Positions 1 to 64,000 of a DNA stretch of 64,000 bases are shown in pieces. The translations under genes were made by a program, and so were the position numbers. Numbering within the stretch: position 1 is the first letter of the stretch; the number at the start of each line of letters is the position of its first letter. Where the stretch lies: positions 806,001-870,000 of the forward strand of contig NZ_JAMXEX010000001.1 of assembly GCF_025370775.1 (NCBI RefSeq), written 5' to 3'. The notes under the pieces are model-generated. The model was given only the letters and a program-made list of their open reading frames with translations. It had not been told where the DNA came from and searched no databases. This stretch comes from Ancylothrix sp. D3o (GTDB lineage Bacteria > Cyanobacteriota > Cyanobacteriia > Cyanobacteriales > Oscillatoriaceae).

Positions 1-729
1 AATCGCACACAAAAGGCAAGGTTGATTCTGGAATCTATAGAAGAATCTTTTAATCACAAAGAAAAAGTTGCTTTAAAAGGGCTTACTATTGAGCATATTA
101 TGCCCCAGAGTTTGACGGATTGGTGGAAGGAACACTTAGGAGAAGATTGCCAGATCACCCATGAGTTACTGCTACATACTTTAGGTAACTTAACGCTAAC
201 TGGCTATAATTCTGAGCTTTCTAATGCTGATTTTTTGAAGAAGCGAACTCACTTTCAAGATAGCAACCTGGAGTTAAATAAATGTTTTGGTGATAAGCAA
301 AGTTGGTGCCAAGAAGACATAGAAGCACGGGGTGAATATTTGGCTGATATTGCTTTAAAAATTTGGAGTTATTTTGGGGAAGAATCGCCTGAAGAGCCTT
401 CTCTCCATAACATCACAGGTCGCAAACCGAAAAAATTGCGTATTTTTGGTCAAGAAGAGGTGGTGAAAACCTGGCGAGATGTTTTAGAACTAACCTTAAA
501 TACTATTGCGGATTTTGATTCGGAGCGGTTTCAAGATATTGTAGAACAATTCCCTGGTTTTGTGGCATGGGATGAAAAAGGATTTAAAGAATGGCGGAGA
601 CTTAAAAATGGAGCTTTTATCGAAGTTTCTTTATCAGCAAAACGTATCCATAGTTTCTGTATTAAAGCAATACAAACCGCAGAAATATCAGAAGAAAACT
701 GGCAGCTTGAGTTAGAAGAGGAAAAGTAA
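1..729 (+). CDS. DUF262/DUF1524 (GmrSD-like) protein, C-terminal part
   Basis: The reading frame is already open at base 1, so the 5' part lies outside the window and only about 242 C-terminal residues are seen. Near residue 31 is the motif EHIMPQ, followed about 30 residues later by LGNLTLTGYNSELSN. This is the HNH-type DUF1524 signature found at the C-terminus of DUF262 proteins such as GmrSD, modification-dependent nucleases that defend against phage with modified DNA. The last ~110 residues (from about KPKKLRIFG) form an extra domain I cannot name. The N-terminal DUF262 NTPase domain, expected upstream, is not visible. The nuclease fold assignment is good; the defence role is inferred from the family. 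Confidence 0.75.
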   Translation, partial: NRTQKARLILESIEESFNHKEKVALKGLTIEHIMPQSLTDWWKEHLGEDCQITHELLLHTLGNLTLTGYNSELSNADFLKKRTHFQDSNLELNKCFGDKQSWCQEDIEARGEYLADIALKIWSYFGEESPEEPSLHNITGRKPKKLRIFGQEEVVKTWRDVLELTLNTIADFDSERFQDIVEQFPGFVAWDEKGFKEWRRLKNGAFIEVSLSAKRIHSFCIKAIQTAEISEENWQLELEEEK

Positions 730-1120
730 GAAGTGATGAGACAACCAGTAATAATACAGGCTATATTTTATGTCCAACCCGCCTTTGCCTGAATTGCGGC
801 ACAGCTAAAAAGCAATTCCATCGAGTTATTGACATAGAGATTTTTAAAACTCTCCTCAAAATGCCAGAATCTCTAAAAAAAGAAATATTGCATTACGCCC
901 AATATCTCCTAGAAAAACATTCCTAAACTCACTCATCTTCAGAAAACCTTAAACAACCATCAGGTTAGAGAAATTAAACCGGCCAGCTATTTATCTCTGA
1001 TAATTTCCACCAACCCCTGCAAAAAATAAACCCCCATCCATAACATCAAAATCCTTACCAATCAACCCCCAAAAATCATTTATGATGAAAAAATCAACTC
1101 ATGCGTAGGGAGCCGGTGCC
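730..1120. other. Intergenic region with decayed coding traces
   Basis: This 391-bp gap contains a frame, open from about 732 to 926, that has no convincing start before 861. Its upstream part has a CxxC-like stretch (LCLNCGTAKK). The remainder is AT-rich and has no visible strong promoter apart from the region before the Uma2 gene, where a GGAG lies about 10 bases before its ATG. Confidence 0.4.
861..926 (+). pseudogene. DUF2281-like antitoxin fragment (21 codons)
   Basis: The short peptide MPESLKKEILHYAQYLLEK followed by HS and a stop resembles the start of DUF2281/VapB-like antitoxins of cyanobacteria, which typically open with a 'LPE.LK.EVL.Y..FL..K' helix. It ends after 21 codons, much shorter than the 60-80 residues of intact members, so it is probably a remnant. 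The match is short and by eye only. Confidence 0.3.
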
Positions 1121-1942
1121 ATGAACGTTGAGGTAACACAAACCACAACCCCTGAAACCCAAGACGACTGGTGGACACCCCCCATGCCACCCACAGACCT
1201 AATCTTTGACGACGGGGAACCCTTGGAAAGCAACCGCCACCGTATCGCCATGAACGTCCTCATACGTTCACTACAGCAAGCCTGGGCCGACCGGCAAGAT
1301 TACTTCACCGGCGGAAATATGTTCATCTACTACAGCAGCGCACAAGCCCGTAACCGCGACTTTAGAGGGCCAGATTTCTTCGTCGTTCTCGACGTAGACG
1401 GCACCCAAACTCGCCAAGGCTGGGTCGTCTGGGAAGAAAACGGGCGCTACCCAGACACCATCGTAGAACTAATGAGCCCCAGCACAGCCAATATCGACAA
1501 AAACGACAAAAAACATCTCTACGAGCGTACTTTTCGCACCAGAGATTACTTTGTCTATGACCCCTTTAACCCCAACACCTTACAAGGCTGGAGTCTGGAT
1601 GCGGCTCACCACTACCAACCCCTTGAGCCCAACGAACAGGGCCGGCTTTGGAGTCAAACATTAGGCTTTTGGCTGGGAACCTGGGAAGGCACCATTGACC
1701 GAGAAACCGCCCCTTGGCTCAGGTTTTACGACACCCAAGGAAACCTCGTTTTCCTCCCAGAAGAAGCAGCACAGCAACGCGCCGAACAGGAAGCCCAACG
1801 TGCTGAACAGGAAGCCCAACGTGCTGAACAGGAAGCCCAACGTGCTGAACAGGAAGCCCAACGTGCCGAACACGAAGCCCAACGTGCTGAACGTTTAGCA
1901 GCACGGCTGCGAGAACTAGGGGAAAATCCCGACAGCTTGTAA
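1121..1942 (+). CDS. Uma2 family endonuclease (DUF820)
   Basis: A 273-residue Uma2/DUF820 protein of the PD-(D/E)XK restriction-endonuclease-like fold, a family greatly expanded in cyanobacteria and of uncertain physiological role. Family signatures are MPPTDLIFDDGEPLESNRHR near residue 23, GPDFFVVLD (active-site Asp) near residue 88, and DTIVELMSPSTAN near residue 112 supplying the Glu. YERTFRTRDYFVYDPFNP follows. The C-terminal ~45 residues are a coiled coil of near-perfect QRAEQEA heptads encoded by a 21-bp tandem repeat. The ATG at 1121 follows GGGAG closely. A clear paralogue with the same architecture but a different heptad sequence lies on the other strand at 8099-8905. Confidence 0.9.
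   Translation: MNVEVTQTTTPETQDDWWTPPMPPTDLIFDDGEPLESNRHRIAMNVLIRSLQQAWADRQDYFTGGNMFIYYSSAQARNRDFRGPDFFVVLDVDGTQTRQGWVVWEENGRYPDTIVELMSPSTANIDKNDKKHLYERTFRTRDYFVYDPFNPNTLQGWSLDAAHHYQPLEPNEQGRLWSQTLGFWLGTWEGTIDRETAPWLRFYDTQGNLVFLPEEAAQQRAEQEAQRAEQEAQRAEQEAQRAEQEAQRAEHEAQRAERLAARLRELGENPDSL
1775..1893 (+). repeat. 21-bp tandem repeat encoding QRAEQEA heptads
   Basis: Five full copies plus a partial sixth of a 21-bp unit starting CAACGTGCTGAACAGG. Three copies are identical and the outer ones differ by one to three bases. The unit length is exactly one coiled-coil heptad, so copy-number change keeps the frame and only lengthens the coil. Confidence 0.9.
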
Positions 1943-2029
1943 AAACAAATGTAGGGAACCCCTAGCGGTATCCCTACAAACAATAGCAAGAAACCCCAAC
2001 AAACCGGATTTCTAAATACCTACAAAAAA

Positions 2030-2593
2030 TCAACAACCCACCGGCACAAACAACGCCCCCTCAATGTGTTCTAAAGTGCCCTCTAAATCATCATTAACAA
2101 TTTGCAAATCAAATTCACCCGCTGCCGCAATTTCTTCTTTTGCCCGTTCCAAACGTCTAAAAATTGCCTCTTCCGTATCTTGACCGCGAGCGCGAATGCG
2201 TTTTTCTAACTCATCAAAAGTAGGAGGCAAAATAAAAATCCGTAGGGCTTCAGGGAACGTCTGTTTAATTTGTCTTGCACCTTCTAACTCAATTTCTAAA
2301 ATTACCCAATCACCTTTATTAATGTGAGATTCTACCTGACTTTTGAGAGTGCCATAACAATTGCCGGCAAACTCAGCCCACTCTAGCAAATCACCAGCCG
2401 CCACCAAATTATCAAACTGCTTACGGTCAATAAAATAATAGTGTTTGCCATTAACCTCCCCCTCACGAGGAGTACGAGTCGTGACAGATATCGAAACATA
2501 TAACTCAGGATGACGCCGACGTAACGCTCTCAACAACGTCCCCTTGCCTACCCCACTTGGCCCTGTCAAAACAATTAACTTACCGATTTCCAT
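2030..2593 (-). CDS. gmk: Guanylate kinase
   Basis: Guanylate kinase converts GMP and ATP to GDP and ADP in the cytoplasm. From the ATG at 2593 the protein is 187 residues, the usual length. The P-loop GPSGVGKG is at residues 11-18, the GMP-binding segment TTRTPREGEVNGKHYYF follows, and the lid region has RARGQDTEEAIFRRL. The frame extends upstream to a TTG at 2656, but the ATG is preceded by GAGG and gives the family's usual N-terminus (GKLIVLTGPSG). The gene lies downstream of remA on the same strand, a pairing (DUF370-gmk) conserved across Firmicutes and cyanobacteria. Confidence 0.95.
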   Translation of the reverse strand: MEIGKLIVLTGPSGVGKGTLLRALRRRHPELYVSISVTTRTPREGEVNGKHYYFIDRKQFDNLVAAGDLLEWAEFAGNCYGTLKSQVESHINKGDWVILEIELEGARQIKQTFPEALRIFILPPTFDELEKRIRARGQDTEEAIFRRLERAKEEIAAAGEFDLQIVNDDLEGTLEHIEGALFVPVGC

Positions 2594-2776
2594 AATCCTC
2601 GTTATCTGTCTAAAACTCTCCCCCCCATCTTGCAATGGGTAGGGTATTTCGAGCAACCGGCCAGGGGGACTGCGTAGTGGGGTGTGTTTACTGTAGGCTG
2701 CTAACTCTGGGGTGCTTACTGTATTTTGAAGCCTAGCCGCCGCGAAGAGAAACCAAGCTTTCAGCCGCCATTCTCC

Positions 2777-2800
2777 GCGTAGCGCTACGCGCGGCTACGC
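2777..2800. repeat. Palindromic GCGTAGC-type cyanobacterial repeat
   Basis: A perfect 14-bp palindrome GCGTAGCGCTACGC is followed by GCGGCTACGC, in the gap between gmk and remA. Such GCGTAGC/GCTACGC modules are common dispersed elements in filamentous cyanobacteria. It could fold as a hairpin in the remA-gmk transcript. Confidence 0.6.
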
Positions 2801-2856
2801 CTAACATCCGCGCTTAAAAAACAGCCACCCCAACCGAGTGCAAAAAATTTCCAAAC

Positions 2857-3126
2857 CTAACTCACCGTTTGTCCATCCTTGCTAATAACAAAGCGGTTAG
2901 CCACTGTTTCAGGCTGAATAGCCGACAAAATCACATGACTCGAATCCATAATAATAACCGCTCGTGTCCGCCGCCCGTAGGTAGCATCAATAAGCTGACC
3001 TCGCTCTCGTGCATCACTAATGATCCGCTTAATAGGAGCAGACTCTGGACTGACAATCGCAATCACCCGGTGAGCCGATACGATATTGCCAAAGCCAATA
3101 TTAATCAATTGAATATGATTGTCCAT
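2857..3126 (-). CDS. remA: DUF370/RemA family regulator
   Basis: An 89-residue protein of the RemA/DUF370 family. RemA is a DNA-binding regulator of extracellular matrix and osmoprotection genes in Bacillus; its role in cyanobacteria is less clear. Visible family features are the N-terminal INIGFGNIV segment, the conserved [21 protein letters not shown] block, and [22 protein letters not shown]. Length matches the family. It starts at ATG 3126 and is followed by gmk about 260 bases later on the same strand, which is the conserved neighbourhood. A short perfect hairpin lies just upstream of the start. Confidence 0.88.
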
Positions 3127-3549
3127 AACACACGCTACGGCTGAGCCGTAGGTCGAAAAACTTTAACTTTTTAACCAATAGCAAGAACCGGTGTAACCGA
3201 CTCACGCTTTAAATTTTGTCCTGTTCGCTTGAAGGCTACTTAAGGATCATTCCAATCCTATCCCCTAGATTCTTGACCCACAAGCCTAAATTTTAGGCAA
3301 ATTAGAGTTTTTAGATTTTTTTCGGCTTTTTTGGTTGTCTAGCGCCGTCCAAACGTGGCCGGAGGCTCAAAAATACCGGCAACTCATGGTAATGGGTGAC
3401 ATCGTGCTCGGTTCTTTAAATACATCTTTGCTGCTTATCTTAGAATCTGTTTATCAACCTTCACCGATTTTGAGAGCAAGCAACTTTGGCTCACAATCTG
3501 CCAGCATGGAAGATGTTGTCCATTTTTGGAATCGCCAAAACCTTTAGCC
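3127..3549. other. Intergenic region between remA and the NFACT gene
   Basis: This 423-bp gap separates divergently transcribed remA and the NFACT gene. At 3135-3151 a 7-bp perfect stem (CTACGGC, loop TGA, GCCGTAG) sits directly upstream of remA. A 70-codon open frame at 3335-3547 starts with TTG and has no recognisable protein features, so I do not call it a gene. No clear sigma70 promoter was found by eye. Confidence 0.4.
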
Positions 3550-5307
3550 GTGCAACCTGTTGATTTTACGACTTTAACTGCGGTGTGTTCAGAGTTGCGT
3601 TCTTTGTGGCTACCGGCCCGTTTAGAACAAGTGTACCAGCGCGACCGGCACACCATCGTCACAAGCCTCCGCACTCTCAAAGGTCGCGGATGGCTAGAAA
3701 TATCTTGCCATCCCCAAGCCGCTCGCCTGTGCGCCGGCAACCCTCCGCCTCGCGTTCCCGATACGTTTACGTTTTCCCAACAGCTACGTCACCAACTCGG
3801 CGGTTTAGCCTTGGTAGCTATCGAGAGCATTGCCTCTTGGGAGAGGATATTAGATTTGCAATTTGCCCGCCGGCCTGGGGACCCGATTTTATGGCATCTG
3901 TATGTGGAAGTTATGGGCAAACGCAGTAACATCATTCTCTGTAACCAAGAGAACCTCATTGTTACGGCTGCTCACCAAGTTAATGAACAACAATCAAGTG
4001 TGCGTCCAATTTTAACCGGCCAGCCTTACGAACTTCCCCCAGCGCTGACAGATACGATACCGAGTTTAGACGAGGCTTTTGAACGCTGGAAAGAACGCAT
4101 TACCTTGATTCCTGGGCCGGTGGTGCGGCAGTTGCTAAAAAATTATCGTGGTTTAAGTTCGTCTTTGGTGCGGGAAATGTGCAACGCTGCCGGTATTGAC
4201 CCGGAAACCCCCACCAACCAGCTTAGGGAGGAAAAATACGAGCAATTGGTCGGCTTTTGGCAAAAATGGTTACAAGCCCTTGAGCAGAAAGAGTTTCAGC
4301 CAGTTATGACTGAACAAGGTTACTCGGTGTTGGGTTGGGTGGAGGGAAAATCTTTCGCTTCGGTGAATGAATTGCTCAACGAATATTACACCGGCCAGTT
4401 AAACTTGCAGGAATTCAAACAACTGCGTCATCAGTTAAGCCAAAAGTTAAGTAATTTATTGCAAAAACTCCACGTCAAAGCCAATGGTTTTAAACAACGC
4501 CTCGAACAAGCAGCGGATGCTGACAAACACCGGCAGGATGCAGACTTGCTGATGGCAAATTTGCAAGTATGGCAACCAGGAATGAAGGAAATTATTTTGC
4601 CAGACTTTGAAACCGGCTTGCCTGTCAAAATTGCTGTGGAACCCGACAAAAATGCGGTGCAAAATGCCCAAGCTTTGTATCGCCGGCACCAAAAACTAAA
4701 ACGTGCTCGTTTAGCCGTTGAGCCCCTTTTGGCAGAAGTGCAAGCGGAAATCGATTATCTCGAACAAGTAGACTCGGCGCTGGCTGCCATTGAGACTTAC
4801 CAGGAGGCGACGGATCTCCAAGCTTTAGAAGAAATACGAGACGAGTTAATTTCGGGCGGATATCTCGAAGCTACGCAATATCGTTCTCCAACCCAAACCC
4901 AAGGCGCTGATTTTTATCGTTACCAAAGTCCGGGGGGGTTTGAATTACTGATTGGCCGAAATAACCGTCAAAATGACCAACTGAGTTTTCGTCTGGCCGG
5001 TGATTATGATTTGTGGTTTCATACTCAAGAAATTGCCGGTTCCCATACTTTGCTGCGGGTGACTCCGGGGGCTGTTGCAGATCAGGCTGATTTGCAGTTT
5101 GCCGCCGATATGACGGCTTATTATAGTAAGGGCCGGTTGAGCGAACAAGTGCCGGTGGTCTATACCGAACCTAAATTTGTGTATAAACCGAAAGGTGCTA
5201 AACCGGGAATGGTGGTGTACAAACACGAGCGAATTGTCTGGGGTCGCCCTCAGAAAGGGTTACAGTACCTCAGCCAGCTTGCCGAAAAAACTAATCAAGT
5301 TTTGTAA
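3550..5307 (+). CDS. NFACT family protein (Rqc2/RqcH/FbpA-like)
   Basis: A member of the NFACT family, whose bacterial form RqcH binds stalled 50S ribosomal subunits and directs C-terminal tailing of the nascent chain; it was earlier annotated as fibronectin-binding protein A. From the GTG at 3550 it has 585 residues. The NFACT-N domain is at about 1-250 (HLYVEVMGKRSNIIL, RQLLKNYRGLSSSL), a long coiled coil with an HhH-like segment at 290-430, and the NFACT-R domain at about 450-560 (GFELLIGRNNRQNDQLSFRL, LWFHTQEIAGSHTLLR, KFVYKPKGAKPGMV). The frame begins at TTG 3526, but VQPVDFTTLTAV from the GTG is the usual family N-terminus. Confidence 0.88.
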   Translation: MQPVDFTTLTAVCSELRSLWLPARLEQVYQRDRHTIVTSLRTLKGRGWLEISCHPQAARLCAGNPPPRVPDTFTFSQQLRHQLGGLALVAIESIASWERILDLQFARRPGDPILWHLYVEVMGKRSNIILCNQENLIVTAAHQVNEQQSSVRPILTGQPYELPPALTDTIPSLDEAFERWKERITLIPGPVVRQLLKNYRGLSSSLVREMCNAAGIDPETPTNQLREEKYEQLVGFWQKWLQALEQKEFQPVMTEQGYSVLGWVEGKSFASVNELLNEYYTGQLNLQEFKQLRHQLSQKLSNLLQKLHVKANGFKQRLEQAADADKHRQDADLLMANLQVWQPGMKEIILPDFETGLPVKIAVEPDKNAVQNAQALYRRHQKLKRARLAVEPLLAEVQAEIDYLEQVDSALAAIETYQEATDLQALEEIRDELISGGYLEATQYRSPTQTQGADFYRYQSPGGFELLIGRNNRQNDQLSFRLAGDYDLWFHTQEIAGSHTLLRVTPGAVADQADLQFAADMTAYYSKGRLSEQVPVVYTEPKFVYKPKGAKPGMVVYKHERIVWGRPQKGLQYLSQLAEKTNQVL

Positions 5308-5443
5308 CAAAATATTCGTGTCTTCGGTTACAATAAGGTTATACGAAAAATTAACAGAAAAACACCCGCTGCTCGCTTGGGAACGCGCAGTTTAGGTAAT
5401 CCTCCTGTTAAGACGACAACGTAATTAGAAGAAATTTACATCG

Positions 5444-5472
5444 GCCAGCTTGTTCAGTAAGCTGGCTTTTTT
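5444..5472 (+). terminator. Rho-independent terminator
   Basis: A perfect 8-bp stem (GCCAGCTT / AAGCTGGC) with a 7-nt loop is followed directly by six T residues. It lies 137 bases past the NFACT stop codon, which leaves room for a separate small transcript at 5308-5443. Confidence 0.85.
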
Positions 5473-5602
5473 GTATTTAGGCTTAATAAATGTTGTGATT
5501 TCTAAGCACAGGCGTTGTGGGGGACAACGCCTATGTGATTAATATAGTGGCAATCAGGCCGAGGGTGGATCTCTCTGGAGGTAGAGATGGACTTTTTCCC
5601 AG

Positions 5603-5860
5603 TTAAGCTTGGCTGATTTCGTCGCCAAAGGGTTCTTCACCTATTCCTAACTGCTTTTTGCTTGTTTTTAGCTGTTTCCAGAGTTGTTTGATCTCTTTAT
5701 AGGTTTCTTGAGGAGAAAGTTTGCCGTTGGTTTCTAAATTGGCGAGGTAGCTGACTCGCTGGGCAAATTCTTGTAGGTTGGCATTGAATACGAGGTTTTC
5801 TGGTTTGACTGAGCCATAATAACGGCTACGAGGATAAAAAAATTGTGACTTATCTGCCAT
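5603..5860 (-). CDS. DUF7219 family protein
   Basis: An 85-residue small soluble protein of a family restricted, as far as I know, to cyanobacteria. The core FYPRSRYYGSVKPENLVFNA, then NLQEFAQRVSYLANLETNGK and YKEIKQLWKQLKTSKKQLG, are recognisable family blocks; no catalytic motif or membrane segment is visible. Function is unknown. ATG at 5860 is preceded by GGAGGATC, a good ribosome binding site. It is transcribed alone, towards the terminator of the NFACT gene. Confidence 0.7.
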   Translation of the reverse strand: MADKSQFFYPRSRYYGSVKPENLVFNANLQEFAQRVSYLANLETNGKLSPQETYKEIKQLWKQLKTSKKQLGIGEEPFGDEISQA

Positions 5861-6285
5861 CAGATCCTCCGATTTTTATATAAGTTTTGTTTTTATTACT
5901 GTTTAGATGATCCCCTTACAGGAAATTCTGTGATCGTTATTGCCGGTGCGGAGATTTTTGTCTAGGGCGAATAACGGGATAGTGGGACTCGATCCGAATG
6001 TAATCTTTATTCTAAGAAGCCAGAGTAATCTTAAAATCTATCTTGAGAAGTAATAATTTATACTTGATTTTTAATGGCATTGGTATTTGGCTTAAATTGC
6101 TAAGGATTGCAGTCCTCAAACCCGCTTAGCTCGTTTATTTTATCCCAACAAGACCAGCCTTTAGGTTCGCTATAAACTTCTATAGCTAGTTGAAGAATTA
6201 AAAGAAAACTCCTCGGCTTAATTTGGCTATTTTGTGTTAAAAGCTTTGGAGATTTTACTGCCATAGCCCTCTGGGTTAAAAAAAC
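5861..6285. other. Intergenic region, no gene seen
   Basis: This 425-bp AT-rich gap lies between the DUF7219 gene start and the end of the aminotransferase gene. I saw no open frame of coding character, tRNA, long inverted repeat or tandem repeat. It should hold the promoter of the DUF7219 gene. Confidence 0.4.
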
Positions 6286-7074
6286 CTAAGATCCCAACCA
6301 ATATTTTTTGAGTGCGTGGGTTGCGGGATGTTGGGGGTTGTAGCTAAGGGGGCCGGTTGGGGTGAGGACGGTGTGGATAGGGATGAGTTCGACGACGCAG
6401 TTTGTGTAGGCTAGGGTTTCAAATTGACAGACAAGTTCGGGTGTCCAGGGTTGAGTGTCTGGGGGCATTTTTAGCCAGTTGAGGAGTTGTTGTTTGGCTA
6501 CTCCGGGTAGGATGCCGGCGGTGTCTGGTGGGGTGTGCCATTGGTTGTTTTTCCATCCCCAAAGGTTGCCGGTGCTGGTTTCTAGCCAGTTTCCTTGGCT
6601 GTCGGTGAGGATGGCTTCACTGGCGTTATTTTTTTGGGCGGTTTGTAAGGCTAACCATGCGCTTAGGTAGTTGCCGGTTTTGTGGTTGGGTAGGGTGCGG
6701 CTGTGGTTGGGGTTTTGGCTTAGCCATGCGGTGATTCCTTTTGTGGCGCGGTTTTCCAGGTCTGGGGGTATCTGCCGGCCGGTGATCAGTTCTCGTTTGT
6801 CGGCAAAAATGGTGATTCTGAGAACCGGCCAGTGGGGGATGAGGGTTTGTAGTCCTTTTTCAATTTGTTGCCAGTCGGGTTGCGGCCAGTCTAGGGTTTC
6901 TAGGCTTGTTTGGAGGCGTTTTTGGTGGCTTTTCCAGTTGGTGTGGGGGTGGTTTAGGTTGTTTTGATAAGTTCGCATTGTGGTGAAAATTGTTGCTCCA
7001 TAAAGTAGGGCTGGATCGTTGATTGGGAGTTCTATTTTGTTGCTGTTGATGAGTTGGCCGGTGTACCAATACAT
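6286..7074 (-). CDS. Class IV aminotransferase (aminodeoxychorismate lyase-like)
   Basis: A 262-residue PLP-dependent class IV aminotransferase, the fold of PabC (4-amino-4-deoxychorismate to p-aminobenzoate plus pyruvate), branched-chain and D-alanine aminotransferases. The N-terminus has MYWYTGQLI and INDPALLYGATIFTTMRTY; the PLP lysine is in HKTGNYLSAW near residue 137; the cofactor-phosphate glutamate region is ASEAILTDSQGNWLETSTGN; TAGILPGVAKQQLL follows. The GLFETM-type entry and short length favour the PabC/lyase branch, but substrate cannot be settled by eye. Starting at ATG 7074, it is preceded by a dispersed CGCAGAT-type repeat in its leader. Confidence 0.85.
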   Translation of the reverse strand: MYWYTGQLINSNKIELPINDPALLYGATIFTTMRTYQNNLNHPHTNWKSHQKRLQTSLETLDWPQPDWQQIEKGLQTLIPHWPVLRITIFADKRELITGRQIPPDLENRATKGITAWLSQNPNHSRTLPNHKTGNYLSAWLALQTAQKNNASEAILTDSQGNWLETSTGNLWGWKNNQWHTPPDTAGILPGVAKQQLLNWLKMPPDTQPWTPELVCQFETLAYTNCVVELIPIHTVLTPTGPLSYNPQHPATHALKKYWLGS

Positions 7075-7080
7075 GATTTT

Positions 7081-7118
7081 TTAACCGCAGATGAACGCGG
7101 ATTAACGCGGATGAATAG
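7081..7118. repeat. Dispersed repeat, CGCAGAT(T/G)AACGC family
   Basis: TTAACCGCAGATGAACGCGG followed by ATTAACGCGGATGAA is a well-known type of short repeat in filamentous cyanobacteria. A close copy in the same orientation lies at 61444-61480, also just upstream of a minus-strand start codon (chlG). More degenerate copies are near 39805-39840 (reverse orientation) and 50230. Confidence 0.7.
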
Positions 7119-7185
7119 GGATTATTATTGATTATTTTTTGGGGTTTTGGTGTATAATTTTGGAGTGGTTTGGATGGGGTTTTTT

Positions 7186-7998
7186 ATGGAGCGGTTACGG
7201 TCTGATTTAAAGGATAGGGAAGAGGTTTCGGTGTATTTACAACAGGAGTTTCCTTTTTTGGATGAGCCTGGATCTCTTTCTCCTTTTGTAGGGGGAAGGA
7301 AGGCCGGTTTGGCACGTTTGGATCAGTTTAATATTGAGAAGTATGGCAAGGAACGTAATTTTTTGAATGGGGAGGTGGCTCGTCTTTCGCCTTATATTAG
7401 TCGGGGTTGTTTGGAGTTGGAGGAGTTGCGGCAGTGGGCTTTAAAATATCCGATGTCTAAGTCGGTGGAAAGTTTTGTTTCGGAGTTGGCTTGGCGGGCT
7501 TTTTTTCATTTGGTTTATGATGAGGAGGGTGAGGGTGTTTTGCAGGATTTGGAAAAGGCGAAGGTTTCTCTGGATAAGCATGAACGGGTGATGCCAGAGG
7601 ATATTGTGCGGGGCGAAACCGGCCTGCCTTCTATGGATACTTTTATTGGGATGTTGAAGGAAACGGGTTATTTACATAATCATGCTCGGATGTATTTGGC
7701 AAGTTATGTTGTACATTTTCGTAAGGTTCATTGGCGGGCCGGTGCTGATTGGTTTTATGGGTTGTTGATTGATGGGGATTTTTCTAGTAATCATTTGTCT
7801 TGGCAGTGGGTGGCTTCGACTTTTTCTAATAAGCCTTATTATTTTAATCGGGAAAATTTAGAGCGTTATGCGGGGCCGGTTTTACCTGGTGATCCTCGTA
7901 ATAATGACCCGTTTGATTTTTCTTATGAGGAGTTGGCTGAGCGTTTGTTTGGGGGAGAGTTTCAACCGGAACCTAAACGCGCTAGTGGCCGGTATTAG
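7186..7998 (+). CDS. Stand-alone FAD-binding domain of cryptochrome/photolyase family
   Basis: A 270-residue protein corresponding to the C-terminal helical FAD-binding domain of photolyases and cryptochromes, without the N-terminal alpha/beta domain. Diagnostic pieces are GGRKAGLARLDQF, LSPYISRGCLELEEL, VSELAWRAFFHLVYD, the flavin-contacting GLPSMDTFIGMLKETGYLHNHARMY region, and LIDGDFSSNHLSWQWVASTFSNKPYYFN. ATG 7186 is preceded by GGGG at good spacing; the frame extends to a TTG at 7147. A candidate for the missing N-terminal domain is the separate gene at 9036-9449, beyond a reverse-strand Uma2 gene. DNA repair or light-signalling activity is inferred. Confidence 0.85.
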   Translation: MERLRSDLKDREEVSVYLQQEFPFLDEPGSLSPFVGGRKAGLARLDQFNIEKYGKERNFLNGEVARLSPYISRGCLELEELRQWALKYPMSKSVESFVSELAWRAFFHLVYDEEGEGVLQDLEKAKVSLDKHERVMPEDIVRGETGLPSMDTFIGMLKETGYLHNHARMYLASYVVHFRKVHWRAGADWFYGLLIDGDFSSNHLSWQWVASTFSNKPYYFNRENLERYAGPVLPGDPRNNDPFDFSYEELAERLFGGEFQPEPKRASGRY

Positions 7999-8061
7999 AA
8001 AGGGGGTTTTTTAGTAGTCGGGATGATTTAAATCAAGAACTTTTCTAAAAAACCCGGTTTC
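7998..8061. terminator. Convergent hairpin terminator, AAACCGGGTTTT type
   Basis: Arms 7998-8014 (GAAAGGGGGTTTTTTAG) and 8045-8061 (CTAAAAAACCCGGTTTC) pair at 15 of 17 positions with T-runs on both strands. It sits between the converging FAD-binding-domain and Uma2 genes and may serve both. It belongs to a dispersed AGAAACCGGGTTTTT repeat family also seen near 29591 and 56050. Confidence 0.6.
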
Positions 8062-8098
8062 TGGTGAGTTTAGAAAGATGAACCTTAATCAGCTAATT

Positions 8099-8905
8099 TT
8101 ATTCTGGCAGTTCGCCAAATTGTTGTTTATACCTGTTGAGTAAGGCTTCTAGTTCAGTGGCTCTTTGTTGAGCTTGTTGGGCTTCTATTTGGGCTTGTTG
8201 GGCTTCTATTTGGGCTTGTTGGGCTTCTATTTGGGCTTGTTGGGCTTCTATTTGGGCTGCCTCTTCGGGTAATAGGATGAGGTTGCCTTGTGGGTCGAAA
8301 AAGCGTAACCAGGGAGCGGTTTCTCGTTCGAGGGTGGCTTCCCAAATGCCTAACCAAAAGCCTAGTTTTTCACACCAAAGCCAGCCGTGTTCGTTTGGTT
8401 GTAGGGGTTGATATTGCTGTTGAGCGTTTAAATGCCATCCTTGTAAAGATTGGGGTTGGAATGGGTGGTAAACAAAGTAGTCGGATGTGTGGAAAATTCG
8501 CTCGTAAATGTCTTTTTTTGGGCCGGTGTCTTCGTTTGCGGTGCTTTTAGACATTAATTCAACAATAACATCTGGGTAGCGTCCGTCTTCTTCCCAGACA
8601 ACCCAGCCTTGCCTTTCTCTGGTTCCGTCGGTGTCTAAGACAACAAAAAAATCTGGCCCTCGGAAGTTGCGGTTACGCGCTTGATTACTGCTGTAATATA
8701 TGAACATATTACCGCCGGTGTAAAAATCATTGCGCTCGCTCCATGCGTGTTTTAAGGAGCGGATGAGGAGGTTCATTGCAATGCGGTGTCTGTTGCTTTC
8801 CAAGGGTTCTCCGTCGTCAAAGATTAAATCTGTCGGTGGGGGGATATAACCTTCTAATTTTTCCTCTGCTGCGGGTGTTTGTTCAGATGTCTGGGCGATG
8901 GTCAT
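8099..8905 (-). CDS. Uma2 family endonuclease (DUF820), coiled-coil tail
   Basis: A 268-residue paralogue of the Uma2 protein at 1121-1942, sharing long stretches such as PPTDLIFDDGEPLESNRHRI, TGGNMFIYYSS, RGPDFFVVLD and DVIVELMSKSTANED. The PD-(D/E)XK-like core covers roughly residues 20-190. The C-terminal 50 residues are AQIEAQQ heptads encoded by a 21-bp repeat different in sequence from that of the paralogue, so the coiled coils expanded independently. ATG 8905 is preceded by GGTGATCC. It interrupts two genes that resemble the two halves of a photolyase-like protein. Cellular role of Uma2 proteins is unsettled. Confidence 0.9.
   Translation of the reverse strand: MTIAQTSEQTPAAEEKLEGYIPPPTDLIFDDGEPLESNRHRIAMNLLIRSLKHAWSERNDFYTGGNMFIYYSSNQARNRNFRGPDFFVVLDTDGTRERQGWVVWEEDGRYPDVIVELMSKSTANEDTGPKKDIYERIFHTSDYFVYHPFQPQSLQGWHLNAQQQYQPLQPNEHGWLWCEKLGFWLGIWEATLERETAPWLRFFDPQGNLILLPEEAAQIEAQQAQIEAQQAQIEAQQAQIEAQQAQQRATELEALLNRYKQQFGELPE
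8172..8258 (-). repeat. 21-bp tandem repeat encoding AQIEAQQ heptads
   Basis: Three identical full copies of GCTTCTATTTGGGCTTGTTG plus G (plus-strand reading) with partial copies at both ends. As in the other Uma2 gene, the 21-bp period equals one heptad of a coiled coil. Confidence 0.9.
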
Positions 8906-9035
8906 AGGATCACCTGAATCAGTTTAGTTGTATTATATTTTAGTTGGCTGTAGTTTGCTGTAATGATTTGGCCGGTGGGGACAATTAAAAGTCTTCTCCT
9001 AAAAATCGAAAATTTATTCATCGGAATTTTACAAG

Positions 9036-9449
9036 ATGTCTGCGTTAATTTGGTTTAATGAAGATGGGTTAAATCCTGACCATCAAATGGTTAGGGATTA
9101 TAAGGATGCGCCTCGGATTTATGTGTTTGATGTGGGGTATTTACAAAAGTGGAAAATTTCTAAACATCGAGTTCAGTTTATTTATGAGTCTTTGTTGGAA
9201 ATTCCGGGTATTGAGATTTATAAGGGGGAGACTGTGCCGGTTTTGCGCGAATTGATTGAGGCTTATAAACCTTCGGAAGTGCTGACTACGGCAACGCCTA
9301 ATCATATTATTAAAGGCTGGCAATATGAAGTGCAAAAATATGTGGATTTGGTTGTTTATCCTGAAATTTATCCTGTGACGGATAAGAGTTCACCGCGCCG
9401 GTTTTCTCGTTATTGGAAGAAGCATGATAAAGCTTGGTTGACGTTGTAA
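9036..9449 (+). CDS. Photolyase-like N-terminal alpha/beta domain protein
   Basis: A 137-residue protein whose start, MSALIWFNEDGLNPDHQMVRDY then APRIYVFDVGYLQKWKIS, resembles the beta1-alpha1-beta2 start of the photolyase antenna-binding domain ('LVWFR.DLRLHDN.AL ... PVFVFD'). RVQFIYESLLEI, IEIYKGETVPVLRELIEAYKPSEVLTTATPN and the closing RFSRYWKKHDKA complete a Rossmann-like alternation. It is shorter than a full ~170-residue photolyase domain. The stand-alone FAD-binding domain gene lies 1 kb upstream on the same strand. The link between them is inference from fold resemblance and proximity. Confidence 0.6.
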   Translation: MSALIWFNEDGLNPDHQMVRDYKDAPRIYVFDVGYLQKWKISKHRVQFIYESLLEIPGIEIYKGETVPVLRELIEAYKPSEVLTTATPNHIIKGWQYEVQKYVDLVVYPEIYPVTDKSSPRRFSRYWKKHDKAWLTL

Positions 9450-9606
9450 TTTGCAGGGATTTGCTACAGCGTATATAAACTCGATAATCATGTCATCTAA
9501 AATATTGGCACTTGCCGGTGATCGTTTTTTGGGGGAAGGTGGGAATACTTAGTTGAGGGTTAGCGATTAAGGTAGTTTGAAGTAAAATAAGGGTAAAAAA
9601 TTGACT

Positions 9607-10020
9607 ATGACTTCTCTGGGAAAAGAAAAAGAGTATGAAATAAGTCGCCGCAAGCAAATTGAACGCAAACAAAAGATGATGGCGATAATATCTGTTATAT
9701 CTTTTGGTGGCAGTATGGTTTTTGGGATGGGGCAACTTTTTAGCAGTGCTTGGAAACAACCAAATACGGCTGTAAATAATGGGGTAGCGGTGGAACAAGA
9801 ATCTCCGTTAGTGGCTGAGGCGCGAGGTTATGAATTGGTTTTAGAAAGAGAGCCAAATAATCAAGTGGCGCTTGAAGGTTTGGTGAATGTTCGGCTGAAA
9901 ATGGGTGAGCCAGATAAAGCTGTGGTATCTTTAGAAAAGTTGATTCAGTTAAATCCGGGGCGGCAAGATTATAAAACTTTGTTGGAGGAAGTGAAGAAGA
10001 GAACCAAGCAAAGCAAGTAA
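9607..10020 (+). CDS. Membrane-anchored tetratricopeptide repeat protein
   Basis: A 137-residue protein with a charged N-terminus (KEKEYEISRRKQIERKQK), one transmembrane helix at about 24-44 (MAIISVISFGGSMVFGMGQLF) and about two TPR units after residue 68 (ESPLVAEARGYELVLEREPNNQVALEGL, then PDKAVVSLEKLIQLNPGRQDY). The TPR region probably faces the periplasm or lumen and binds a partner protein. The frame opens with TTG 9601; ATG 9607 is the likelier start. It is co-directional with the glycan gene run that begins 70 bases downstream, but linkage is not certain. Confidence 0.7.
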   Translation: MTSLGKEKEYEISRRKQIERKQKMMAIISVISFGGSMVFGMGQLFSSAWKQPNTAVNNGVAVEQESPLVAEARGYELVLEREPNNQVALEGLVNVRLKMGEPDKAVVSLEKLIQLNPGRQDYKTLLEEVKKRTKQSK

Positions 10021-10089
10021 GCTTTTAAATAAAACTACTAACTTAGGGATTTTATTTATAGAAAAGAGCAACAAATAGAGGAAACATCT

Positions 10090-10542
10090 ATGGCGGAAAC
10101 ACTGGGTTCTCTTTGTGATAAATTAACAATTATAAAATTGAAACAATGGCATTCGGACGATGAAAGAAGGCTGGAAAGTCTGGCCGATCAACAAAAGCAA
10201 CTTCAGGATGAAATTAACGAATTTGTGAGCGCCGCCGTAGCAGGTCAAATTCCTTTAGAACGCCTTGTTTTTGCAGCGAATAAAGTTTATAAACAACAAG
10301 GTAATGAACTTCCAGAGGTAGCCGGAAATATAGGAGAAGTTTTTTCGCAATTGGCTGAGGTAAATTGTAAATTGTGGCACGAACAAGAAAAAGTTTATGA
10401 ATTTGAAAAGGTGCCGGTAGAGGAGAAAGATAAAGTGGTTAAAAAATTAGCCGTTTTGAATTTAGAAAGAAATAGATGTATAGATGAAATTGATAAAACT
10501 TTTAAAATCCTTGTAGAAACTCTAAACTGTTCCAAGAATTAA
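10090..10542 (+). CDS. DUF4254-like protein, first gene of glycan run
   Basis: A 150-residue helical protein. ETLGSLCDKLTIIKLKQWH at the N-terminus and VNCKLWHEQEKVYEFE, then LNLERNRCIDEIDKTF at the C-terminus, resemble DUF4254/DUF6165-type proteins found beside glycosyltransferases in surface-polysaccharide clusters. No catalytic motif or signal peptide is visible. ATG 10090 follows GAGGAAAC. It is followed after only 12 bases by the C-methyltransferase gene, consistent with an operon. Family assignment is tentative and function unknown. Confidence 0.55.
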   Translation: MAETLGSLCDKLTIIKLKQWHSDDERRLESLADQQKQLQDEINEFVSAAVAGQIPLERLVFAANKVYKQQGNELPEVAGNIGEVFSQLAEVNCKLWHEQEKVYEFEKVPVEEKDKVVKKLAVLNLERNRCIDEIDKTFKILVETLNCSKN

Positions 10543-10554
10543 CAAAATTTTCTT

Positions 10555-11814
10555 ATGCACTTAATTCATCGCAAAACCTGTCGTGTCTGTGGTTCTCCTG
10601 CTCTCACTCATGTGATTAACTTAGGCGAGCAATACCTGCAAGGTTCCTTCATAAAACCAGGAAAAGAAGAGCCACCAACGCGCAAAATTTCCACAACTCT
10701 TGTCCGTTGTGACCCCACAATTGATGAGAAAGCTTGCGGTTTGCTGCAAATGGAACACACCGTTCCACCGGAGGTTTTGTATTCTGCTTATTGGTATCGC
10801 TCTGGGACAAACCAGACGATGAGGAATCATTTGCGCTCCATTACAGAAGAAGCAGTTATTTTAATTGGAAAAACCAAAGCACGGGTGTTAGATATTGGCT
10901 GTAATGATGGCACTTTGCTGAAATGTTACCCATCAGATTATATAAAATTTGGCGTTGATCCTTCCGATGTGGCTCAAGAAATTGGGGGTGATATTACGGC
11001 GATTCAAGATATTTTTCCCTCCGAAGAATTGTTGAAAGTTTTGGAAGGCGAAAAATTTGATATCATAACATCCATCGCCATGTTTTATGATTTGGAAGAT
11101 CCTGTCAATTTTTGCAAAGAAATCAAAAGAGTGCTGGCAGAAGATGGAATTTGGATTTTTGAAATGTCCTATATGCCATCAATGCTAAAAATGAATTCCT
11201 ATGACACTATTTGCCACGAGCATTTAGAGTATTATAGTTTGGCAGTGCTGGAATATCTGCTTAAAAAAGCCGACTTAAAAATAGTGGATGCGGTGGAAAA
11301 TGATATCAACGGCGGTAGTATTCGCTGTTATGCGACTCACGTTGATAATTTTGCTTTTAAAAACAAAGAAGCAATCCAGCGTATCAAACAGTTGCGACAA
11401 GAAGAGTTTGATATGGAATTGGATACGGATAAACCTTACAGGAATTTTCAAGATCGTATTAATGTCCATAAAGAGCAACTAACTTATCTACTCAAAAAGT
11501 TAAAAAAAGAAGGAAAAACTATACATATTTATGGTGCTTCAACAAAAGGTAATACCATTTTACAATGGTGCGGAATTGATAACCGACTTATCGATTTTGC
11601 TGCAGAAAGGAATCCAGATAAATATGGCGCTTATACGCTAGGAACGGATATTCCAATTATCAGCGAAGCTGATTCGAGAGCAAAAAAACCGGACTATTAT
11701 TTAGTTTTGCCTTGGCATTTTAAAGAAGAATTTGTCAAGCGCGAAGAAGAAACATTGAGAAATGGTACCGGCTTAATTTTTCCTTTGCCTACTATTGAAG
11801 TGATAAAATATTAA
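10555..11814 (+). CDS. Sugar C-methyltransferase family protein (class I SAM)
   Basis: A 419-residue protein with the three-part layout of NDP-hexose C-methyltransferases such as TylC3/NovU-type enzymes. An N-terminal zinc-binding segment (CRVCGSPAL ... LGEQYLQGSF, second Cys pair in LVRCDPTIDEKACG) is followed by a SAM-binding domain at about 95-230 (VLDIGCNDGTLL, FDIITSIAMFYDLEDP, GIWIFEMSYMPSML, then HEHLEYYS with the conserved base-region histidines). The C-terminal Rossmann-like domain (IHIYGASTKGNTILQWCG, then LPWHFKEEF) completes it. It probably adds a branch methyl to an NDP-deoxysugar for the surface glycan. The nucleotide sugar is not known. Confidence 0.85.
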   Translation: MHLIHRKTCRVCGSPALTHVINLGEQYLQGSFIKPGKEEPPTRKISTTLVRCDPTIDEKACGLLQMEHTVPPEVLYSAYWYRSGTNQTMRNHLRSITEEAVILIGKTKARVLDIGCNDGTLLKCYPSDYIKFGVDPSDVAQEIGGDITAIQDIFPSEELLKVLEGEKFDIITSIAMFYDLEDPVNFCKEIKRVLAEDGIWIFEMSYMPSMLKMNSYDTICHEHLEYYSLAVLEYLLKKADLKIVDAVENDINGGSIRCYATHVDNFAFKNKEAIQRIKQLRQEEFDMELDTDKPYRNFQDRINVHKEQLTYLLKKLKKEGKTIHIYGASTKGNTILQWCGIDNRLIDFAAERNPDKYGAYTLGTDIPIISEADSRAKKPDYYLVLPWHFKEEFVKREEETLRNGTGLIFPLPTIEVIKY

Positions 11815-11841
11815 CACCTAGTAAACCGCAATGGAGCAAGT

Positions 11842-14169
11842 ATGACACATTTTTTCCTTCATAACAGTTTTCGCAACGGGGATGTAATCTTGACGAGATG
11901 TCTCATTCAAGCTGTCAGATCAAGTTTTCCTGATGTGGAAATTACCCTGGAGTGTCTGGAAGAATGTGCTTACTTGTGGGAAGATTTAGAATTGCCGGTG
12001 GTAACTTATCAAGGCAGCCAATATAAGGGTTTATCTCCAACCCCTAATTGTTCTAAAGATGCCGTTTTTCTTAATATCGGTTTTGGAGTTTTTGAGGATA
12101 TTTTGGCACTATATGGGATAAGTTATCAAAATAACGTTCTCACTTTAAACCGGCAGCTATTCCATTACAAATTGCATCACCTTTATTGCTTACCAACATC
12201 TAGTACCACACCAAGGATTGCTTTTTTTGGAGGTTGTGAAGTCAATATAGAAGTTAAACCCAATAGCATTTTGGTGGAAAACGGAGAAACTTTTTCCGGT
12301 CAAAATTACTTTTATCTTAATGAGCATTTAAAGCAAATTGCCTCAGAGTTTCCTACATTAAATTTTTACTGTGCGGCAAAACCGGCAACCAGTGCTGCTA
12401 ATATTTTCGATTGCAGTGAATTAAATTTGATAGAATTATCTAAGTTGGGCGATAAATGCTCAGGGTTTTTGATGAAAGGTAGTGCGGTAAATGCAGCAAC
12501 CCAAACCGAGACTAATCGTTATAAACCTCGTTGTATTGTGGGTTGGGATTTGCCGGTGAAGGTTTGGAGTAATGAAGATAATCCAGTAGTGTATGCAGAA
12601 AAGTATGCTGAATTACAAAATTTTTTACAACAGTTTATAGAAGGTAAAAATCAGGTAAACAATGAAGAAATAGGAGGGTATTTAAGCTCAGAAATACGAG
12701 AGCAGGAAAAAATAGGATCTAAACCTTCTTTATTGTATTATCAAACTCCTATTGGGAATTACTATTTGCCGGCAGATGCCACCTATAATGTAATTCATAA
12801 TCATATAAAAGCCGGCCTTGTTTTTGAAGGAGAGGTGCTAGAAACTGCCCACAAATACATAACAAGAAATTCAACGGTTCTTGATATAGGGGCAAATTTT
12901 GGTCAAATGTCTTTATTGTTTTCCCAATTTGTCGGAAAAGAGGGACAAGTGTATTCTTTTGAGGCTGATGATTATGTATTTAGCATTTTGAAAAAAAATA
13001 TTGCTGCCAATAAGTGCCGCAATATTCAAGCTTACAATAAAACAGTTTATGATAAAACCGGCAGCCTGATGTTTTACCCGGTTCCTGATTTCCAGAGATT
13101 TGGTTCCTATCCTATAGCTCCCAATCGAACAGAAGCCCGAACTGTAGAAACAATTACAATTGATAGCTTGAATATTCAGACACCCATAAGTTTTATGAAA
13201 GTGGATGTCCAAGGCAGCGATTTATTTGTCATGCGTGGTGCTATTGAGACGATTAAACAGCACAAGATGCCAATAATTTTTGAATTTGAAGAGCAGTTTC
13301 AAGATGAATTTAAAACATCTTTCCAAGATTATATTAACTTGATCGAGCTAATCGGTTATAAAGTTGCAGAAACAATTAATAAAATCAATTTTTTAATAGT
13401 TCCCGATGATAGAACAATATTTGCTACAACCGGCACACCCTTCCCCTCCAATTACTCTAGGCTCGAAAAACAGCTAAATAAACAGTTTTCAACGGGAGAA
13501 GAAGTTTCTATACCGCCTACTTTTTGCAAATTTTTGAAATCGAAAGGAGAAATCTATGCCTGTACCGAATATTTGCATAAAAAAGGCTATGTTTCTCATA
13601 ACGTAGTCTGTAAAGATTGGGATTTAGCACATATTATCCATGATCTATCAGACGGTAACTTTTTAGATATGGGAAGTTCCGATTCCTACATTTTGAAAAA
13701 TGCTGTTTTGAAAAATATCAAAGGGAAAAAATATGGCATTGATCTCCAACCTCCTGATGTGCCGGTAGAGGGAGTTAAGTATATCATTGGCGACTTAATG
13801 AATACGGGTTTACCAAGTAATTATTTCAGTAATATTACTTGTCTTTCTGTCATAGAACACCAAGTTGACTTTGAAAAATTTGCCGCAGAAGTTTCTCGAA
13901 TTTTAAGCTTTGGGGGCAAGTTGTATTTGACATTTGATTACTGGAATCCCAAAGTAACACCGGCAGTTAAACTTTATGATTTATCGTGGAATATCCTTGA
14001 TGAAACCGCTGTTAAAATTTTAATTGAAGAATGCGAGAAAAAAAATCTATATCTGGTTGAAGAAGTAGACTGGTCTTTAGGAGAAGCCATTATCAGAAAA
14101 GGTTATTATTCTCCTGATCCAACTGTGAGCTATACTTTTGGAATGCTGGTATTTCAGAAAAAGCTATGA
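11842..14169 (+). CDS. GT9-like / FkbM methyltransferase / SAM methyltransferase fusion
   Basis: A 775-residue protein with three parts. Residues ~1-270 (FFLHNSFRNGDVILTRCLIQ, then FLMKGSAVNAAT) resemble the heptosyltransferase/GT9-like N-domain. Residues ~300-540 are a FkbM-type methyltransferase (VLDIGANFGQMSLLFSQFVG, VYSFEADDYVFSILKKNI, FMKVDVQGSDLFVMRGA, IIFEFEEQF). Residues ~560-775 are a second class I SAM methyltransferase (FLDMGSSDSYILKNAVL, then SVIEHQVDFEKFAAEVSRIL and KLYLTFDYWNP). Its glycine motif is degenerate (MGSSDS). It presumably O-methylates sugars of the glycan assembled by its neighbours. The stop overlaps the next start by 4 bases (ATGA), so the two are translationally coupled. 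Confidence 0.8.
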   Translation: MTHFFLHNSFRNGDVILTRCLIQAVRSSFPDVEITLECLEECAYLWEDLELPVVTYQGSQYKGLSPTPNCSKDAVFLNIGFGVFEDILALYGISYQNNVLTLNRQLFHYKLHHLYCLPTSSTTPRIAFFGGCEVNIEVKPNSILVENGETFSGQNYFYLNEHLKQIASEFPTLNFYCAAKPATSAANIFDCSELNLIELSKLGDKCSGFLMKGSAVNAATQTETNRYKPRCIVGWDLPVKVWSNEDNPVVYAEKYAELQNFLQQFIEGKNQVNNEEIGGYLSSEIREQEKIGSKPSLLYYQTPIGNYYLPADATYNVIHNHIKAGLVFEGEVLETAHKYITRNSTVLDIGANFGQMSLLFSQFVGKEGQVYSFEADDYVFSILKKNIAANKCRNIQAYNKTVYDKTGSLMFYPVPDFQRFGSYPIAPNRTEARTVETITIDSLNIQTPISFMKVDVQGSDLFVMRGAIETIKQHKMPIIFEFEEQFQDEFKTSFQDYINLIELIGYKVAETINKINFLIVPDDRTIFATTGTPFPSNYSRLEKQLNKQFSTGEEVSIPPTFCKFLKSKGEIYACTEYLHKKGYVSHNVVCKDWDLAHIIHDLSDGNFLDMGSSDSYILKNAVLKNIKGKKYGIDLQPPDVPVEGVKYIIGDLMNTGLPSNYFSNITCLSVIEHQVDFEKFAAEVSRILSFGGKLYLTFDYWNPKVTPAVKLYDLSWNILDETAVKILIEECEKKNLYLVEEVDWSLGEAIIRKGYYSPDPTVSYTFGMLVFQKKL

Positions 14170-15029
14170 AAGCATTAATTTTTGGAGCGAGTGGGCAAGA
14201 TGGACACTATTTAAGTCAACTGTGCGAACAAAAAGGAATTGAAACCTTAAAATTTTCTCGCACCGGCCCTAAAATAGCAGACATTTCTGATTACGAAAAA
14301 GTCCAGCAAATTATAAAAAATACCACCCCAAATTACATTTTTCACTTAGCAGCTAACTCTACCACCCGTCACGATGCCTTATTTGAAAATCATGCCACAA
14401 TTGCCACCGGCACTCTCAACCTTTTAGAAGCCGCTTATAAACATAGCCCAAACTCCAAAATTTTTATCACCGGTAGCGGCGTTCAATTCTTCAATGATGG
14501 CAAAGCTATTTCTGAAAACCATCCCTTTGAAGCCAGCAGTCCCTATGCCATTGCTCGAATCCAATCAGTGTATGCTGCACGCTACTATAGAAGCCTGGGT
14601 TTAAAAACGTATGTGGGGTATTTATTTCATCACGAAAGCCCTTTGAGGAAACCCAATCATGTCAGCCAAAAAGTTGCAATGACAGCCAAACTTATCGCGC
14701 AGGGTTCGCAGGAAAAACTCTATATAGGCGACCTTTCTGTACAAAAAGAATGGACATTTGCGGGGGATGTTGCAGAAGCTATTATTACCCTTATAGAACA
14801 AGACAATATTTTTGAAACGGTCATTGGTTCCGGCCAGACGTATAGCATCCAACAATGGGTAGAAGAATGCTTTTCTAAATTAGGTTTAAATTGGCAATTG
14901 TTTGTCGAAACCCAACCTAATTTTCAGGTAGAATATAAAAGATTAGTTTCCAACCCGGCGCTCATCCAAAGCTTAGGATGGAAACCAAAAACAAGCCTCC
15001 AAAAACTGGCAAAAATGATGCTAGAGTAA
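14166..15029 (+). CDS. GDP-mannose 4,6-dehydratase-like NAD(P) epimerase/dehydratase
   Basis: A 287-residue extended short-chain dehydrogenase. The nucleotide motif FGASGQDGHYLSQL near residue 6 and FHLAANSTTRH near residue 59 match GDP-mannose 4,6-dehydratases, which make GDP-4-keto-6-deoxymannose. GSGVQFFNDGK replaces the usual 'SSSEMFG' block, FHHESPLRKPNHVSQKV and KEWTFAGDVAEAI are retained. Two oddities: it is about 60 residues shorter than typical GMD, and the catalytic YxxxK reads SPYAIARIQS, with Arg for Lys. Activity may therefore be altered or lost. It overlaps the previous gene by 4 bases. Confidence 0.8.
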   Translation: MKALIFGASGQDGHYLSQLCEQKGIETLKFSRTGPKIADISDYEKVQQIIKNTTPNYIFHLAANSTTRHDALFENHATIATGTLNLLEAAYKHSPNSKIFITGSGVQFFNDGKAISENHPFEASSPYAIARIQSVYAARYYRSLGLKTYVGYLFHHESPLRKPNHVSQKVAMTAKLIAQGSQEKLYIGDLSVQKEWTFAGDVAEAIITLIEQDNIFETVIGSGQTYSIQQWVEECFSKLGLNWQLFVETQPNFQVEYKRLVSNPALIQSLGWKPKTSLQKLAKMMLE

Positions 15030-15060
15030 AGAATAAAATTAATACATAAAATTCAAAAAA

Positions 15061-18000
15061 ATGAAAAAAATCTCTCAAGCCAACTCCTCTCCCTACGCGC
15101 CAGTGCGTAAACACTACGGCTTTGCTATTTTTGAAAATGCCGAAGTAATTTATAGTTATTTATCAAAAGCTCAAACTTTAAAAGCTGCTGAACCGCACTG
15201 TTTTATTACTTGGTTTATTTCCGAAGAAAATAAGGCACTGGTGCACAATATTTCCTATATCGATCAGCTTGTTGTCTTGGAAGGTAGCCCCACATCGCTA
15301 ATATCAGAAATCCCCCGCTTGCAAATCCAGCGTAGTTGGGCAAAATTTTTTACAATTGATCCAAACTTAGGAAACGAAGCGCAAAAACAAGTCGGTAAAA
15401 AAGTTTTACTTGGTCATCTTGTGTCTAATGGTGACTGCCTTTATGCAACCACCCTAGCACGACAAATTAAAGAGGATTATCCGGGGTGTCATTTAACGTG
15501 GGGTATTTCTTCAATGTGCCGCAGCGTTATTGAAGAAAACCCATTTGTTGATGAAATTTGGGAGATAAATGTAGGTAAGCGAGAAGATTGGGCCGGTTCT
15601 TGGTATAAATTTGTGCAGGAAGCAAAAAAACGTCAAGCAGAAGGAGAATTTGACGAAATATTTCTAACACAAATTTACCCAGATTTTGAGTATTATGACA
15701 GCACAATTAGACCTTCTATTTTTCGGGCTTATCCAAATCCGATAACTGTGCCGGTGCAAAATATTTTAAGATTACGGCATCAGGAAGTTGAAAATGTAAA
15801 AAAATTTGGTGAATTCTACAAATTGCAGGAATGTCAGCACGTTATTTTATTTGAATGTACTCCCAGCAGTGGTCAGTCGATGGTAACTCCGCAGTATGCG
15901 TTAAATGTGTCTAAGCAACTGCTAGAAATTTTGCCCGATTCAAAAGTTATATTATCGACACACATCAAGATTGCAACAGGTGACGAACGGATCATTGATG
16001 GAAGTGTAATTAGCCTCAGAGAAAATGCCGAATTAACAAAATATTGCAGCTTATTTGTGGGCTGTTCCAGTGGAGTCACTCAAATTGCCCTTACAGACTG
16101 GGCAAAACCTTTACCAATTATACAAATATTGGCCGGTGCTACCTCTGTATATGCCTCAGTTGCCCATGATTTTGAATATTGGGGAAATTCAACTGAACAG
16201 TTTATAGAAATGACAGATACACCCCCAGAAACCCTCGTAGAATGTATCCGCATCTCTCTCACAAAAAGCTTTGCAGAAGCTCGCCAACAATTCCATCAAA
16301 AAATCCCTATCGATTTTAAGGCTTATTTAAATTATATCCGCAACTTTATGATGCAATTTGGAAAATATGGAAAAGTAGCTCAATCTGTTTTATATACAAC
16401 TCAACGCTACGGCTGGCATCAGCAATTAAAAACCTTTGTAGAAAAAGAAGTTATTCCTCAACTAGGTCTGCAAAAAGAGATCACAGCTTCTGAAAACAAA
16501 TTGGCCGAAATCCTGGCAATTGTTGTAGAAAATTATAAAAATAATAAGGAACAGCTATTCCTGAATTCCCCAGAGTTTGTATCTCAATTATATCAACAAA
16601 TTGAAGATTCTAACAACCGAGACGCATCAGATTTATTAAATTCCATTCGGCAAGTCCGGCAGCAAATTGCTGAATTATGGTTACAAGTTCCAGACGAACA
16701 ACTATTTATCAACTACGCTAATAATTTAGGCGAAGCTCATCAAATCATACTTGACAGTAGTCTCAAATTGGAACCCCTTACCGAGAGCGAACAAACTTTT
16801 ATTAGTAGACTTACAGAAGAGTTAGCAAAAAATTTTGAAAACTCAGGAGGAATCCAGTACCTTCTGGCAGCTATGCTTTATCAGCGTGCAGATCAATTAC
16901 CTGTGCCGGTTGACCTTTCCCGCATCCCCCAATGGTTTGTTATCGCCTATATAAAATATGTTTTACAATTTCCCCAATATTTTACAAAAGCAGGAGAAAT
17001 TGAGCATTATAACTCCTATTTACAGCAGTGGGTCGAGTATCTACACCAAGCTATTTTAAGTGAACACAATTCCTTTGTTTGGATGGAAGTTGCTTCAGAA
17101 TTTGTCCAAAACGCTAACTTCATTTGGTTTTATTTTAATCCAGCTAACCTCAAAGATATTTATGTCAAACGAGCAGAACTGATAGAATACGTTTTGACAA
17201 ACACCGGCCACCAACTCGACTGGGAATTTCCAACTCGTACTCTAACCAAAAAAATTCGGCTGGGTATCCTTGCTGCACCTTTGATACCAAGCGCCGAAAC
17301 TTTTGTATCTTTGCCAGTTTACGAATATATTAGCCGGGAATTTGAAGTTATTTTGTATTCCTTTACCCAAACTGATCACAGCCTTGAACGATACTGCCAA
17401 AGTTGCGTCAACTCCTTTAAACTACTCCCAATAAATTTAAAAGAAGCTGTTAATTTGATTCGGAATGATGAGCTAGATATTTTATATATTGCCGCCGATA
17501 TTACCACCGAAATCAATCCTATTTGTTTACTTGCCGCACACCGGCTTGCCAGAGTACAAATAACTAATACCGCCTCACCATTTACCACCGGCATACAGCA
17601 AATCGATTATTACATTGTCGGTGAATTCAGCGAAAATTATCAAACGGAAGAAGAGCAAAAAAACCTCATTAAGATTGACAATTTCAGCCATTGTTTTAGC
17701 TATGGCGACTTATCAGAAATAGCCAGCTTTCTAGTAAATAAAGAAAGCTTAGGACTCTCTGAAAACAGCATGGTTTTTGTTTCAGCAGCTAACTTTTTTA
17801 GCCTCACTCCAGAAGTCGTAGAAACCTGGGCAAAAATTATAGCCAATGTTAATGATTCAGTTTTACTCATTTTACTTTTTGCCCAAAAACCAATAGCTAA
17901 TTATATTAAAAATGCTTTTTCAACAAGCCTGAAAAACCAATTCACCAAAAATCGAATATCATCAAATCGGCTGATTATTTTAGACCCCCCCAACCCCAAC

Positions 18001-18792
18001 CGAGAAGACATTAAAAAATGCCTTAAAATCGGCAATATTTATCTTGATACAATGTCTTTTGCTGAAAGCCAGGGTATTATCGAAGCTTTAGAAATAGGGC
18101 TGCCGGTGATTACAAAACAAGGAAATTTTAGCAACACAATTGCCTCATCGCTATTGCAAGCTTTAGAAGTTACTCAACTTATTGCCGACAGTGAAGAAAC
18201 TTATATTGAAAAAGCAGTCAATATGGCAAATAACCCCAACTTGCTACAAAATACAAGCCAAGAAATAAAGCAAAAAATGCAAGCAAATCCCTTATTTTTA
18301 GATAGTCGTTCTTATGCAGCAAAACTCGAACTTATGTTTAAAAACATAATTCAACAATATGATACAGATCAACTCACTCACGCCTTCAAATTCCGAGACA
18401 TAAACTTAGTTTTATTTCCCGACTGGAATCAATCAGAAGAGTTGCTTTTTCAAGATTTATCGAACGTTCTGCGTGTGGCGATTAACCACCCACAAAAGCA
18501 TCAAATAACCATGCTCATAGACACCACTAATATTGCCGAACAAACAGCAGATTTAACAATTTCGAGCATTGTTATGGAACTGCTAATGAGCGAAGATTTA
18601 GATGTCGAAGATGGCCCGGAAATTTCCCTTTTCGGCAACCTTAGCAAAATGCAATGGCAAATGCTACTGCCAAAAATTCATGCTAGGATTATTTTGGAAA
18701 ATGAAAACCAACAAACTCTTGCAGAAGTACAAACCCACAAGATTTTAACCGCCTATACTTCAGACAGCTTAAGCCAAACAGAACGCTTATGA
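15061..18792 (+). CDS. Giant glycosyltransferase: GT9-like domain plus OGT-like domain
   Basis: A 1243-residue protein. Residues ~110-380 look like a GT9/heptosyltransferase (KVLLGHLVSNGDCLYATTLARQI, ECTPSSGQSMVTPQYAL, LFVGCSSGVTQIALTDWAKP). A helical linker of about 350 residues follows. From about 740 the fold resembles the C-terminal O-GlcNAc transferase (GT41/SPINDLY) catalytic region (KKIRLGILAAPLIPS, QIDYYIVGEFSENYQTEEEQ, RLIILDPPNPNREDIKKCL, IYLDTMSFAESQGIIEALEIGLPVITKQG). The GT41 part is quite diverged. No signal peptide. It sits between the sugar-modifying genes and two OGT paralogues, 31 bases after the preceding stop. Confidence 0.75.
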   Translation: MKKISQANSSPYAPVRKHYGFAIFENAEVIYSYLSKAQTLKAAEPHCFITWFISEENKALVHNISYIDQLVVLEGSPTSLISEIPRLQIQRSWAKFFTIDPNLGNEAQKQVGKKVLLGHLVSNGDCLYATTLARQIKEDYPGCHLTWGISSMCRSVIEENPFVDEIWEINVGKREDWAGSWYKFVQEAKKRQAEGEFDEIFLTQIYPDFEYYDSTIRPSIFRAYPNPITVPVQNILRLRHQEVENVKKFGEFYKLQECQHVILFECTPSSGQSMVTPQYALNVSKQLLEILPDSKVILSTHIKIATGDERIIDGSVISLRENAELTKYCSLFVGCSSGVTQIALTDWAKPLPIIQILAGATSVYASVAHDFEYWGNSTEQFIEMTDTPPETLVECIRISLTKSFAEARQQFHQKIPIDFKAYLNYIRNFMMQFGKYGKVAQSVLYTTQRYGWHQQLKTFVEKEVIPQLGLQKEITASENKLAEILAIVVENYKNNKEQLFLNSPEFVSQLYQQIEDSNNRDASDLLNSIRQVRQQIAELWLQVPDEQLFINYANNLGEAHQIILDSSLKLEPLTESEQTFISRLTEELAKNFENSGGIQYLLAAMLYQRADQLPVPVDLSRIPQWFVIAYIKYVLQFPQYFTKAGEIEHYNSYLQQWVEYLHQAILSEHNSFVWMEVASEFVQNANFIWFYFNPANLKDIYVKRAELIEYVLTNTGHQLDWEFPTRTLTKKIRLGILAAPLIPSAETFVSLPVYEYISREFEVILYSFTQTDHSLERYCQSCVNSFKLLPINLKEAVNLIRNDELDILYIAADITTEINPICLLAAHRLARVQITNTASPFTTGIQQIDYYIVGEFSENYQTEEEQKNLIKIDNFSHCFSYGDLSEIASFLVNKESLGLSENSMVFVSAANFFSLTPEVVETWAKIIANVNDSVLLILLFAQKPIANYIKNAFSTSLKNQFTKNRISSNRLIILDPPNPNREDIKKCLKIGNIYLDTMSFAESQGIIEALEIGLPVITKQGNFSNTIASSLLQALEVTQLIADSEETYIEKAVNMANNPNLLQNTSQEIKQKMQANPLFLDSRSYAAKLELMFKNIIQQYDTDQLTHAFKFRDINLVLFPDWNQSEELLFQDLSNVLRVAINHPQKHQITMLIDTTNIAEQTADLTISSIVMELLMSEDLDVEDGPEISLFGNLSKMQWQMLLPKIHARIILENENQQTLAEVQTHKILTAYTSDSLSQTERL

Positions 18793-18862
18793 GAGAACAT
18801 AAACAAAGCTTAAACCCCGTCTTGCGAAAAACTATATATTAATTTTTTTGGTTAGCAAAAAT

Positions 18863-21800
18863 ATGGACTATCAAAATTTTATTTCACAACTGCCGGCGCT
18901 TTATCACAACTGGGGAAATAGCACAGTTTACCCTAAATGCAATGATTTCAACTTAATTCTTGAGCAACCAGAAGAAACCACCAACCCCAATATCATGCAG
19001 TTGTTAAACTTTGCCGTTTCCTGTATGGAAAGCAACGAAGTTTACTGCGAAATAGGTTGTTTTGAAGGCGCAAACTTAATCGCAGCCTTACATAACCATC
19101 CTGAAAAAATGGCCTATGCAGTTGAAAACTTTTCCGAGTTTGATCTTGGGGGAGAAAGCTACGAAAAACTGCTCAAAAATTTAAGTGATTTTGGATTAGA
19201 AAATCAAGTATTTTTTTGCGAACAAGACTTACAAGAATTTTTGTTTGAACTGCGAAACTTAGAAACCGAAGATAAGATAGGGGTTTATTTTTATGATGGA
19301 ACACACGATTATCGTTCGCATTTAATGGCTTTAATGCTGGCAAAACCCTTGCTCGCGGACGAGGCATTGATTATCATTAAAAACAGCAGTTGGGAAGCTC
19401 TAAAACAAGCAACCTGGGATTTTTTAGCTACCCATCCCCAATGCCAAATGTTACTAGATTTTTCAAATACCGGTGATTATCCTATTTGGCAAGGTTTACA
19501 GATTTTGAGTTGGGATATCAATCAAACTCATAATTATTCCTGGGAAACCTTTCAGGAAAAAGAAGATAAATCGGTTATTCAATCAATTTATAGCTTACCT
19601 TCAGAAGAAAAGACAAACCTCCTTTGTAACTTGGATAAGCAAGCAGCTTTAGCCTATAATCAACTCAACTATAGGGACACCGAGAAACACTATCTAAGCC
19701 TGATTCATTTAGACCGGCAGAATGCTGAGCATTGGCTCAATCTTGGCATTTTTTATCTCGTCAAAGAAAGCTTTGATAAAGCACAAAAAAGCCTCATTAA
19801 AGCTTTAAAAATAGATGATAATAACCCAGCAATTCACTATAATTTAGGCTTAACTTTTGAAAAATTTAATGATACTTCTCAAGCTGCCCACGCCTATCTA
19901 TATGCCATTAGCCTCGACAACAAATTAATAGAAGCCTATAACAATTTGGGAAATATTTATTATAACTTAGGACATCTCGAAGATGCAGAAAAAATTTATT
20001 GCAAAGCCATAGAAGCCAATCCCGATCACTTTGGCAGCTATTTGAACTTGGGTAACGTTTTAATGGAGCGCAAACAGATAGATCAAGCCATAGAAACCTA
20101 TCAAAAAGCCCTCAAATTAAAACCAGGTAATTCTGATATTGCTTTTAACTTGGGATTCGCATTTGAAACCAAACAAGAACCCAGCAAAGCAGCCCTTTAC
20201 TATGGATACACCGCCTATCGCAGAGGCAAATATAAAGAAGCGATTAGCCACTTTCAAAAATTTCGAGAAATCAATACAGAAACACCGGAAGTAGAGTTTT
20301 ATATTTGCCTGGCTTCCTGTTACACCTCAGAAAAACAAGATGAAGCCGCTATCGAACTCTATAAAGATGGATTAAATTATTATCCAAAAGAAGGCAGCCT
20401 TTACTTTTGGTATAGCCTGACATTGCAAAGAATGGGATACACCCAAGAAGCAATAACTCTTGCTGCTGAAGCTTTGGCATTTGTCCCCGATGATTTAGCT
20501 TTAAAAATTCTCAGCAAACTCACACTGCCGGTTTTGTACGAAACTCCCCAAGAAATTGACGAATACCGACAGCAATTTACAGAACGTTTACAAGAAATAA
20601 TCCAGCAAACCTCCCTCACTACCCCACAAGCAAAAGCCAAAGTTTTAAATGGCATAGGATCGTGGACAAACTTCTATTTACAATACCAATGCCGCAATGA
20701 TTTAGAACTACAAAAACAATATGGGGAATTTGTACATAAAGTCATGGCTGCCAATTACCCTAACTGGGTGAAACCTTTACCAATGCCACCCCTCAGCCCT
20801 TTAGGCAAAATTCGCATCGGCTATGTTTCAGCAAATTTAAAATGGCATAACGGTGCTAAATGGGCTCTAGGTTGGATAAAAAATCACCCCAGCAATGAGT
20901 TTGAAATATACTCCTATCATCTAGGGCGTGAAACCGACAAAATCACCAAAAGATTCAGCCTATCTAGTGACTTTTACTATCATATTCCCGATGACTTAGA
21001 AGCAGCCTGCAAGCAAATTATTAGCGATAACTTGCACATTTTAGTTTTTACAGATATAGGAATGTCTCCTCAAATAACTCAAATGAGCGGCCTGCGTTTA
21101 GCCCCAGCCCAATGTACCGCCTGGGGACATCCAATTACATCCGGTTCCCCAACTATAGACTATTACCTATCGAGCGATTTAATGGAGCCAGAAAACGCTC
21201 AAGAACATTATTCAGAAACATTAATTCGCCTACCAAACCTGGGATTTTCCTATGAAAAACCCGAACTTCCAGAAAAAACAAAAACTCGCTTAGACTATGG
21301 CGTTCGTGAAGATGCAATCTTATATTTATGCTGCCAATCTTTGTTTAAATATTTGCCGCAATATGACTGGATTATTGCTGAAATTGCCCGTCATGTTCCC
21401 CAATCTCAATTTGCCTTTCTTTCTTACAATAACTCGGTAAATGAAAAACTTAAAAAACGCCTTCAGCGAGCTTTTGAGCAAGTCAATTTAAATAGCGAAG
21501 ACTATTGTGTTATCCTTCCAACGCAAAGTTGGGTTGCCTATTTAAACCTCAACTTAGTTGCTGATATCTTTTTAGATACATTAGAATGGTCTGGTGGAAA
21601 TTCAACCCTAGAAGCTATTGCCTGCAATTTGCCGGTTGTCACTTTTCCAGGGGAATTTATGCGAGGGCGTCATTCCTACGCCATCTTAAAAATGTTAGGA
21701 GTCACAGAAACGATTGCAAAAAATGAACAAGAATATATCGAAATTGCCGTAAAATTAGCCCTTGATCCCGAATGGAGAAAAAGCCTCATTCAAAAAATTT

Positions 21801-21913
21801 CAGAGAGCCATGATAATGTTTTTAATGACAAGGTTTGTGTGGCCGGTTTAGAGAACTTTTACCGGCAAGTCGTCCAGGCAGAGTTATCCAAATCTGAAGC
21901 AACCTTGTCCTAA
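18863..21913 (+). CDS. Methyltransferase-TPR-SPINDLY/OGT family glycosyltransferase, copy 1
   Basis: A 1016-residue protein from ATG 18863 (frame opens at TTG 18848). Residues ~1-225 are a class I methyltransferase-like domain (EVYCEIGCFEGANLIAALHN, DKIGVYFYDGTHDYRSHLMAL). Residues ~250-520 hold about eight TPRs (HWLNLGIFYLVKESFDKAQKSL, EAYNNLGNIYYNLGHLEDAE, YLNLGNVLMERKQIDQAIETY). Residues ~625-1010 are the GT41 catalytic domain (KIRIGYVSANLKWHN, LAPAQCTAWGHPITSGSPTIDYYL, ILYLCCQSLFKYLPQYD, FLDTLEWSGGNSTLEAIACNLPVVT). It probably transfers a sugar from UDP-sugar to Ser/Thr of a protein bound by the TPRs. Tandemly duplicated with the next gene. Confidence 0.88.
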   Translation: MDYQNFISQLPALYHNWGNSTVYPKCNDFNLILEQPEETTNPNIMQLLNFAVSCMESNEVYCEIGCFEGANLIAALHNHPEKMAYAVENFSEFDLGGESYEKLLKNLSDFGLENQVFFCEQDLQEFLFELRNLETEDKIGVYFYDGTHDYRSHLMALMLAKPLLADEALIIIKNSSWEALKQATWDFLATHPQCQMLLDFSNTGDYPIWQGLQILSWDINQTHNYSWETFQEKEDKSVIQSIYSLPSEEKTNLLCNLDKQAALAYNQLNYRDTEKHYLSLIHLDRQNAEHWLNLGIFYLVKESFDKAQKSLIKALKIDDNNPAIHYNLGLTFEKFNDTSQAAHAYLYAISLDNKLIEAYNNLGNIYYNLGHLEDAEKIYCKAIEANPDHFGSYLNLGNVLMERKQIDQAIETYQKALKLKPGNSDIAFNLGFAFETKQEPSKAALYYGYTAYRRGKYKEAISHFQKFREINTETPEVEFYICLASCYTSEKQDEAAIELYKDGLNYYPKEGSLYFWYSLTLQRMGYTQEAITLAAEALAFVPDDLALKILSKLTLPVLYETPQEIDEYRQQFTERLQEIIQQTSLTTPQAKAKVLNGIGSWTNFYLQYQCRNDLELQKQYGEFVHKVMAANYPNWVKPLPMPPLSPLGKIRIGYVSANLKWHNGAKWALGWIKNHPSNEFEIYSYHLGRETDKITKRFSLSSDFYYHIPDDLEAACKQIISDNLHILVFTDIGMSPQITQMSGLRLAPAQCTAWGHPITSGSPTIDYYLSSDLMEPENAQEHYSETLIRLPNLGFSYEKPELPEKTKTRLDYGVREDAILYLCCQSLFKYLPQYDWIIAEIARHVPQSQFAFLSYNNSVNEKLKKRLQRAFEQVNLNSEDYCVILPTQSWVAYLNLNLVADIFLDTLEWSGGNSTLEAIACNLPVVTFPGEFMRGRHSYAILKMLGVTETIAKNEQEYIEIAVKLALDPEWRKSLIQKISESHDNVFNDKVCVAGLENFYRQVVQAELSKSEATLS

Positions 21914-21945
21914 ACTTAAACTTATTAACAAATTAGGTAATAATC

Positions 21946-24900
21946 ATGCAATACGAAAAATTTATTCAGCGCTTACCAGAATTTTATGAAAATTGGGGAC
22001 AGCCTACCGTCACCCCCAAAAACCAACATTTCAAAACACTATTACCCGAAATCGAAGCCTTGACAAATCCCAATATTATGCAGCTTTTAAACTGGGCTGT
22101 AGAATGTTTGGAAGAAAACGAAGTTTACTGCGAAATAGGTTGTTTTGAAGGAGAAAACTTAATCGCCGCTTTGCATAACCATCCAGAGAAAATGGCCTAT
22201 GCTGTTGAGAACTTTTCCGAGTTTGATCTTGGGGGAGAAAGCTACGAAAAACTGCTCAAAAATTTAAGTGATTTTGGATTAGAAAATCAAGTATTTTTTT
22301 GTGAACAAAACTTGCAAGAATTTTTATTTGAACTGCGAAACTTAGAAACCGAAGATAAAATAGGGGTTTATTTTTATGATGGAACACACGATTATCGTTC
22401 GCATTTGATGGCTTTAATGCTGGCAAAACCCTTGCTGGCTGACAAGGCATTGATTATCATTAAAAACAGCAGTTGGGAAGCTCTACAACAAGCAACCTGG
22501 GATTTTTTAGCTACCCATCCCCAATGCCAAATGTTACTAGATTTTTCAAATGCCGGTGATTATCCTATTTGGCAAGGTTTACAGATTTTGAGTTGGGATG
22601 TCAATCAAACTCTGAATTATTCTTGGGAAACGTTGCAGGAAAAACAACAAAAATCAGTCTTTCAATCAATTTACAAATTACCTTCACAACAAAAGCAAAA
22701 TCTCACCGAGAGGCTTTACAAAAAAGCTGCATTAGCTTATAAGCCTGACAACTACTCCCAGACAGAAAATTCCTATAAAATCCTCCTACGTTTAGACCGA
22801 AACAATGTCGAGCATTGGCTCAACTTAGGAATTTTCTATATCCAGCAAGAAGAGTATGAGCAAGCCCAAAAAAGCTTAGTCAAAGCCTTAGAAATTGATG
22901 ATAATCATCCTGATATTCACTATAATATGGGCTTAGTTTTTGAAAAATTAAATGATATTCAACACGCGATTTATGCGTATTTACGAGGAATCAGCCTTAA
23001 TCCAAAATTAATACAAGCCTATAACAACTTAGGCAATATTTATTATAGTTTTGGTCACATCGATGATGCCGAAAACCTTTTTCGTAAAGCCATAGAAGCG
23101 AATTCCGATCACTTTGGAAGCTATTTAAACTTGGGCAACGTTTTGATGGAACGTAAAGAAATTGAACAAGCAATAGAAACCTACAAAAAAGCCCTGAAAT
23201 TAAAACCCCGCGACCCCGATATTCTTTTTAACATAGGATTCGCCTTTGAAACGAAACAGGAACAAAGCCAAGCATCTCTTTACTACGCTTACGCTGCCTA
23301 TTGCCGAGGAGAATATCAAGAAGCCATTACCCAGTTTAAAAAGTTTAAAGAAACTTCCGCAAAAACACCAGATGCAGATTCCTATGTTTTTATGGGGATG
23401 TCTTACTTCCACAGCAAAGAATTTGAATCAGCAGTAGAAATCTATAAAGAAGGATTAAATTTTTATCCCAAAGACGACCGATTACACTTTTGGCATTGTC
23501 TTAGCCTACAAAGAATGGGATACACCAAAGAATGTATTAAAGTTGCCGGGGAAGGCTTAGCACAACTACCTAAAGCTCTTTCTTTAGGAATTCTCAACAA
23601 ACTCACGTTACCAATTTTATACGAAACTGCCCAAGAAATTGATCAATATCGGCAACAATTTACCGAAGGCTTAAACGAAATAATCCAGCAAACCCCCCTC
23701 AACACCCCAGAAGAAAAAACCACCGCTCTCAACGGCGTAGGAAACATCACAAATTTCTATCTACAATATCAATGCCGTAATGACTTAGAACTGCAAAAAC
23801 AATATGGGGAATTTGTTCATAAAATCATGGCAACAAATTACCCCAACTGGGTCAAACCTTTACCTATGCCGCCGCTGAGTTCATCCGGCAAAATTCGCAT
23901 CGGTTATGTTTCAGCACATTTTCAATTCCACACCGTTAGTAAGTACACAATTGGCTGGCTAAAAAATCATAATCCCAACGAATTTGAAATTTATTGCTAT
24001 TATATAGGTCGCCAAAAAGACTTTATGACGCTACAATTTCAAATTCACAGTTATAAATATCATCACATAGCTGATAACTTTGAAGCAGTTTGTCAACAAA
24101 TTATTAACGATAAATTGCACATTCTCGTGTTTCCTGACATTGGAATGTACCCAACACTCACCCAAATGGCCGGCCTGCGTTTAGCAGCCGTTCAATGTAT
24201 GTCATGGGGACATCCTATTACATCTGGCTCTCCCACGATAGATTACTATCTCTCCAGCGAACTCATGGAGCCAGAAAATGGTCAACAACACTATTCGGAA
24301 AAGCTAATTCTCCTCCCCAACCTCGGATTTTCTTATACAAAACCAGAATTTTCTGTCTCAGAAAAGACCCGTGCTGATTTTAGCTTACGGGAGGATTCAA
24401 TTGTTTATTTATGCTGCCAGTCACTGTTTAAATATTTGCCCCAGCATGACTGGATTATTGCTGAAATTGCTCGTCGTGTGCCTCAATCTCAATTTGCTTT
24501 TTTATCTAACAACAAATTCGTGGATGAAAAGTTTAAAAAACGTCTTCACCAGGCTTTTAAACAAGTCAATTTAGACAGCGAAGAGTATTGTATTATTCTC
24601 CCCCACCAAAACTGGGCTGATTATTTAAAACTCAACTTAATATCCGATATCTTTTTAGATACACTAGACTGGTCTGGTGGTAACACAACCCTAGAAGCGA
24701 TTGCCTGTAATTTGCCAGTTGTCACCTGTCCAGGGGAATTCATGCGCGGACGACATTCTTACGCCATCTTGAAAATGCTGGGTGTTACAGACACCATCGC
24801 TCAAAATCATGCCGAATATGTCGAAATTGCTGTCAAATTAGGCCAGGATTTAGAATGGCGAAAAAATATCATTCAGCGCATGGCAGAACGTCATTCCTAT

Positions 24901-24996
24901 CTCTACGATGATAAAGTTTGTGCCGAGGCACTAGAAAACTTTTACCGGCAAGTTGTCCACACAGGGTTAGTTAAATCTGAAGCAGCTTTGTCTTGA
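21946..24996 (+). CDS. Methyltransferase-TPR-SPINDLY/OGT family glycosyltransferase, copy 2
   Basis: A 1016-residue tandem paralogue of the preceding gene, with the same three parts: methyltransferase-like head (~1-225, EVYCEIGCFEGENLIAALHN), TPR array (~250-520) and GT41 domain (~625-1010, KIRIGYVSAHFQFHTVSKYT, AAVQCMSWGHPITSGSPTID, FLDTLDWSGGNTTLEAIACN). The HxxxH-like SAHFQFH replaces SANLKWH of copy 1, so the acceptor or donor pocket differs. The head is nearly identical at DNA level to copy 1 while the TPR and GT41 parts have diverged. It starts 32 bases after copy 1 and ends at the convergent hairpin at 25002. Confidence 0.88.
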   Translation: MQYEKFIQRLPEFYENWGQPTVTPKNQHFKTLLPEIEALTNPNIMQLLNWAVECLEENEVYCEIGCFEGENLIAALHNHPEKMAYAVENFSEFDLGGESYEKLLKNLSDFGLENQVFFCEQNLQEFLFELRNLETEDKIGVYFYDGTHDYRSHLMALMLAKPLLADKALIIIKNSSWEALQQATWDFLATHPQCQMLLDFSNAGDYPIWQGLQILSWDVNQTLNYSWETLQEKQQKSVFQSIYKLPSQQKQNLTERLYKKAALAYKPDNYSQTENSYKILLRLDRNNVEHWLNLGIFYIQQEEYEQAQKSLVKALEIDDNHPDIHYNMGLVFEKLNDIQHAIYAYLRGISLNPKLIQAYNNLGNIYYSFGHIDDAENLFRKAIEANSDHFGSYLNLGNVLMERKEIEQAIETYKKALKLKPRDPDILFNIGFAFETKQEQSQASLYYAYAAYCRGEYQEAITQFKKFKETSAKTPDADSYVFMGMSYFHSKEFESAVEIYKEGLNFYPKDDRLHFWHCLSLQRMGYTKECIKVAGEGLAQLPKALSLGILNKLTLPILYETAQEIDQYRQQFTEGLNEIIQQTPLNTPEEKTTALNGVGNITNFYLQYQCRNDLELQKQYGEFVHKIMATNYPNWVKPLPMPPLSSSGKIRIGYVSAHFQFHTVSKYTIGWLKNHNPNEFEIYCYYIGRQKDFMTLQFQIHSYKYHHIADNFEAVCQQIINDKLHILVFPDIGMYPTLTQMAGLRLAAVQCMSWGHPITSGSPTIDYYLSSELMEPENGQQHYSEKLILLPNLGFSYTKPEFSVSEKTRADFSLREDSIVYLCCQSLFKYLPQHDWIIAEIARRVPQSQFAFLSNNKFVDEKFKKRLHQAFKQVNLDSEEYCIILPHQNWADYLKLNLISDIFLDTLDWSGGNTTLEAIACNLPVVTCPGEFMRGRHSYAILKMLGVTDTIAQNHAEYVEIAVKLGQDLEWRKNIIQRMAERHSYLYDDKVCAEALENFYRQVVHTGLVKSEAALS

Positions 24997-25001
24997 AAAA
25001 G

Positions 25002-25080
25002 ATATAGCGTTTTTCTTACGAGTGGAGTATAGAAAAACCTTGTTCTACACTCCATCAAACTGCAAACCGCTATATTTTTA
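25002..25080. terminator. Bidirectional hairpin terminator of the glycan run
   Basis: Outer arms ATATAGCG (25002-25009) and CGCTATAT (25068-25075) are perfect. An inner arm pair GGAGTATAGAA (25024-25034) and TTCTACACTCC (25043-25053) matches at 10 of 11 positions. T-rich runs flank it on both strands. It lies exactly between the convergent OGT genes. Confidence 0.7.
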
Positions 25081-27309
25081 CCCCTCTAAATAACGCTGCC
25101 ACATTTCTTCATAAGCCCTTTCCATTTCACAGGTAAATTTCTTACCATTCCACAGCGGCGAAGTTTTTCGAGATTGCCACAATTTCCAACAAATCTCTTT
25201 TCGCAATTCCCGATCTTTCCCTAAACGAATTCCCCACTCCACATACTCTTCATCCGTCCAAGCAATTCCCTCCGTCACACCTACATTCATCATCATTGTG
25301 TAACTATTGCGGGCTGCAAATTGTTGACCCACCCTCGTCACCAAAGGAACTCCCACCCATAACGTCTCCAGCGTCGTTGTTGCACCATTATAGGGAAAAG
25401 TATCTAACACCACATCCGCCAAAGCCAAATTAGCTCGGTGAATTTCCTCAGAAGGAACAAGCGGTAAAAATCGTAATCTGTCTGCACTCACCCCTTCTTC
25501 TTCAGCAAGCTGAGTGAAAAAATTTCGGATTGATTCTGCTTCTGCCAAACCTTTAATTAAAAGATAACTATTGGGCACTGCTTTAATAATTTTTAGCTGT
25601 AATTTTGCCGTTTCTCGATGCCGCTTGTAACCGCTTTGGCCGGTGAAATAAACCACTGCATCTGTAGGAATTTCTAAATCTTCCCGCCTTAGCGTTGGCA
25701 ACCCCACCTCAAAACCATCTACAGCAATATAACTATCAGGTAAACGCCAGATTTTTTCTGTGTAATATTCTTGAGCCGAATCAGGCAAAACATAACAGTC
25801 AGCAATATAATAATCAATTGTCGGCAACCCCGAAGCATCCCACCCCAACCAACTAACTTGAACTGGGGCCGGTTTAAAACTCATTACTTCACAAGTTGTA
25901 TCCAACGTTAAACTATCTAAATCAATTAAAATATCGATTTCGTCTTCTACAATTTGCTGAGCAATTTCTAAACTGTTATTTCCTTCAATTTTGCGAACAT
26001 GATCCATTTGTTTCTCATACCATTCTTGCACCGGCTCTTTCTTTGGTTTATAAGTAAGAAAATACCCATAAAGTTCAAAGCGTTTGCGATCATGTTCTTT
26101 AAAAAGCGAACGAGCCAACCATCCCACAGAATGACTATTAAAACAATGAGAAATATAGCCCAGTTTTAAAACTTTAGCCGAGGCTTTCAAACTTTTATTT
26201 TTTCTGGAAGCCGGTTGATATTCCTTAGCAACCTCACCCACATAATCCTCTAAATAAGACTGACAAAGCCGTGCCACTTGATTTTGCAAAACTCGATATT
26301 GCTGAGGCGCATCAAAAAAATAAGGAAAAAAGAAGCACGCAGAAAGTAAACGAGAAGCCGTCAAATTATTTAAAAAAGGTGGCGGATTTTCAATCAACGA
26401 CAATAGCAAAGATTCTTGCTCTTGCAAAGCCAAACACGCCTCATCCCAATATCCACCGGCACTCATCAAAGCTCTGATTAGTTGGTGATTGCCATAAATT
26501 TTATCTATTAAATTTTCGCTTACATCATAACAACGTTTTGCCGCCTTAATTGCCTCAATATAATTTTGATTACCGATCAGATAACTACATAAATGCGCCC
26601 AAAATTCCCCATAATTTTCATCTATCTTTAGACATATATTGACTAGAGAAATTGCCAAATCTGGCCGGCTCATGGAATAATGAATTTTTCCCGCCATCAA
26701 CATTAAAAGTAAAGAAAAATCGTTATTTTCTTTTAAATGCTCCACACAAGCACCGGCAAACTCTAGGGTTAAAGGATGCAAAGGCGCAAAATCAAAAATT
26801 TGCTGTAATGTTTGCATCAATAAATTTTTGTCAACCCCAACAGGCACCGCATCTTGCAACACAGAAATAACTCCCCAATTAGTCAAATCTTCAGCCGCCA
26901 AATTCTCCTGTTTAATTGCCAATTGCACCAAAAGTAATAAATTATTGATATGCGTCGGCATCACTTGGCGTAGGTGCTCTCGCAGCAACCACACCAGAGA
27001 ATCTTCACCTAATGCCGAGAGTCGCACAGCTTCGCTATCCAAAACCTGCACAAGTTCTGCTGTCCAGCGCTCAATCTCCTCATCCTCTCCATCAATCATC
27101 CCACACAGCCATGTTGTGTTAGCTTCCTCCTCTTTGCCTGCTAACAAAAACAACAATCCCAAATACCAGTAAGAAGACTTTTGTTGCGGTGAATTTTTAA
27201 TCGCTTGCTCGTAAAGCGAGATCGCCTGATCATACTCTTGTTTTAGCAAATACTCATAGGCAAGCTGCTCCAAATTTTCAGACTCAGCCGGCGATAAATT
27301 GACCTTCAT
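25078..27309 (-). CDS. SPINDLY/OGT-family O-linked GlcNAc transferase-like protein
   Basis: A 743-residue protein with N-terminal TPR-like repeats (LEQLAYEYLLKQEYDQAISLYEQA, then SSYWYLGLLFLLAGKEEEA) and a helical middle. The C-terminal GT41 domain is at about 380-735 (LKLGYISHCFNSHSVGWLARSL, FKPAPVQVSWLGWDASGLPTIDYYI, VYFTGQSGYKRHRETAKLQ, RLRFLPLVPSEEIHRANLALADVVLDTFPYNGATTTLETLWVGVPLVT). It has no methyltransferase head, unlike the two plus-strand paralogues, and is closer to classical OGT. Lying 125 bases downstream of pilA on the same strand, it is a strong candidate for pilin O-glycosylation; this is inferred from position. Confidence 0.88.
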   Translation of the reverse strand: MKVNLSPAESENLEQLAYEYLLKQEYDQAISLYEQAIKNSPQQKSSYWYLGLLFLLAGKEEEANTTWLCGMIDGEDEEIERWTAELVQVLDSEAVRLSALGEDSLVWLLREHLRQVMPTHINNLLLLVQLAIKQENLAAEDLTNWGVISVLQDAVPVGVDKNLLMQTLQQIFDFAPLHPLTLEFAGACVEHLKENNDFSLLLMLMAGKIHYSMSRPDLAISLVNICLKIDENYGEFWAHLCSYLIGNQNYIEAIKAAKRCYDVSENLIDKIYGNHQLIRALMSAGGYWDEACLALQEQESLLLSLIENPPPFLNNLTASRLLSACFFFPYFFDAPQQYRVLQNQVARLCQSYLEDYVGEVAKEYQPASRKNKSLKASAKVLKLGYISHCFNSHSVGWLARSLFKEHDRKRFELYGYFLTYKPKKEPVQEWYEKQMDHVRKIEGNNSLEIAQQIVEDEIDILIDLDSLTLDTTCEVMSFKPAPVQVSWLGWDASGLPTIDYYIADCYVLPDSAQEYYTEKIWRLPDSYIAVDGFEVGLPTLRREDLEIPTDAVVYFTGQSGYKRHRETAKLQLKIIKAVPNSYLLIKGLAEAESIRNFFTQLAEEEGVSADRLRFLPLVPSEEIHRANLALADVVLDTFPYNGATTTLETLWVGVPLVTRVGQQFAARNSYTMMMNVGVTEGIAWTDEEYVEWGIRLGKDRELRKEICWKLWQSRKTSPLWNGKKFTCEMERAYEEMWQRYLEG

Positions 27310-27344
27310 AAGACAAAAAAATACAGAGTGATCTAATCAAAATA

Positions 27345-27372
27345 GGAGTGAGCAATTTACCTTACCCACTCC
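27345..27372 (-). terminator. Terminator behind pilA
   Basis: On the minus strand an 8-bp stem (GGAGTGGG / CTCACTCC, one G-U pair) is followed by TATTTT. It lies between pilA and the OGT-like gene on the same strand, so pilA is probably transcribed at high level with the transferase expressed by read-through. Confidence 0.6.
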
Positions 27373-27433
27373 CAACAAAAATTTAGACTTAACTTGTCAA
27401 ACAATACTATTGCCCCAGGGCAATAAATTTTTA

Positions 27434-27967
27434 TTAACCCATCTTGGCATCACCAGTTGCACAGTTGGCCTCGTTACTAGTTACAGTAGCATTACCTGCG
27501 TTGTTGTTGGGGTTTTTGGCTTCGCACAGGATGGCCGAAGTCAAGGCTTCGTTCACACCACCGACGTTGTTGACGGTAGTGTAGACATAACCTTGATATC
27601 CTTTCAGGTTATTTGTGCCTATGATGTTTGCAATATTACGAACCTCACTTACGTTAGTTCCACCACCACTAATAGAGTAGGAATAGTTCTCACTGTTTTT
27701 TACAGAAATTCCCAAGTCACTGAGTTGAGAGGCAAAGGCTTGTTTTTCCAGATAAACCGCTTGTTGCGCCCGGTTCATCGCACCTGCATTATTTCTAGCT
27801 TCAACTTGCTTGGCTTTGTTAGTTTGGCTCAACAACGAAGGCAACGCAACAGCAGCCAAAATACCAATAATGATAACCACAACCAGCAGTTCAATCAGGG
27901 TGAAACCTTTATCTTGTCTCTTTTGATTAAGGTGTTGCAGGAATTTGGCTTTAAATTCGCTCTTCAT
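27434..27967 (-). CDS. pilA: Type IV major pilin-like protein
   Basis: A 177-residue type IVa pilin. The prepilin leader has 21 residues ending KRQDKG, and the peptidase PilD would cut before FTLIELLVVVIIIGILAAVA, with Glu5 of the mature protein present. The hydrophobic alpha1 helix continues into LPSLLSQTNKAKQVEARNNAGAMNRAQQAVYLEKQAF, the usual cyanobacterial alpha1-C region. Two cysteines near the C-terminus (ILCEAKNP, then NEANCATGD) delimit the D-loop. Numerous Ser/Thr/Asn in the distal region offer glycan sites. AAGGAG precedes ATG 27967. Pili of this kind serve twitching or phototactic motility and DNA uptake. Confidence 0.95.
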   Translation of the reverse strand: MKSEFKAKFLQHLNQKRQDKGFTLIELLVVVIIIGILAAVALPSLLSQTNKAKQVEARNNAGAMNRAQQAVYLEKQAFASQLSDLGISVKNSENYSYSISGGGTNVSEVRNIANIIGTNNLKGYQGYVYTTVNNVGGVNEALTSAILCEAKNPNNNAGNATVTSNEANCATGDAKMG

Positions 27968-28171
27968 ATCTAAGGCTCCTTTAGGGGTGGGATGCTTGTT
28001 TCTTTACTCGTAGTTTTAACTTACCCCGTTTCCCTGAGTTTTATATCACACCCATAAAAATTTTTTTTGATTTTTTTTGGGCCCGGCTTTCAGAAAAAAA
28101 CCAGCCTAATATAATACCCAGTTTTGGTTGTTTTGATATCACCGGCCCCTCTAAAATTTTTGGCTCAACTC

Positions 28172-29494
28172 TCACGAACGTTCCAAAAGCACATACATAA
28201 AGGTTTCCAGTTCCGTTAGCAAACCAGTCACTTGCTCCCACGCCTGCTCATAGCTCACCGGCTCAAGCGTCACCGAATCCACCGGCCTGATCTTTAAGCG
28301 TCGCTCCACCAACTGACTCACCGGCATTCCACCATCCCACAAAGGCAGCAGCGTCGCCGCCGTTGAACTTTCCACCATCAGCGGCGTCAGCGACACATTT
28401 GGAATATATCGGCTGAGTTCAAAAGCTCTACTAGCTTCTATAGACGTAATCAAATCTTGCTTAGCATCCTCATTTCTAAACTGTGGATGCAAGTGTACCG
28501 TTACATTTTCCCAATCTGCCGGCTGCCACTCACTCACCGGCACCCCTGGTTTTGCTTCCCCCGGATGTCCGCACCAAAAATCCAGAAGCCGGTGGATCGG
28601 ATGGAGCAACTCAAACAAATGTAACTGCTCCTGCATCGAAAGTTCCGGTAAACTCATCGCCAGAAAAGCCGGTAAATTGTTCTGATCTTTAAAAAGATTC
28701 AACAAATCCCACTGTCGCCAATTCACCATACTAATAAACTCTAAACCAGCCGCCTTCAGGATCTCGAACATTTCAGAAATCGTAAATCCTTTATCTCCCT
28801 GTAACAAATAATTACACAGCAGCCATTCTTCGTTTTTTTCCAAAGGACTCGCTAACCAACTTCTCGCTTTCAGCACCACATCATTTTTCAGAGCATCAAT
28901 AATCTCCCGCACCACTTCCATTTCCATTTCGCCTGGGTTTTCATCCATCAGCCCCATCATTTTAAACGTTTTTTGAGCCTGGAAAAAATAAAACCTTTGA
29001 TAATAGCTATGGAAATTAGTCCTAATAATTCCCTCTGGCTTCAGTACGGCTTTCATTGCCTGCAAACCGGCCACCGGATCTTGCAATAAATAAAGCACTT
29101 CATCCATATTTATATAATCAAACTGCATCCCCAATTGTGGCAAATCTTCTATCGCTAGAACATAGCCTTCAAACTCATTAAAACCATGAAAATTTAAGCG
29201 TTCCTTAGATAATTTTATTGATTCTTCAGAAATATCAATCCCCACAATTTTCGCCCCCGGATTTGCCTCCGCCAGAGCTAAAGCTTTATAGCCACTACCA
29301 CAACCGGCATCTAAAATCACCTTTCCTTCAGTTTCAATTAACTTGTGATTCCTTAAATAATACGCCGTAATTAAACTATGATTAAACAAAACATCATAAC
29401 TTTTTTTAGGAGAAACATCTAACGGCTTTCTCGGATAAGGGCCCCTATCAAATTGGCGGCGAATTTTTTCCAACATTTCCGCATCATCAGTCAT
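28172..29494 (-). CDS. Class I SAM-dependent methyltransferase
   Basis: A 440-residue protein. The N-terminal IRRQFDRGPYPRKPLDVSP segment precedes a complete SAM-binding domain at about 50-190 (VILDAGCGSGYKALALAEANPG, KIVGIDISEESIKLSKERL, FDYINMDEVLYLLQDP, KPEGIIRTNFHSY). The C-terminal ~240 residues are helical and rich in acidic patches with no motif I recognise. Similar proteins occur widely in cyanobacteria next to TPR and glycosyltransferase genes, often proposed to methylate proteins or small metabolites. It lies 204 bases upstream of pilA on the same strand. Substrate unknown. Confidence 0.82.
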   Translation of the reverse strand: MTDDAEMLEKIRRQFDRGPYPRKPLDVSPKKSYDVLFNHSLITAYYLRNHKLIETEGKVILDAGCGSGYKALALAEANPGAKIVGIDISEESIKLSKERLNFHGFNEFEGYVLAIEDLPQLGMQFDYINMDEVLYLLQDPVAGLQAMKAVLKPEGIIRTNFHSYYQRFYFFQAQKTFKMMGLMDENPGEMEMEVVREIIDALKNDVVLKARSWLASPLEKNEEWLLCNYLLQGDKGFTISEMFEILKAAGLEFISMVNWRQWDLLNLFKDQNNLPAFLAMSLPELSMQEQLHLFELLHPIHRLLDFWCGHPGEAKPGVPVSEWQPADWENVTVHLHPQFRNEDAKQDLITSIEASRAFELSRYIPNVSLTPLMVESSTAATLLPLWDGGMPVSQLVERRLKIRPVDSVTLEPVSYEQAWEQVTGLLTELETFMYVLLERS

Positions 29495-29538
29495 TTTTTC
29501 TCTCTCCTTATTTCTGAGTTAAATTTTTGAACTCTAAC

Positions 29539-29606
29539 AAAAACCCAGTTTCTTAACGAAATTACCTGATTTGAGGTTAACAAATAACATAAGAAACCGG
29601 GTTTTT
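29539..29606 (-). terminator. Long inverted repeat terminator (AAACCGGGTTTTT family)
   Basis: Arms 29539-29554 (AAAAACCCAGTTTCTT) and 29591-29606 (AAGAAACCGGGTTTTT) pair at 15 of 16 positions. It lies between the exbD stop and the methyltransferase start, and ends in a T-run on the minus strand, so it probably terminates exbBD. Sequence relatives occur near 8045 and 56050. Confidence 0.65.
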
Positions 29607-29631
29607 AACAACTCCCCTAAAAACTTAAAAA

Positions 29632-30234
29632 TTAACGATTTTCACCGGCCCCAGAATTAAGATCCGCAGGCGGTGCCGGCACCCCAGACGGCTGAGTAAC
29701 CCCAGGCAAAGGCTGCATCCCTGGAGGCAAAACCGTCCCAGGAGCCACCCCAGGAGGTAGGGGAGTCAAATTTGGTGTTGGAGGATTAATCGGTGCATTT
29801 GGCTGAGCATTAGAAGGCTGATTCTCCGAACCGGGAAGAGTTGCCAAGGCCACCCTTTCGCCACCAATTTCTCGCATTTTATCTAAAATTTGTACCACAT
29901 CATTATATTTCGTTTCCTTCGCCGCATAAAGCACCATAAGCCCCGCCGGATTCTTATAACGGTAATCAAGTAACTCTTGACTAAGCTGCTCCAAATTAAC
30001 GCGCTGAGATTGAACATAAACCTGACCAAAAGCATCCAATTGTACAAGCAACAACTCGCGCCGTACCTGCGGTTGAGCCGTACTTGCCTTTGGTAAATCC
30101 ACCGAAATTGCCTGCTGACGAGTTAATTGCAAAGCCGCCAAAATAAAAAATGTCAAAATACAAAAAATGACATCAATCAGCGGCACAATTTCGATCCGAG
30201 CGTCTTCCGCAGGAGAATCAAAGTTAATTTTCAT
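29632..30234 (-). CDS. exbD: ExbD/TolR family biopolymer transport protein
   Basis: A 200-residue inner-membrane protein that with ExbB uses the proton gradient to energise outer-membrane TonB-dependent transport or envelope integrity. The cytoplasmic start INFDSPAEDARIEIVPLIDVIFCILTFFILAAL holds the single transmembrane helix at about 18-38 with the essential Asp in PLIDVIF. The periplasmic domain runs to about 135. The C-terminal ~60 residues are a Pro/Gln/Asn-rich tail (NQPSNAQPNAPINPPTPN, LPPGVAPGTVLPPGMQPLPG) not usual in ExbD. It follows exbB by 60 bases on the same strand. Confidence 0.9.
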   Translation of the reverse strand: MKINFDSPAEDARIEIVPLIDVIFCILTFFILAALQLTRQQAISVDLPKASTAQPQVRRELLLVQLDAFGQVYVQSQRVNLEQLSQELLDYRYKNPAGLMVLYAAKETKYNDVVQILDKMREIGGERVALATLPGSENQPSNAQPNAPINPPTPNLTPLPPGVAPGTVLPPGMQPLPGVTQPSGVPAPPADLNSGAGENR

Positions 30235-30294
30235 AGCAAAAAAAATGCGAACAATCCCAAAAATGTTGTTACCGAAATCGACAGCAAGCGCCGT

Positions 30295-31317
30295 TTAGTT
30301 ATCTTCTTGGTGAGATTCAGACAACTTAGAATCTTCGTCCAATTTAGATGAATCCTTACCACTTGCTGCTGATAAATGCGCTTTATTGCTAGTAGCCAAT
30401 GTTTCTGATACATCTATCGTAATTGATTCTTCTGCTGGTGGCGGATTTGAACCCAAATATGATTTGTTTTCCTCCTCCCTCAAAGAGGCGGGCGTTGAAG
30501 AATCTCTCACCGAAGGTGCGGTTACTTCTTTATTTTTAAATACCGGTGGCTCAATCTCCTCAAAATTATTTTCAGGGGGTAAAGAAGAGGATTTTAACAT
30601 TTCTTCCCGCCGAGAAAAACGATCAGCCTCTTGTTGACGAGAACGAACAGGGGGAGTTGTTTCACCCAAAGTATTAAACTTGTTTGCTTGCGGCCAAAAC
30701 TGCCGATAAAGTAACTCTAATTCACTTCCCGACTTGCGGAAAATTTGTACTTGCTTGAAAATAAAAGCTTGAAAAATTCGGTAAAAAGCCAAACTCGTAA
30801 TCGCCACCACCAGGCCGGTTGCCGTAGTAATCAGCGCTTCCCCAATCCCCAGGGTAACACCGGCGGCTGATGACGTTCCCAAATCCCCAAGTCGGATAGA
30901 ACGCAGCGAATTAATCAAACCCAAAACCGTACCAAGCAAACCCAGCAACGGAGACAGAGCGATCACGGCTTCCAAAACCTTATCACCGCGTCGCATATTG
31001 GCAATTTCATCATCAGCCGCCGCCTCCAAAGCCAAGCGAAACAATTCTGGATCAGGATTTTGCAACCGCAGAGGAGCATACAAAAACCGTCCAATTGGCT
31101 GCCGGTTAGCTTGTCGGGCGATTTCATTGGCAACTCCCCAATCATAACGAGCCGCCTCTAAAACTCGATTGACAATCGCTCTTTCTTTGATAGCTATATT
31201 CGCCCAAAACCACAGCCTTTCTACAATCGTGGCAACGGATAAAACCGAAAGAGCGAGTAGGGGCCACATGGCCGGCCCACCTTTGTCAAAGAGTTCTCTT
31301 ACTAAATCTAAATTCAC
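30295..31317 (-). CDS. exbB: MotA/TolQ/ExbB proton channel family protein
   Basis: From the GTG at 31317 the protein is 340 residues. A first membrane helix is at about 13-32 ([22 protein letters not shown]). After a cytoplasmic loop two helices cover about 130-200, with the family motif [20 protein letters not shown] and [26 protein letters not shown] lining the channel with ExbD. The C-terminal ~110 residues are a charged, disordered tail ([33 protein letters not shown]). GGAGG lies 12 bases before the GTG; the frame extends to a TTG at 31383. It is the first gene of the exbBD pair. Confidence 0.88.
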
Positions 31318-31617
31318 GGTATTTGTGATCCTCCGAATGTGATTGTCCGTTCCAAGTTTAGTTTTACAGGCTGGTGTCTCCAAATCCCAGGCATTTTAAT
31401 TGTACGGATATAGCATCGCGTTAGAACTGTAAAAACAAATAAGTTTTCCCCCCACATCGGCGCAATTTTCTGGTAACACGCTTTCCTATGATTTTAGTTG
31501 ATAACGGTCGTCTGGTAAATCATTTGCGGCTCATAGATTATAGGTTTCGCCTCAAATCAAACTTGTGGGTGCTATAACCTTGCTGATTCTTGTCTTGCGG
31601 GTATCGGCTTAAAAAAA

Positions 31618-32100
31618 TTACTTATGTCTCACTTCTATAACAATCACTCTATAGGAGATTAACTCATCAATTGTTAAAAAAATTATCCCCGATAAAACCA
31701 AAAACATTGCCAAAATGAATAAATAAAGCGGTAAGTTAGTTACCCACTGACTCGCTATCAAAAAATTAATGCCAATACCAAAAGAACTTAGAACAAAAAA
31801 AGCCACAGCTATTGTACAGCAAATCAAGGAATTACGGACATACCAAGCACGACGCAACAAAACATCAATTTGATGATCAATACTCAAACAGCGAACATCA
31901 TCACAGTGTGCGTGTTCGAGCGACTGATTAGTCTCCCGCATAATTTTGCGCTTTTCATCATTGAGTAAACGAATACGGTTAAATACAGATGTTTGCCGAG
32001 CATTTAAGCCTAATAATAACAAACCATTGGCAGAAATCATCACTGCTGGTGCAAGGATAGCTTGAATCGCTTGGGTTGCTGTAATAGCGCTGTTTTCCAT
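31618..32100 (-). CDS. DUF2721 domain membrane protein
   Basis: A 160-residue membrane protein of the DUF2721 family. Helix 1 is at about 10-30 (AIQAILAPAVMISANGLLLLGL), followed by the family's NARQTSVFNRIRLLNDEKR amphipathic stretch, QIDVLLRRAWYVRNSLICCTIAV, and further helices ending FLVLSGIIFLTIDELISY. Function is unknown. ATG 32100 has AAGGAG at proper spacing; the frame reaches back to 32148, which would overlap the sirohydrochlorin chelatase gene by 17 bases. With the chosen start the gap to that gene is 31 bases, so they probably share a transcript. Confidence 0.82.
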   Translation of the reverse strand: MENSAITATQAIQAILAPAVMISANGLLLLGLNARQTSVFNRIRLLNDEKRKIMRETNQSLEHAHCDDVRCLSIDHQIDVLLRRAWYVRNSLICCTIAVAFFVLSSFGIGINFLIASQWVTNLPLYLFILAMFLVLSGIIFLTIDELISYRVIVIEVRHK

Positions 32101-32131
32101 TTCTTCTCCTTGGCAAGCTTTGCGCCAGAAT

Positions 32132-32872
32132 TTATTGATATTTTTCAATCAAATTAGCAATGATATTTGCAAGCTGTGGATTAGCTTCTAAGGTTTCTGT
32201 CAGCACTAAATTAACCTGGGGAAAGTTTAAAGATAACTGCTCCACTGTCTGAGCAATTGCATCAGTAATTCCCCCCGGAAATAAAAAATAAGGAAGAATT
32301 ACAATTTTTTGATAACCGGCCTCCACCAATTCTTGAAAGCGCTGTTCTAAACTAGGTTGTACCGACCAATAAGCCGCCACTGCACCTAATTTTTCTGCCA
32401 TATTTTCTACAATTTGGTTAGCGCTGGAACGCCGGCTGCCATGAGATAACAAAATCCAACGCTCTGCGGTTTTATTTGCCTGCTGGTTTGCCAACAAATG
32501 TAATAACTCAGGCTGGGCCCCCAAGTGCGGCAAAACCTCGATTTTGACCGCGTTTCCCAGAGATTTTTGAGCTTGTTCGACTTGTTCAGGAATATCACCG
32601 GTGACATGAACTCCTGACAACAAAAATAAAGGGATTACTTGAATTTTAGATAAACCAGAAAAGCGAGTTTTCTCTGCAAATTGCTGAAGTTGCTCTGCGA
32701 GAGAAACCGGCCCAAATTCCAGAGTGCCGGTGTCTACCAATGGCAAGCTAGTTTGATTTGAATTTTCTGCCAGACGTTCTAAGACAAGAGCAGCTAACTT
32801 TTCCAGCGCCACTTGTGGACGCGGATCACGACTACCATGAGTTACCAAAAAATAACTAGAAGGGTATTTCAA
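32132..32872 (-). CDS. sirB: Sirohydrochlorin chelatase (CbiX/SirB type)
   Basis: A 246-residue class II chelatase with two tandem CbiX domains. The first begins YFLVTHGSRDPRPQVAL with the metal-binding His in VTHGSRD, and has VIPLFLLSGVHVTGDIPEQV with the second His pair. The second domain begins WILLSHGSRRSSANQI and has ILPYFLFPGGITDAIAQTV. Such enzymes insert Fe2+ into sirohydrochlorin to make siroheme for nitrite and sulfite reductases, or Co2+ for cobalamin. It starts at TTG 32872 (KYPSSYFLVTHGS), the only plausible start before the conserved HGSRD. Confidence 0.88.
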   Translation of the reverse strand: MKYPSSYFLVTHGSRDPRPQVALEKLAALVLERLAENSNQTSLPLVDTGTLEFGPVSLAEQLQQFAEKTRFSGLSKIQVIPLFLLSGVHVTGDIPEQVEQAQKSLGNAVKIEVLPHLGAQPELLHLLANQQANKTAERWILLSHGSRRSSANQIVENMAEKLGAVAAYWSVQPSLEQRFQELVEAGYQKIVILPYFLFPGGITDAIAQTVEQLSLNFPQVNLVLTETLEANPQLANIIANLIEKYQ

Positions 32873-32969
32873 GCAAAAATCTCTCTTTTGGGTGCGAGGT
32901 TGTCAATTGCAATTTATTAGCAAAAGTTTTGCTCGCATTATACCACCGGCCACCCAATATTTGCCGCCC

Positions 32970-34520
32970 CTAAAAACAACTTTCAATTTTTGCTGCCATT
33001 GCTGCGGCGTGTTTCCACCAATGATAACCCCCCGACCAATTCCTAGAGGGTAAATGACCCTTGGGTGCTTTGAGACTATAGGTAAAACTTTTATAATCCA
33101 TTGTATTTGTCACCGGCCAGCCAATTTCACCGCAAAAACTCGAATATTCGCCGCCAACCTTGTTAAAAATAGCCGTTTGAACACTAAAACCAAATTTTCC
33201 TTCACTATATTTTACCCACAGTCGATCAATGGTTTGTAAGTCTTTGGGGGGGATTTTTTCGATATCCAAAACATCCAGATACCCGAAACGTTTACCAACT
33301 CCTAAACATAAAACTTTTTTAGTTTCTTCATCAGCTTGCTGCCAGTTGCGTGAAGCTAAAAAGTTTTGGAGTTGACTATAATCAACTCCTGCATCTGATT
33401 CTAAAATATCACTTTCTTTTGGTGATTTATTTGCCCAGCCAAACATTTGTTCCATTAGGGAAGGACGGCTGCTGCCTGAGCGATAAATTGGCTGTGATGA
33501 AACTTTATTTTTGGGGTTTATAACCGTTGGTGGAGGTGGAGAGGGGAGGGTTGGCGGGATGGGTTGGATGGGTGGCTGTTTTGAAGTTTTTATTGAGTTT
33601 TGTGGCGAGGAAGATTGCACCGAGCTTTTTAGTGCTGCTAAAGCTTCGGCTGCGGAAAGATAGCGTTCTTTGACAGCATTTTGCAATAATTTATCTATAA
33701 CTTGGCCTACGCTAATTCGTAATTTTGTTTCCGGTATATTATTGCAGGTTGTCGGCAAATAATCTCGCCAAGAAAAACTATCTTTAGTAAAATCAAACAA
33801 ATTGGAAGGCGAAACGCCGGTGAGCAGATAAATACAGGTTAAGCCTAAGCTATAAAGATCACTGGCCGGAATACTTTTTCCCCGCATTTGTTCCGGTGCC
33901 ATAAATTCCGGTGTACCGATAATGGTGGCGGTTTTATCTAAATCGTTGGCTGCAAAAACTTTAGCGATGCCGAAATCAATTAAAACCAGTTTATTGTCGC
34001 TATACCGGCGCATGATGTTGGCCGGTTTAATATCGCGGTGGATGACTTGATTTTGGTGGATATATTGCAAAATATCCAGTAAATCTTGCAAGAGTTGATA
34101 AATTTCTGCTTCGCTAAACAAGCCTTTTTCTTGAATTTCTTCAGCAAGGTTTTTTCCGTCGATATATTCTTGAACTAAATAAAACCACTGATCTTGCTGA
34201 AAGTAGGCGAAAAGCGAGGGAATTTGTGGATGTTGACCCAAAATATCGAGTCGGATGGCTTCTTTTTGGAATAATTCGAGAGCTTTTTTTAAAATGTCGG
34301 GATCAGCAGATTGTAAATAAAGCTGTTTGATCACGCAATTAGGTTTTGAGGGGATATCTTCATCAATGGCTAAAAATGTCCGGCCAAAACCGCCTTGGCC
34401 AATGATTGAAACCGGCCTGTAGCGGTTTTTTAGCCAGAGTTTAAACCCACAATTTTGACAAATTTTGTTTTGCTCAGGATTGTGTGGGTTTTGGCAGGTT
34501 GGGACAACACAATAAGCCAT
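32970..34520 (-). CDS. Ser/Thr protein kinase with C-terminal GUN4 domain
   Basis: A 516-residue Hanks-type kinase. An N-terminal zinc ribbon (CVVPTCQNP and ICQNCGFKL) precedes the kinase domain at about 33-300: GQGGFGRTF P-loop, CVIKQL lysine, VIHRDIKPANIM catalytic loop, LIDFGIAKV magnesium loop, PEFMAPEQMRG. A Ser/Pro-rich linker follows. The GUN4 domain at about 375-510 (DYSQLQNFLASRNWQQADEET, LWVKYSEGKFGFSVQ, FTYSLKAPKGHLPS) belongs to the family that binds protoporphyrin IX/Mg-protoporphyrin and activates Mg-chelatase. Kinase plus GUN4 is a cyanobacterial architecture; the ligand sensed here is not known. All canonical kinase residues are intact. Confidence 0.92.
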   Translation of the reverse strand: MAYCVVPTCQNPHNPEQNKICQNCGFKLWLKNRYRPVSIIGQGGFGRTFLAIDEDIPSKPNCVIKQLYLQSADPDILKKALELFQKEAIRLDILGQHPQIPSLFAYFQQDQWFYLVQEYIDGKNLAEEIQEKGLFSEAEIYQLLQDLLDILQYIHQNQVIHRDIKPANIMRRYSDNKLVLIDFGIAKVFAANDLDKTATIIGTPEFMAPEQMRGKSIPASDLYSLGLTCIYLLTGVSPSNLFDFTKDSFSWRDYLPTTCNNIPETKLRISVGQVIDKLLQNAVKERYLSAAEALAALKSSVQSSSPQNSIKTSKQPPIQPIPPTLPSPPPPTVINPKNKVSSQPIYRSGSSRPSLMEQMFGWANKSPKESDILESDAGVDYSQLQNFLASRNWQQADEETKKVLCLGVGKRFGYLDVLDIEKIPPKDLQTIDRLWVKYSEGKFGFSVQTAIFNKVGGEYSSFCGEIGWPVTNTMDYKSFTYSLKAPKGHLPSRNWSGGYHWWKHAAAMAAKIESCF

Positions 34521-34541
34521 AGCATTTTAGATGAAAGTTTT

Positions 34542-35060
34542 TCAATTTGAAAGAGGATATTTAACAGTTCGCTGATTGAAGGAGCTAAAAACAGTTAAGT
34601 TAAAAGCATTTGCTTGGGAAAGGGGGAAATTAAGTTGATTTTGGGTTGAGGCTGGTTGGGGTGATTTTTTCTGATATTTATAAGTATAAAAGCTTTGGAG
34701 AACAGCAAAAGTTTCAAATTGGTAAGAAGGAGTGGCCGGTAAAAAAGACTTGACACGCTCAGGGACAATAGCATTCACAGAAATATCCGTTTTGTAGATA
34801 CTAAAAAAGATAAAATCTTGACGGCTAGTGCTTGCGGCAAGAACTTGTTGGATCTCAGACTGCTGAGAATCCACTAAGGAGGCACACTGGTCTTGTAGGA
34901 TAACAGTTTTTTGACATACATTGTCTTTTACATAAGCCGTCAGCTTTTCTGTACCATATTCTTCATAGGCAGAGGCGCTGGGGTTGGTGGCGGCCATAAG
35001 GACACCTAACCCCAAAAAGACAACTCCCGCAACACCGGCGGCCATTTTTAAAGCTTTCAT
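34542..35060 (-). CDS. DUF4359 domain protein, membrane-anchored
   Basis: A 172-residue protein from ATG 35060 (an in-frame GTG at 35090 would add ten residues). The N-terminus is a membrane anchor or signal (AGVAGVVFLGLGVLMAATNPS), followed by the family block ASAYEEYGTEKLTAYVKDNVCQK with two later cysteines (DQCASL), suggesting a disulfide outside the cytoplasm. FIFFSIYKTDISVNAI and the Tyr-rich TYKYQKK follow. The C-terminal ~35 residues are low complexity. Function is unknown. It directly precedes the GUN4 kinase gene on the same strand (21 bases). Confidence 0.75.
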   Translation of the reverse strand: MKALKMAAGVAGVVFLGLGVLMAATNPSASAYEEYGTEKLTAYVKDNVCQKTVILQDQCASLVDSQQSEIQQVLAASTSRQDFIFFSIYKTDISVNAIVPERVKSFLPATPSYQFETFAVLQSFYTYKYQKKSPQPASTQNQLNFPLSQANAFNLTVFSSFNQRTVKYPLSN

Positions 35061-35205
35061 TGGATTTGTGCTAAACCTGCTAGTGTTCACTACGGATTTT
35101 AGCTGCTGAGTTCCGCACTGCTCCTAAATTAGCGGAGTTTCGGAAAAAATTTCAAGGCAGGGGTAGATCATTTTTGGAAAAAGGTGTTATAGTAGTTAAT
35201 GCAAT

Positions 35206-35279
35206 GGCGAGCGTAGCCAAGTGGTTAAGGCAGAGGATTGTGGTTCCTCCACTCGTGGGTTCAAGTCCCATCGTTCGCC
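35206..35279 (+). tRNA. trnH-GUG: tRNA-His (GTG)
   Basis: A full cloverleaf is visible. G-1 at 35206 pairs with discriminator C73, as expected of tRNA-His. The acceptor GCGAGCG pairs with CGTTCGC, the D-arm contains AGTGGTTAAGG, the anticodon stem GAGGA/TCCTC encloses TTGTGGT, and the T-arm GTGGG TTCAAGT CCCAT follows. No CCA is encoded. Confidence 0.96.
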
Positions 35280-35330
35280 CTTTTTTCGCGGATAAGAGAT
35301 TTTTGGTCTTGTGACCAACTTCTGCAAAGG

Positions 35331-36914
35331 TTAGCGAAATCCTAGCGTTTGAAGGTGTTGGGCTGATTGGTGTAGCTGTTGGGTGCTGATCTTGGTTTGG
35401 CTAATCCCGCTTGCCGTTTCTCGCGCACCGTTATTAATCGAATCCATCGCCATCACCACCTGTGAGATCGCTACCGCTTGCTGTTTAGCAGTGAGGGAAA
35501 TTTTTTGATTATTGACAACAACTTCCTGCATCGCATTGGCAACTTGTTTAAAAGCATAAGCGCTTTTTTGAGCAATTTTAACGCCATTTTTTACACTTTG
35601 GATACCCTCATCCGTGACCGAAACAGTCGATTGCACCGCTGACTGAATTTGTTTAACAAGAGCTTTGATTTTTTCTGAACAGGCGTTACTTTGATCTGCC
35701 AACTTGCGAATTTCAGTGGCTACGACGCCAAAACCTTTACCATTTTCACCGGCTCGCACAGCTTCAACTGCTGCATTTAGGGCCAGCATATTTGTTTTGC
35801 TGGCTAATTCTCCCACCAAACCGGAAATATTGCCAATTTGATCGGCCTGAGCACTTAAGCGTTGCATTGAAGATGCAATGGCTATGACTTTTTGTTGTAG
35901 CGCCTCTATTTCTTTTAAAGTTAATCGAACTGCTTTTGCACCGCCACCTGTGAGTGTTAGTGCTTGCTGGGCTAATTGTGTGGCACTTTCGGCTTGAGAC
36001 AGAGCAATTTCAGAAGATGCGCTCAATTCATCCATTGTTGTTGTGGTTTGATTAACTGCAATTGCTTGAGCGCCAGCTATCTGCTCTTGCTGTGCTACCG
36101 TTGCTGCAATTTGGTTTGAAGAAGTGCTGATTACACTAATAATTTCAGTAATTCCCTTATCAAGTGGTTTAGCAATTGCTCCACTCAAAATCCTGCCTAA
36201 AATAATTGCTATTCCTGGCCCTAATATCATCGCTAAAACTGCTAAAAATTGAGTTTGCATTATATCCTGCTCGGCGCTACGAGTTGCTTGGCTGGCTTGC
36301 TGTTTGTTTACAGCTACAACTTGTAAAATTGATTGTTCAGCCGCTTTATAAAGAGGAATGTTACTTTTTGCCTGACTGGTAAGCTGTTGATAAATTTGCG
36401 CGGCTGCTTTGGAATTTGCGACTTCGGGCGAATTGTTTTTACCGTTGCCGTTTTGTCCTCCCTGGAGTTGCAAAAAAGTTAAAATACCCAATTGCTGGAA
36501 TTCCTCGTTGATCTGCAAAAGTTGATTGTGGGCTGTTTCCCATCTGTTCCAGTTTTCGAGCATTTGTTGATAAGCTTTGTCTTCTTCGAGTGAGCGGGGT
36601 ATAGTTTCATAGTCTTTGAAAGCCTGATTAATTTGTTTCCAGGCTGTTTCGATTCTTTGAAGTTCTGTACGCCTTTCTGGTAAAGTCAAAGTCAAGTTTA
36701 AAAGTGCTCTCTCGGAAGATTCTATTTGAGTCTGGCCTTCGTTTAATTTCCACAACGCATCAATGCTTGGCAGATTATTTTTTGCAATAATATTGATGTG
36801 CTGGCTTAAACCCGATGTGCCTGTCCATCCGATGATAGAAATGATAAATACAAGCAAACCCATCAGAAAAAAGGCGCTCATTAGTCTGGCTTGGAGGTTC
36901 ATTTTTTGTAACAT
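35331..36914 (-). CDS. Methyl-accepting chemotaxis protein
   Basis: A 527-residue chemoreceptor. TM1 is at about 11-31 ([21 protein letters not shown]), a periplasmic four-helix-type sensing domain runs to about 220 and TM2 follows ([21 protein letters not shown]). The linker after TM2 ([20 protein letters not shown]) is a reduced HAMP-like segment. The signalling domain at about 290-510 contains the hairpin tip [37 protein letters not shown], the site that binds CheW and CheA. No C-terminal CheR-docking pentapeptide is present. In filamentous cyanobacteria such receptors govern gliding or phototactic behaviour, possibly through the pili; the ligand is unknown. Confidence 0.9.
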
Positions 36915-36978
36915 ATTTTTTTAGCCGGTTAATAGTTCCCTATTAATTGTTGTAGCACCAAGCCGAGAGCGAAAAAAC

Positions 36979-39720
36979 CTAGCTCAGCGGGTATCTCCAG
37001 GCCAAAAACTGCTCAGCACCGGCGCGACTATCGCCAATTTCTCCATCCAACCTTGCGGCTAATAATTCATCTAAAATTTGCTTAAATTGTCTGCCTTGTT
37101 TATACCCCAATTGTTTTAAATCATTTCCGTTTAAAGGTGGTTTAATCTGACGACCTACGGTTAAATATTGCCAAATAACCCGGCGCACTCTCCGCTTACT
37201 TCCTGCTGCAATTAAAATTAAACTCGACAAATCATACCGCCGCAACACCCCCACTATTTCACTCACCCGCTGACATTGTGGTAAATTTTCCTTGACTTCT
37301 TGCTGATTTTTTGCTAATTCATTTAACCTGGCAATACTCGGCACCGGCAATTGTAATGTTTCCGCTACCATTAAGCGATATTGCGGTTCCAAATACGCAA
37401 TTAAAACCTCTAACATTATCTGCCAATGCTCTAAACTTTTCTCTGCATCAAATTTCTGTAAACATCGGTCAACTAGCCTTACTTGTTTCCATAATTTATC
37501 ATCTAATTCTAGGGTTGAATGAATACATTTTAAGGCTTGTAATTCTCCCAACAATTGCAAAGCCGATTTCCAGTAAGGCGCTTGTAAAATATATTTCAAT
37601 TCGGCTTTTAAGCGGGTTTCTAAAGCCGGGGCGCGGGTGCCGGTGGGGTGCCGGTGATAAACTCCGCTTTCAATTGCATGACGAATATAACCTTTTGTTT
37701 GCGGTTCAATTTCAAAACCCAACCTGACAGCAAACCTGACAGCACGATAAATTCTTGTTGGATCTTCAATAAAACTATTGGCGTGTAAAACTCGAATTTC
37801 TCGCGCTTGTAAATCTAATAATCCGCCAAAAAAATCTAACAATTCCCCTGCACGATTTCCAGTTATTTTAACCGCTAAAGCATTAATGGTAAAATCTCTT
37901 CGATATAAATCTTGCCGAATTGAAGAGGCTTCAACTTCAGGATTAGCTGCTGGATAAGGATAAAATTCTGTTCTGGCTGTCGCTATATCTACCCATAATG
38001 ACCCTAATTCAGCATCTTTATGCCACAATAAGGCTGCTGTTTGAAATTTGCCATGAATATCTAATCGTGCTTGCGGAAAACGCTCTTGCAAAGCTTTAGC
38101 TAATTGTACACCGGCCCCTGATTGTCTTTTATCCAAATTTCCGCTCAAAGCTTCCGGTTTATAATACCCATCTACCACTAAATCTATATCAGAAAGCTCT
38201 AAAATATCATCAGGTTTGGCTAATAATAAATCCCGCACAGCACCGCCAACCAAATAAAGCTGCCAGCCTCGATTTTCTGCTAGTTCCCCAGCCGTTTTTA
38301 GAAAGTGCCATAATTGCGGTGTCATTCGATTACGGAGTTGCTCTTGCAATGATTGGGGAACGGCACAATAATCAGGTGTTTTAACTCTATCTCGATTACC
38401 GATAGTTTCGTTTTGATGTAATTCTCGCAAAACATCCGTGCGGGTAACAATTCCTACTAATTGACTGTTTTCTAAGACCGGCAATCGTCCAATATCATAC
38501 GTTACCATCAGCGCTTCTATTTCCGGTAAAGCTGTATCTGGGGTGATTGTTTTAAGGTTAGTTGTCATATAGCCTTTCACCGGCGCATGAGTGAAGCCAT
38601 GATGCAAAGCAATATCTAAATCTCGGCGCGAAATTACCCCCACAAGACTGCCGGTTGCATCAACTACAGATAACCCTGAATGTCCATAACGTAATAAAAT
38701 TCTTTGGGCTTCAAAAATTGTCGTTTCTGGGAGAATTGTTCGCACCGGCGATGACATTAATTCTCTGGCTGTTGGCGGATGCGGAATTTGCTTTTTAAAT
38801 TTTTCTACTAATTCTTTTAAAGTGGATTTGGCATCTACATCTCGCATCACAAGGGAGGCTGCTCTGGCATGACCACCACCACCATAAGGCTTAAATAAAT
38901 CGTTTAAATTAGTATTGGGAATTTGCGACCGGCCTATGACACTTAACCGATGTTCTCCAGACCCACGCAAAGCATATTTGTGAGCAAAAAGCAAGGCATC
39001 AATTTCGGTAATTTCTGTTAATTGAGACGCTAAACTTGATAACCCCGGAATGTAAGAATCTGTTTCTAAAAGCACAGAAGAAACGTCATATCCCCGGACA
39101 TTTTCAGTCTGGATTTTTTCGAGAGCAGAAGAAAGTAAATCTTGAAGTTGAGGAGATAAACCAGGTTCGACATATTCAGCAATCACCGGCAAACTGGCTC
39201 CTTTTTCCATTAACCAAGCCAAAGCTTTAGCATCGCGACTTGTAGAATGGTCAAAAGTAAGAGAGCCGGTGTCAACATGAATGCCGAGAGCCATAACCGT
39301 TGCTTCGGCGGGGGTAAGAGTAGACGTATCAGACTGTTGGAGCAATTCTACAATTAAAGTCGTGGTGGAACCGACCGGCTCAATTTGTGTAAAAGTTGCA
39401 GGGATATCAGTTTCGAGATGCAAATGGTGATCATAAACAGAAATTTCCGTGACTTCGGGCAAATCTAACCACTCAGCGGCTTTGCCTAAACGTTCGCGTT
39501 GTTGCGAGTCTACAACAAAAATAGAGCGAATTTTTTGAGGATTAACAGACCGGCGTTCAATTAAAGGATATTCATCACGGTGGAGGGCCAAAAAATCGCG
39601 GACTGTCGGATGAGCACCGCCGGTGAGGACAACTCTAGCACCCGGACGCAAGCGCGTCAGACCAACAGCAGCGCCGAGAGTATCAAAATCTGCGGTTGTG
39701 TGACACAAAATTAAATCCAT
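36979..39720 (-). CDS. DHH-CBS-CBS-tRNA nucleotidyltransferase fusion protein
   Basis: A 913-residue multidomain protein. Residues ~1-310 are a DHH/DHHA1 phosphoesterase ([52 protein letters not shown]). Two CBS domains at about 315-430 follow ([54 protein letters not shown]). The C-terminal half is a poly(A) polymerase/CCA-adding class II nucleotidyltransferase ([59 protein letters not shown]). It probably repairs or adds tRNA 3' A (or CCA) with nanoRNase-like DHH activity and adenylate-sensing CBS regulation. Similar fusions occur in cyanobacteria and Aquifex-like bacteria. Confidence 0.9.
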
Positions 39721-40070
39721 TTTCGCTGTTTGAGAGAGGGGTTATTGTAGCAGGCAGGATGCCTGCACCACAGAAGAGTTTTTTGTGGGGTTAAGGGATT
39801 TGATCCTACATCTGCGTCCATCTGCACTGCGAGGGTTAAATAACTCTAAGACCATAATCAAGCAAAGAAATTGCCCGACACCAGATACCCTGTAAATCTG
39901 ATGGACATCTTGAGGAACCCAGCTTAAGGGTAGAGTTGCCCAATCCCCACTAACCCCACTATGAGAGAAGGTCATTTTTTGGTAGCGTTAGACTCAGGCT
40001 TTATTAAACTAGCCTATGTTTGGGGTAACTGGCGTTATCCAGTCGATTGCTTTGTTGGGAAAAAAGGAAA
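39721..40070. other. Intergenic region upstream of psbZ
   Basis: This 350-bp divergent gap holds a dispersed repeat hairpin at 39750-39766 and a degenerate copy, in reverse orientation, of the CGCAGAT family near 39805-39840. It must also contain the psbZ promoter. A 78-codon frame at 39742-39975 overlaps these repeats and shows no protein features. Confidence 0.45.
39750..39766. repeat. Dispersed hairpin repeat GCAGGCAGGATGCCTGC
   Basis: A 7-bp perfect stem (GCAGGCA / TGCCTGC) with a GGA loop followed by ACCACA. This hairpin is a known type of short dispersed element in filamentous cyanobacteria. It lies just upstream of the DHH-CBS-nucleotidyltransferase start. Confidence 0.55.
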
Positions 40071-40259
40071 ATGTCAATCATATTTCAAATCGCACTTACC
40101 GCACTTGTCTTGCTTTCTCTAGTAATGGTCATCGGCGTTCCGGTAGCCTATGCTTCTCCCCAAAACTGGGATCAGTCTAAACGGCTGATTTTCTTGGGGT
40201 CGGGCCTTTGGTTCGCTCTTGTCATTGCCGTTGGTGTATTGAACTATTTTGTAGTCTGA
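40071..40259 (+). CDS. psbZ: Photosystem II protein PsbZ (Ycf9)
   Basis: The 62-residue product is the standard PsbZ length. Two transmembrane helices flank a short loop: [20 protein letters not shown] at the N-terminus and [20 protein letters not shown] at the C-terminus, separated by the conserved [12 protein letters not shown]. PsbZ sits at the periphery of the PSII core in the thylakoid membrane and stabilises its interaction with PsbK/Ycf12 and antenna. ATG 40071 has AAGGA at good spacing; the frame reaches back to 40047 but those codons are not part of the family. psbZ directly before ribH is a common cyanobacterial arrangement. Confidence 0.96.
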
Positions 40260-40270
40260 GGCCGGTTGAA

Positions 40271-40345
40271 AGTCCTTTGTCATCGGTCTTTTGGCAACTG
40301 ACAAAGGACTATTGACAAAGGACTATTGACTATTGACAAAGGACA
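40271..40345. repeat. Heptamer-type tandem repeats with 12-bp inverted repeat
   Basis: AGTCCTTTGTCA (40271-40282) and TGACAAAGGACT (40299-40310) form a perfect 12-bp stem with a 16-nt loop. The right arm continues into tandem copies of ATTGACAAAGGACT-like units up to the ribH leader. This is the short tandemly repeated repetitive type known in filamentous cyanobacteria. A relative lies at 63128-63162. Confidence 0.8.
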
Positions 40346-40355
40346 AAAAACAAAA

Positions 40356-40937
40356 ATGGCTGTTTTTGAGGGAAATTTTACGCAAACTGCCTCGCTGCGG
40401 TTTGCGATTGTTATTGGCCGGTTTAATGATTTGATTACCGGCAAGCTGCTGGAAGGTTGTCAAGATTGCTTGAAGCGTCACGGGGTGGATGTTGACCCCC
40501 AAGGGACTCAAGTTGATTATGCTTGGGTGCCGGGGTGTTTTGAGGTGCCGGCGGTGGCTCGTCAATTGGCGATTACCGGCCGGTATGATGCGATTATTTG
40601 TTTGGGAGCGGTGATTAAAGGCCAAACTCCTCATTTTGATTATGTGGCAGCAGAGGTGTCTAAGGGCATCGCGGCGGCGGGTTTTCAAACGGGGGTGCCG
40701 GTGATTTTTGGTGTGGTGACAACGGATACGATGCAGCAAGCTTTGGAGCGAGCGGGGATTAAGAGTAATTTGGGTTGGAATTATGCCATGAGTGCTCTGG
40801 AAATGGCTAGTTTGATGCAGCAAATAAAATCTATTGCTGGGTCAGATGTTTATGGTAATAATCCTCCTCCGAATACAGTTTTACCGGCTCCGCTGAAAAA
40901 TGCGATGGCTGTGATGGAACCGTCCCAAGACTCGTAA
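40356..40937 (+). CDS. ribH: 6,7-dimethyl-8-ribityllumazine synthase
   Basis: The penultimate enzyme of riboflavin synthesis condenses 5-amino-6-ribitylaminouracil with 3,4-dihydroxy-2-butanone 4-phosphate. From ATG 40356 it has 193 residues. Hallmarks are [55 protein letters not shown] (catalytic His in the TPHFD/E region) and [22 protein letters not shown]. The C-terminal ~30 residues beyond SALEMASLM are an Asn/Pro-rich extension. The frame extends ten codons upstream through the repeat region, but MAVFEGNF is the family start. Confidence 0.95.
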
Positions 40938-41042
40938 ATTTTGATTTCGGGCGGTCTGACGCTTTAGGGGGAAGGCTTAAGGGCTCAGCACCTTGGGGTT
41001 TTGGCCGCCAAAAAATTTTTTTGGAAATTTCAAAAAAAGGTG

Positions 41043-41074
41043 TTGACAAACTCTGGAAAATCTGACAATATAAA
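41043..41074 (+). promoter_or_regulatory. Sigma70-type promoter of tRNA-Gly
   Basis: A perfect TTGACA (41043-41048) is followed by an AT-rich -10 region, GACAATATAAAT, at about 15-17 bases. It ends roughly 17 bases before the mature tRNA. Confidence 0.6.
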
Positions 41075-41090
41075 TATTGTTGAGAGACAC

Positions 41091-41162
41091 GCGGGTGTAG
41101 CTCAGTGGTAGAGCGTCACCTTGCCAAGGTGAATGTCGCGCGTTCGAATCGCGTCACCCGCT
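41091..41162 (+). tRNA. trnG-GCC: tRNA-Gly (GCC)
   Basis: The acceptor GCGGGTG pairs with CACCCGC, the D-arm is GCTCAGTGGTAGAGC, the anticodon stem TCACC/GGTGA encloses TTGCCAA with anticodon GCC, and the T-arm is CGCGC GTTCGAATC GCGTC. Discriminator is T; no CCA is encoded. Confidence 0.96.
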
Positions 41163-41201
41163 TTGAAGAGAAACCAAGAAAGCATACAATAATCACCAAA
41201 G

Positions 41202-41224
41202 AGCAGGCTAAATCCCTGCTTTTT
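41202..41224 (+). terminator. Terminator of tRNA-Gly
   Basis: AGCAGG and CCTGCT form a 6-bp stem around CTAAATC, followed by a run of Ts, about 40 bases after the tRNA. Confidence 0.6.
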
Positions 41225-41423
41225 AATTTATAACCTTAAACAAGAGAGCCGGTTTTTTAATCACTACCCTAGACAGATTTCACCCTTTTTAAGCAGGGTG
41301 CTAAGATGGGGACTTAGGGCTGGAGACTGCGTATGATGACGGGTGAGGAGACAATTATTTTCTCTTTGCTTACTGCGGGCTTGGGCTTCCTAAATTTAGA
41401 TAAAACTTTTTTTTTAGATATTT

Positions 41424-41846
41424 TTGGCAAGAAAACTGCTTGTGCATTCTCATAAAGGTCATAAGATTGATTTAAGTTCGGACTACCCTTGCCCTTGTCG
41501 GCGCCGGGGCCGGTTGATGCCGATTACGTTGACGGAAGCTTTTGGCTGTAATCGCTGTCAGCACATTTTTGTTGTGGATGATAGCGGTTATGTGATTGAG
41601 CAGTTGTCGGCGACGTATCCTTATAAACAGGCTTGGCGCTGGACTGGTCAGCAATGGAATAAGGCTTCGGCTGGTTTGAGGGATAGTTATTTTCCTCTGG
41701 CGGTGGGGATTATTCTGGTGTTGCTGATTATTTGGCTGCCTCTGGCGGTGAAGTCTGGCGGTTCTAATATTATTCCTTGGGCAATTGTGGCGCTGCTGTT
41801 GGCGGTGCTGCCGGCGCTCATGGTTTGGCTGGCATACAGGCGTTAG
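41424..41846 (+). CDS. Zinc-ribbon membrane protein
   Basis: A ~140-residue protein of a family seen in cyanobacteria. The N-terminal half has two CxC/CxxC pairs (YPCPCRRRGRLMPI and FGCNRCQHIFVV), forming a probable zinc ribbon, followed by SATYPYKQAWRWTGQQW. Two transmembrane helices cover about 93-113 (FPLAVGIILVLLIIWLPLA) and 119-137 (IIPWAIVALLLAVLPALMVW). Function is unknown. Start is uncertain: TTG 41424 gives the longest form, while GTG 41442 (VHSHKGHKIDL) is equally plausible. The ProA-like gene starts 4 bases after its stop, so the two are translationally linked. Confidence 0.7.
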   Translation: MARKLLVHSHKGHKIDLSSDYPCPCRRRGRLMPITLTEAFGCNRCQHIFVVDDSGYVIEQLSATYPYKQAWRWTGQQWNKASAGLRDSYFPLAVGIILVLLIIWLPLAVKSGGSNIIPWAIVALLLAVLPALMVWLAYRR

Positions 41847-41850
41847 CTCA

Positions 41851-43116
41851 ATGACCACTGATAATTTAAATTCTCCTCTGCTTCCTATGGATGCGGCTCT
41901 TCAAGCGCATCTGGCGTCTTTGGAATTGGCTCAGAAAAAAGGCCCGGATCGAGATCGGGGTTTGAGGGCGATGGCTGAGGCTCTCAAACAAAATGCGAAT
42001 TATATTTTGGAGGCTAATACTCTGGATCTGGAGGCGTCGCGGGAAATGGCGGTGCCGGATTTGGTTTTGGAGTGGTTGAAGTTGACGCCGGAGAGAATTC
42101 AGGCGGCGGTGCAAATTTTAAATCGGCTTTCGGAGTTGGGTGATCCGATTCGGCGGGCGATGAATGCGAGTTATCATTTGGAGCATTCGCAAATTTATTC
42201 GCAGTTGATGCCGTTGGGGGTTATTGCTTTGGTTTATGAGGGGTTTCCTCAGTTGGGGGCTATTGCGGCGGGTTTGTGTATTAAGTCGGGTAATTGTTTG
42301 ATTTTGCGGGGTGGGAGTGAGTCTTTTCACTCTAATGCGGCGATTGTTGAGTGTTTGCAGGCCGGTGTGGCGAAGGCGGGTTTGCCGGTGGGGTGTGTGC
42401 AGTTGTTGCCGGCGGATCAGGGGGGGTCGATTCGTGATTTGGTGACTTTGGAGCAGTTTGTTAATTTGGTGATTCCTTATGGCCGGCCTAGTTTGGTTCA
42501 GCAGGTGATGCGTCAGGCGACGGCGCCGGTTTTGAAGTCGGCGATGGGGAATTGTTATTTATATTGGTCGCCTACGGGGAGTTTAGATTTGGCGAGGTTT
42601 GTGATTTTGGATAGTCATCAAAGTGAGCCTGATCCGGTGAATGCTATTGAGAAGGTTTTGATTCACAGAACGCAGAAGCCTTCGTCTTTGGCGATGCTTT
42701 GGAATAGTTTAAAGGAGAAGGGGTTTATGGTGAAGGGGGATGCGGAGTTGGTGAGGGATTTTCCTGAGTTAATTTTGGCGGGGGATGGGGAGTGGAGTCA
42801 GGCTTATTTGACTAAGACGGTGGCTTTTAAGGTGGTGGATAGTTTGGAGGAGGGGATTGGTTGGATTAATGATTATAGTAGTGGTCATGCTGATTGTATT
42901 GTGACGGAATCTTATCAGGAAAGCCGGCAGTTTGCTTTGGGAATTAATAGTGCTTCGACTTATGTTAATGCGTCGCCTCGGTTTTACCGGCAACCTAAGC
43001 AGGCGGATACGATTTTTTTGGGGATGTCTAATCAAAAGGGGCACCGTCGAGGGGTGATTGGTTTGGAAAGTTTGACGACGGTTAAGCATATTGTGCAGGG
43101 TAATGGGGTGTTTTAG
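41851..43116 (+). CDS. ProA-like protein lacking the catalytic cysteine
   Basis: A 421-residue protein aligned over its length with glutamate-5-semialdehyde dehydrogenase (ProA; reduces glutamyl-5-phosphate for proline synthesis). Recognisable blocks are RDRGLRAMAEALKQNANYIL, LILRGGSESFHSNAAIVECL, ILAGDGEWSQAYLTKTVAFKVVD, SGHADCIVTESY and GVIGLESLTTVKHIV. The active-site block normally reading 'TQRPS.CNA.E.LLVH' is here HQSEPDPVNAIEKVLIH, with Val in place of the nucleophilic Cys, and the substrate motif YEARPNV reads YEGFPQL. It is therefore probably not a working ProA. A genuine proA is expected elsewhere. ATG 41851 follows the zinc-ribbon gene by 4 bases. Confidence 0.8.
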   Translation: MTTDNLNSPLLPMDAALQAHLASLELAQKKGPDRDRGLRAMAEALKQNANYILEANTLDLEASREMAVPDLVLEWLKLTPERIQAAVQILNRLSELGDPIRRAMNASYHLEHSQIYSQLMPLGVIALVYEGFPQLGAIAAGLCIKSGNCLILRGGSESFHSNAAIVECLQAGVAKAGLPVGCVQLLPADQGGSIRDLVTLEQFVNLVIPYGRPSLVQQVMRQATAPVLKSAMGNCYLYWSPTGSLDLARFVILDSHQSEPDPVNAIEKVLIHRTQKPSSLAMLWNSLKEKGFMVKGDAELVRDFPELILAGDGEWSQAYLTKTVAFKVVDSLEEGIGWINDYSSGHADCIVTESYQESRQFALGINSASTYVNASPRFYRQPKQADTIFLGMSNQKGHRRGVIGLESLTTVKHIVQGNGVF

Positions 43117-43131
43117 GTGGCGGTTTTGGGG

Positions 43132-45822
43132 TTAATGGTTTAATAGCCACCGGCGAAATAGTTCGACAATAATTTGCCAGTTTTGATCTGTTTGTTTGAC
43201 GACATCATGGCGTTTTAGGGTTTCGAGGGCGTTGTTTATTGTGGTTTCATTGAGGCAGGTGGTTTTTATTAATGCTTCTATGGTTAATCCCTGTGGGTGG
43301 GGTGCGAGGGTTTTTAAAATTGTTTGTTGGTGGGGGTTTCCTTGGGCTGCTTGTCCCCATACGCCGGTGAAGTAATAGCGTCCTCGGTTGAAGAATTCCT
43401 CATCATTAATGACGGTTTCTAGGTCTTTTGGGGTGAAGATGGGATCGCGCTGTTGGCCGGTTTCAAATACTTGGTGGTTGTAAAGGCGAACCAGTTGAAA
43501 TCCTATTAGTTGAACTAGATAGGGTTGGCCGCTGGTTAAGTTATAAATTTCTTCGAGGGTTTCGCGTTTATAATCGAGGGGGAAATCTTCGTCGGGGTTG
43601 GCGAGTAGATAACCAGTTGTGGCAGGTTCCATGAAACCTACTTTGATGGGGATGACGCTGGCAAAAAAGGGTTGAAAGTAATTAGCGGTCATTTCTTCTA
43701 GGGTGTGCAAACCTGCAAAGGCAAAGCCAATTTTCGGACTCTGTTGCACCATTCCCCGCAGCACTTCCATAAAATCGGGGGGAATTTTTCCTGCTTCTAT
43801 CAGGTCTTCTATTTTCTCGAATTCGTCTAAGGCAATTATTAGTCCGCCTCTGAGGTTGGATTCAATTTGTTTTAAGTACCTTTCAAAGCTGCGGTAGGGC
43901 ATTTTTAGTAATGCTTCATCATCTGGGGGGGATTGTTTTAGGGTGTCGGAAATGGCATCGGTGATGGTTATTAGCACTTCGCCAACTCCTTGAGAAATAT
44001 TTCCTAATGTCAGGAGGTTAATGTAGGCAAGGGTGATGTCAGACGGCAGAATTTTGGCTACATTTCTGAGAATGGAAGTTTTACCCATGCGCCTATGACC
44101 GAATAAAACAACTGATTGTAGTTGATTGCTCGCTCCCCACAATTCCTGTAGTTGTGTGAGGATGTCTTCCCGTCCCACAAAAAGGGAACCCTCAACAGGA
44201 TCACCCGCAATATAGGGATTACGGACTTTTTGTTTAATGGAAATTTCCCCAACTTCATCGGCCACTGGCAGCAAAATTAGTGCCCAACTTTTTGCAATGT
44301 TTATGATTATATCTCGCTCGGTTCGGGGTAAGGTATGGCTGTGATTGAGGATGTTTATCAGTTCTCCTAATGCGCGATTGAGGGCGAAAGAACGAAGAGA
44401 GCGAGATAGACTTTTTTTAATTACTTGGATATCCTCTACTACTTGTTGCAGACTGGCAAGGACTTTCCAAGTTGCAGAATGAAATAGGGGTTCTGGGGGA
44501 AAAGTGGGGATTTGAATATTAGCAATAGCGTTTAATTCTTTGGCCTTATTACAAACGGTGAGAATTTCAGCTAAGGTGAACATTTCCTCGCCATAGGGGA
44601 GAGAACGCACGACGGCAAAGGCTGTTGCTGCTTTCACTGGTTCTTTTTCATATAAATAATAAAAACCAGCCGCCGCCGCCCTGGCTGGGGTGTCTAACCG
44701 CATATCTGTTTGCAAATATCTTTTAATTTTTTGCTTGGCAAAAGCGGGAAGTAGGAAGAAGCTATCGAGCGCCCTTGACTTCAGGGTTTCACTGAGAGAA
44801 GCTGAGGCAAAACGCAGCAAATTAGGATCGCAATTATAGGCAGTTTCAGCGAGTTGGTTAACACGAAAGATAAGATGTTCGCCTGGTATTTCTGCAAGGA
44901 CAAAGTTAAGTGCCTGGAGCACCGGGATAAATTGAAGGGTGTAAGTTAGCAGTTGCTCAAGATTATCTAGTCCTTTTTGCCAATCTTTTCGCAGCCAATT
45001 TTTTAGATGAAAAGATAAATTGACAAGGGGAAGGGGGGTGACACGGGAAAATTGCCAATATTCATGTTGGGGTTTGAATAGCAACAAACCTAAAAGCCAA
45101 CTTTCAGGACGAAGTATTTCCACGCCAAACGCCACGCCAAACCCCACGCCACTCGCCACGCCAAACGCCATCCCTAACACCACGCCACTCGCCATCCCTA
45201 ACGCCACGCCACTCGCCACGCGTAAAGCCACGCCACTCGCCACGCCTAACGCCACGCCACCTGCCACGCCACTTGCCACGCCACTCGCCACGCGTAAAGC
45301 CACGCCGCCCGCCACGACACTTGCCATCCCTAACGCCACGCTACTCGCCACGCCTAACGCCACGCCACCTGCCACGCCACCCGCCACGCCACTCTCCACG
45401 CCAAACGCCACGCCACTTGCCACGCCTACCGCCGCGCCTAACGCCACGCGAAACCAATCAACCGAAATGCCTGTTCCCGCTAAAATTGCTCCGATAATAA
45501 CAGGTACAATAACTGTTAATAATAATCCTTGGACAAATAACTCACGCTCAAGAGAATTTTGCCTCAGCGATTGCCAAAAGTTTCCCCAAGTCCTGTTTTC
45601 TTCAGCAACCAAGTTATTGCCAAAGGTTTTTATATACCACCGCAAAGCTTGGGGGAAGAAAAACACCCAGTACAATAACCGCAGATAATCTAGGGGATTC
45701 CACAAGGAAAGGGGGCGGTTTAATTTAGGAGCTAAGTCTAAACGGGGAACAGGGGTTTCTAGTTTGCCCATCATAGATTCTAATGGTGTGCGCGGGAATA
45801 TTTTTGATAGCATTGATAGCAA
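43132..45822 (-). CDS. Membrane-anchored AAA-like ATPase with GVAx repeat domain
   Basis: An 896-residue protein. The N-terminal ~110 residues end in a membrane helix (LFVQGLLLTVIVPVIIGAILAG). Residues ~124-234 are a hydrophobic four-residue repeat (GVAS, GVAG, GVAL, GMAS) encoded by GC-rich DNA repeats. Residues ~250-540 are helical. The ATPase domain starts near 560 (GSLFVGREDILTQL) with Walker A GHRRMGKTSIL near 577, Walker B LIIALDEFEKIED near 664, and a C-terminal winged-helix-like part (LKTLAPHPQGLTIEALIKTT, ALETLKRHDVV). This is the layout of STAND/AAA-type conflict or signalling NTPases. The long start overlaps the upstream ATPase gene by 43 bases; ATGs at 45774 and 45771 are alternatives just after its stop. 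Confidence 0.72.
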   Translation of the reverse strand: MLSMLSKIFPRTPLESMMGKLETPVPRLDLAPKLNRPLSLWNPLDYLRLLYWVFFFPQALRWYIKTFGNNLVAEENRTWGNFWQSLRQNSLERELFVQGLLLTVIVPVIIGAILAGTGISVDWFRVALGAAVGVASGVAFGVESGVAGGVAGGVALGVASSVALGMASVVAGGVALRVASGVASGVAGGVALGVASGVALRVASGVALGMASGVVLGMAFGVASGVGFGVAFGVEILRPESWLLGLLLFKPQHEYWQFSRVTPLPLVNLSFHLKNWLRKDWQKGLDNLEQLLTYTLQFIPVLQALNFVLAEIPGEHLIFRVNQLAETAYNCDPNLLRFASASLSETLKSRALDSFFLLPAFAKQKIKRYLQTDMRLDTPARAAAAGFYYLYEKEPVKAATAFAVVRSLPYGEEMFTLAEILTVCNKAKELNAIANIQIPTFPPEPLFHSATWKVLASLQQVVEDIQVIKKSLSRSLRSFALNRALGELINILNHSHTLPRTERDIIINIAKSWALILLPVADEVGEISIKQKVRNPYIAGDPVEGSLFVGREDILTQLQELWGASNQLQSVVLFGHRRMGKTSILRNVAKILPSDITLAYINLLTLGNISQGVGEVLITITDAISDTLKQSPPDDEALLKMPYRSFERYLKQIESNLRGGLIIALDEFEKIEDLIEAGKIPPDFMEVLRGMVQQSPKIGFAFAGLHTLEEMTANYFQPFFASVIPIKVGFMEPATTGYLLANPDEDFPLDYKRETLEEIYNLTSGQPYLVQLIGFQLVRLYNHQVFETGQQRDPIFTPKDLETVINDEEFFNRGRYYFTGVWGQAAQGNPHQQTILKTLAPHPQGLTIEALIKTTCLNETTINNALETLKRHDVVKQTDQNWQIIVELFRRWLLNH
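45120..45450 (-). repeat. GC-rich CGCCACGCCA(C/A) tandem repeats in the ATPase gene
   Basis: More than 20 degenerate 12-base units (plus-strand CGCCACGCCACT, CGCCATCCCTAA, CGCGTAAAGCCA variants) encode the GVAx repeats. Several units form higher-order blocks, for example CACTCGCCACGCGTAAAGCC occurring at about 45211 and 45283, indicating duplication of larger segments. Confidence 0.85.
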
Positions 45823-46874
45823 AGCTGCATCAATTTACGGGGATGGCCGGCGCTCTCTTCTATTAATTGACCGATTTCTGGCTCGGTAAAACGCACTGGT
45901 GTTGTCTGTAGACGGGTTTCAATAAACTTGCAAGCGGTATTTTCATTCCAAGGTTTTATATATTCCGGGAGACAAATACCGGCTAGGGGAGAGGTTTTGC
46001 CACCCTCTTGACTGTCATAAAACAAATTTTCTAAAGGTTCCGAAGCTGCTAAAATCAAGCGTAGAGGTGCATTAGAACCTTCAGCTAAACCCCGCAGATG
46101 ATCGCGCAATTCACGGGTAAACCCATCTCTTGTGATCTTACCTAAATTGTCTAAAGCTAATAGAATCCTCTGCTTTTGCAAAGCGCGATTTAATTGGTAT
46201 CCTCTGACTTGGCTAATCCCTATTTCTCCACATAAAGCGGTATAAAAGTCTTCTTCGTTTTTAATTTTGATGATGTCTAAATAAATTGCTGTGCGGGGGG
46301 AGGTGAGGCGATCTTTTGCCTGCTGACAAATGATGAAGAGGAGAGAAGATTTGCCAATTCCTTCTTCTCCTATGAGAGCAACGCTACTGTTACTGTTGAA
46401 GATTTCAAATATTCGATTAAGTTCTTCGTCGCGGTTAAAAAAAAGTTGCGGATCGTCTACGATGCCGTTGGGAGGAATAAAGGGGTTAAAATTACTAACC
46501 TTAAATTCCCCATTATTGCCGTAATTTAATTGAGAAGTGTGAGAAGGAGTTTCTCGGCTTGATAAATTGCTGATTCGGCTACCTAGTTCGGGAGAATTAG
46601 AAATTTTTTGTGACTGCTGCCATAAAGACTCGATTGCTGGCTTTAAGTTTCTTTTGTTAACTTTTATCCCTAATGCTTCGTGAATTTTATTAAATAATTT
46701 GGGGCCTGTTTCTCTCAAATATTGCTCATATCGGTGTGTGAGATCGCTAATTTCTTGATAAGTCTGATTGTTCCAAATTCCCAAAACTATATCTTTTTCG
46801 CACTCATTCAAGCTAGTTTGAGTTTTTTGCATCAATAGCTCGTTAACAAAATTAAAGGCATCTTCAGCTTCCAT
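45780..46874 (-). CDS. vMAP-N HTH domain plus AAA-like ATPase
   Basis: A 364-residue protein. The first ~75 residues (DAFNFVNELLMQKTQTSLNE, then IVLGIWNNQTYQEISDLTHR and RETGPKLFNKIHEALG) match the 'vWA-MoxR associated protein N-terminal HTH' domain, common in cyanobacterial conflict and signalling proteins. A Ser/Asn-rich linker follows. The ATPase domain from about 140 has FNRDEELNRIFEIF, Walker A GEEGIGKSSL near 168, Walker B ILLALDNLGK near 243 and AGHPRKLMQLCYQCYQ at the end. It starts at ATG 46874 and overlaps the membrane ATPase gene downstream, so both are made from one transcript. Direct repeats 50-95 bases upstream are possible operators. Confidence 0.75.
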   Translation of the reverse strand: MEAEDAFNFVNELLMQKTQTSLNECEKDIVLGIWNNQTYQEISDLTHRYEQYLRETGPKLFNKIHEALGIKVNKRNLKPAIESLWQQSQKISNSPELGSRISNLSSRETPSHTSQLNYGNNGEFKVSNFNPFIPPNGIVDDPQLFFNRDEELNRIFEIFNSNSSVALIGEEGIGKSSLLFIICQQAKDRLTSPRTAIYLDIIKIKNEEDFYTALCGEIGISQVRGYQLNRALQKQRILLALDNLGKITRDGFTRELRDHLRGLAEGSNAPLRLILAASEPLENLFYDSQEGGKTSPLAGICLPEYIKPWNENTACKFIETRLQTTPVRFTEPEIGQLIEESAGHPRKLMQLCYQCYQKYSRAHH

Positions 46875-46923
46875 TATTTACTTTACCTCTTCAATGTTAT
46901 GGGCCTCAATCAAGCGTAAGACA

Positions 46924-46969
46924 CTACTTTTACCTACAAACCTACATTAACCTACTTTTACCTACAAAC
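46924..46969. promoter_or_regulatory. 18-bp direct repeats in the divergent promoter region
   Basis: CTACTTTTACCTACAAAC occurs perfectly at 46924-46941 and 46952-46969 (28-bp spacing, close to three helical turns), and a half-related TACCTACTTTTCCC lies near 46986. They sit between the HTH-ATPase gene (start 46874) and the exonuclease gene (start 47064). They may be binding sites for the HTH protein or another regulator. Confidence 0.55.
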
Positions 46970-47063
46970 GAATTTCCTTAAAATACCTACTTTTCCCGTA
47001 CTGACAATTATAGAGAGCCAAGTCATCATAATTTTGTAGTCCACAAATTGATTTAAAAGAATT

Positions 47064-47768
47064 ATGACCCAAACATCTACTAACGGAAACTTTTGGTCAA
47101 ATCAACCCCTACACCGGCACGATGCTAAATCTATGCGCGAAAATGGCATTGGATACCTCGTTGATTGTCGAGGGAATCGCCTACCCAGTTTCACGTCAAT
47201 TATTGAAGCCACAGAAACCGCAGACGAAAAAGCGAAGAAAAAAGCGCAACTGGCAAGCTGGCGCGGTGATGTAGGATCGGTGGAAGCTACCCGAATTATT
47301 TGCACAGCCAAACAACGAGGAAAAATCGGACACCGGCATTTAGAAAGCTATTTTAATGGACAGACAGTTCCTTGTCCTGAATTGATCAAATCCCATTGGG
47401 AACATCTTGTGCCGGTGTTGGAAGATATCCACGACATCAGATTAGTTGAAGGCTATGTATTCCACTACTATCAAGGTTTTGCCGGCAGACTTGACTGTGT
47501 TGCCAGTTATCAAGGAACTCCTTGCATAATTGAGTTCAAATTTCCCGATAGGCTCAAATCAATTTACGAGGAAACGCCTTTACAATTATCTGCTTATTGT
47601 GGCGCAGTAAACAGGCAATACGGTTTAAGAATTCAACATACTTTGCTGATTCAGGCAACTCCTAATCAAGCAGTAGTGAGATTATTTACTCCTGATGAAG
47701 TGATAAAATATTGGGGCCGGTGGCAACAACGAGTAGCACAATTTTGGAATTACCAAAAAGCTGCTTAG
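47064..47768 (+). CDS. PD-(D/E)XK exonuclease (MGME1/Cas4-like)
   Basis: A 234-residue nuclease of the PD-(D/E)XK superfamily. RGKIGHRHLESYFNG near residue 88 supplies the helix with His and Glu, and GFAGRLDCVASYQGTPCIIEFKFPD near residue 138 holds the catalytic D...ExK core. QLSAYCGAVNRQYG gives the trailing QxxxY motif of RecB/MGME1/Cas4-type exonucleases. It is likely a single-strand DNA exonuclease in repair or conflict. ATG 47064 has only a weak Shine-Dalgarno. It is divergent from the HTH-ATPase/AAA pair and shares the promoter region with the direct repeats. Confidence 0.8.
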   Translation: MTQTSTNGNFWSNQPLHRHDAKSMRENGIGYLVDCRGNRLPSFTSIIEATETADEKAKKKAQLASWRGDVGSVEATRIICTAKQRGKIGHRHLESYFNGQTVPCPELIKSHWEHLVPVLEDIHDIRLVEGYVFHYYQGFAGRLDCVASYQGTPCIIEFKFPDRLKSIYEETPLQLSAYCGAVNRQYGLRIQHTLLIQATPNQAVVRLFTPDEVIKYWGRWQQRVAQFWNYQKAA

Positions 47769-47819
47769 ATAATTTTATGCTGTAAAGTGGGGACACCGCA
47801 CTGCTGTGTCTCTACATTT

Positions 47820-50183
47820 CTAAAAAATATCTTTGCGTTTTTGCACCCACCAAGTCACAGCTAAATAAAGGGCAGTATGCAAACACAAAATCCCCCAATT
47901 TAAACTTAAATTTCCCCAAGTTGGCTCATAAACCGCTGTGGCTTCAAAAGGCAGCGGAATTATGCTACCATCGGGTAATTTAGTAGGCTCCGGCACCATT
48001 GCATTCACATTCACTAAAGCACCATAGGCACCCACAGACCACCGGCTCAACATTAACCAAGAAATATAACTCGCCGCGCCTTCCATTTTAAACAAAACGC
48101 CGGAAAAAATAATCTGGGGAAGTAATAACAAAGGTAGCGCACTATTTGCCTGAGAACCATTTTTTACCAAGGCGGAAACCATCAATCCTAAACTCATACA
48201 AGTAAATAGGGTTAAAAAAGCGGTTATTGTTATACCCACCGGCCATGAAATTAACTCAGATGTTGGAGATTTAAACCCGATTAAAATAACCATAGACATC
48301 AGTAAAGCTTGCAAAATTGCCAAAGCTGCCAAAATCACAACTTTAGAACCTAAATAAGCAAATAACCCCAAATTAACTAAGCGTTCCCGCACATAAATTG
48401 CGGCTTCTTTAACGATTTCTTGTAAAGAAGTTGATAACCCTACCCAAATTGCTGCACAGGTAAAAACAAATAACACTCGCAAGGCTAAAGGTGCAAGGGT
48501 AGGATCGGGTTCTTCTCCTAAAATTAGGGGATTTTTATCTTTAATTGCTAGGGTGATTAAACTAATGCCAATGGGGGCGGTAAATAAAGCTAAACCGATA
48601 TTGACTTTATCTCTGCCAATTAACTGAAAATACCGCTGCGAAAGTAATGCTAATTGTTGGAAAAATAAGGGTTGTACTTGTTTGGGAATGGAGGCTGTGC
48701 GGGGGGAGTTTGTACCAGGCCGGCTGATATGATTTTCTATATATTTTTGGTATAACGGCGATTGCTGAAATTTGGCTGCATAAGATAAGGGCGCTTTCTC
48801 ACTTTCTTCGAGCTTATTATAAATATCGGCAAAATCGTCATTTTTGATTTCAAAAAAATCAAAGGCTTCTTGCGGCGGGCCAAAGTAACATAAGTGTCCA
48901 CCACGTCCTAAAAATACAACTCTGTCACAGAGTTTAATATTGGCTGTTGCGTGGGTAACTAAGACAATTGTTCGGCCTTGGTTTGCTAGTTTTCTTAATA
49001 GCAACATCATCTTTTTATCTAAGCCTGGATCGAGTCCTGATGTCGGTTCATCTAAAAAGAAAAGTTTGGGATCTGCGAGTAATTCTACCCCAATACTAAC
49101 TCGTTTTCTTTGACCGCCGCTGAGTTCTTTTACTAAGGCTTTTTGGCGGTGGATCATTTCAATGTCTTCTAGGGTTTTTTGCACAATTGACCGCACGTCT
49201 GTATCGGGGGGTAATCGCAATTTTGCCGCATAACTTAAGACTTCGGTTACTGTTAAGTCTTGGTGGATGATATCGTCTTGGGGGACATAGCCTATTTGGG
49301 TACGGTAAATGTTAAAGTTTTTTCGTAAATCATCGCCATTGAGATAGACTTTTCCGCCGCCGGTTTTTTCAATTCCTAAGAGGGTTCGCATGAGGGTTGA
49401 TTTGCCTGCACCGCTTCCCCCCACAAGGGCTACAAATTGACCTGGTTCTATGGCTAATGTGATGCTTTCTAAGCGTTTTTGAATGATTAAACTTTCGGCA
49501 TCTAAACGTATTTGATTTCCTTGATCTAAGAGTTCTAATAAGTCGCCGCGCAAGACTAAGGTAAAGGGGCCGATACGAATGGAACAGTTATCAGTTAAGA
49601 TAATAGAGCCGGTGACTTTTTTATCGTTAACAAATATGCCGTTTGCGCTGGTATCTTGCAATAAATATTTGCCTTGATTGGTGGGTTGAATTGTGGCGTG
49701 CCGGCGAGATACAATGGGGGAGTCTAATTGCAAGGAAGCATGAGGATCACGACCGAGTAAAACATTGGTATTTTTTAAAGAAATTGAGCGTTGTTGAGGT
49801 TGGTTAATAATTTGCGGACGCTGGGGGTTATAATAAGTTAAAATAACTTGATTTTGCGGGTCTTGACCGATGCGTAATTGCGTGCCGTCTTTGAGAAATT
49901 GTCCGTCAACAGTGGTGATGCGTGTACGGTCTAAAAATAAGCCATTTGTGCTAGGTTGGTGTCCGTCTCCGTCATAAATACAGTATTCATCGCCGGCTTT
50001 TTTTAGTATAGCATGGCAACTTGAAATCACTCGCCATTCTGGAGGTAGGGTTAAGTCTGATCGCTGTGGATCTCTCCCCAAAAGATGCTGGTTTTTTGTG
50101 AGGTTGAGTTTGATAAGTTGTCCCTGATTGTTGGCTTCTAAATAGGGATGTTTGCTAATGATTGTTGATTGATTGCCGGTCAT
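47820..50183 (-). CDS. FHA-FHA-ABC transporter fusion (ABCG/White type)
   Basis: A 787-residue half-transporter. Two FHA phosphothreonine-binding domains occupy about 25-105 (LLGRDPQRSDLTLPPEWRVISSCHAIL) and 140-205 (VLLGRDPHASLQLDSPIVSRRHATI, TSANGIFVNDKKV). The ABC domain at about 225-450 has Walker A GGSGAGKSTLMRTLLG, Q-loop VPQDDI, signature LSGGQRKRVSIG and Walker B KLFFLDEPTSGLDPG. The ABC2-type membrane domain with about six helices covers 530-787. The FHA domains imply regulation by Ser/Thr kinases, of which two are encoded in this window. Substrate unknown; hopanoid/lipid or glycan export is possible. Confidence 0.9.
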   Translation of the reverse strand: MTGNQSTIISKHPYLEANNQGQLIKLNLTKNQHLLGRDPQRSDLTLPPEWRVISSCHAILKKAGDEYCIYDGDGHQPSTNGLFLDRTRITTVDGQFLKDGTQLRIGQDPQNQVILTYYNPQRPQIINQPQQRSISLKNTNVLLGRDPHASLQLDSPIVSRRHATIQPTNQGKYLLQDTSANGIFVNDKKVTGSIILTDNCSIRIGPFTLVLRGDLLELLDQGNQIRLDAESLIIQKRLESITLAIEPGQFVALVGGSGAGKSTLMRTLLGIEKTGGGKVYLNGDDLRKNFNIYRTQIGYVPQDDIIHQDLTVTEVLSYAAKLRLPPDTDVRSIVQKTLEDIEMIHRQKALVKELSGGQRKRVSIGVELLADPKLFFLDEPTSGLDPGLDKKMMLLLRKLANQGRTIVLVTHATANIKLCDRVVFLGRGGHLCYFGPPQEAFDFFEIKNDDFADIYNKLEESEKAPLSYAAKFQQSPLYQKYIENHISRPGTNSPRTASIPKQVQPLFFQQLALLSQRYFQLIGRDKVNIGLALFTAPIGISLITLAIKDKNPLILGEEPDPTLAPLALRVLFVFTCAAIWVGLSTSLQEIVKEAAIYVRERLVNLGLFAYLGSKVVILAALAILQALLMSMVILIGFKSPTSELISWPVGITITAFLTLFTCMSLGLMVSALVKNGSQANSALPLLLLPQIIFSGVLFKMEGAASYISWLMLSRWSVGAYGALVNVNAMVPEPTKLPDGSIIPLPFEATAVYEPTWGNLSLNWGILCLHTALYLAVTWWVQKRKDIF

Positions 50184-50393
50184 ATTTTTTTGAGAGGGAT
50201 TTTTATGGGTATGTCGAAGGGTTATTTTTTTTACGGCAGATGAATGGGTTTTCTGCGTACTGGATTTGTTTTTAGTGTTTTGTTTATTGTAACGGAAGTT
50301 GGGTAAGCGCTAATGGAAGTTTTTGCATATTTTGATAAATGTTATCAAAATAAGAGATACTGTTGATGAATCTTGACTTTGCTTTTCCTAACC

Positions 50394-51755
50394 ATGCTAA
50401 AAACTCCTCGTTTCACTGTGGCTTTGTGTCTCACGTTGTTCGCATTGGTGGCCGGTTGTTCGCCTACTCCCAAAACATCAATTTCGACAAGTTCAGATGT
50501 GCCTCAAGTTTCTGGAAATCAGCCAGAAAGTACAGCAAATAATGAAGTTGCTGCCAAAAATCAGCCTAAACCAATCGTTGCTTTATCCCCAGAAAATCCT
50601 GAATCTCAAACAAATAAAAAAGTCGAAGAATATGTGAATAAATTAGACGGACAAGGCTTTTCAAAAGACTTGCAAGGTGTGTGGATAGAAGCAAATAATG
50701 TGCTACTCGCTAATCACCGAGGAACGATACCTTTACCGGCTGCTTCCGTGACAAAAGCTGCAACCTCTCTGGCTGTTTTGCAAGCCTACGGGCCCGATAA
50801 ACAATTTATCACAGAAATAGGCACAACCGGCCCGATTCAAAACGGAGTTTTACAAGGAGATTTAGTTATTCAAGGCGGGGAAGATCCGTTTTTTGTCTGG
50901 GAAGAAGCGCTTGCTATCGGTAATATTTTAAACCAGAAAGGAATAAAACGAGTAACAGGAAATTTGGTGATTGCAGGCAAGTTTTATATGAATTTTGAAA
51001 CGAAACCTGAAACGGCTGGCGATTTTTTGAAAGAAGCTTTAAATAGCAAAATATGGCCGGCGGAAGCAGAAGAACAATATCAAACTTTACCCCCCGGAAC
51101 ACCTCGTCCCGAAGTTGTTATAGATGGAAAAATTCAGGTCGTTTCCACACCACCGGCATCTGTAAAACCGTTGATTCGGCATTATTCTTTCCCTGTTGCG
51201 GAATTGCTAAAAAAAATGAATATGTACAGTAATAATTTTATGGCGCAAATGTTAGCTGATGCAGTGGGAGGCGCACAAGTTGTCTCGCAAAAAACCGCTG
51301 AAGCTGCGGGTGTGCCGGCGGCTGAAGTTCAGCTTATAAATGGGTCTGGTTTAGGGGAAGAAAATAAAATTTCTCCTCGCGCCGCTGTTGGAATTTTTAA
51401 GGCAATTGAGCAATATCTTAAGCCTTATAATATGACAATTGCTGATATTTTTACTGTGACGGGTAAAGATTTAGGAGTTTTAGAAAGCCGGCCTTTACCA
51501 CCGCTTTTAGTTATCAAAACCGGCACTCTTAATCGTGTTAGTTCTTTGGCCGGTGCGATGCCAACAAAAAAATTAGGGCCGACGTGGGTTGCTATTATGA
51601 ATTTTGGCGAAAATCAAGACGGTTTTCGCAACGAACAGGAGGTTTTTTTGAAAAGTTTGTTAAATAATTGGGGTGCTGTTCCTACCTCACCGGCAGAATT
51701 AAATCCCAACCCACAACGCAAAAATAAAACCTCAAGTAATGAAGTTTTAAACTAA
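50394..51755 (+). CDS. dacB: D-alanyl-D-alanine carboxypeptidase, PBP4-type lipoprotein
   Basis: A 453-residue class C penicillin-binding protein. The N-terminus is a lipoprotein signal with lipobox LVAGC (Cys22), so it is membrane-tethered in the periplasm. The active-site motifs are SVTK in PLPAASVTKAATSLAVL, SNN in MNMYSNNFMAQMLAD, and KTG in LVIKTGTLNRVSS. It trims or cross-link-cleaves peptidoglycan stem peptides. The insertion normally separating SxxK and SxN is reduced. ATG 50394 is preferred over TTG 50373. A bidirectional terminator follows. Confidence 0.88.
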   Translation: MLKTPRFTVALCLTLFALVAGCSPTPKTSISTSSDVPQVSGNQPESTANNEVAAKNQPKPIVALSPENPESQTNKKVEEYVNKLDGQGFSKDLQGVWIEANNVLLANHRGTIPLPAASVTKAATSLAVLQAYGPDKQFITEIGTTGPIQNGVLQGDLVIQGGEDPFFVWEEALAIGNILNQKGIKRVTGNLVIAGKFYMNFETKPETAGDFLKEALNSKIWPAEAEEQYQTLPPGTPRPEVVIDGKIQVVSTPPASVKPLIRHYSFPVAELLKKMNMYSNNFMAQMLADAVGGAQVVSQKTAEAAGVPAAEVQLINGSGLGEENKISPRAAVGIFKAIEQYLKPYNMTIADIFTVTGKDLGVLESRPLPPLLVIKTGTLNRVSSLAGAMPTKKLGPTWVAIMNFGENQDGFRNEQEVFLKSLLNNWGAVPTSPAELNPNPQRKNKTSSNEVLN

Positions 51756-51762
51756 CAAAAAT

Positions 51763-51794
51763 AGGGTGCGTTAATAATGCACCCTGCTTTTTTT
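51763..51794. terminator. Terminator between convergent genes
   Basis: AGGGTGC (51763-51769) and GCACCCT (51779-51785) form a 7-bp stem with a 9-nt loop, followed by GC and seven Ts on the plus strand and TATTTTT on the minus strand. It serves the converging dacB and exported-repeat-protein genes. Confidence 0.8.
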
Positions 51795-51809
51795 GCCTTG
51801 TGGAACTTC

Positions 51810-52208
51810 TCACTGACAGCTACGCAAATTGTCGTAAATGTTCTTCCATTCTTGCGCTAAGGAGGTTTCATGGCGCTGAATTTTTCTACCGGCCAATTCG
51901 GGATGGCGTTGATAGAAAATGTAATCTACCACCGCTTCACATCGGCGGATTTCCTGCCATTCTCGTGCTAAATTTGTTTCACCTGGTCGAATTTTGCTGC
52001 CGGCAAGTTCGGGATGTCTTTCAAAAAAAATTCGGTCTGCATAGGCATCAATTTGAGCTTCTACATTATCCCTCCTTTGCGCGATTATAGCATCAGCTTG
52101 CAGGTAATTTTTAGCTTGCACCGGCCCCACTTTCTGCGTCATTAAAACCGCACTCATTGCTACAATTAGGCCGGCAGCTTGAATAAATTTTCTCATTGCG
52201 TGATTCAT
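51810..52208 (-). CDS. Exported protein with duplicated HPELAG motif
   Basis: A 132-residue protein from ATG 52208 (an ATG at 52226 is also in frame). The N-terminal signal peptide has a hydrophobic core FIQAAGLIVAMSAVLM and a likely cleavage after VQA. The mature part holds two ~32-residue repeats: IFFERHPELAGSKIRPGETN LAREWQEI and IFYQRHPELAGRKIQRHETS LAQEWKNI (written here in two parts each). A single Cys follows each repeat. The spacing suggests a small helical domain. I do not know a function; it might bind glycan or act structurally in the periplasm. Confidence 0.7.
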   Translation of the reverse strand: MNHAMRKFIQAAGLIVAMSAVLMTQKVGPVQAKNYLQADAIIAQRRDNVEAQIDAYADRIFFERHPELAGSKIRPGETNLAREWQEIRRCEAVVDYIFYQRHPELAGRKIQRHETSLAQEWKNIYDNLRSCQ

Positions 52209-52312
52209 TTTATTTTCCTCCTTCAAGGTAAGCAGTTTTTACTTTCTACAATTGTCTGCTACACCTCCCCTATCATAAATTTCGGACAGAGATAAAAATT
52301 TTTTTGAGAATT

Positions 52313-53308
52313 TTATTTCCCAGAAATTCTTTGCCGGGGGTCATTTGGACGCGCGACAATAATGCCGATGGAGTCTCTAACTTGGCTAACAAATGTTTCT
52401 AAATCAGGCGAAATTTTCACAACTCCATTAGGGGAAGCATGAATTAAACCTACTTCGTTACCTGTGCGATAAACTAGGCCGGTGTGGGTTACATCCAATC
52501 CCTCAATATCTGTGGCAATGGCGATAATATCTCCTGGTTGTAATTGATTATAGACTTGATAAATTTGATTGGTGGGAATATAATTAAATTTTAAGCTTTT
52601 CAGGCTATTTTCCATATTTACCACACATTGATACTCTGCTTCATTATTCATAAGTTTAGGATAGCTTTGCCGGTGTTGACTCATAAAGCTTAAGGTTTTA
52701 TTCACAGTAAACCCGCCTAAATTAGCCGTAATATTCGTGACATTTCCGCGTTTTTCGTTATCCGATATCCACTCTGAAAAATAATGCAGCCGGCTGCAAT
52801 AACCGTTTAACTCACCATTCCGATAACGTTGATCTTGTAAGTGGTTAGCAAAGGTTTGGGTAGAATAATCTTGCATCGCCACTCCCCGCGCCATTGCTAA
52901 AACAGTTTCGACAAATAACACACAATCAAATTGAGCAAGATTAATGATTAAAGTTTCTTTGTTTGACTCATCTAGCAGGCCGGCTTTATATTCAGCACCC
53001 AAAAATTTATCAGCTATAACTTGCAAAATTTCCCCAAAAGGACGTTGAGATAATTGGTATTTTTGGGCAAATTGCATAAGCGCTGCAAATTTCCCCTGAT
53101 CTTGGGGGTGGGAAATAGGATTTCGTTGAAAAGCCGGCCCCCCAGATGCAAGCTCGGCCATGATATTCGCGGTAATTTTTGGCTCAAATCTTTGGGTTTC
53201 TGCTTGACTATTTTGCTTTTGCTCTACCCTTGCAAGGGAAGCAAAATTTAGCATAACGCCGTAAGAGATGGGAAAAGTAAAAATAGCCAAGCCAAGAAGT
53301 TTTTTCAT
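52313..53308 (-). CDS. DUF1460 family amidase-like protein
   Basis: A 331-residue exported protein of the DUF1460 family, an NlpC/P60-like fold related to N-acetylmuramoyl-L-alanine amidases of the periplasm. The signal peptide (LLGLAIFTFPISYGVMLNF) covers about 1-22. The probable catalytic cysteine is in LAQFDCVLFVETVLAM near residue 128 and the histidine in DVTHTGLVYRTG near residue 273, followed by GLIHASPNGVVKISPDL. LNGYCSRLHYFSEWISDNE lies between. It is likely to process muropeptides. It stands alone on the minus strand, 104 bases upstream of the exported-repeat-protein gene. Confidence 0.82.
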   Translation of the reverse strand: MKKLLGLAIFTFPISYGVMLNFASLARVEQKQNSQAETQRFEPKITANIMAELASGGPAFQRNPISHPQDQGKFAALMQFAQKYQLSQRPFGEILQVIADKFLGAEYKAGLLDESNKETLIINLAQFDCVLFVETVLAMARGVAMQDYSTQTFANHLQDQRYRNGELNGYCSRLHYFSEWISDNEKRGNVTNITANLGGFTVNKTLSFMSQHRQSYPKLMNNEAEYQCVVNMENSLKSLKFNYIPTNQIYQVYNQLQPGDIIAIATDIEGLDVTHTGLVYRTGNEVGLIHASPNGVVKISPDLETFVSQVRDSIGIIVARPNDPRQRISGK

Positions 53309-53457
53309 AAAAAAACTGTGTTAGTGTTGAGCAAGCAAGCTTTTTAGATTATAAAGGAAAGAGGTTAGGAGAGCCGGTATTACTTTTATACAGGCTTTCT
53401 CTGCTCAATTCCAACAATTTACTAATAAAAATCTTATTTTTTCCTTAGAAAAACTCC

Positions 53458-53486
53458 TTGACAAAAAAAGCAGATTTTGCTATTAA
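53458..53486 (+). promoter_or_regulatory. Sigma70-like promoter before decayed protease gene
   Basis: TTGACA (53458-53463), 17-base spacer, TATTAA (53481-53486). The start of transcription would fall near 53493, about 40 bases before the pseudogene, suggesting the promoter outlived its gene. Confidence 0.45.
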
Positions 53487-53530
53487 ATAACAATTCAGAA
53501 AAAACCCTAGCCAAAACTATGACCTAAACA

Positions 53531-53809
53531 CCGTTAGTTACCGGCTTTACTACCCGCTGGTTAGCTATGAATACTCAAGATATCGAATATTTAGAATGAC
53601 CTTTAATTGAACGTACACGAACTATGCAAACAGCAAGGGGTGAAGAGTATTTTGATATCTACGCCGGCAGCATAATTTTAGACCAACACCAGCACACCAT
53701 TCCCGTAGTCGCCGCAGAAGATATTTCCGATAATTTACTGGGTTTACAATGGCTACAAACCCGCCGGCTTATTGTCGATTTACCCTCAAATTTGCTCACA
53801 TTGGATTGA
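53531..53809 (+). pseudogene. Clan AA aspartic protease, decayed
   Basis: The frame reads VTGFTTRWLAMNTQDIEYLE, then an in-frame TGA at 53597-53599, then PLIERTRTMQTARGEEYFDI and YAGSIILDQHQHTIPVVAAE followed by ISDNLLGLQWLQTRRLIVDL. This matches small clan AA (retropepsin-like) proteases of cyanobacteria over nearly the whole length. In the family the stop position carries Trp (LGW), so TGG to TGA, and the catalytic DTG reads VTG. An in-frame TAA (53525) removes the usual N-terminus. The C-terminal 61 codons remain open from ATG 53624 but lack the active site. Confidence 0.65.
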
Positions 53810-53891
53810 GCAATTTTCCTTTTTTTTGGCTGAACAAAACTCCCAAACTTCTACACATTATAAAGGTTTTACCAAAATGACAACTACTCTT

Positions 53892-54170
53892 TTAAACAAC
53901 TTCCTCCTCTTTATCATCAAAGATAGCAGATTTAACGTCTTCTATTCTGATGCCTTTTCCCGCTCGAAATGACGAGCGCGATCGCCTCACTCTTTCTATA
54001 AAAGCTGGATGCGTTTCTAGTTGATAATCAAATACATCCTCTTCATCAGAAAATCCCCGCAATAAACCAACAGGTTTACCCTCTCTGAGGATGATAATTT
54101 CTTCTCCTTCGGCAAGTTCTAAATATTTTGATATATCGTTTTGCAATTCGGTTAAAGTCACGGTTTTCAT
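53892..54170 (-). CDS. Phd/YefM family antitoxin
   Basis: A 92-residue antitoxin. MKTVTLTELQNDISKYLELA and GEEIIILREGKPVGLLRGF are the N-terminal Phd/YefM DNA-binding fold; the C-terminus (RVRRSRSSFRAGKGIRIEDV) is the flexible toxin-neutralising segment. It would repress the operon and inhibit the upstream RelE-type toxin. It begins 3 bases after the toxin stop, so toxin comes first, opposite to the usual phd/relE order. Confidence 0.85.
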   Translation of the reverse strand: MKTVTLTELQNDISKYLELAEGEEIIILREGKPVGLLRGFSDEEDVFDYQLETHPAFIERVRRSRSSFRAGKGIRIEDVKSAIFDDKEEEVV

Positions 54171-54173
54171 TAG

Positions 54174-54482
54174 CTAATCCTCTACACTTTCAGTAGGTTG
54201 ACCTTCACGCAAAAGCCATTCAGAGGCTTGTGCTTTGGAGACAACCCCGATAATTTCTACAATATCCTCCACAACATCATCGAAAACACGGATATCATCA
54301 ACCCGCAGACGATATTGTGGTCTATCCAACTCCCGCAGGCGCTTAATTCTACTCTTGCTTTCTTTTGTCGGTTCGTATCGTAGATTTGTCTCGATCGCCT
54401 CAAGTACCTTACGTCTATCTACGGGTCGTATAAACTTTAGGTCTTGTATAGATTCGGCTGTGAATTCTATTTCATAGGACAT
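54174..54482 (-). CDS. RelE/ParE superfamily toxin
   Basis: A 102-residue toxin of the RelE/ParE fold. MSYEIEFTAESIQDLKFIRP begins the beta1-alpha1 part; RELDRPQYRLRVDDIRVFDDV is the typical 'YRLRVGDYRVFYDV' core; EDIVEIIGVVSKAQASEWL closes with the KxxA-like segment. The inserted acidic VVEDIVEIIGVVSK suggests the mRNA-interferase branch, but target (ribosome A-site mRNA or gyrase) cannot be told. It precedes its antitoxin in the operon. Confidence 0.85.
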   Translation of the reverse strand: MSYEIEFTAESIQDLKFIRPVDRRKVLEAIETNLRYEPTKESKSRIKRLRELDRPQYRLRVDDIRVFDDVVEDIVEIIGVVSKAQASEWLLREGQPTESVED

Positions 54483-54557
54483 ATTTAACCAGGATACGTT
54501 TTTACCCGCGCGATCGAAGCATAACGAACTCTACAACTTGATAATAATCTGAAATTG

Positions 54558-55871
54558 TTATAGATTACAGGTTACAGATCTGCGCGCGAGAAAACTACCA
54601 AAACAACCCACAATATCCCAATCCCACACACCCCCAATACAAACAGGTGGCCGATGAGGGAGGTGGCCTACTGGTGCTTTCAGATTAAAGGTTAGGTCTT
54701 TGTATGCCAGCCAACTTCCTCCTTTCCTCCAGCCGAAGCGATCGCCCAGCTTGTTCTCAGTTTCAGAGTCCGCATTACCCCCCACTTCCAGCCATATTTT
54801 TTTCTGAACGCTGAAGCCAAAGCGACCGTTACTGTACTTTACCCACAACTGATCGATGCTACGCAGGTCGTCGCAGGGGAAGTTATTAATCGAGTCCAGG
54901 TCTAACCAACCAACATTTTCCCGTTTGGCAGCTTTTAGCATCACCGTTGCTGTTTCCTCGTCTGCTTCTTGCCACTTCCCTGCTGCCAGCAAATCCCGCA
55001 GGCGGGTGTAGTCAACGCCACGCGCCGATTTGAGTGGTACCGCAGGCACACCCGGCACAATGGGTTCTTGTAGATAGCTCAACCAATCTCGCATCGATTG
55101 CGGGCGCTTTTGCGGATCGGATGCCATACCTTTTTCAATGGCTAAATGCACCCAATCTTTCACTCCAAAATCTTTGGCGGGTTTCAACGGGACATTTTTG
55201 TAATATCGCTGTAGAGAAGGCGTCGGTAATTGTCCGGTGACTGCAAAATATAGAGAGGCAGCTAGGGCGTAAATATCAACCGTTGGTTTGCCGCTGCCTT
55301 CGATGTGCTGTTCCCAAGGAGCAAAAGCAGGGTTGCAGGGATGTAGGGGCGTGCCAACCATCGCTATTAATTCGGTGGCTATGCCAAAATCAATCAATAC
55401 CGCTTGTCCGTTTGGACTGAGCATGATATTGCCAGGATGGGCATCCCGATGCACGATTCCTGCTTGGTGTACCGTTACCAGCGCTTCTGCGATTTGGCGG
55501 ATAATTCCGACAGCCTCGGTTTCTGGCAGCCTCCCCCGCTGCTGCACCGCATCGAACAAACTCTGCCCCGCTACCAAATCCATCACCAAACAGTGCAGCC
55601 CATTTTCTTCAAATAAATCGCTCACTCGCACGATCGCCGGGTGCGGGTTTTGGCTCAGTTTCGCTAATGTCTGCCCTTCTTTGATAAACCGCCGCACGAA
55701 ATTAGGATATTCGGGATGGTATTGCAAGCTGGCATTGGGCGTTTTTATCACAACTTGATGGTTGAGTTGCAAGTGCCGCGCTTTGTAGGTGATGCCAAAT
55801 CCGCCCTCCCCCAGCTTGGTTTCAATGCGGTAAGGGCGAGCGCGCAGTGTTTGTCCGGGTGTCCACACCAT
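54558..55871 (-). CDS. Ser/Thr kinase-GUN4 protein with HRDAHPGN catalytic loop
   Basis: A 437-residue kinase. The P-loop is LGEGGFGITY, the lysine is in QVVIKTPN, the catalytic loop reads IVHRDAHPGNIML and the metal loop VLIDFGIAT. The normal HRDxKxxN Lys is His, a form typical of ABC1/UbiB-like kinases ('HxDxHPGN'), and the APE region reads FAPWEQ. The GUN4 domain occupies about 295-425 (DYTRLRDLLAAGKWQEADEE, LWVKYSNGRFGFSVQKKIWL, LTFNLKAPVGHLPH). It is shorter than the other GUN4 kinase at 32970-34520 and lacks its zinc ribbon. Activity may be changed, but Asp of HRD and DFG and the Asn are kept. Confidence 0.9.
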   Translation of the reverse strand: MVWTPGQTLRARPYRIETKLGEGGFGITYKARHLQLNHQVVIKTPNASLQYHPEYPNFVRRFIKEGQTLAKLSQNPHPAIVRVSDLFEENGLHCLVMDLVAGQSLFDAVQQRGRLPETEAVGIIRQIAEALVTVHQAGIVHRDAHPGNIMLSPNGQAVLIDFGIATELIAMVGTPLHPCNPAFAPWEQHIEGSGKPTVDIYALAASLYFAVTGQLPTPSLQRYYKNVPLKPAKDFGVKDWVHLAIEKGMASDPQKRPQSMRDWLSYLQEPIVPGVPAVPLKSARGVDYTRLRDLLAAGKWQEADEETATVMLKAAKRENVGWLDLDSINNFPCDDLRSIDQLWVKYSNGRFGFSVQKKIWLEVGGNADSETENKLGDRFGWRKGGSWLAYKDLTFNLKAPVGHLPHRPPVCIGGVWDWDIVGCFGSFLARRSVTCNL

Positions 55872-56254
55872 GACCGTTTCCTCTGATGATCCCGATTTTA
55901 TTTTGACATGGCGAGCTTAACTTTCCAACCCCGTGAGGCTCAAGCTTGGGGCTACACTCATCTCCGATAGCAGCTAAGCCTTGCCTCGATTATCTCAATA
56001 TCCTGTTTAGGCGTTGCAATTCCTTTTTTTGACTTCTTCTGGAACCCGAAACCCGGTTTCTCTGCATATAGCGACCGCCCATTGTCCTCGATTGCCCGCC
56101 GAATCGTTTCGATGAATGGGGTAGAATAAAGACCAAATAAGTATTTTTAGGCATCTAACCGGCAGTCCAACCAAAATCGGCATCTTGCGGGAAATTATCC
56201 GTTTCTAAATCGGTAACTTTTAGAGAATTGTATTCCGAAAAATTGAAAGCTATT
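55872..56254. other. Intergenic region upstream of the DUF6516 pair
   Basis: This 383-bp divergent gap contains a GAAACCCGGTTTCT palindromic element near 56045, a member of the dispersed family also at 8045 and 29591. No coding frame was recognised. It should contain promoters for the GUN4 kinase and the DUF6516 pair. Confidence 0.45.
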
Positions 56255-56539
56255 ATGAATCAAAAATTAGTCCAATCTTTGGTGCAAATCATTTTGTCAC
56301 TCTCTGATGAAGAGCGGCAATATCTGGAACGTGAAGTCCAGAAGCATTCTCTAGCAAAACAAATTGAAGATTTAGAACATAACCTAAAAAAATTTGAAGA
56401 AAAATATCAGATGTCATCCCAGAAATTTTATCAGGAATTCCAAGCAGGTCAACTTGGAGATTCAATCGATTTTTTTGAGTGGAATACATATTATGAAATG
56501 CTGACTTCAACCCAAGTTAAAGTCACTAACCCAGTATGA
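56255..56539 (+). CDS. Antitoxin-like partner of DUF6516 protein
   Basis: A 94-residue helical protein from ATG 56255. NQKLVQSLVQIILSLSDEER resembles the short DUF2281/VapB-like opening of cyanobacterial antitoxins; AKQIEDLEHNLKKFEEKYQM is a coiled coil; the C-terminal FYQEFQAGQLGDSIDFFEWN may be the toxin-binding part. Its stop overlaps the next start (ATGA), a coupling typical of toxin-antitoxin genes. The role is inferred from the neighbour. Confidence 0.6.
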   Translation: MNQKLVQSLVQIILSLSDEERQYLEREVQKHSLAKQIEDLEHNLKKFEEKYQMSSQKFYQEFQAGQLGDSIDFFEWNTYYEMLTSTQVKVTNPV

Positions 56540-56919
56540 ATTTACAGCAATATATTGCCGCTGTTAAGGAAAAGCTGGCTGGTAGCCCAATCATTAGTGT
56601 TATCGAGATTAGTGATGAGCGAATTATCCTAAATCGCGGCTACTTTCGGGCTAGGTTGACCTTGATTAACAGCGACTTTTTAGAAATTGCTGAATCATTC
56701 ACAATTCAAGATAACCAACCCTTAACCTTAGATTATCGTTATCAATGGATGGATTCATCTAAACAACTCCTGAGAAAACGCTGGGATAGTGTCAAGCATT
56801 TTCCGAATTTACCCAATTTTCCCCATCATGTCCATATTGGTTCAGAAATTAACGTGGAAGCAGGGCAATCTCGAAATATTTTAAAGTTTATAGACTTTCT
56901 GGAATCTGATTTAAGCTAA
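56536..56919 (+). CDS. DUF6516 family protein (TumE-like toxin candidate)
   Basis: A 127-residue protein. RGYFRARLTLINSDFLEIAE and LTLDYRYQWMDSSKQLLRKR WDSVKHFP (two pieces) followed by PHHVHIGSEINV match the DUF6516 pattern of small toxin-like proteins, with the WDN.PHH-type metal or active-site region (RWDSVKHFPNLPNFPHHVH). TumE toxins of this family pair with a small antitoxin. It overlaps the upstream gene by 4 bases. Biochemical target is not known to me. Confidence 0.65.
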   Translation: MNLQQYIAAVKEKLAGSPIISVIEISDERIILNRGYFRARLTLINSDFLEIAESFTIQDNQPLTLDYRYQWMDSSKQLLRKRWDSVKHFPNLPNFPHHVHIGSEINVEAGQSRNILKFIDFLESDLS

Positions 56920-57116
56920 ACTATTGGTGTCAAACAGCACATCACTTGAGGGTTAGGCACAGATCATAAGATCACTTCTCTTTAAGAACCGCAATAGCCG
57001 AAAACTTAAGCTTTGCAGACCCTCTGCTAACATTAAACACACAAAAAAACCTGCCATAGCCCTCAGCATGACAGGTAAACATACCAGTAACAGATACAAA
57101 CCAAATCGACTTAAAA

Positions 57117-57332
57117 CTAACCTCTAGGTTCACCAATACCAGGCGTAGGATCTTTATCAACTTTAGGAACAATACCCGGACGCTCCTTATCTTCCCAACC
57201 GGCAGGACGCTTTGAATTATACCAAGCCACCGAGCCAAGCGTCACAGCCGCAATAAACCCTACTACATAAACCGCCGTAAAAGAAACCGGAAAATTAGAC
57301 GTTTCTACAGCAACATCCATTAACAAACTCAT
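57117..57332 (-). CDS. psb35: Photosystem II assembly protein Psb35-like
   Basis: A 71-residue single-span membrane protein. The helix is at about 16-36 (SFTAVYVVGFIAAVTLGSVAW), immediately followed by the conserved YNSKRPAGWEDKERP motif and a short acidic, Pro/Gly-rich tail. This matches Psb35, a small cyanobacterial protein associated with the CP47 module/PSII assembly and high-light proteins. ATG 57332 has AGGAGA upstream; the TTG at 57335 is unlikely. It is transcribed alone. Confidence 0.8.
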   Translation of the reverse strand: MSLLMDVAVETSNFPVSFTAVYVVGFIAAVTLGSVAWYNSKRPAGWEDKERPGIVPKVDKDPTPGIGEPRG

Positions 57333-57589
57333 CAAAACTTTCTCCTATTTACAACCTCATTACCCATACTATAGCTACCCCTCAAAGCCAACAAACTCAC
57401 CCATCAGACAGAGAATTAGCGCATAAAAAGGCAGAAGAATCACCACTAACCCCATAAAAAAAATAAGACAAAAGAAAGACATCCCAACAGGATGCCTCAC
57501 ACATTTCTCAATACATTACTTCTTGCTTTTATTCTTATTAATTGATATTTCCCCCCTCCCCTCACAACCTCAAAGAAGGGAGGAAAAAA

Positions 57590-59989
57590 TTACTGCTGAC
57601 CAGAATACCCCCCACCCTGATCCGAATAACCCCCACCCTGATCCGAGTAACCCTGATTCGAGTAACCCTGATCCGAGTAACCTTGATTCGAGTAACCCTG
57701 ATCCGAATACCCAGCACCACCGGCAGCCGCACCACCACCGGCCCCATCAGCAGGCACCGGCGGCGGAGCCCCATAACTAATACTCGCATTCACCGGCTTA
57801 GCCTTAATACTCCCCTTGCGACCCTCCAACTCCGGCAACTCAGCAAACTTCTCCACCGGCATATCCTTCGTCACCTTACTCATAAACTCATGCCAAGTCA
57901 AAGCCGCCGTCCCAGAACTTCCCCAAGTCGGATAACTATCATCATTCCCCAACCAAACCCCCGTCACCAACTGCGGAATAAACCCAATAAACCATAAATC
58001 CCGCGCCTGTTCCGAAGTCCCCGTCTTCCCAGCCACAGGCCGGTCAAGCGCAGCCGGTCGTCCCGTCCCACTATTCACCACCTGCTGCATCATCCAAGTC
58101 ATAATCGCAGCCGAAGTCTTATCCACCACCTGTTTTTTATCAAAACTGCCATCAAACAAAACCTTACCCTTACTATCCGTCACCTTGCGAATACCGTGCG
58201 TTTCCACATGAGTTCCCTGAGCCGCCAGAGTACCATAACCACTCGTCAACTCAAGCAAATTCACCTCAATCGCACCCAAAGCCAGCGCATAATAAGGCTT
58301 AAGCTCCGTCTTAATCCCCATATCCTTCGCCAGCTTAATCGTCGGCTCAAAACCCACATCCGCCAACACCCGCACAGCCACCACATTAATCGAACTCGTC
58401 AACGCATCCGTCAGAGCAACCCAACCATGACGGTAAGTTTTCCCGTAATTTTGTGGCTGATAACCATCAATCGTCATCGGCGCATCTTGGAACCCATCAT
58501 AAGGCGAAAAACCCGCCGCAATAGCCGCCGTATAAACAAACCCCTTAAACGTCGATCCTGGCTGACGCATCGCTTGAGTAGCCCGATTAAACTGACTATC
58601 CCCAAACCCGGTACCCCCCACCAACGCCTTCACCTCACCATTGCGCGGATCAATCGCCACAATCGCCGCCTGCTCAAACCCCTCAGCCGCCCCCTCATTC
58701 TCCACAATATCCTTAACCACCTTTTCAGCAGTTTTTTGCCATTCCAAATTCAGCGTCGTTTCCACCGTCAAACCACCCCTTTCCAACGCCTCCGCCGAAA
58801 CATACTTCGGCAACTCCTTCTGAATATAAGAAGTAAAATAAGGAGCCAAAATTTGCAAACGCTTAGGCAACTTAGGATCAAGCTTTAAAGCCGTATCCCT
58901 AGCAGATTGAGCCTCAGCAGCCGTAATAAAACCCATATCTTGCATTTCTTGCAAAACGATATTCCGGCGTTTCTCCGCAACTTTTGGATTCACCAACGGC
59001 GAATAATCCGTCGGGGCCGGTGGCAGGCCAGCAATCGTAGCCATCTCTGGTAAAGTAAGCTCATTCAACTTCTTGCCAAAATAAACCCAAGCCGCATCAG
59101 CCACCCCATAAGCACCCGATCCCAAATAAACCAAATTCAGATAGCGCTCAAGAATCTGATCCTTTTTCATCTCGCGCTCAATTTTTTGAGCCAGCAAAGC
59201 CTCTCTAATTTTCCGCTTAGCCGTCGGATCTTGATCCAAAAACACAATCCGAGCAAGCTGTTGAGTAATCGTACTACCCCCCTGCACCACATCCCTCGCC
59301 AGCAGGTTAGAAACCCCCGCTCGGATCACCCCTTGAACATCCACCCCTTTATGGTCATAAAAACGCCGGTCTTCAATCGCAATAAACGCTTCACGCAACT
59401 GTTTCGGGATTTGCTCAATCGTATATTTCTCCCGCGTCGCATTCCCCACCTGCTGCAAAATCGTTCCATCTTGCGCCTTAATCGTCAGCGTTCCATCCCG
59501 CTCAAACGTAAAAACCTCGCCCGTAGGCGGCAAATCTTTCTCAATCGATTGTAAATATACCACCCCCGCTGTCGCCCCACTTCCCAGAGCCAGCCCCGCC
59601 AAACCCACCCAAAATAACGGGCGCCGGTGTAAAGGCTTCTCTCGCAACTTTTCCCTCACCACCAGCAACACCGGCTCAAGAGGTTTCAGTTTTTCTGGCA
59701 AATTCCAAGAGCGCTTTTTATCCACCGGCTCACTTATTTCGCCAGCTTTCTCAGCCTCCCCCTCTTTTACCTCCGATTCAACTTCAGCCGCAGAACCTTC
59801 TGCCGGCTCTACCACTTGCGTCGGAACTTCCTTTTCCGTAAGTCCTTTCGCCACCGAGTCTTGCTGCTGCAAATAAATCTCACCCTGTGGTTTCTCCTGA
59901 TCAGGAGCCGTAGATTTTACCAGACCCTTCTCAGCCAAGTTATTAGCCTTGGTGGAAATTTCCTTCAATTTATCAAGAAACTTTGACAC
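57590..59989 (-). CDS. Bifunctional penicillin-binding protein 1A with prion-like tail
   Basis: A 799-residue class A PBP that polymerises and cross-links peptidoglycan. A long charged cytoplasmic region (~1-125) precedes the membrane helix (LFWVGLAGLALGSGATAGVVYL). The glycosyltransferase domain at about 175-345 has EDRRFYDHKGVD and QGGSTITQQLARI. The transpeptidase domain at about 430-700 has SxxK (GSTFKGF), SxN (TSSINVVAV) and KTG (AGKTGTSEQ). The C-terminal ~60 residues are GYSDQ/GYSNQ repeats after a Gly/Ala stretch, unusual for PBPs. It starts at GTG 59989. No partner gene is adjacent. Confidence 0.93.
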   Translation of the reverse strand: MSKFLDKLKEISTKANNLAEKGLVKSTAPDQEKPQGEIYLQQQDSVAKGLTEKEVPTQVVEPAEGSAAEVESEVKEGEAEKAGEISEPVDKKRSWNLPEKLKPLEPVLLVVREKLREKPLHRRPLFWVGLAGLALGSGATAGVVYLQSIEKDLPPTGEVFTFERDGTLTIKAQDGTILQQVGNATREKYTIEQIPKQLREAFIAIEDRRFYDHKGVDVQGVIRAGVSNLLARDVVQGGSTITQQLARIVFLDQDPTAKRKIREALLAQKIEREMKKDQILERYLNLVYLGSGAYGVADAAWVYFGKKLNELTLPEMATIAGLPPAPTDYSPLVNPKVAEKRRNIVLQEMQDMGFITAAEAQSARDTALKLDPKLPKRLQILAPYFTSYIQKELPKYVSAEALERGGLTVETTLNLEWQKTAEKVVKDIVENEGAAEGFEQAAIVAIDPRNGEVKALVGGTGFGDSQFNRATQAMRQPGSTFKGFVYTAAIAAGFSPYDGFQDAPMTIDGYQPQNYGKTYRHGWVALTDALTSSINVVAVRVLADVGFEPTIKLAKDMGIKTELKPYYALALGAIEVNLLELTSGYGTLAAQGTHVETHGIRKVTDSKGKVLFDGSFDKKQVVDKTSAAIMTWMMQQVVNSGTGRPAALDRPVAGKTGTSEQARDLWFIGFIPQLVTGVWLGNDDSYPTWGSSGTAALTWHEFMSKVTKDMPVEKFAELPELEGRKGSIKAKPVNASISYGAPPPVPADGAGGGAAAGGAGYSDQGYSNQGYSDQGYSNQGYSDQGGGYSDQGGGYSGQQ
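57603..57712 (-). repeat. 15-bp tandem repeat encoding GYS(D/N)Q
   Basis: About seven units of ACCCTGATCCGAGTA-like 15-mers (plus strand), alternating CTGATCCG and CTGATTCG so that the encoded residue alternates Asp and Asn. The pattern is a 30-bp higher-order repeat. Confidence 0.8.
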
Positions 59990-60422
59990 GACAGAACCTC
60001 AATCACACCACGCATAAGAGTCAGAGCTTTTAATCCCAGCACTGGAGACATTGGCATAATACCTTCACAACTTCCTCACCGCAACCGTAGATCATACAAA
60101 CCATCACCTTTGCATCCAGCACAGCCACCGGGCTTTGGACTATTCGCTTTATTTTATGTCCTTGCATTCAAATCTGGAATCTTTACACCGGCATCTCAAG
60201 CGCTATATTTTTCTTTCTCTTAAACCTTATAACACTTATAACCAGAAAACCTCCTGGTGTTCTAACTTTTACCCTTTCTGTTCTGTAGCAACATTTAACC
60301 GAAAAATTTTCTAGTTTTTTCTAGTTTTTTCTGCCAAGACTCTTGGGTTGAGCCTCAAATTTTCCCTAAACCTCTCCCAATCGTCTTGACAGATTTTTTG
60401 TTTCTGGTATAATGATGTGCCC
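59990..60422. other. Intergenic region between chlG and the PBP gene
   Basis: This 433-bp gap has the leader of the PBP gene, a tandem TCTAGTTTTTT duplication near 60310-60330, and at 60386-60413 a near-perfect sigma70 promoter pointing towards the 3' end of chlG on the opposite strand. No open frame of coding character was found. Confidence 0.5.
60386..60413 (+). promoter_or_regulatory. Consensus promoter antisense to chlG
   Basis: TTGACA (60386-60391), 16-base spacer, TATAAT (60408-60413): both hexamers are perfect. Transcription would begin about 60420, at the stop codon of chlG, and run antisense through it. Nothing on the plus strand downstream looks like a gene. Confidence 0.6.
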
Positions 60423-61427
60423 TTAGACGACAGCGTGACCTAAAGCAAGACCGGCCACCAGCATCCCCAACACCAAAAACGGCTGAGCGCTCGCCTGGTA
60501 CTTCACATCATTTTTCAGCGGATCACGCAAGAAATACATATCTTGAAACACAATTTGCGGAATCACCAACAACAGCAAAATTACCGCATAAAGATTTTGA
60601 TGAATACTCACCAAATAAACCGCAATTCCCGCCTGAAAAATATCAATCATCAAAACACAAATCCAAGCCGCCGACTTAATCCCAAACATCACCGGCAAAG
60701 ACTTCAAACCCAACTGTTCGTCGCCTTGCACACTCTTAAAATCATTAACAACCGCAATCCCTAAACCGGCCAAACTATAAAACAAAGTTAACACCATAAT
60801 CGTCGGAGTTAACTCCCCAAATAAACATTGACCGGCCCACCAAGGCAAAGCAATATAACTCGCACCCAAAGCATAATTCCCCAACCAACCATTCTTTTTC
60901 AACTTCAGCGGCGGCGCCGAATAAATATAAGCCACAAACACACCAAAAACAGCCACTGCTGTCAAAGTTGGGAAATCGTGATTGGCCCACTTATCCAAAA
61001 CAAACGCCAAACCCAAACCCGAAATTAACAAAACCAAAATTTGCGTTACGACTTGGGGTACTGAAATTGCCCCGGAAGGAATAGGCCGGTAAGGTTCATT
61101 AATCGCATCGATTTCTCGGTCATAAAAATCGTTTAAGGTTTGCGTATAACCGGCCAACAATGGCCCCGAAAGCAACATACAAGCCGCAGCTTTCAGAACA
61201 TTTTCCAGCGTCCAAGTGTAATTTCCCGAAGAGGCTGCACCGCACACAACGCCCCAAATTAAAGGAATCCAGGTGATTGGTTTCATTAGTTGTAGGCGGA
61301 TTTTCCAGATGTTTGTTTCTCCGCCGGCAGCCCCTTTCATTCCTAATAATTGTCGGGTTTTTGCTGTGCGGTCTGTGTTTGTTTCTGTCAGGACTGGTGA
61401 GTTTTTGTTTTCTGATGGTTGGGTCAT
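60423..61427 (-). CDS. chlG: Chlorophyll synthase
   Basis: A 334-residue UbiA-superfamily prenyltransferase that attaches the geranylgeranyl/phytyl chain to chlorophyllide a in the thylakoid membrane. The first polyprenyl-diphosphate motif is NDFYDREIDAINEPYRPIPS and the second is NDFKSVQGDEQLGLKSLP. Eight to nine helices are visible (for example TLTAVAVFGVFVAYIYSAPP, LFYSLAGLGIAVV, ILLLLVIPQIVFQDMYFL). Length matches cyanobacterial ChlG. A CGCAGAT repeat lies in its leader and a consensus promoter on the opposite strand lies at its 3' end. The ArsA-like gene is its upstream neighbour, a common order. Confidence 0.95.
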   Translation of the reverse strand: MTQPSENKNSPVLTETNTDRTAKTRQLLGMKGAAGGETNIWKIRLQLMKPITWIPLIWGVVCGAASSGNYTWTLENVLKAAACMLLSGPLLAGYTQTLNDFYDREIDAINEPYRPIPSGAISVPQVVTQILVLLISGLGLAFVLDKWANHDFPTLTAVAVFGVFVAYIYSAPPLKLKKNGWLGNYALGASYIALPWWAGQCLFGELTPTIMVLTLFYSLAGLGIAVVNDFKSVQGDEQLGLKSLPVMFGIKSAAWICVLMIDIFQAGIAVYLVSIHQNLYAVILLLLVIPQIVFQDMYFLRDPLKNDVKYQASAQPFLVLGMLVAGLALGHAVV

Positions 61428-61443
61428 AATTTTGGGGGATTTT

Positions 61444-61480
61444 TTAACCGCAGATTAACGCAGATTAACGCAGATGAATA
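61444..61480. repeat. Dispersed repeat, CGCAGAT(T)AACGC family
   Basis: Three tandem CGCAGATTAA/CGCAGATGAA units after TTAAC, 17 bases upstream of the chlG ATG. It is the same element and orientation as at 7081-7118. Confidence 0.7.
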
Positions 61481-61504
61481 CAGATGGTTTTTTGGTTTGA
61501 CTGT

Positions 61505-62677
61505 TTAGCCAAAGGAAATTACCAGATATTGGTTTTGGAATTTTGCACCTTTGACGGGCCGGCCTCTTAATTCATTGGGCAAGAAGATATTTCGCCGCTG
61601 CTCACCGGCTTCGATTGTGACTTCTGGGCCGTATTGGGTGAGTTTGACTTGTTTTTTGTCAAAACCAGGCAAAAATAAACTCACAGAGCGCTCTGAGACG
61701 TTAATGCTGATGGGTTTGGGAACGGATGCCGGTTGACTAAAATCGGGCAAAGCCTTAATCAGCGGTTGCCAATCATCGCCATTGCGCCAAGGCAGAGTGG
61801 TTACAGACAAAGGCGCAAACTCAGCGCTAACTTTTTCGCTGATATTTGCTTCTCGTTCGTAGGTAGCGTAAAGTTCTTGTAAATTCGGAGCTAGTTCAGC
61901 AGCAAAGGTATCCACCACCAAGGCTTCATTTAAAATTACTCCCCCGACAAGTAAACCGACTTGTTGAGCACTTCCCCACAAATAGCGAGCCGTAGCGATG
62001 GCGGCGGGGTTGCCGGTGGTGACAAGATAAGCAGAGACGCGGTTTGCATCCGCCATTGTTTCCCGCCACTTGTCCATAATTTCTGTCACTTCTTGGGGAG
62101 GTTGGCCAAAATTATCACCCGACCAATCGACATTTAACACCGCACTGGTGACAGGTTGAACAAACGGCGCCAAAGTTTTGCCCACATCAGACTCAGCAAA
62201 AACTTGACGAAACCGGCGCAAATACCAACTGCCAATTTCTGGCGCGCCAATCATCCGTAGAGTGTTTTGATCTCCCGTGCCATCATAGACAATCACATCA
62301 TAGTTGCCGCTTTTGTCGTAATTACGCAGAGCATTCAGCGTCAAAGCGGCTTCCATCCCCGGTACCACGCCCAACTCTTGACCATACACCGCCTTTAAAA
62401 ACGGAGTGCGGACATATTTGGCTTCCAGCTTTTTGATTTCTTCCCAACCTTGCTCTAGCAACACAGAAATAAGCAACTGGACGGCGTGGAGGTTAGGAGC
62501 GATTTCTTGCGGTTCCGGGCCCACAGTTGCTCCTAATTCTATGCTAAGGGCTGGGCTTGGATCAGAACTGGCAAACAGCACCCGTGAGCCTTTAGCGGCA
62601 AATTGTTTAGCGGCTGCAATGGCAATGGTGCTGCGACCGGTGCCCCCTTTGCCCAAAAATGTTAATATCCGCGCCAT
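61505..62677 (-). CDS. ArsA/Get3-fold ATPase with C-terminal alpha-crystallin-like domain
   Basis: A 390-residue SIMIBI ATPase of the cyanobacterial ArsA/Get3-like group, proposed to handle tail-anchored proteins. The deviant Walker A reads FLGKGGTGRSTIAIAAAKQF: the signature Lys is kept but the P-loop Lys is Arg. Switch-like FASSDPSPALSIELG and VIVYDGTGDQNTLRMIG follow. The C-terminal ~75 residues (INVSERSVSLFLPGFDKKQV, then GEQRRNIFLPNELRGRPVKG) form an HSP20-like beta domain found in this group. ATG 62677 (MARILTFLGKGG) is preferred to the long frame start at 62749. It lies upstream of chlG. Confidence 0.85.
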   Translation of the reverse strand: MARILTFLGKGGTGRSTIAIAAAKQFAAKGSRVLFASSDPSPALSIELGATVGPEPQEIAPNLHAVQLLISVLLEQGWEEIKKLEAKYVRTPFLKAVYGQELGVVPGMEAALTLNALRNYDKSGNYDVIVYDGTGDQNTLRMIGAPEIGSWYLRRFRQVFAESDVGKTLAPFVQPVTSAVLNVDWSGDNFGQPPQEVTEIMDKWRETMADANRVSAYLVTTGNPAAIATARYLWGSAQQVGLLVGGVILNEALVVDTFAAELAPNLQELYATYEREANISEKVSAEFAPLSVTTLPWRNGDDWQPLIKALPDFSQPASVPKPISINVSERSVSLFLPGFDKKQVKLTQYGPEVTIEAGEQRRNIFLPNELRGRPVKGAKFQNQYLVISFG

Positions 62678-62871
62678 TGTTGTTTTCCGTTTAACTGTAA
62701 TGAGCTTTTTATAAACAAGAGCTTTTTTCACGTTTGGGTAAAACGTCAACTAAGCAAATACAAAATATCATTTTTGCAAGCTGGCTTGCTTGCAGTCCGC
62801 CTTAGTGGGCCGGTTGCTTAAATTTTGGGGTTTGGCGATGCAGAGACGCGAAAACTCACGTCTCTACCTTG

Positions 62872-63072
62872 TTATTGGGCCGGTTCGAGTTCGTCTTCAA
62901 AGAACCAGGTGATAAAGCTTTCATCAAACCGAACAAACACTCCGACACCTTGGCCATCGACCATTTTAAATTCTTCTATGGTGCCGACGGGATTTTCTTT
63001 GATCTTATTGACCAATTTTGCCGATATGGGGTCTCGGAGCCGCACCACTTTTACTTTCTGACCGATTTCCAT
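62872..63072 (-). CDS. petP: Cytochrome b6f subunit PetP (DUF2862)
   Basis: A 66-residue peripheral subunit of the cytochrome b6f complex, SH3-like in fold, found in cyanobacteria and red algae. The motifs are IGQKVKVVRLRDPISAKLVN, then VGTIEEFKMVDGQGVGVFVR and ITWFFEDELEP. Length and sequence fit the family (Synechocystis Ssr2998 type). It affects linear electron flow. It starts at ATG 63072. Confidence 0.88.
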   Translation of the reverse strand: MEIGQKVKVVRLRDPISAKLVNKIKENPVGTIEEFKMVDGQGVGVFVRFDESFITWFFEDELEPAQ

Positions 63073-63127
63073 TCCAACTCCACGACATCAAATTCTCCAT
63101 TCCAAAGTTTATCAGCGTTCTTGGTTT

Positions 63128-63162
63128 TTTGTCCCTTGTCATCTGTCAAAAGTCATTTGTCC
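63128..63162. repeat. Heptamer-type repeat (TTTGTC...TCATTTGTC)
   Basis: TTTTGTCCCTTGTCATCTGT followed by CAAAAGTCATTTGTCC is the reverse-complement type of the TGACAAAGGAC repeats beside ribH. It lies between petP and the lyase gene. Confidence 0.55.
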
Positions 63163-63176
63163 ATTATCTTTTTCCA

Positions 63177-64000
63177 TCACGCCGGCCCTATTTCTTTAAT
63201 GGCGGCTTCTAAGGCAATGGCTACATGAGTCCAATGGGTTCCGCCTTGGCAAAATACTAGATATGGCTCTCTCAATGGCCCATCAGCAGAAAATTCTGAG
63301 GTGCTGCCATCAATAAAGGTACCACCGGCCATGACTAATTCACTTTCATACCCAGGCATCGGGGCCGGTATGGGGTCAAGATAGGAGCCAATGGGAGAAT
63401 ATTTTTGAATTGCTCGACAAAAAGCAATTAGTTTTTCCGGGGAACCGAGTTTCACGGCTTGGATGACGTCGCGGCGGGGTGCCAAAGGGTGCGGGTTTAC
63501 GGGATATCCCAATTTATCAAACACATAAGCCACCAGATGATTGCCTTTCATTGCTTCTCCTACCATCTGCGGGGCTAAAAATAAGCCTTGGAATAAAAGC
63601 CGGTTTTGGTCAAAGCTGGCTCCGCCACTACTGCCAATGCCTGGGGCTGTTAACCGGCAGGTCGCAGCTTCTACAAGATCCTCTCTACCTGCAATATACC
63701 CCCCACCGGCGACAATGGTACCACCGGGGTTTTTAATCAACGAACCGGCTATTAAATCAGCCCCTACTGCCGGCGGTTCGCGGTCTTCGATAAATTCTCC
63801 ATAGCAGTTATCAACAAAACAAACAGTCTCAGGATTTTGTTGTTTGACGCTTAAAACAATTTTTTCGATATCCGCTATACTTAGAGAATCTCGCCAAGAG
63901 TATCCGCAAGAGCGCTGAATTAGGACTAAGCGGGTGCGTGAAGTGATGGCTGAGGAAAGTTTTTGCCAATCGATTGTGCCAGAGGGCGTGAGTTCGAGTT
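63177..64000 (-). CDS. Methionine gamma-lyase/aluminum resistance family PLP enzyme, 5' truncated
   Basis: The frame runs off the window at base 64000, so the N-terminal part is missing; about 274 residues are visible. The PLP lysine lies in ADLIAGSLIKNPGGTIVAGG, preceded by VCFVDNCYGEFIEDREP. ATCRLTAPGIGSSGGASFDQ and LFQGLFLAPQMVGEAMKGNH follow, and the end GGTHWTHVAIALEAAIKEI is typical. The family (YnbB-like, also called aluminum resistance protein) belongs to the Cys/Met metabolism PLP fold type I; true substrate in cyanobacteria is not established. Confidence 0.88.
   Translation of the reverse strand, partial: LELTPSGTIDWQKLSSAITSRTRLVLIQRSCGYSWRDSLSIADIEKIVLSVKQQNPETVCFVDNCYGEFIEDREPPAVGADLIAGSLIKNPGGTIVAGGGYIAGREDLVEAATCRLTAPGIGSSGGASFDQNRLLFQGLFLAPQMVGEAMKGNHLVAYVFDKLGYPVNPHPLAPRRDVIQAVKLGSPEKLIAFCRAIQKYSPIGSYLDPIPAPMPGYESELVMAGGTFIDGSTSEFSADGPLREPYLVFCQGGTHWTHVAIALEAAIKEIGPA

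Follow-up and report, generated by a model that had tools for sequence, protein, structure and literature searches.

The locus and its neighbouring genes

The 64,000-nucleotide stretch of Ancylothrix sp. D3o analysed here (the window) carries four features of interest, in the following order and all on the forward strand: ribH, encoding 6,7-dimethyl-8-ribityllumazine synthase (40356..40937); a tRNA-Gly(GCC) gene (41091..41162); a gene for a zinc-ribbon protein (41424..41846); and a gene for a paralog of ProA (41851..43116). The paralog reads without interruption from ATG to stop over 421 amino acids and has V263 where a catalytic cysteine is expected. The zinc-ribbon protein combines a CPC-x16-CxxC pattern with two C-terminal hydrophobic segments. 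Its start is ambiguous (TTG at 41424 or GTG at 41442), and its stop ends at 41846, leaving a gap of four bases before the paralog ATG at 41851. The first-pass annotation had described a long, intact frame coupled to the zinc-ribbon gene by four bases, and both descriptions hold. The tRNA gene is a frequent upstream neighbour of the zinc-ribbon gene and, like ribH, is regarded as background synteny. No linkage of the paralog to proB or proA was found in the window or in the other loci inspected.

Three other frames of the region were noted in passing. A 62-residue hydrophobic frame that resembles psbZ by eye lies 5' of ribH (40071-40259, forward strand). Beyond the paralog, the reverse strand encodes an 896-residue AAA-ATPase-like protein (43132-45822) with a long series of hydrophobic repeats of the GVA/GVAS type in its N-terminal part. 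A 913-residue protein (36979-39720, reverse strand), whose domains comprise DHH, CBS (two copies), and the poly(A) polymerase head, resembles the model for A-adding tRNA nucleotidyltransferases, scoring 497.5 bits against a curated cut-off of 1440.

The true ProA of the same genome, with which a comparison had been proposed, was found on another contig (G000:C17:13963-15267, minus strand). It is of the cysteine type, with the active-site sequence PAACNAIET, and shares about 34% identity with the paralog over the matched part. ProB of this genome is encoded on contig C12.

Loss of the catalytic cysteine and probable remodelling of the pocket

The central claim of the first-pass annotation, that valine replaces the catalytic cysteine of ProA, is borne out by alignment. 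V263 pairs with residue 543 of Arabidopsis P5CS2 (8j0e_F), as counted from the pairwise alignment, and C543 is named as the catalytic residue of that enzyme (PMC11208152); in fly P5CS, C598 has been proposed as the attacker of the substrate (PMC8963878). The active-site block DPVNAIEKVLIH and the motif YEGFPQL had also been read correctly in the window protein, and across the family these stretches have the consensus sequences DPVNAIEKVLIH and YEAFPEL. Cysteine is present at this site in none of the 46 paralogs in our phylogenetic tree (43 Val, 2 Gly, 1 Ala, with the alignment of the site uncertain for the copies of family f43) versus all 47 true ProAs, many of which come from genomes that also carry the paralog. 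The same loss is seen in more than 110 orthologues, which rules out a chance substitution in one genome; where these were aligned, valine lies within DPVNAIEK or a near form, with isoleucine in one. Divergent copies in families f44, f40, and f43 likewise lack the cysteine, and those of f40 and f43 have also lost some of the new motif, as in L180, which reads ANPDRALAIEK.

A substitute active-site cysteine, brought into place by a shifted alignment, was looked for and not found. C235 is the only cysteine invariant in the family, and it is equally invariant in the 47 true ProAs, where it accompanies the catalytic cysteine; a shifted alignment is therefore rejected. C143, C182, and C349 of the paralog vary across the family.

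The overall fold nevertheless appears to be that of ProA. The paralog can be aligned from end to end with GPR/ProA proteins of solved structure (E-values of 8e-68 and weaker), and an AlphaFold2 model built from a 75-sequence alignment reached a pLDDT of 92.2 and a pTM of 0.90, though this alignment contained true ProAs and may have drawn the model towards the GPR fold. It supersedes an earlier, poor model derived from 31 close orthologues (pLDDT 68.3). The closest PDB match to the model is GPR 1o20 (Z 45.4, rmsd 2.6, 409 residues aligned), followed by E. coli GPR 8zon (Z 43.7) and then human and fly P5CS. A GPR fold is thus predicted to span the entire chain.

Within this fold, several positions that are invariant in ProA have been replaced. 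Among the 86 columns conserved in at least 93% of ProAs, the paralog keeps 37 and has lost 26. The lost columns include E. coli R121, R180, R199, H225, K245, C252, D373, and E382, and all of these other than C252 are each retained in fewer than 10% of the 40 core paralogs. By homology to GPR, the replaced positions would line the pocket. The commonest paralog residue at the lost columns has a mean frequency of 0.80, compared with 0.71 over all columns, a value reached by 172 of 10,000 random draws from all columns; for columns that are not ProA-invariant the mean is 0.67, and 8 of 10,000 draws reach 0.80. W75, Y210, Y236, V263, K268, S343, R380, and L390 are near invariant in the paralogs. The unusual conservation of the replacing residues points to remodelling rather than drift or decay.

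Some elements of ProA persist. N264, E130, H346, and N373 of ProA are retained in all 40 core paralogs. The RGGSEA loop, which belongs to the nucleotide site of proteins with the ALDH fold, is mostly retained (R/K153 in 38 of 40, G154 in 39, E157 in 33). Fly P5CS R525 contacts adenine, and its counterpart as read from the alignment, E. coli R180, is mostly glycine in the paralogs. The loss of this residue and of E382 suggests that binding of NADP(H) may be weakened or gone.

Since the nucleophile for the thioacyl intermediate is absent and conserved charged residues are replaced, it is highly likely that the paralog is unable to perform ProA chemistry. Curated family models give a mixed signal: the paralog exceeds the cut-off of the NCBIfam equivalog NF001221 (glutamate-5-semialdehyde dehydrogenase; 329.6 versus 289) and falls below that of TIGR00407 (275.6 versus 317.45), while a Synechocystis-like copy falls below both. 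As the window protein passes NF001221, copies like it are probably annotated as ProA. This score, together with two genomes that seemingly hold no other ProA (G080 and G300, discussed below), could be taken to mean that the paralog is a backup ProA whose mechanism departs from the usual one, with C235 or water, for instance, serving as nucleophile. We consider this highly improbable given the failure of TIGR00407, the near absence of R121, R199, H225, K245, and E382 from the core copies, and the occurrence of C235 in every true ProA.

The conserved replacements also bear on the possibility that the protein remains enzymatically active but with new chemistry, its pocket rebuilt around H256, K268, Y210, Y236, W75, and R380 for a non-covalent reaction on a related substrate. 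The near-invariant replaced positions would fit a constrained pocket, and the universal retention of N264, E130, H346, and N373, as well as strong purifying selection on the paralog, is compatible with catalysis. However, residues that would contact the cofactor by homology to ProA (R180, E382) are lost, and the divergent f40 and f43 copies miss parts of the new motif. On balance, new chemistry seems rather unlikely.

Distribution, ancestry and selection

The paralog is widespread in cyanobacteria. Nearly all of 40 related genomes gave two matches, the paralog at 49-77% identity and the true ProA at about 30-35%, and a GTDB contig collection yielded 80 further cyanobacterial loci at 68% identity or more, these being the best 80 of 373 relatives. 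In a survey of 386 genomes across the phylum, a strong paralog match was present in 101 of the 104 genomes sampled from the order to which Ancylothrix belongs, as counted from the survey table, and was missing from G008, G336, and G390. Deep-branching families have the paralog as well. The 59 surveyed genomes of the small-genome family f41, and likewise those of other classes, gave only weaker matches of true-ProA strength. This survey rejects the notion that the paralog is an oddity of a single genome.

A careful maximum-likelihood tree of 93 proteins (46 paralogs, 47 true ProAs) separated all of the paralogs from the other sequences by a branch supported at 100/99. All 35 cyanobacterial ProAs formed another group (100/98), among the ProAs of sister classes and E. 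coli, which indicates that the paralog did not arise by recent duplication of cyanobacterial ProA. The lineage appears from these sequences to have been set apart before the radiation of the sampled cyanobacteria. Its stem is long and is compatible with either a split that may predate the phylum or a transfer; two rows of the tree (L175 and L180) are very long.

Purifying selection was assessed through dN/dS of orthologues, as the first-pass annotation had suggested. Values ranged from 0.018 to 0.094 in fifteen close pairs, one of which has dS near saturation, and they indicate that the protein is under purifying selection. Together with the conservation described above, dN/dS values of 0.02-0.09 reject a decaying pseudogene. 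We conclude that the paralogs form a separate, cysteine-less family, present in most cyanobacteria, which very probably has a function other than that of ProA.

Nearly every genome with the paralog has a true ProA as well. In two single-contig genomes of family f33 (G080, G300), proB and the paralog are present (L258, L257) and no cysteine-type ProA was found; their congeners G249 and G267 have both the true ProA and the paralog. The gene that neighbours proA was not found in G080, no ProA-like stretch lies near its homolog in G300, and DNA searches for the proA locus in these two genomes gave results dominated by repeats.

The putative zinc-ribbon partner and a proposed function

The protein encoded upstream of the paralog belongs to a family with an invariant YPCPC...GC..C core, a W.W.G..W motif, and two hydrophobic segments; C23, C25, C42, C45, W71, W73, and W78 are invariant in the family alignment. 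From these features the protein is probably membrane-located and zinc-binding. It had no convincing match in Pfam, NCBIfam, or the PDB. A second, more distant relative is present in certain cyanobacteria, some of which lack the paralog, with E-values of about 1e-13 to 1e-17 (e.g. L254 in G362 and G112:C1:1462832-1463179).

Conservation of the linkage had been put forward as a further check, and it is pronounced: the zinc-ribbon gene immediately precedes the paralog in 150 of the 157 genomes or records that offer sufficient upstream DNA, families f40, f43, and f44 included. In several distant genomes the pair remains together with ribH and tRNA-Gly not nearby, which favours a functional link over mere shared gene order. 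The seven unlinked paralogs come from three Synechocystis-like genomes and one genome each of families f17, f23, f29, and f37. The zinc-ribbon family was missing from all 10 f41 genomes and all 11 genomes of other classes tested, as was the paralog; this search covered 36 hand-chosen genomes, mostly lacking one partner, and is not a measure of overall co-occurrence. Family f39 keeps a zinc-ribbon protein and misses the paralog. This, together with the seven unlinked cases, shows that the pair is separable.

Gene order connects the paralog to a mutant phenotype in Synechocystis. In the genome G099, which is closely related to Synechocystis PCC 6803, the paralog adjoins cph1-rcp1 (its neighbours reach 1148.8 bits against Cph1 and 303 bits against Rcp1), and the true ProA sits between carB and urtE. 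We take the corresponding Synechocystis locus tags to be slr0473 (cph1), sll0370 (carB), and sll0374 (urtE). On this basis, we infer that sll0461, annotated as proA, is the cysteine-less paralog and that sll0373 is the true ProA. Disruption of sll0461 is cited as increasing PHB in standard medium (PMC3766872, PMC3859321), and in the parts of the PHB-engineering literature consulted the gene is taken as true ProA, unlike our reading. Both proA transcripts rise in Synechocystis under nitrogen deprivation (PMC12386471). Occurrences of 'proA2' found in the literature denote an E. coli strain genotype and are irrelevant to the paralog.

The joint induction of the two transcripts could reflect a catalytically dead subunit that pairs with true ProA or ProB and directly regulates proline synthesis. 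Such a role would suit a fold common to an oligomer-forming enzyme (the title of entry 8zok refers to an EcGPR tetramer) and the presence of true ProA in almost all genomes with the paralog. Yet the paralog is unlinked to proB or proA at the loci inspected and tightly linked to a gene for a probable membrane protein, and G080 and G300 have the paralog and proB with no detectable true ProA, a loss that is unproven. A dead subunit of this kind is accordingly unlikely, slightly more so than new chemistry.

The conserved loss of cysteine, the dN/dS values, and the zinc-ribbon linkage support the first-pass reading, in which the protein is either a pseudoenzyme put to another use or an enzyme that has acquired new chemistry. 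Of these, we lean, with a little less than even confidence, towards a pseudoenzyme for ProA chemistry that has been repurposed as a ligand-binding regulator working with the membrane zinc-ribbon protein. Under this proposal, a GPR-fold protein devoid of ProA chemistry would have been kept since early cyanobacteria for another job. It may bind a small ligand, be it a metabolite of the glutamate family or a nucleotide, for instance NADP(H). It would contact the zinc-ribbon protein encoded directly upstream and would adjust how glutamate, nitrogen, and reducing power are used. The suggested action on the balance of nitrogen and carbon derives from the PHB phenotype attributed to sll0461. More tentatively, the zinc-ribbon membrane protein and the remodelled GPR-fold protein might constitute a two-gene module, present in most of the phylum and predating the sampled radiation. 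Such a module might sense or process a ligand, either a nucleotide or a member of the glutamate family, and in this way keep nitrogen, carbon, and reductant in balance; annotation as ProA would have masked it.

Should the paralog prove not to be a ProA, the PHB phenotype of sll0461 would reflect a function other than that of ProA, and metabolic models would contain a wrong reaction. It would also follow that a gene pair conserved in most of the phylum is directly testable in Synechocystis, Synechococcus, and Anabaena. Unlike the paralog of the window, those of the three Synechocystis-like genomes have no adjacent zinc-ribbon gene.

Among the closest known systems are ProA and the GPR domain of P5CS (ALDH18), with which the paralog shares its fold over the full length, an identity of about 25-34%, and 37 of the 86 ProA-invariant columns. 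It differs from them in the missing catalytic cysteine, the 26 lost invariant columns, its own group in the tree, and the linkage to a zinc-ribbon gene. A second parallel is human ALDH16A1, a pseudoenzyme of the ALDH superfamily (PMC10650815). That protein belongs to a different branch of the superfamily, outside the GPR family, and no zinc-ribbon partner is described for it in the same source. Like the paralog, however, it has an ALDH fold without the catalytic residues; it is supposed to act via protein partners, and the cell membrane is among its listed locations (PMC10650815). With an ALDH superfamily fold, lost catalytic residues, and a loss held in place by purifying selection, the cyanobacterial paralog would fit the same pseudoenzyme pattern.
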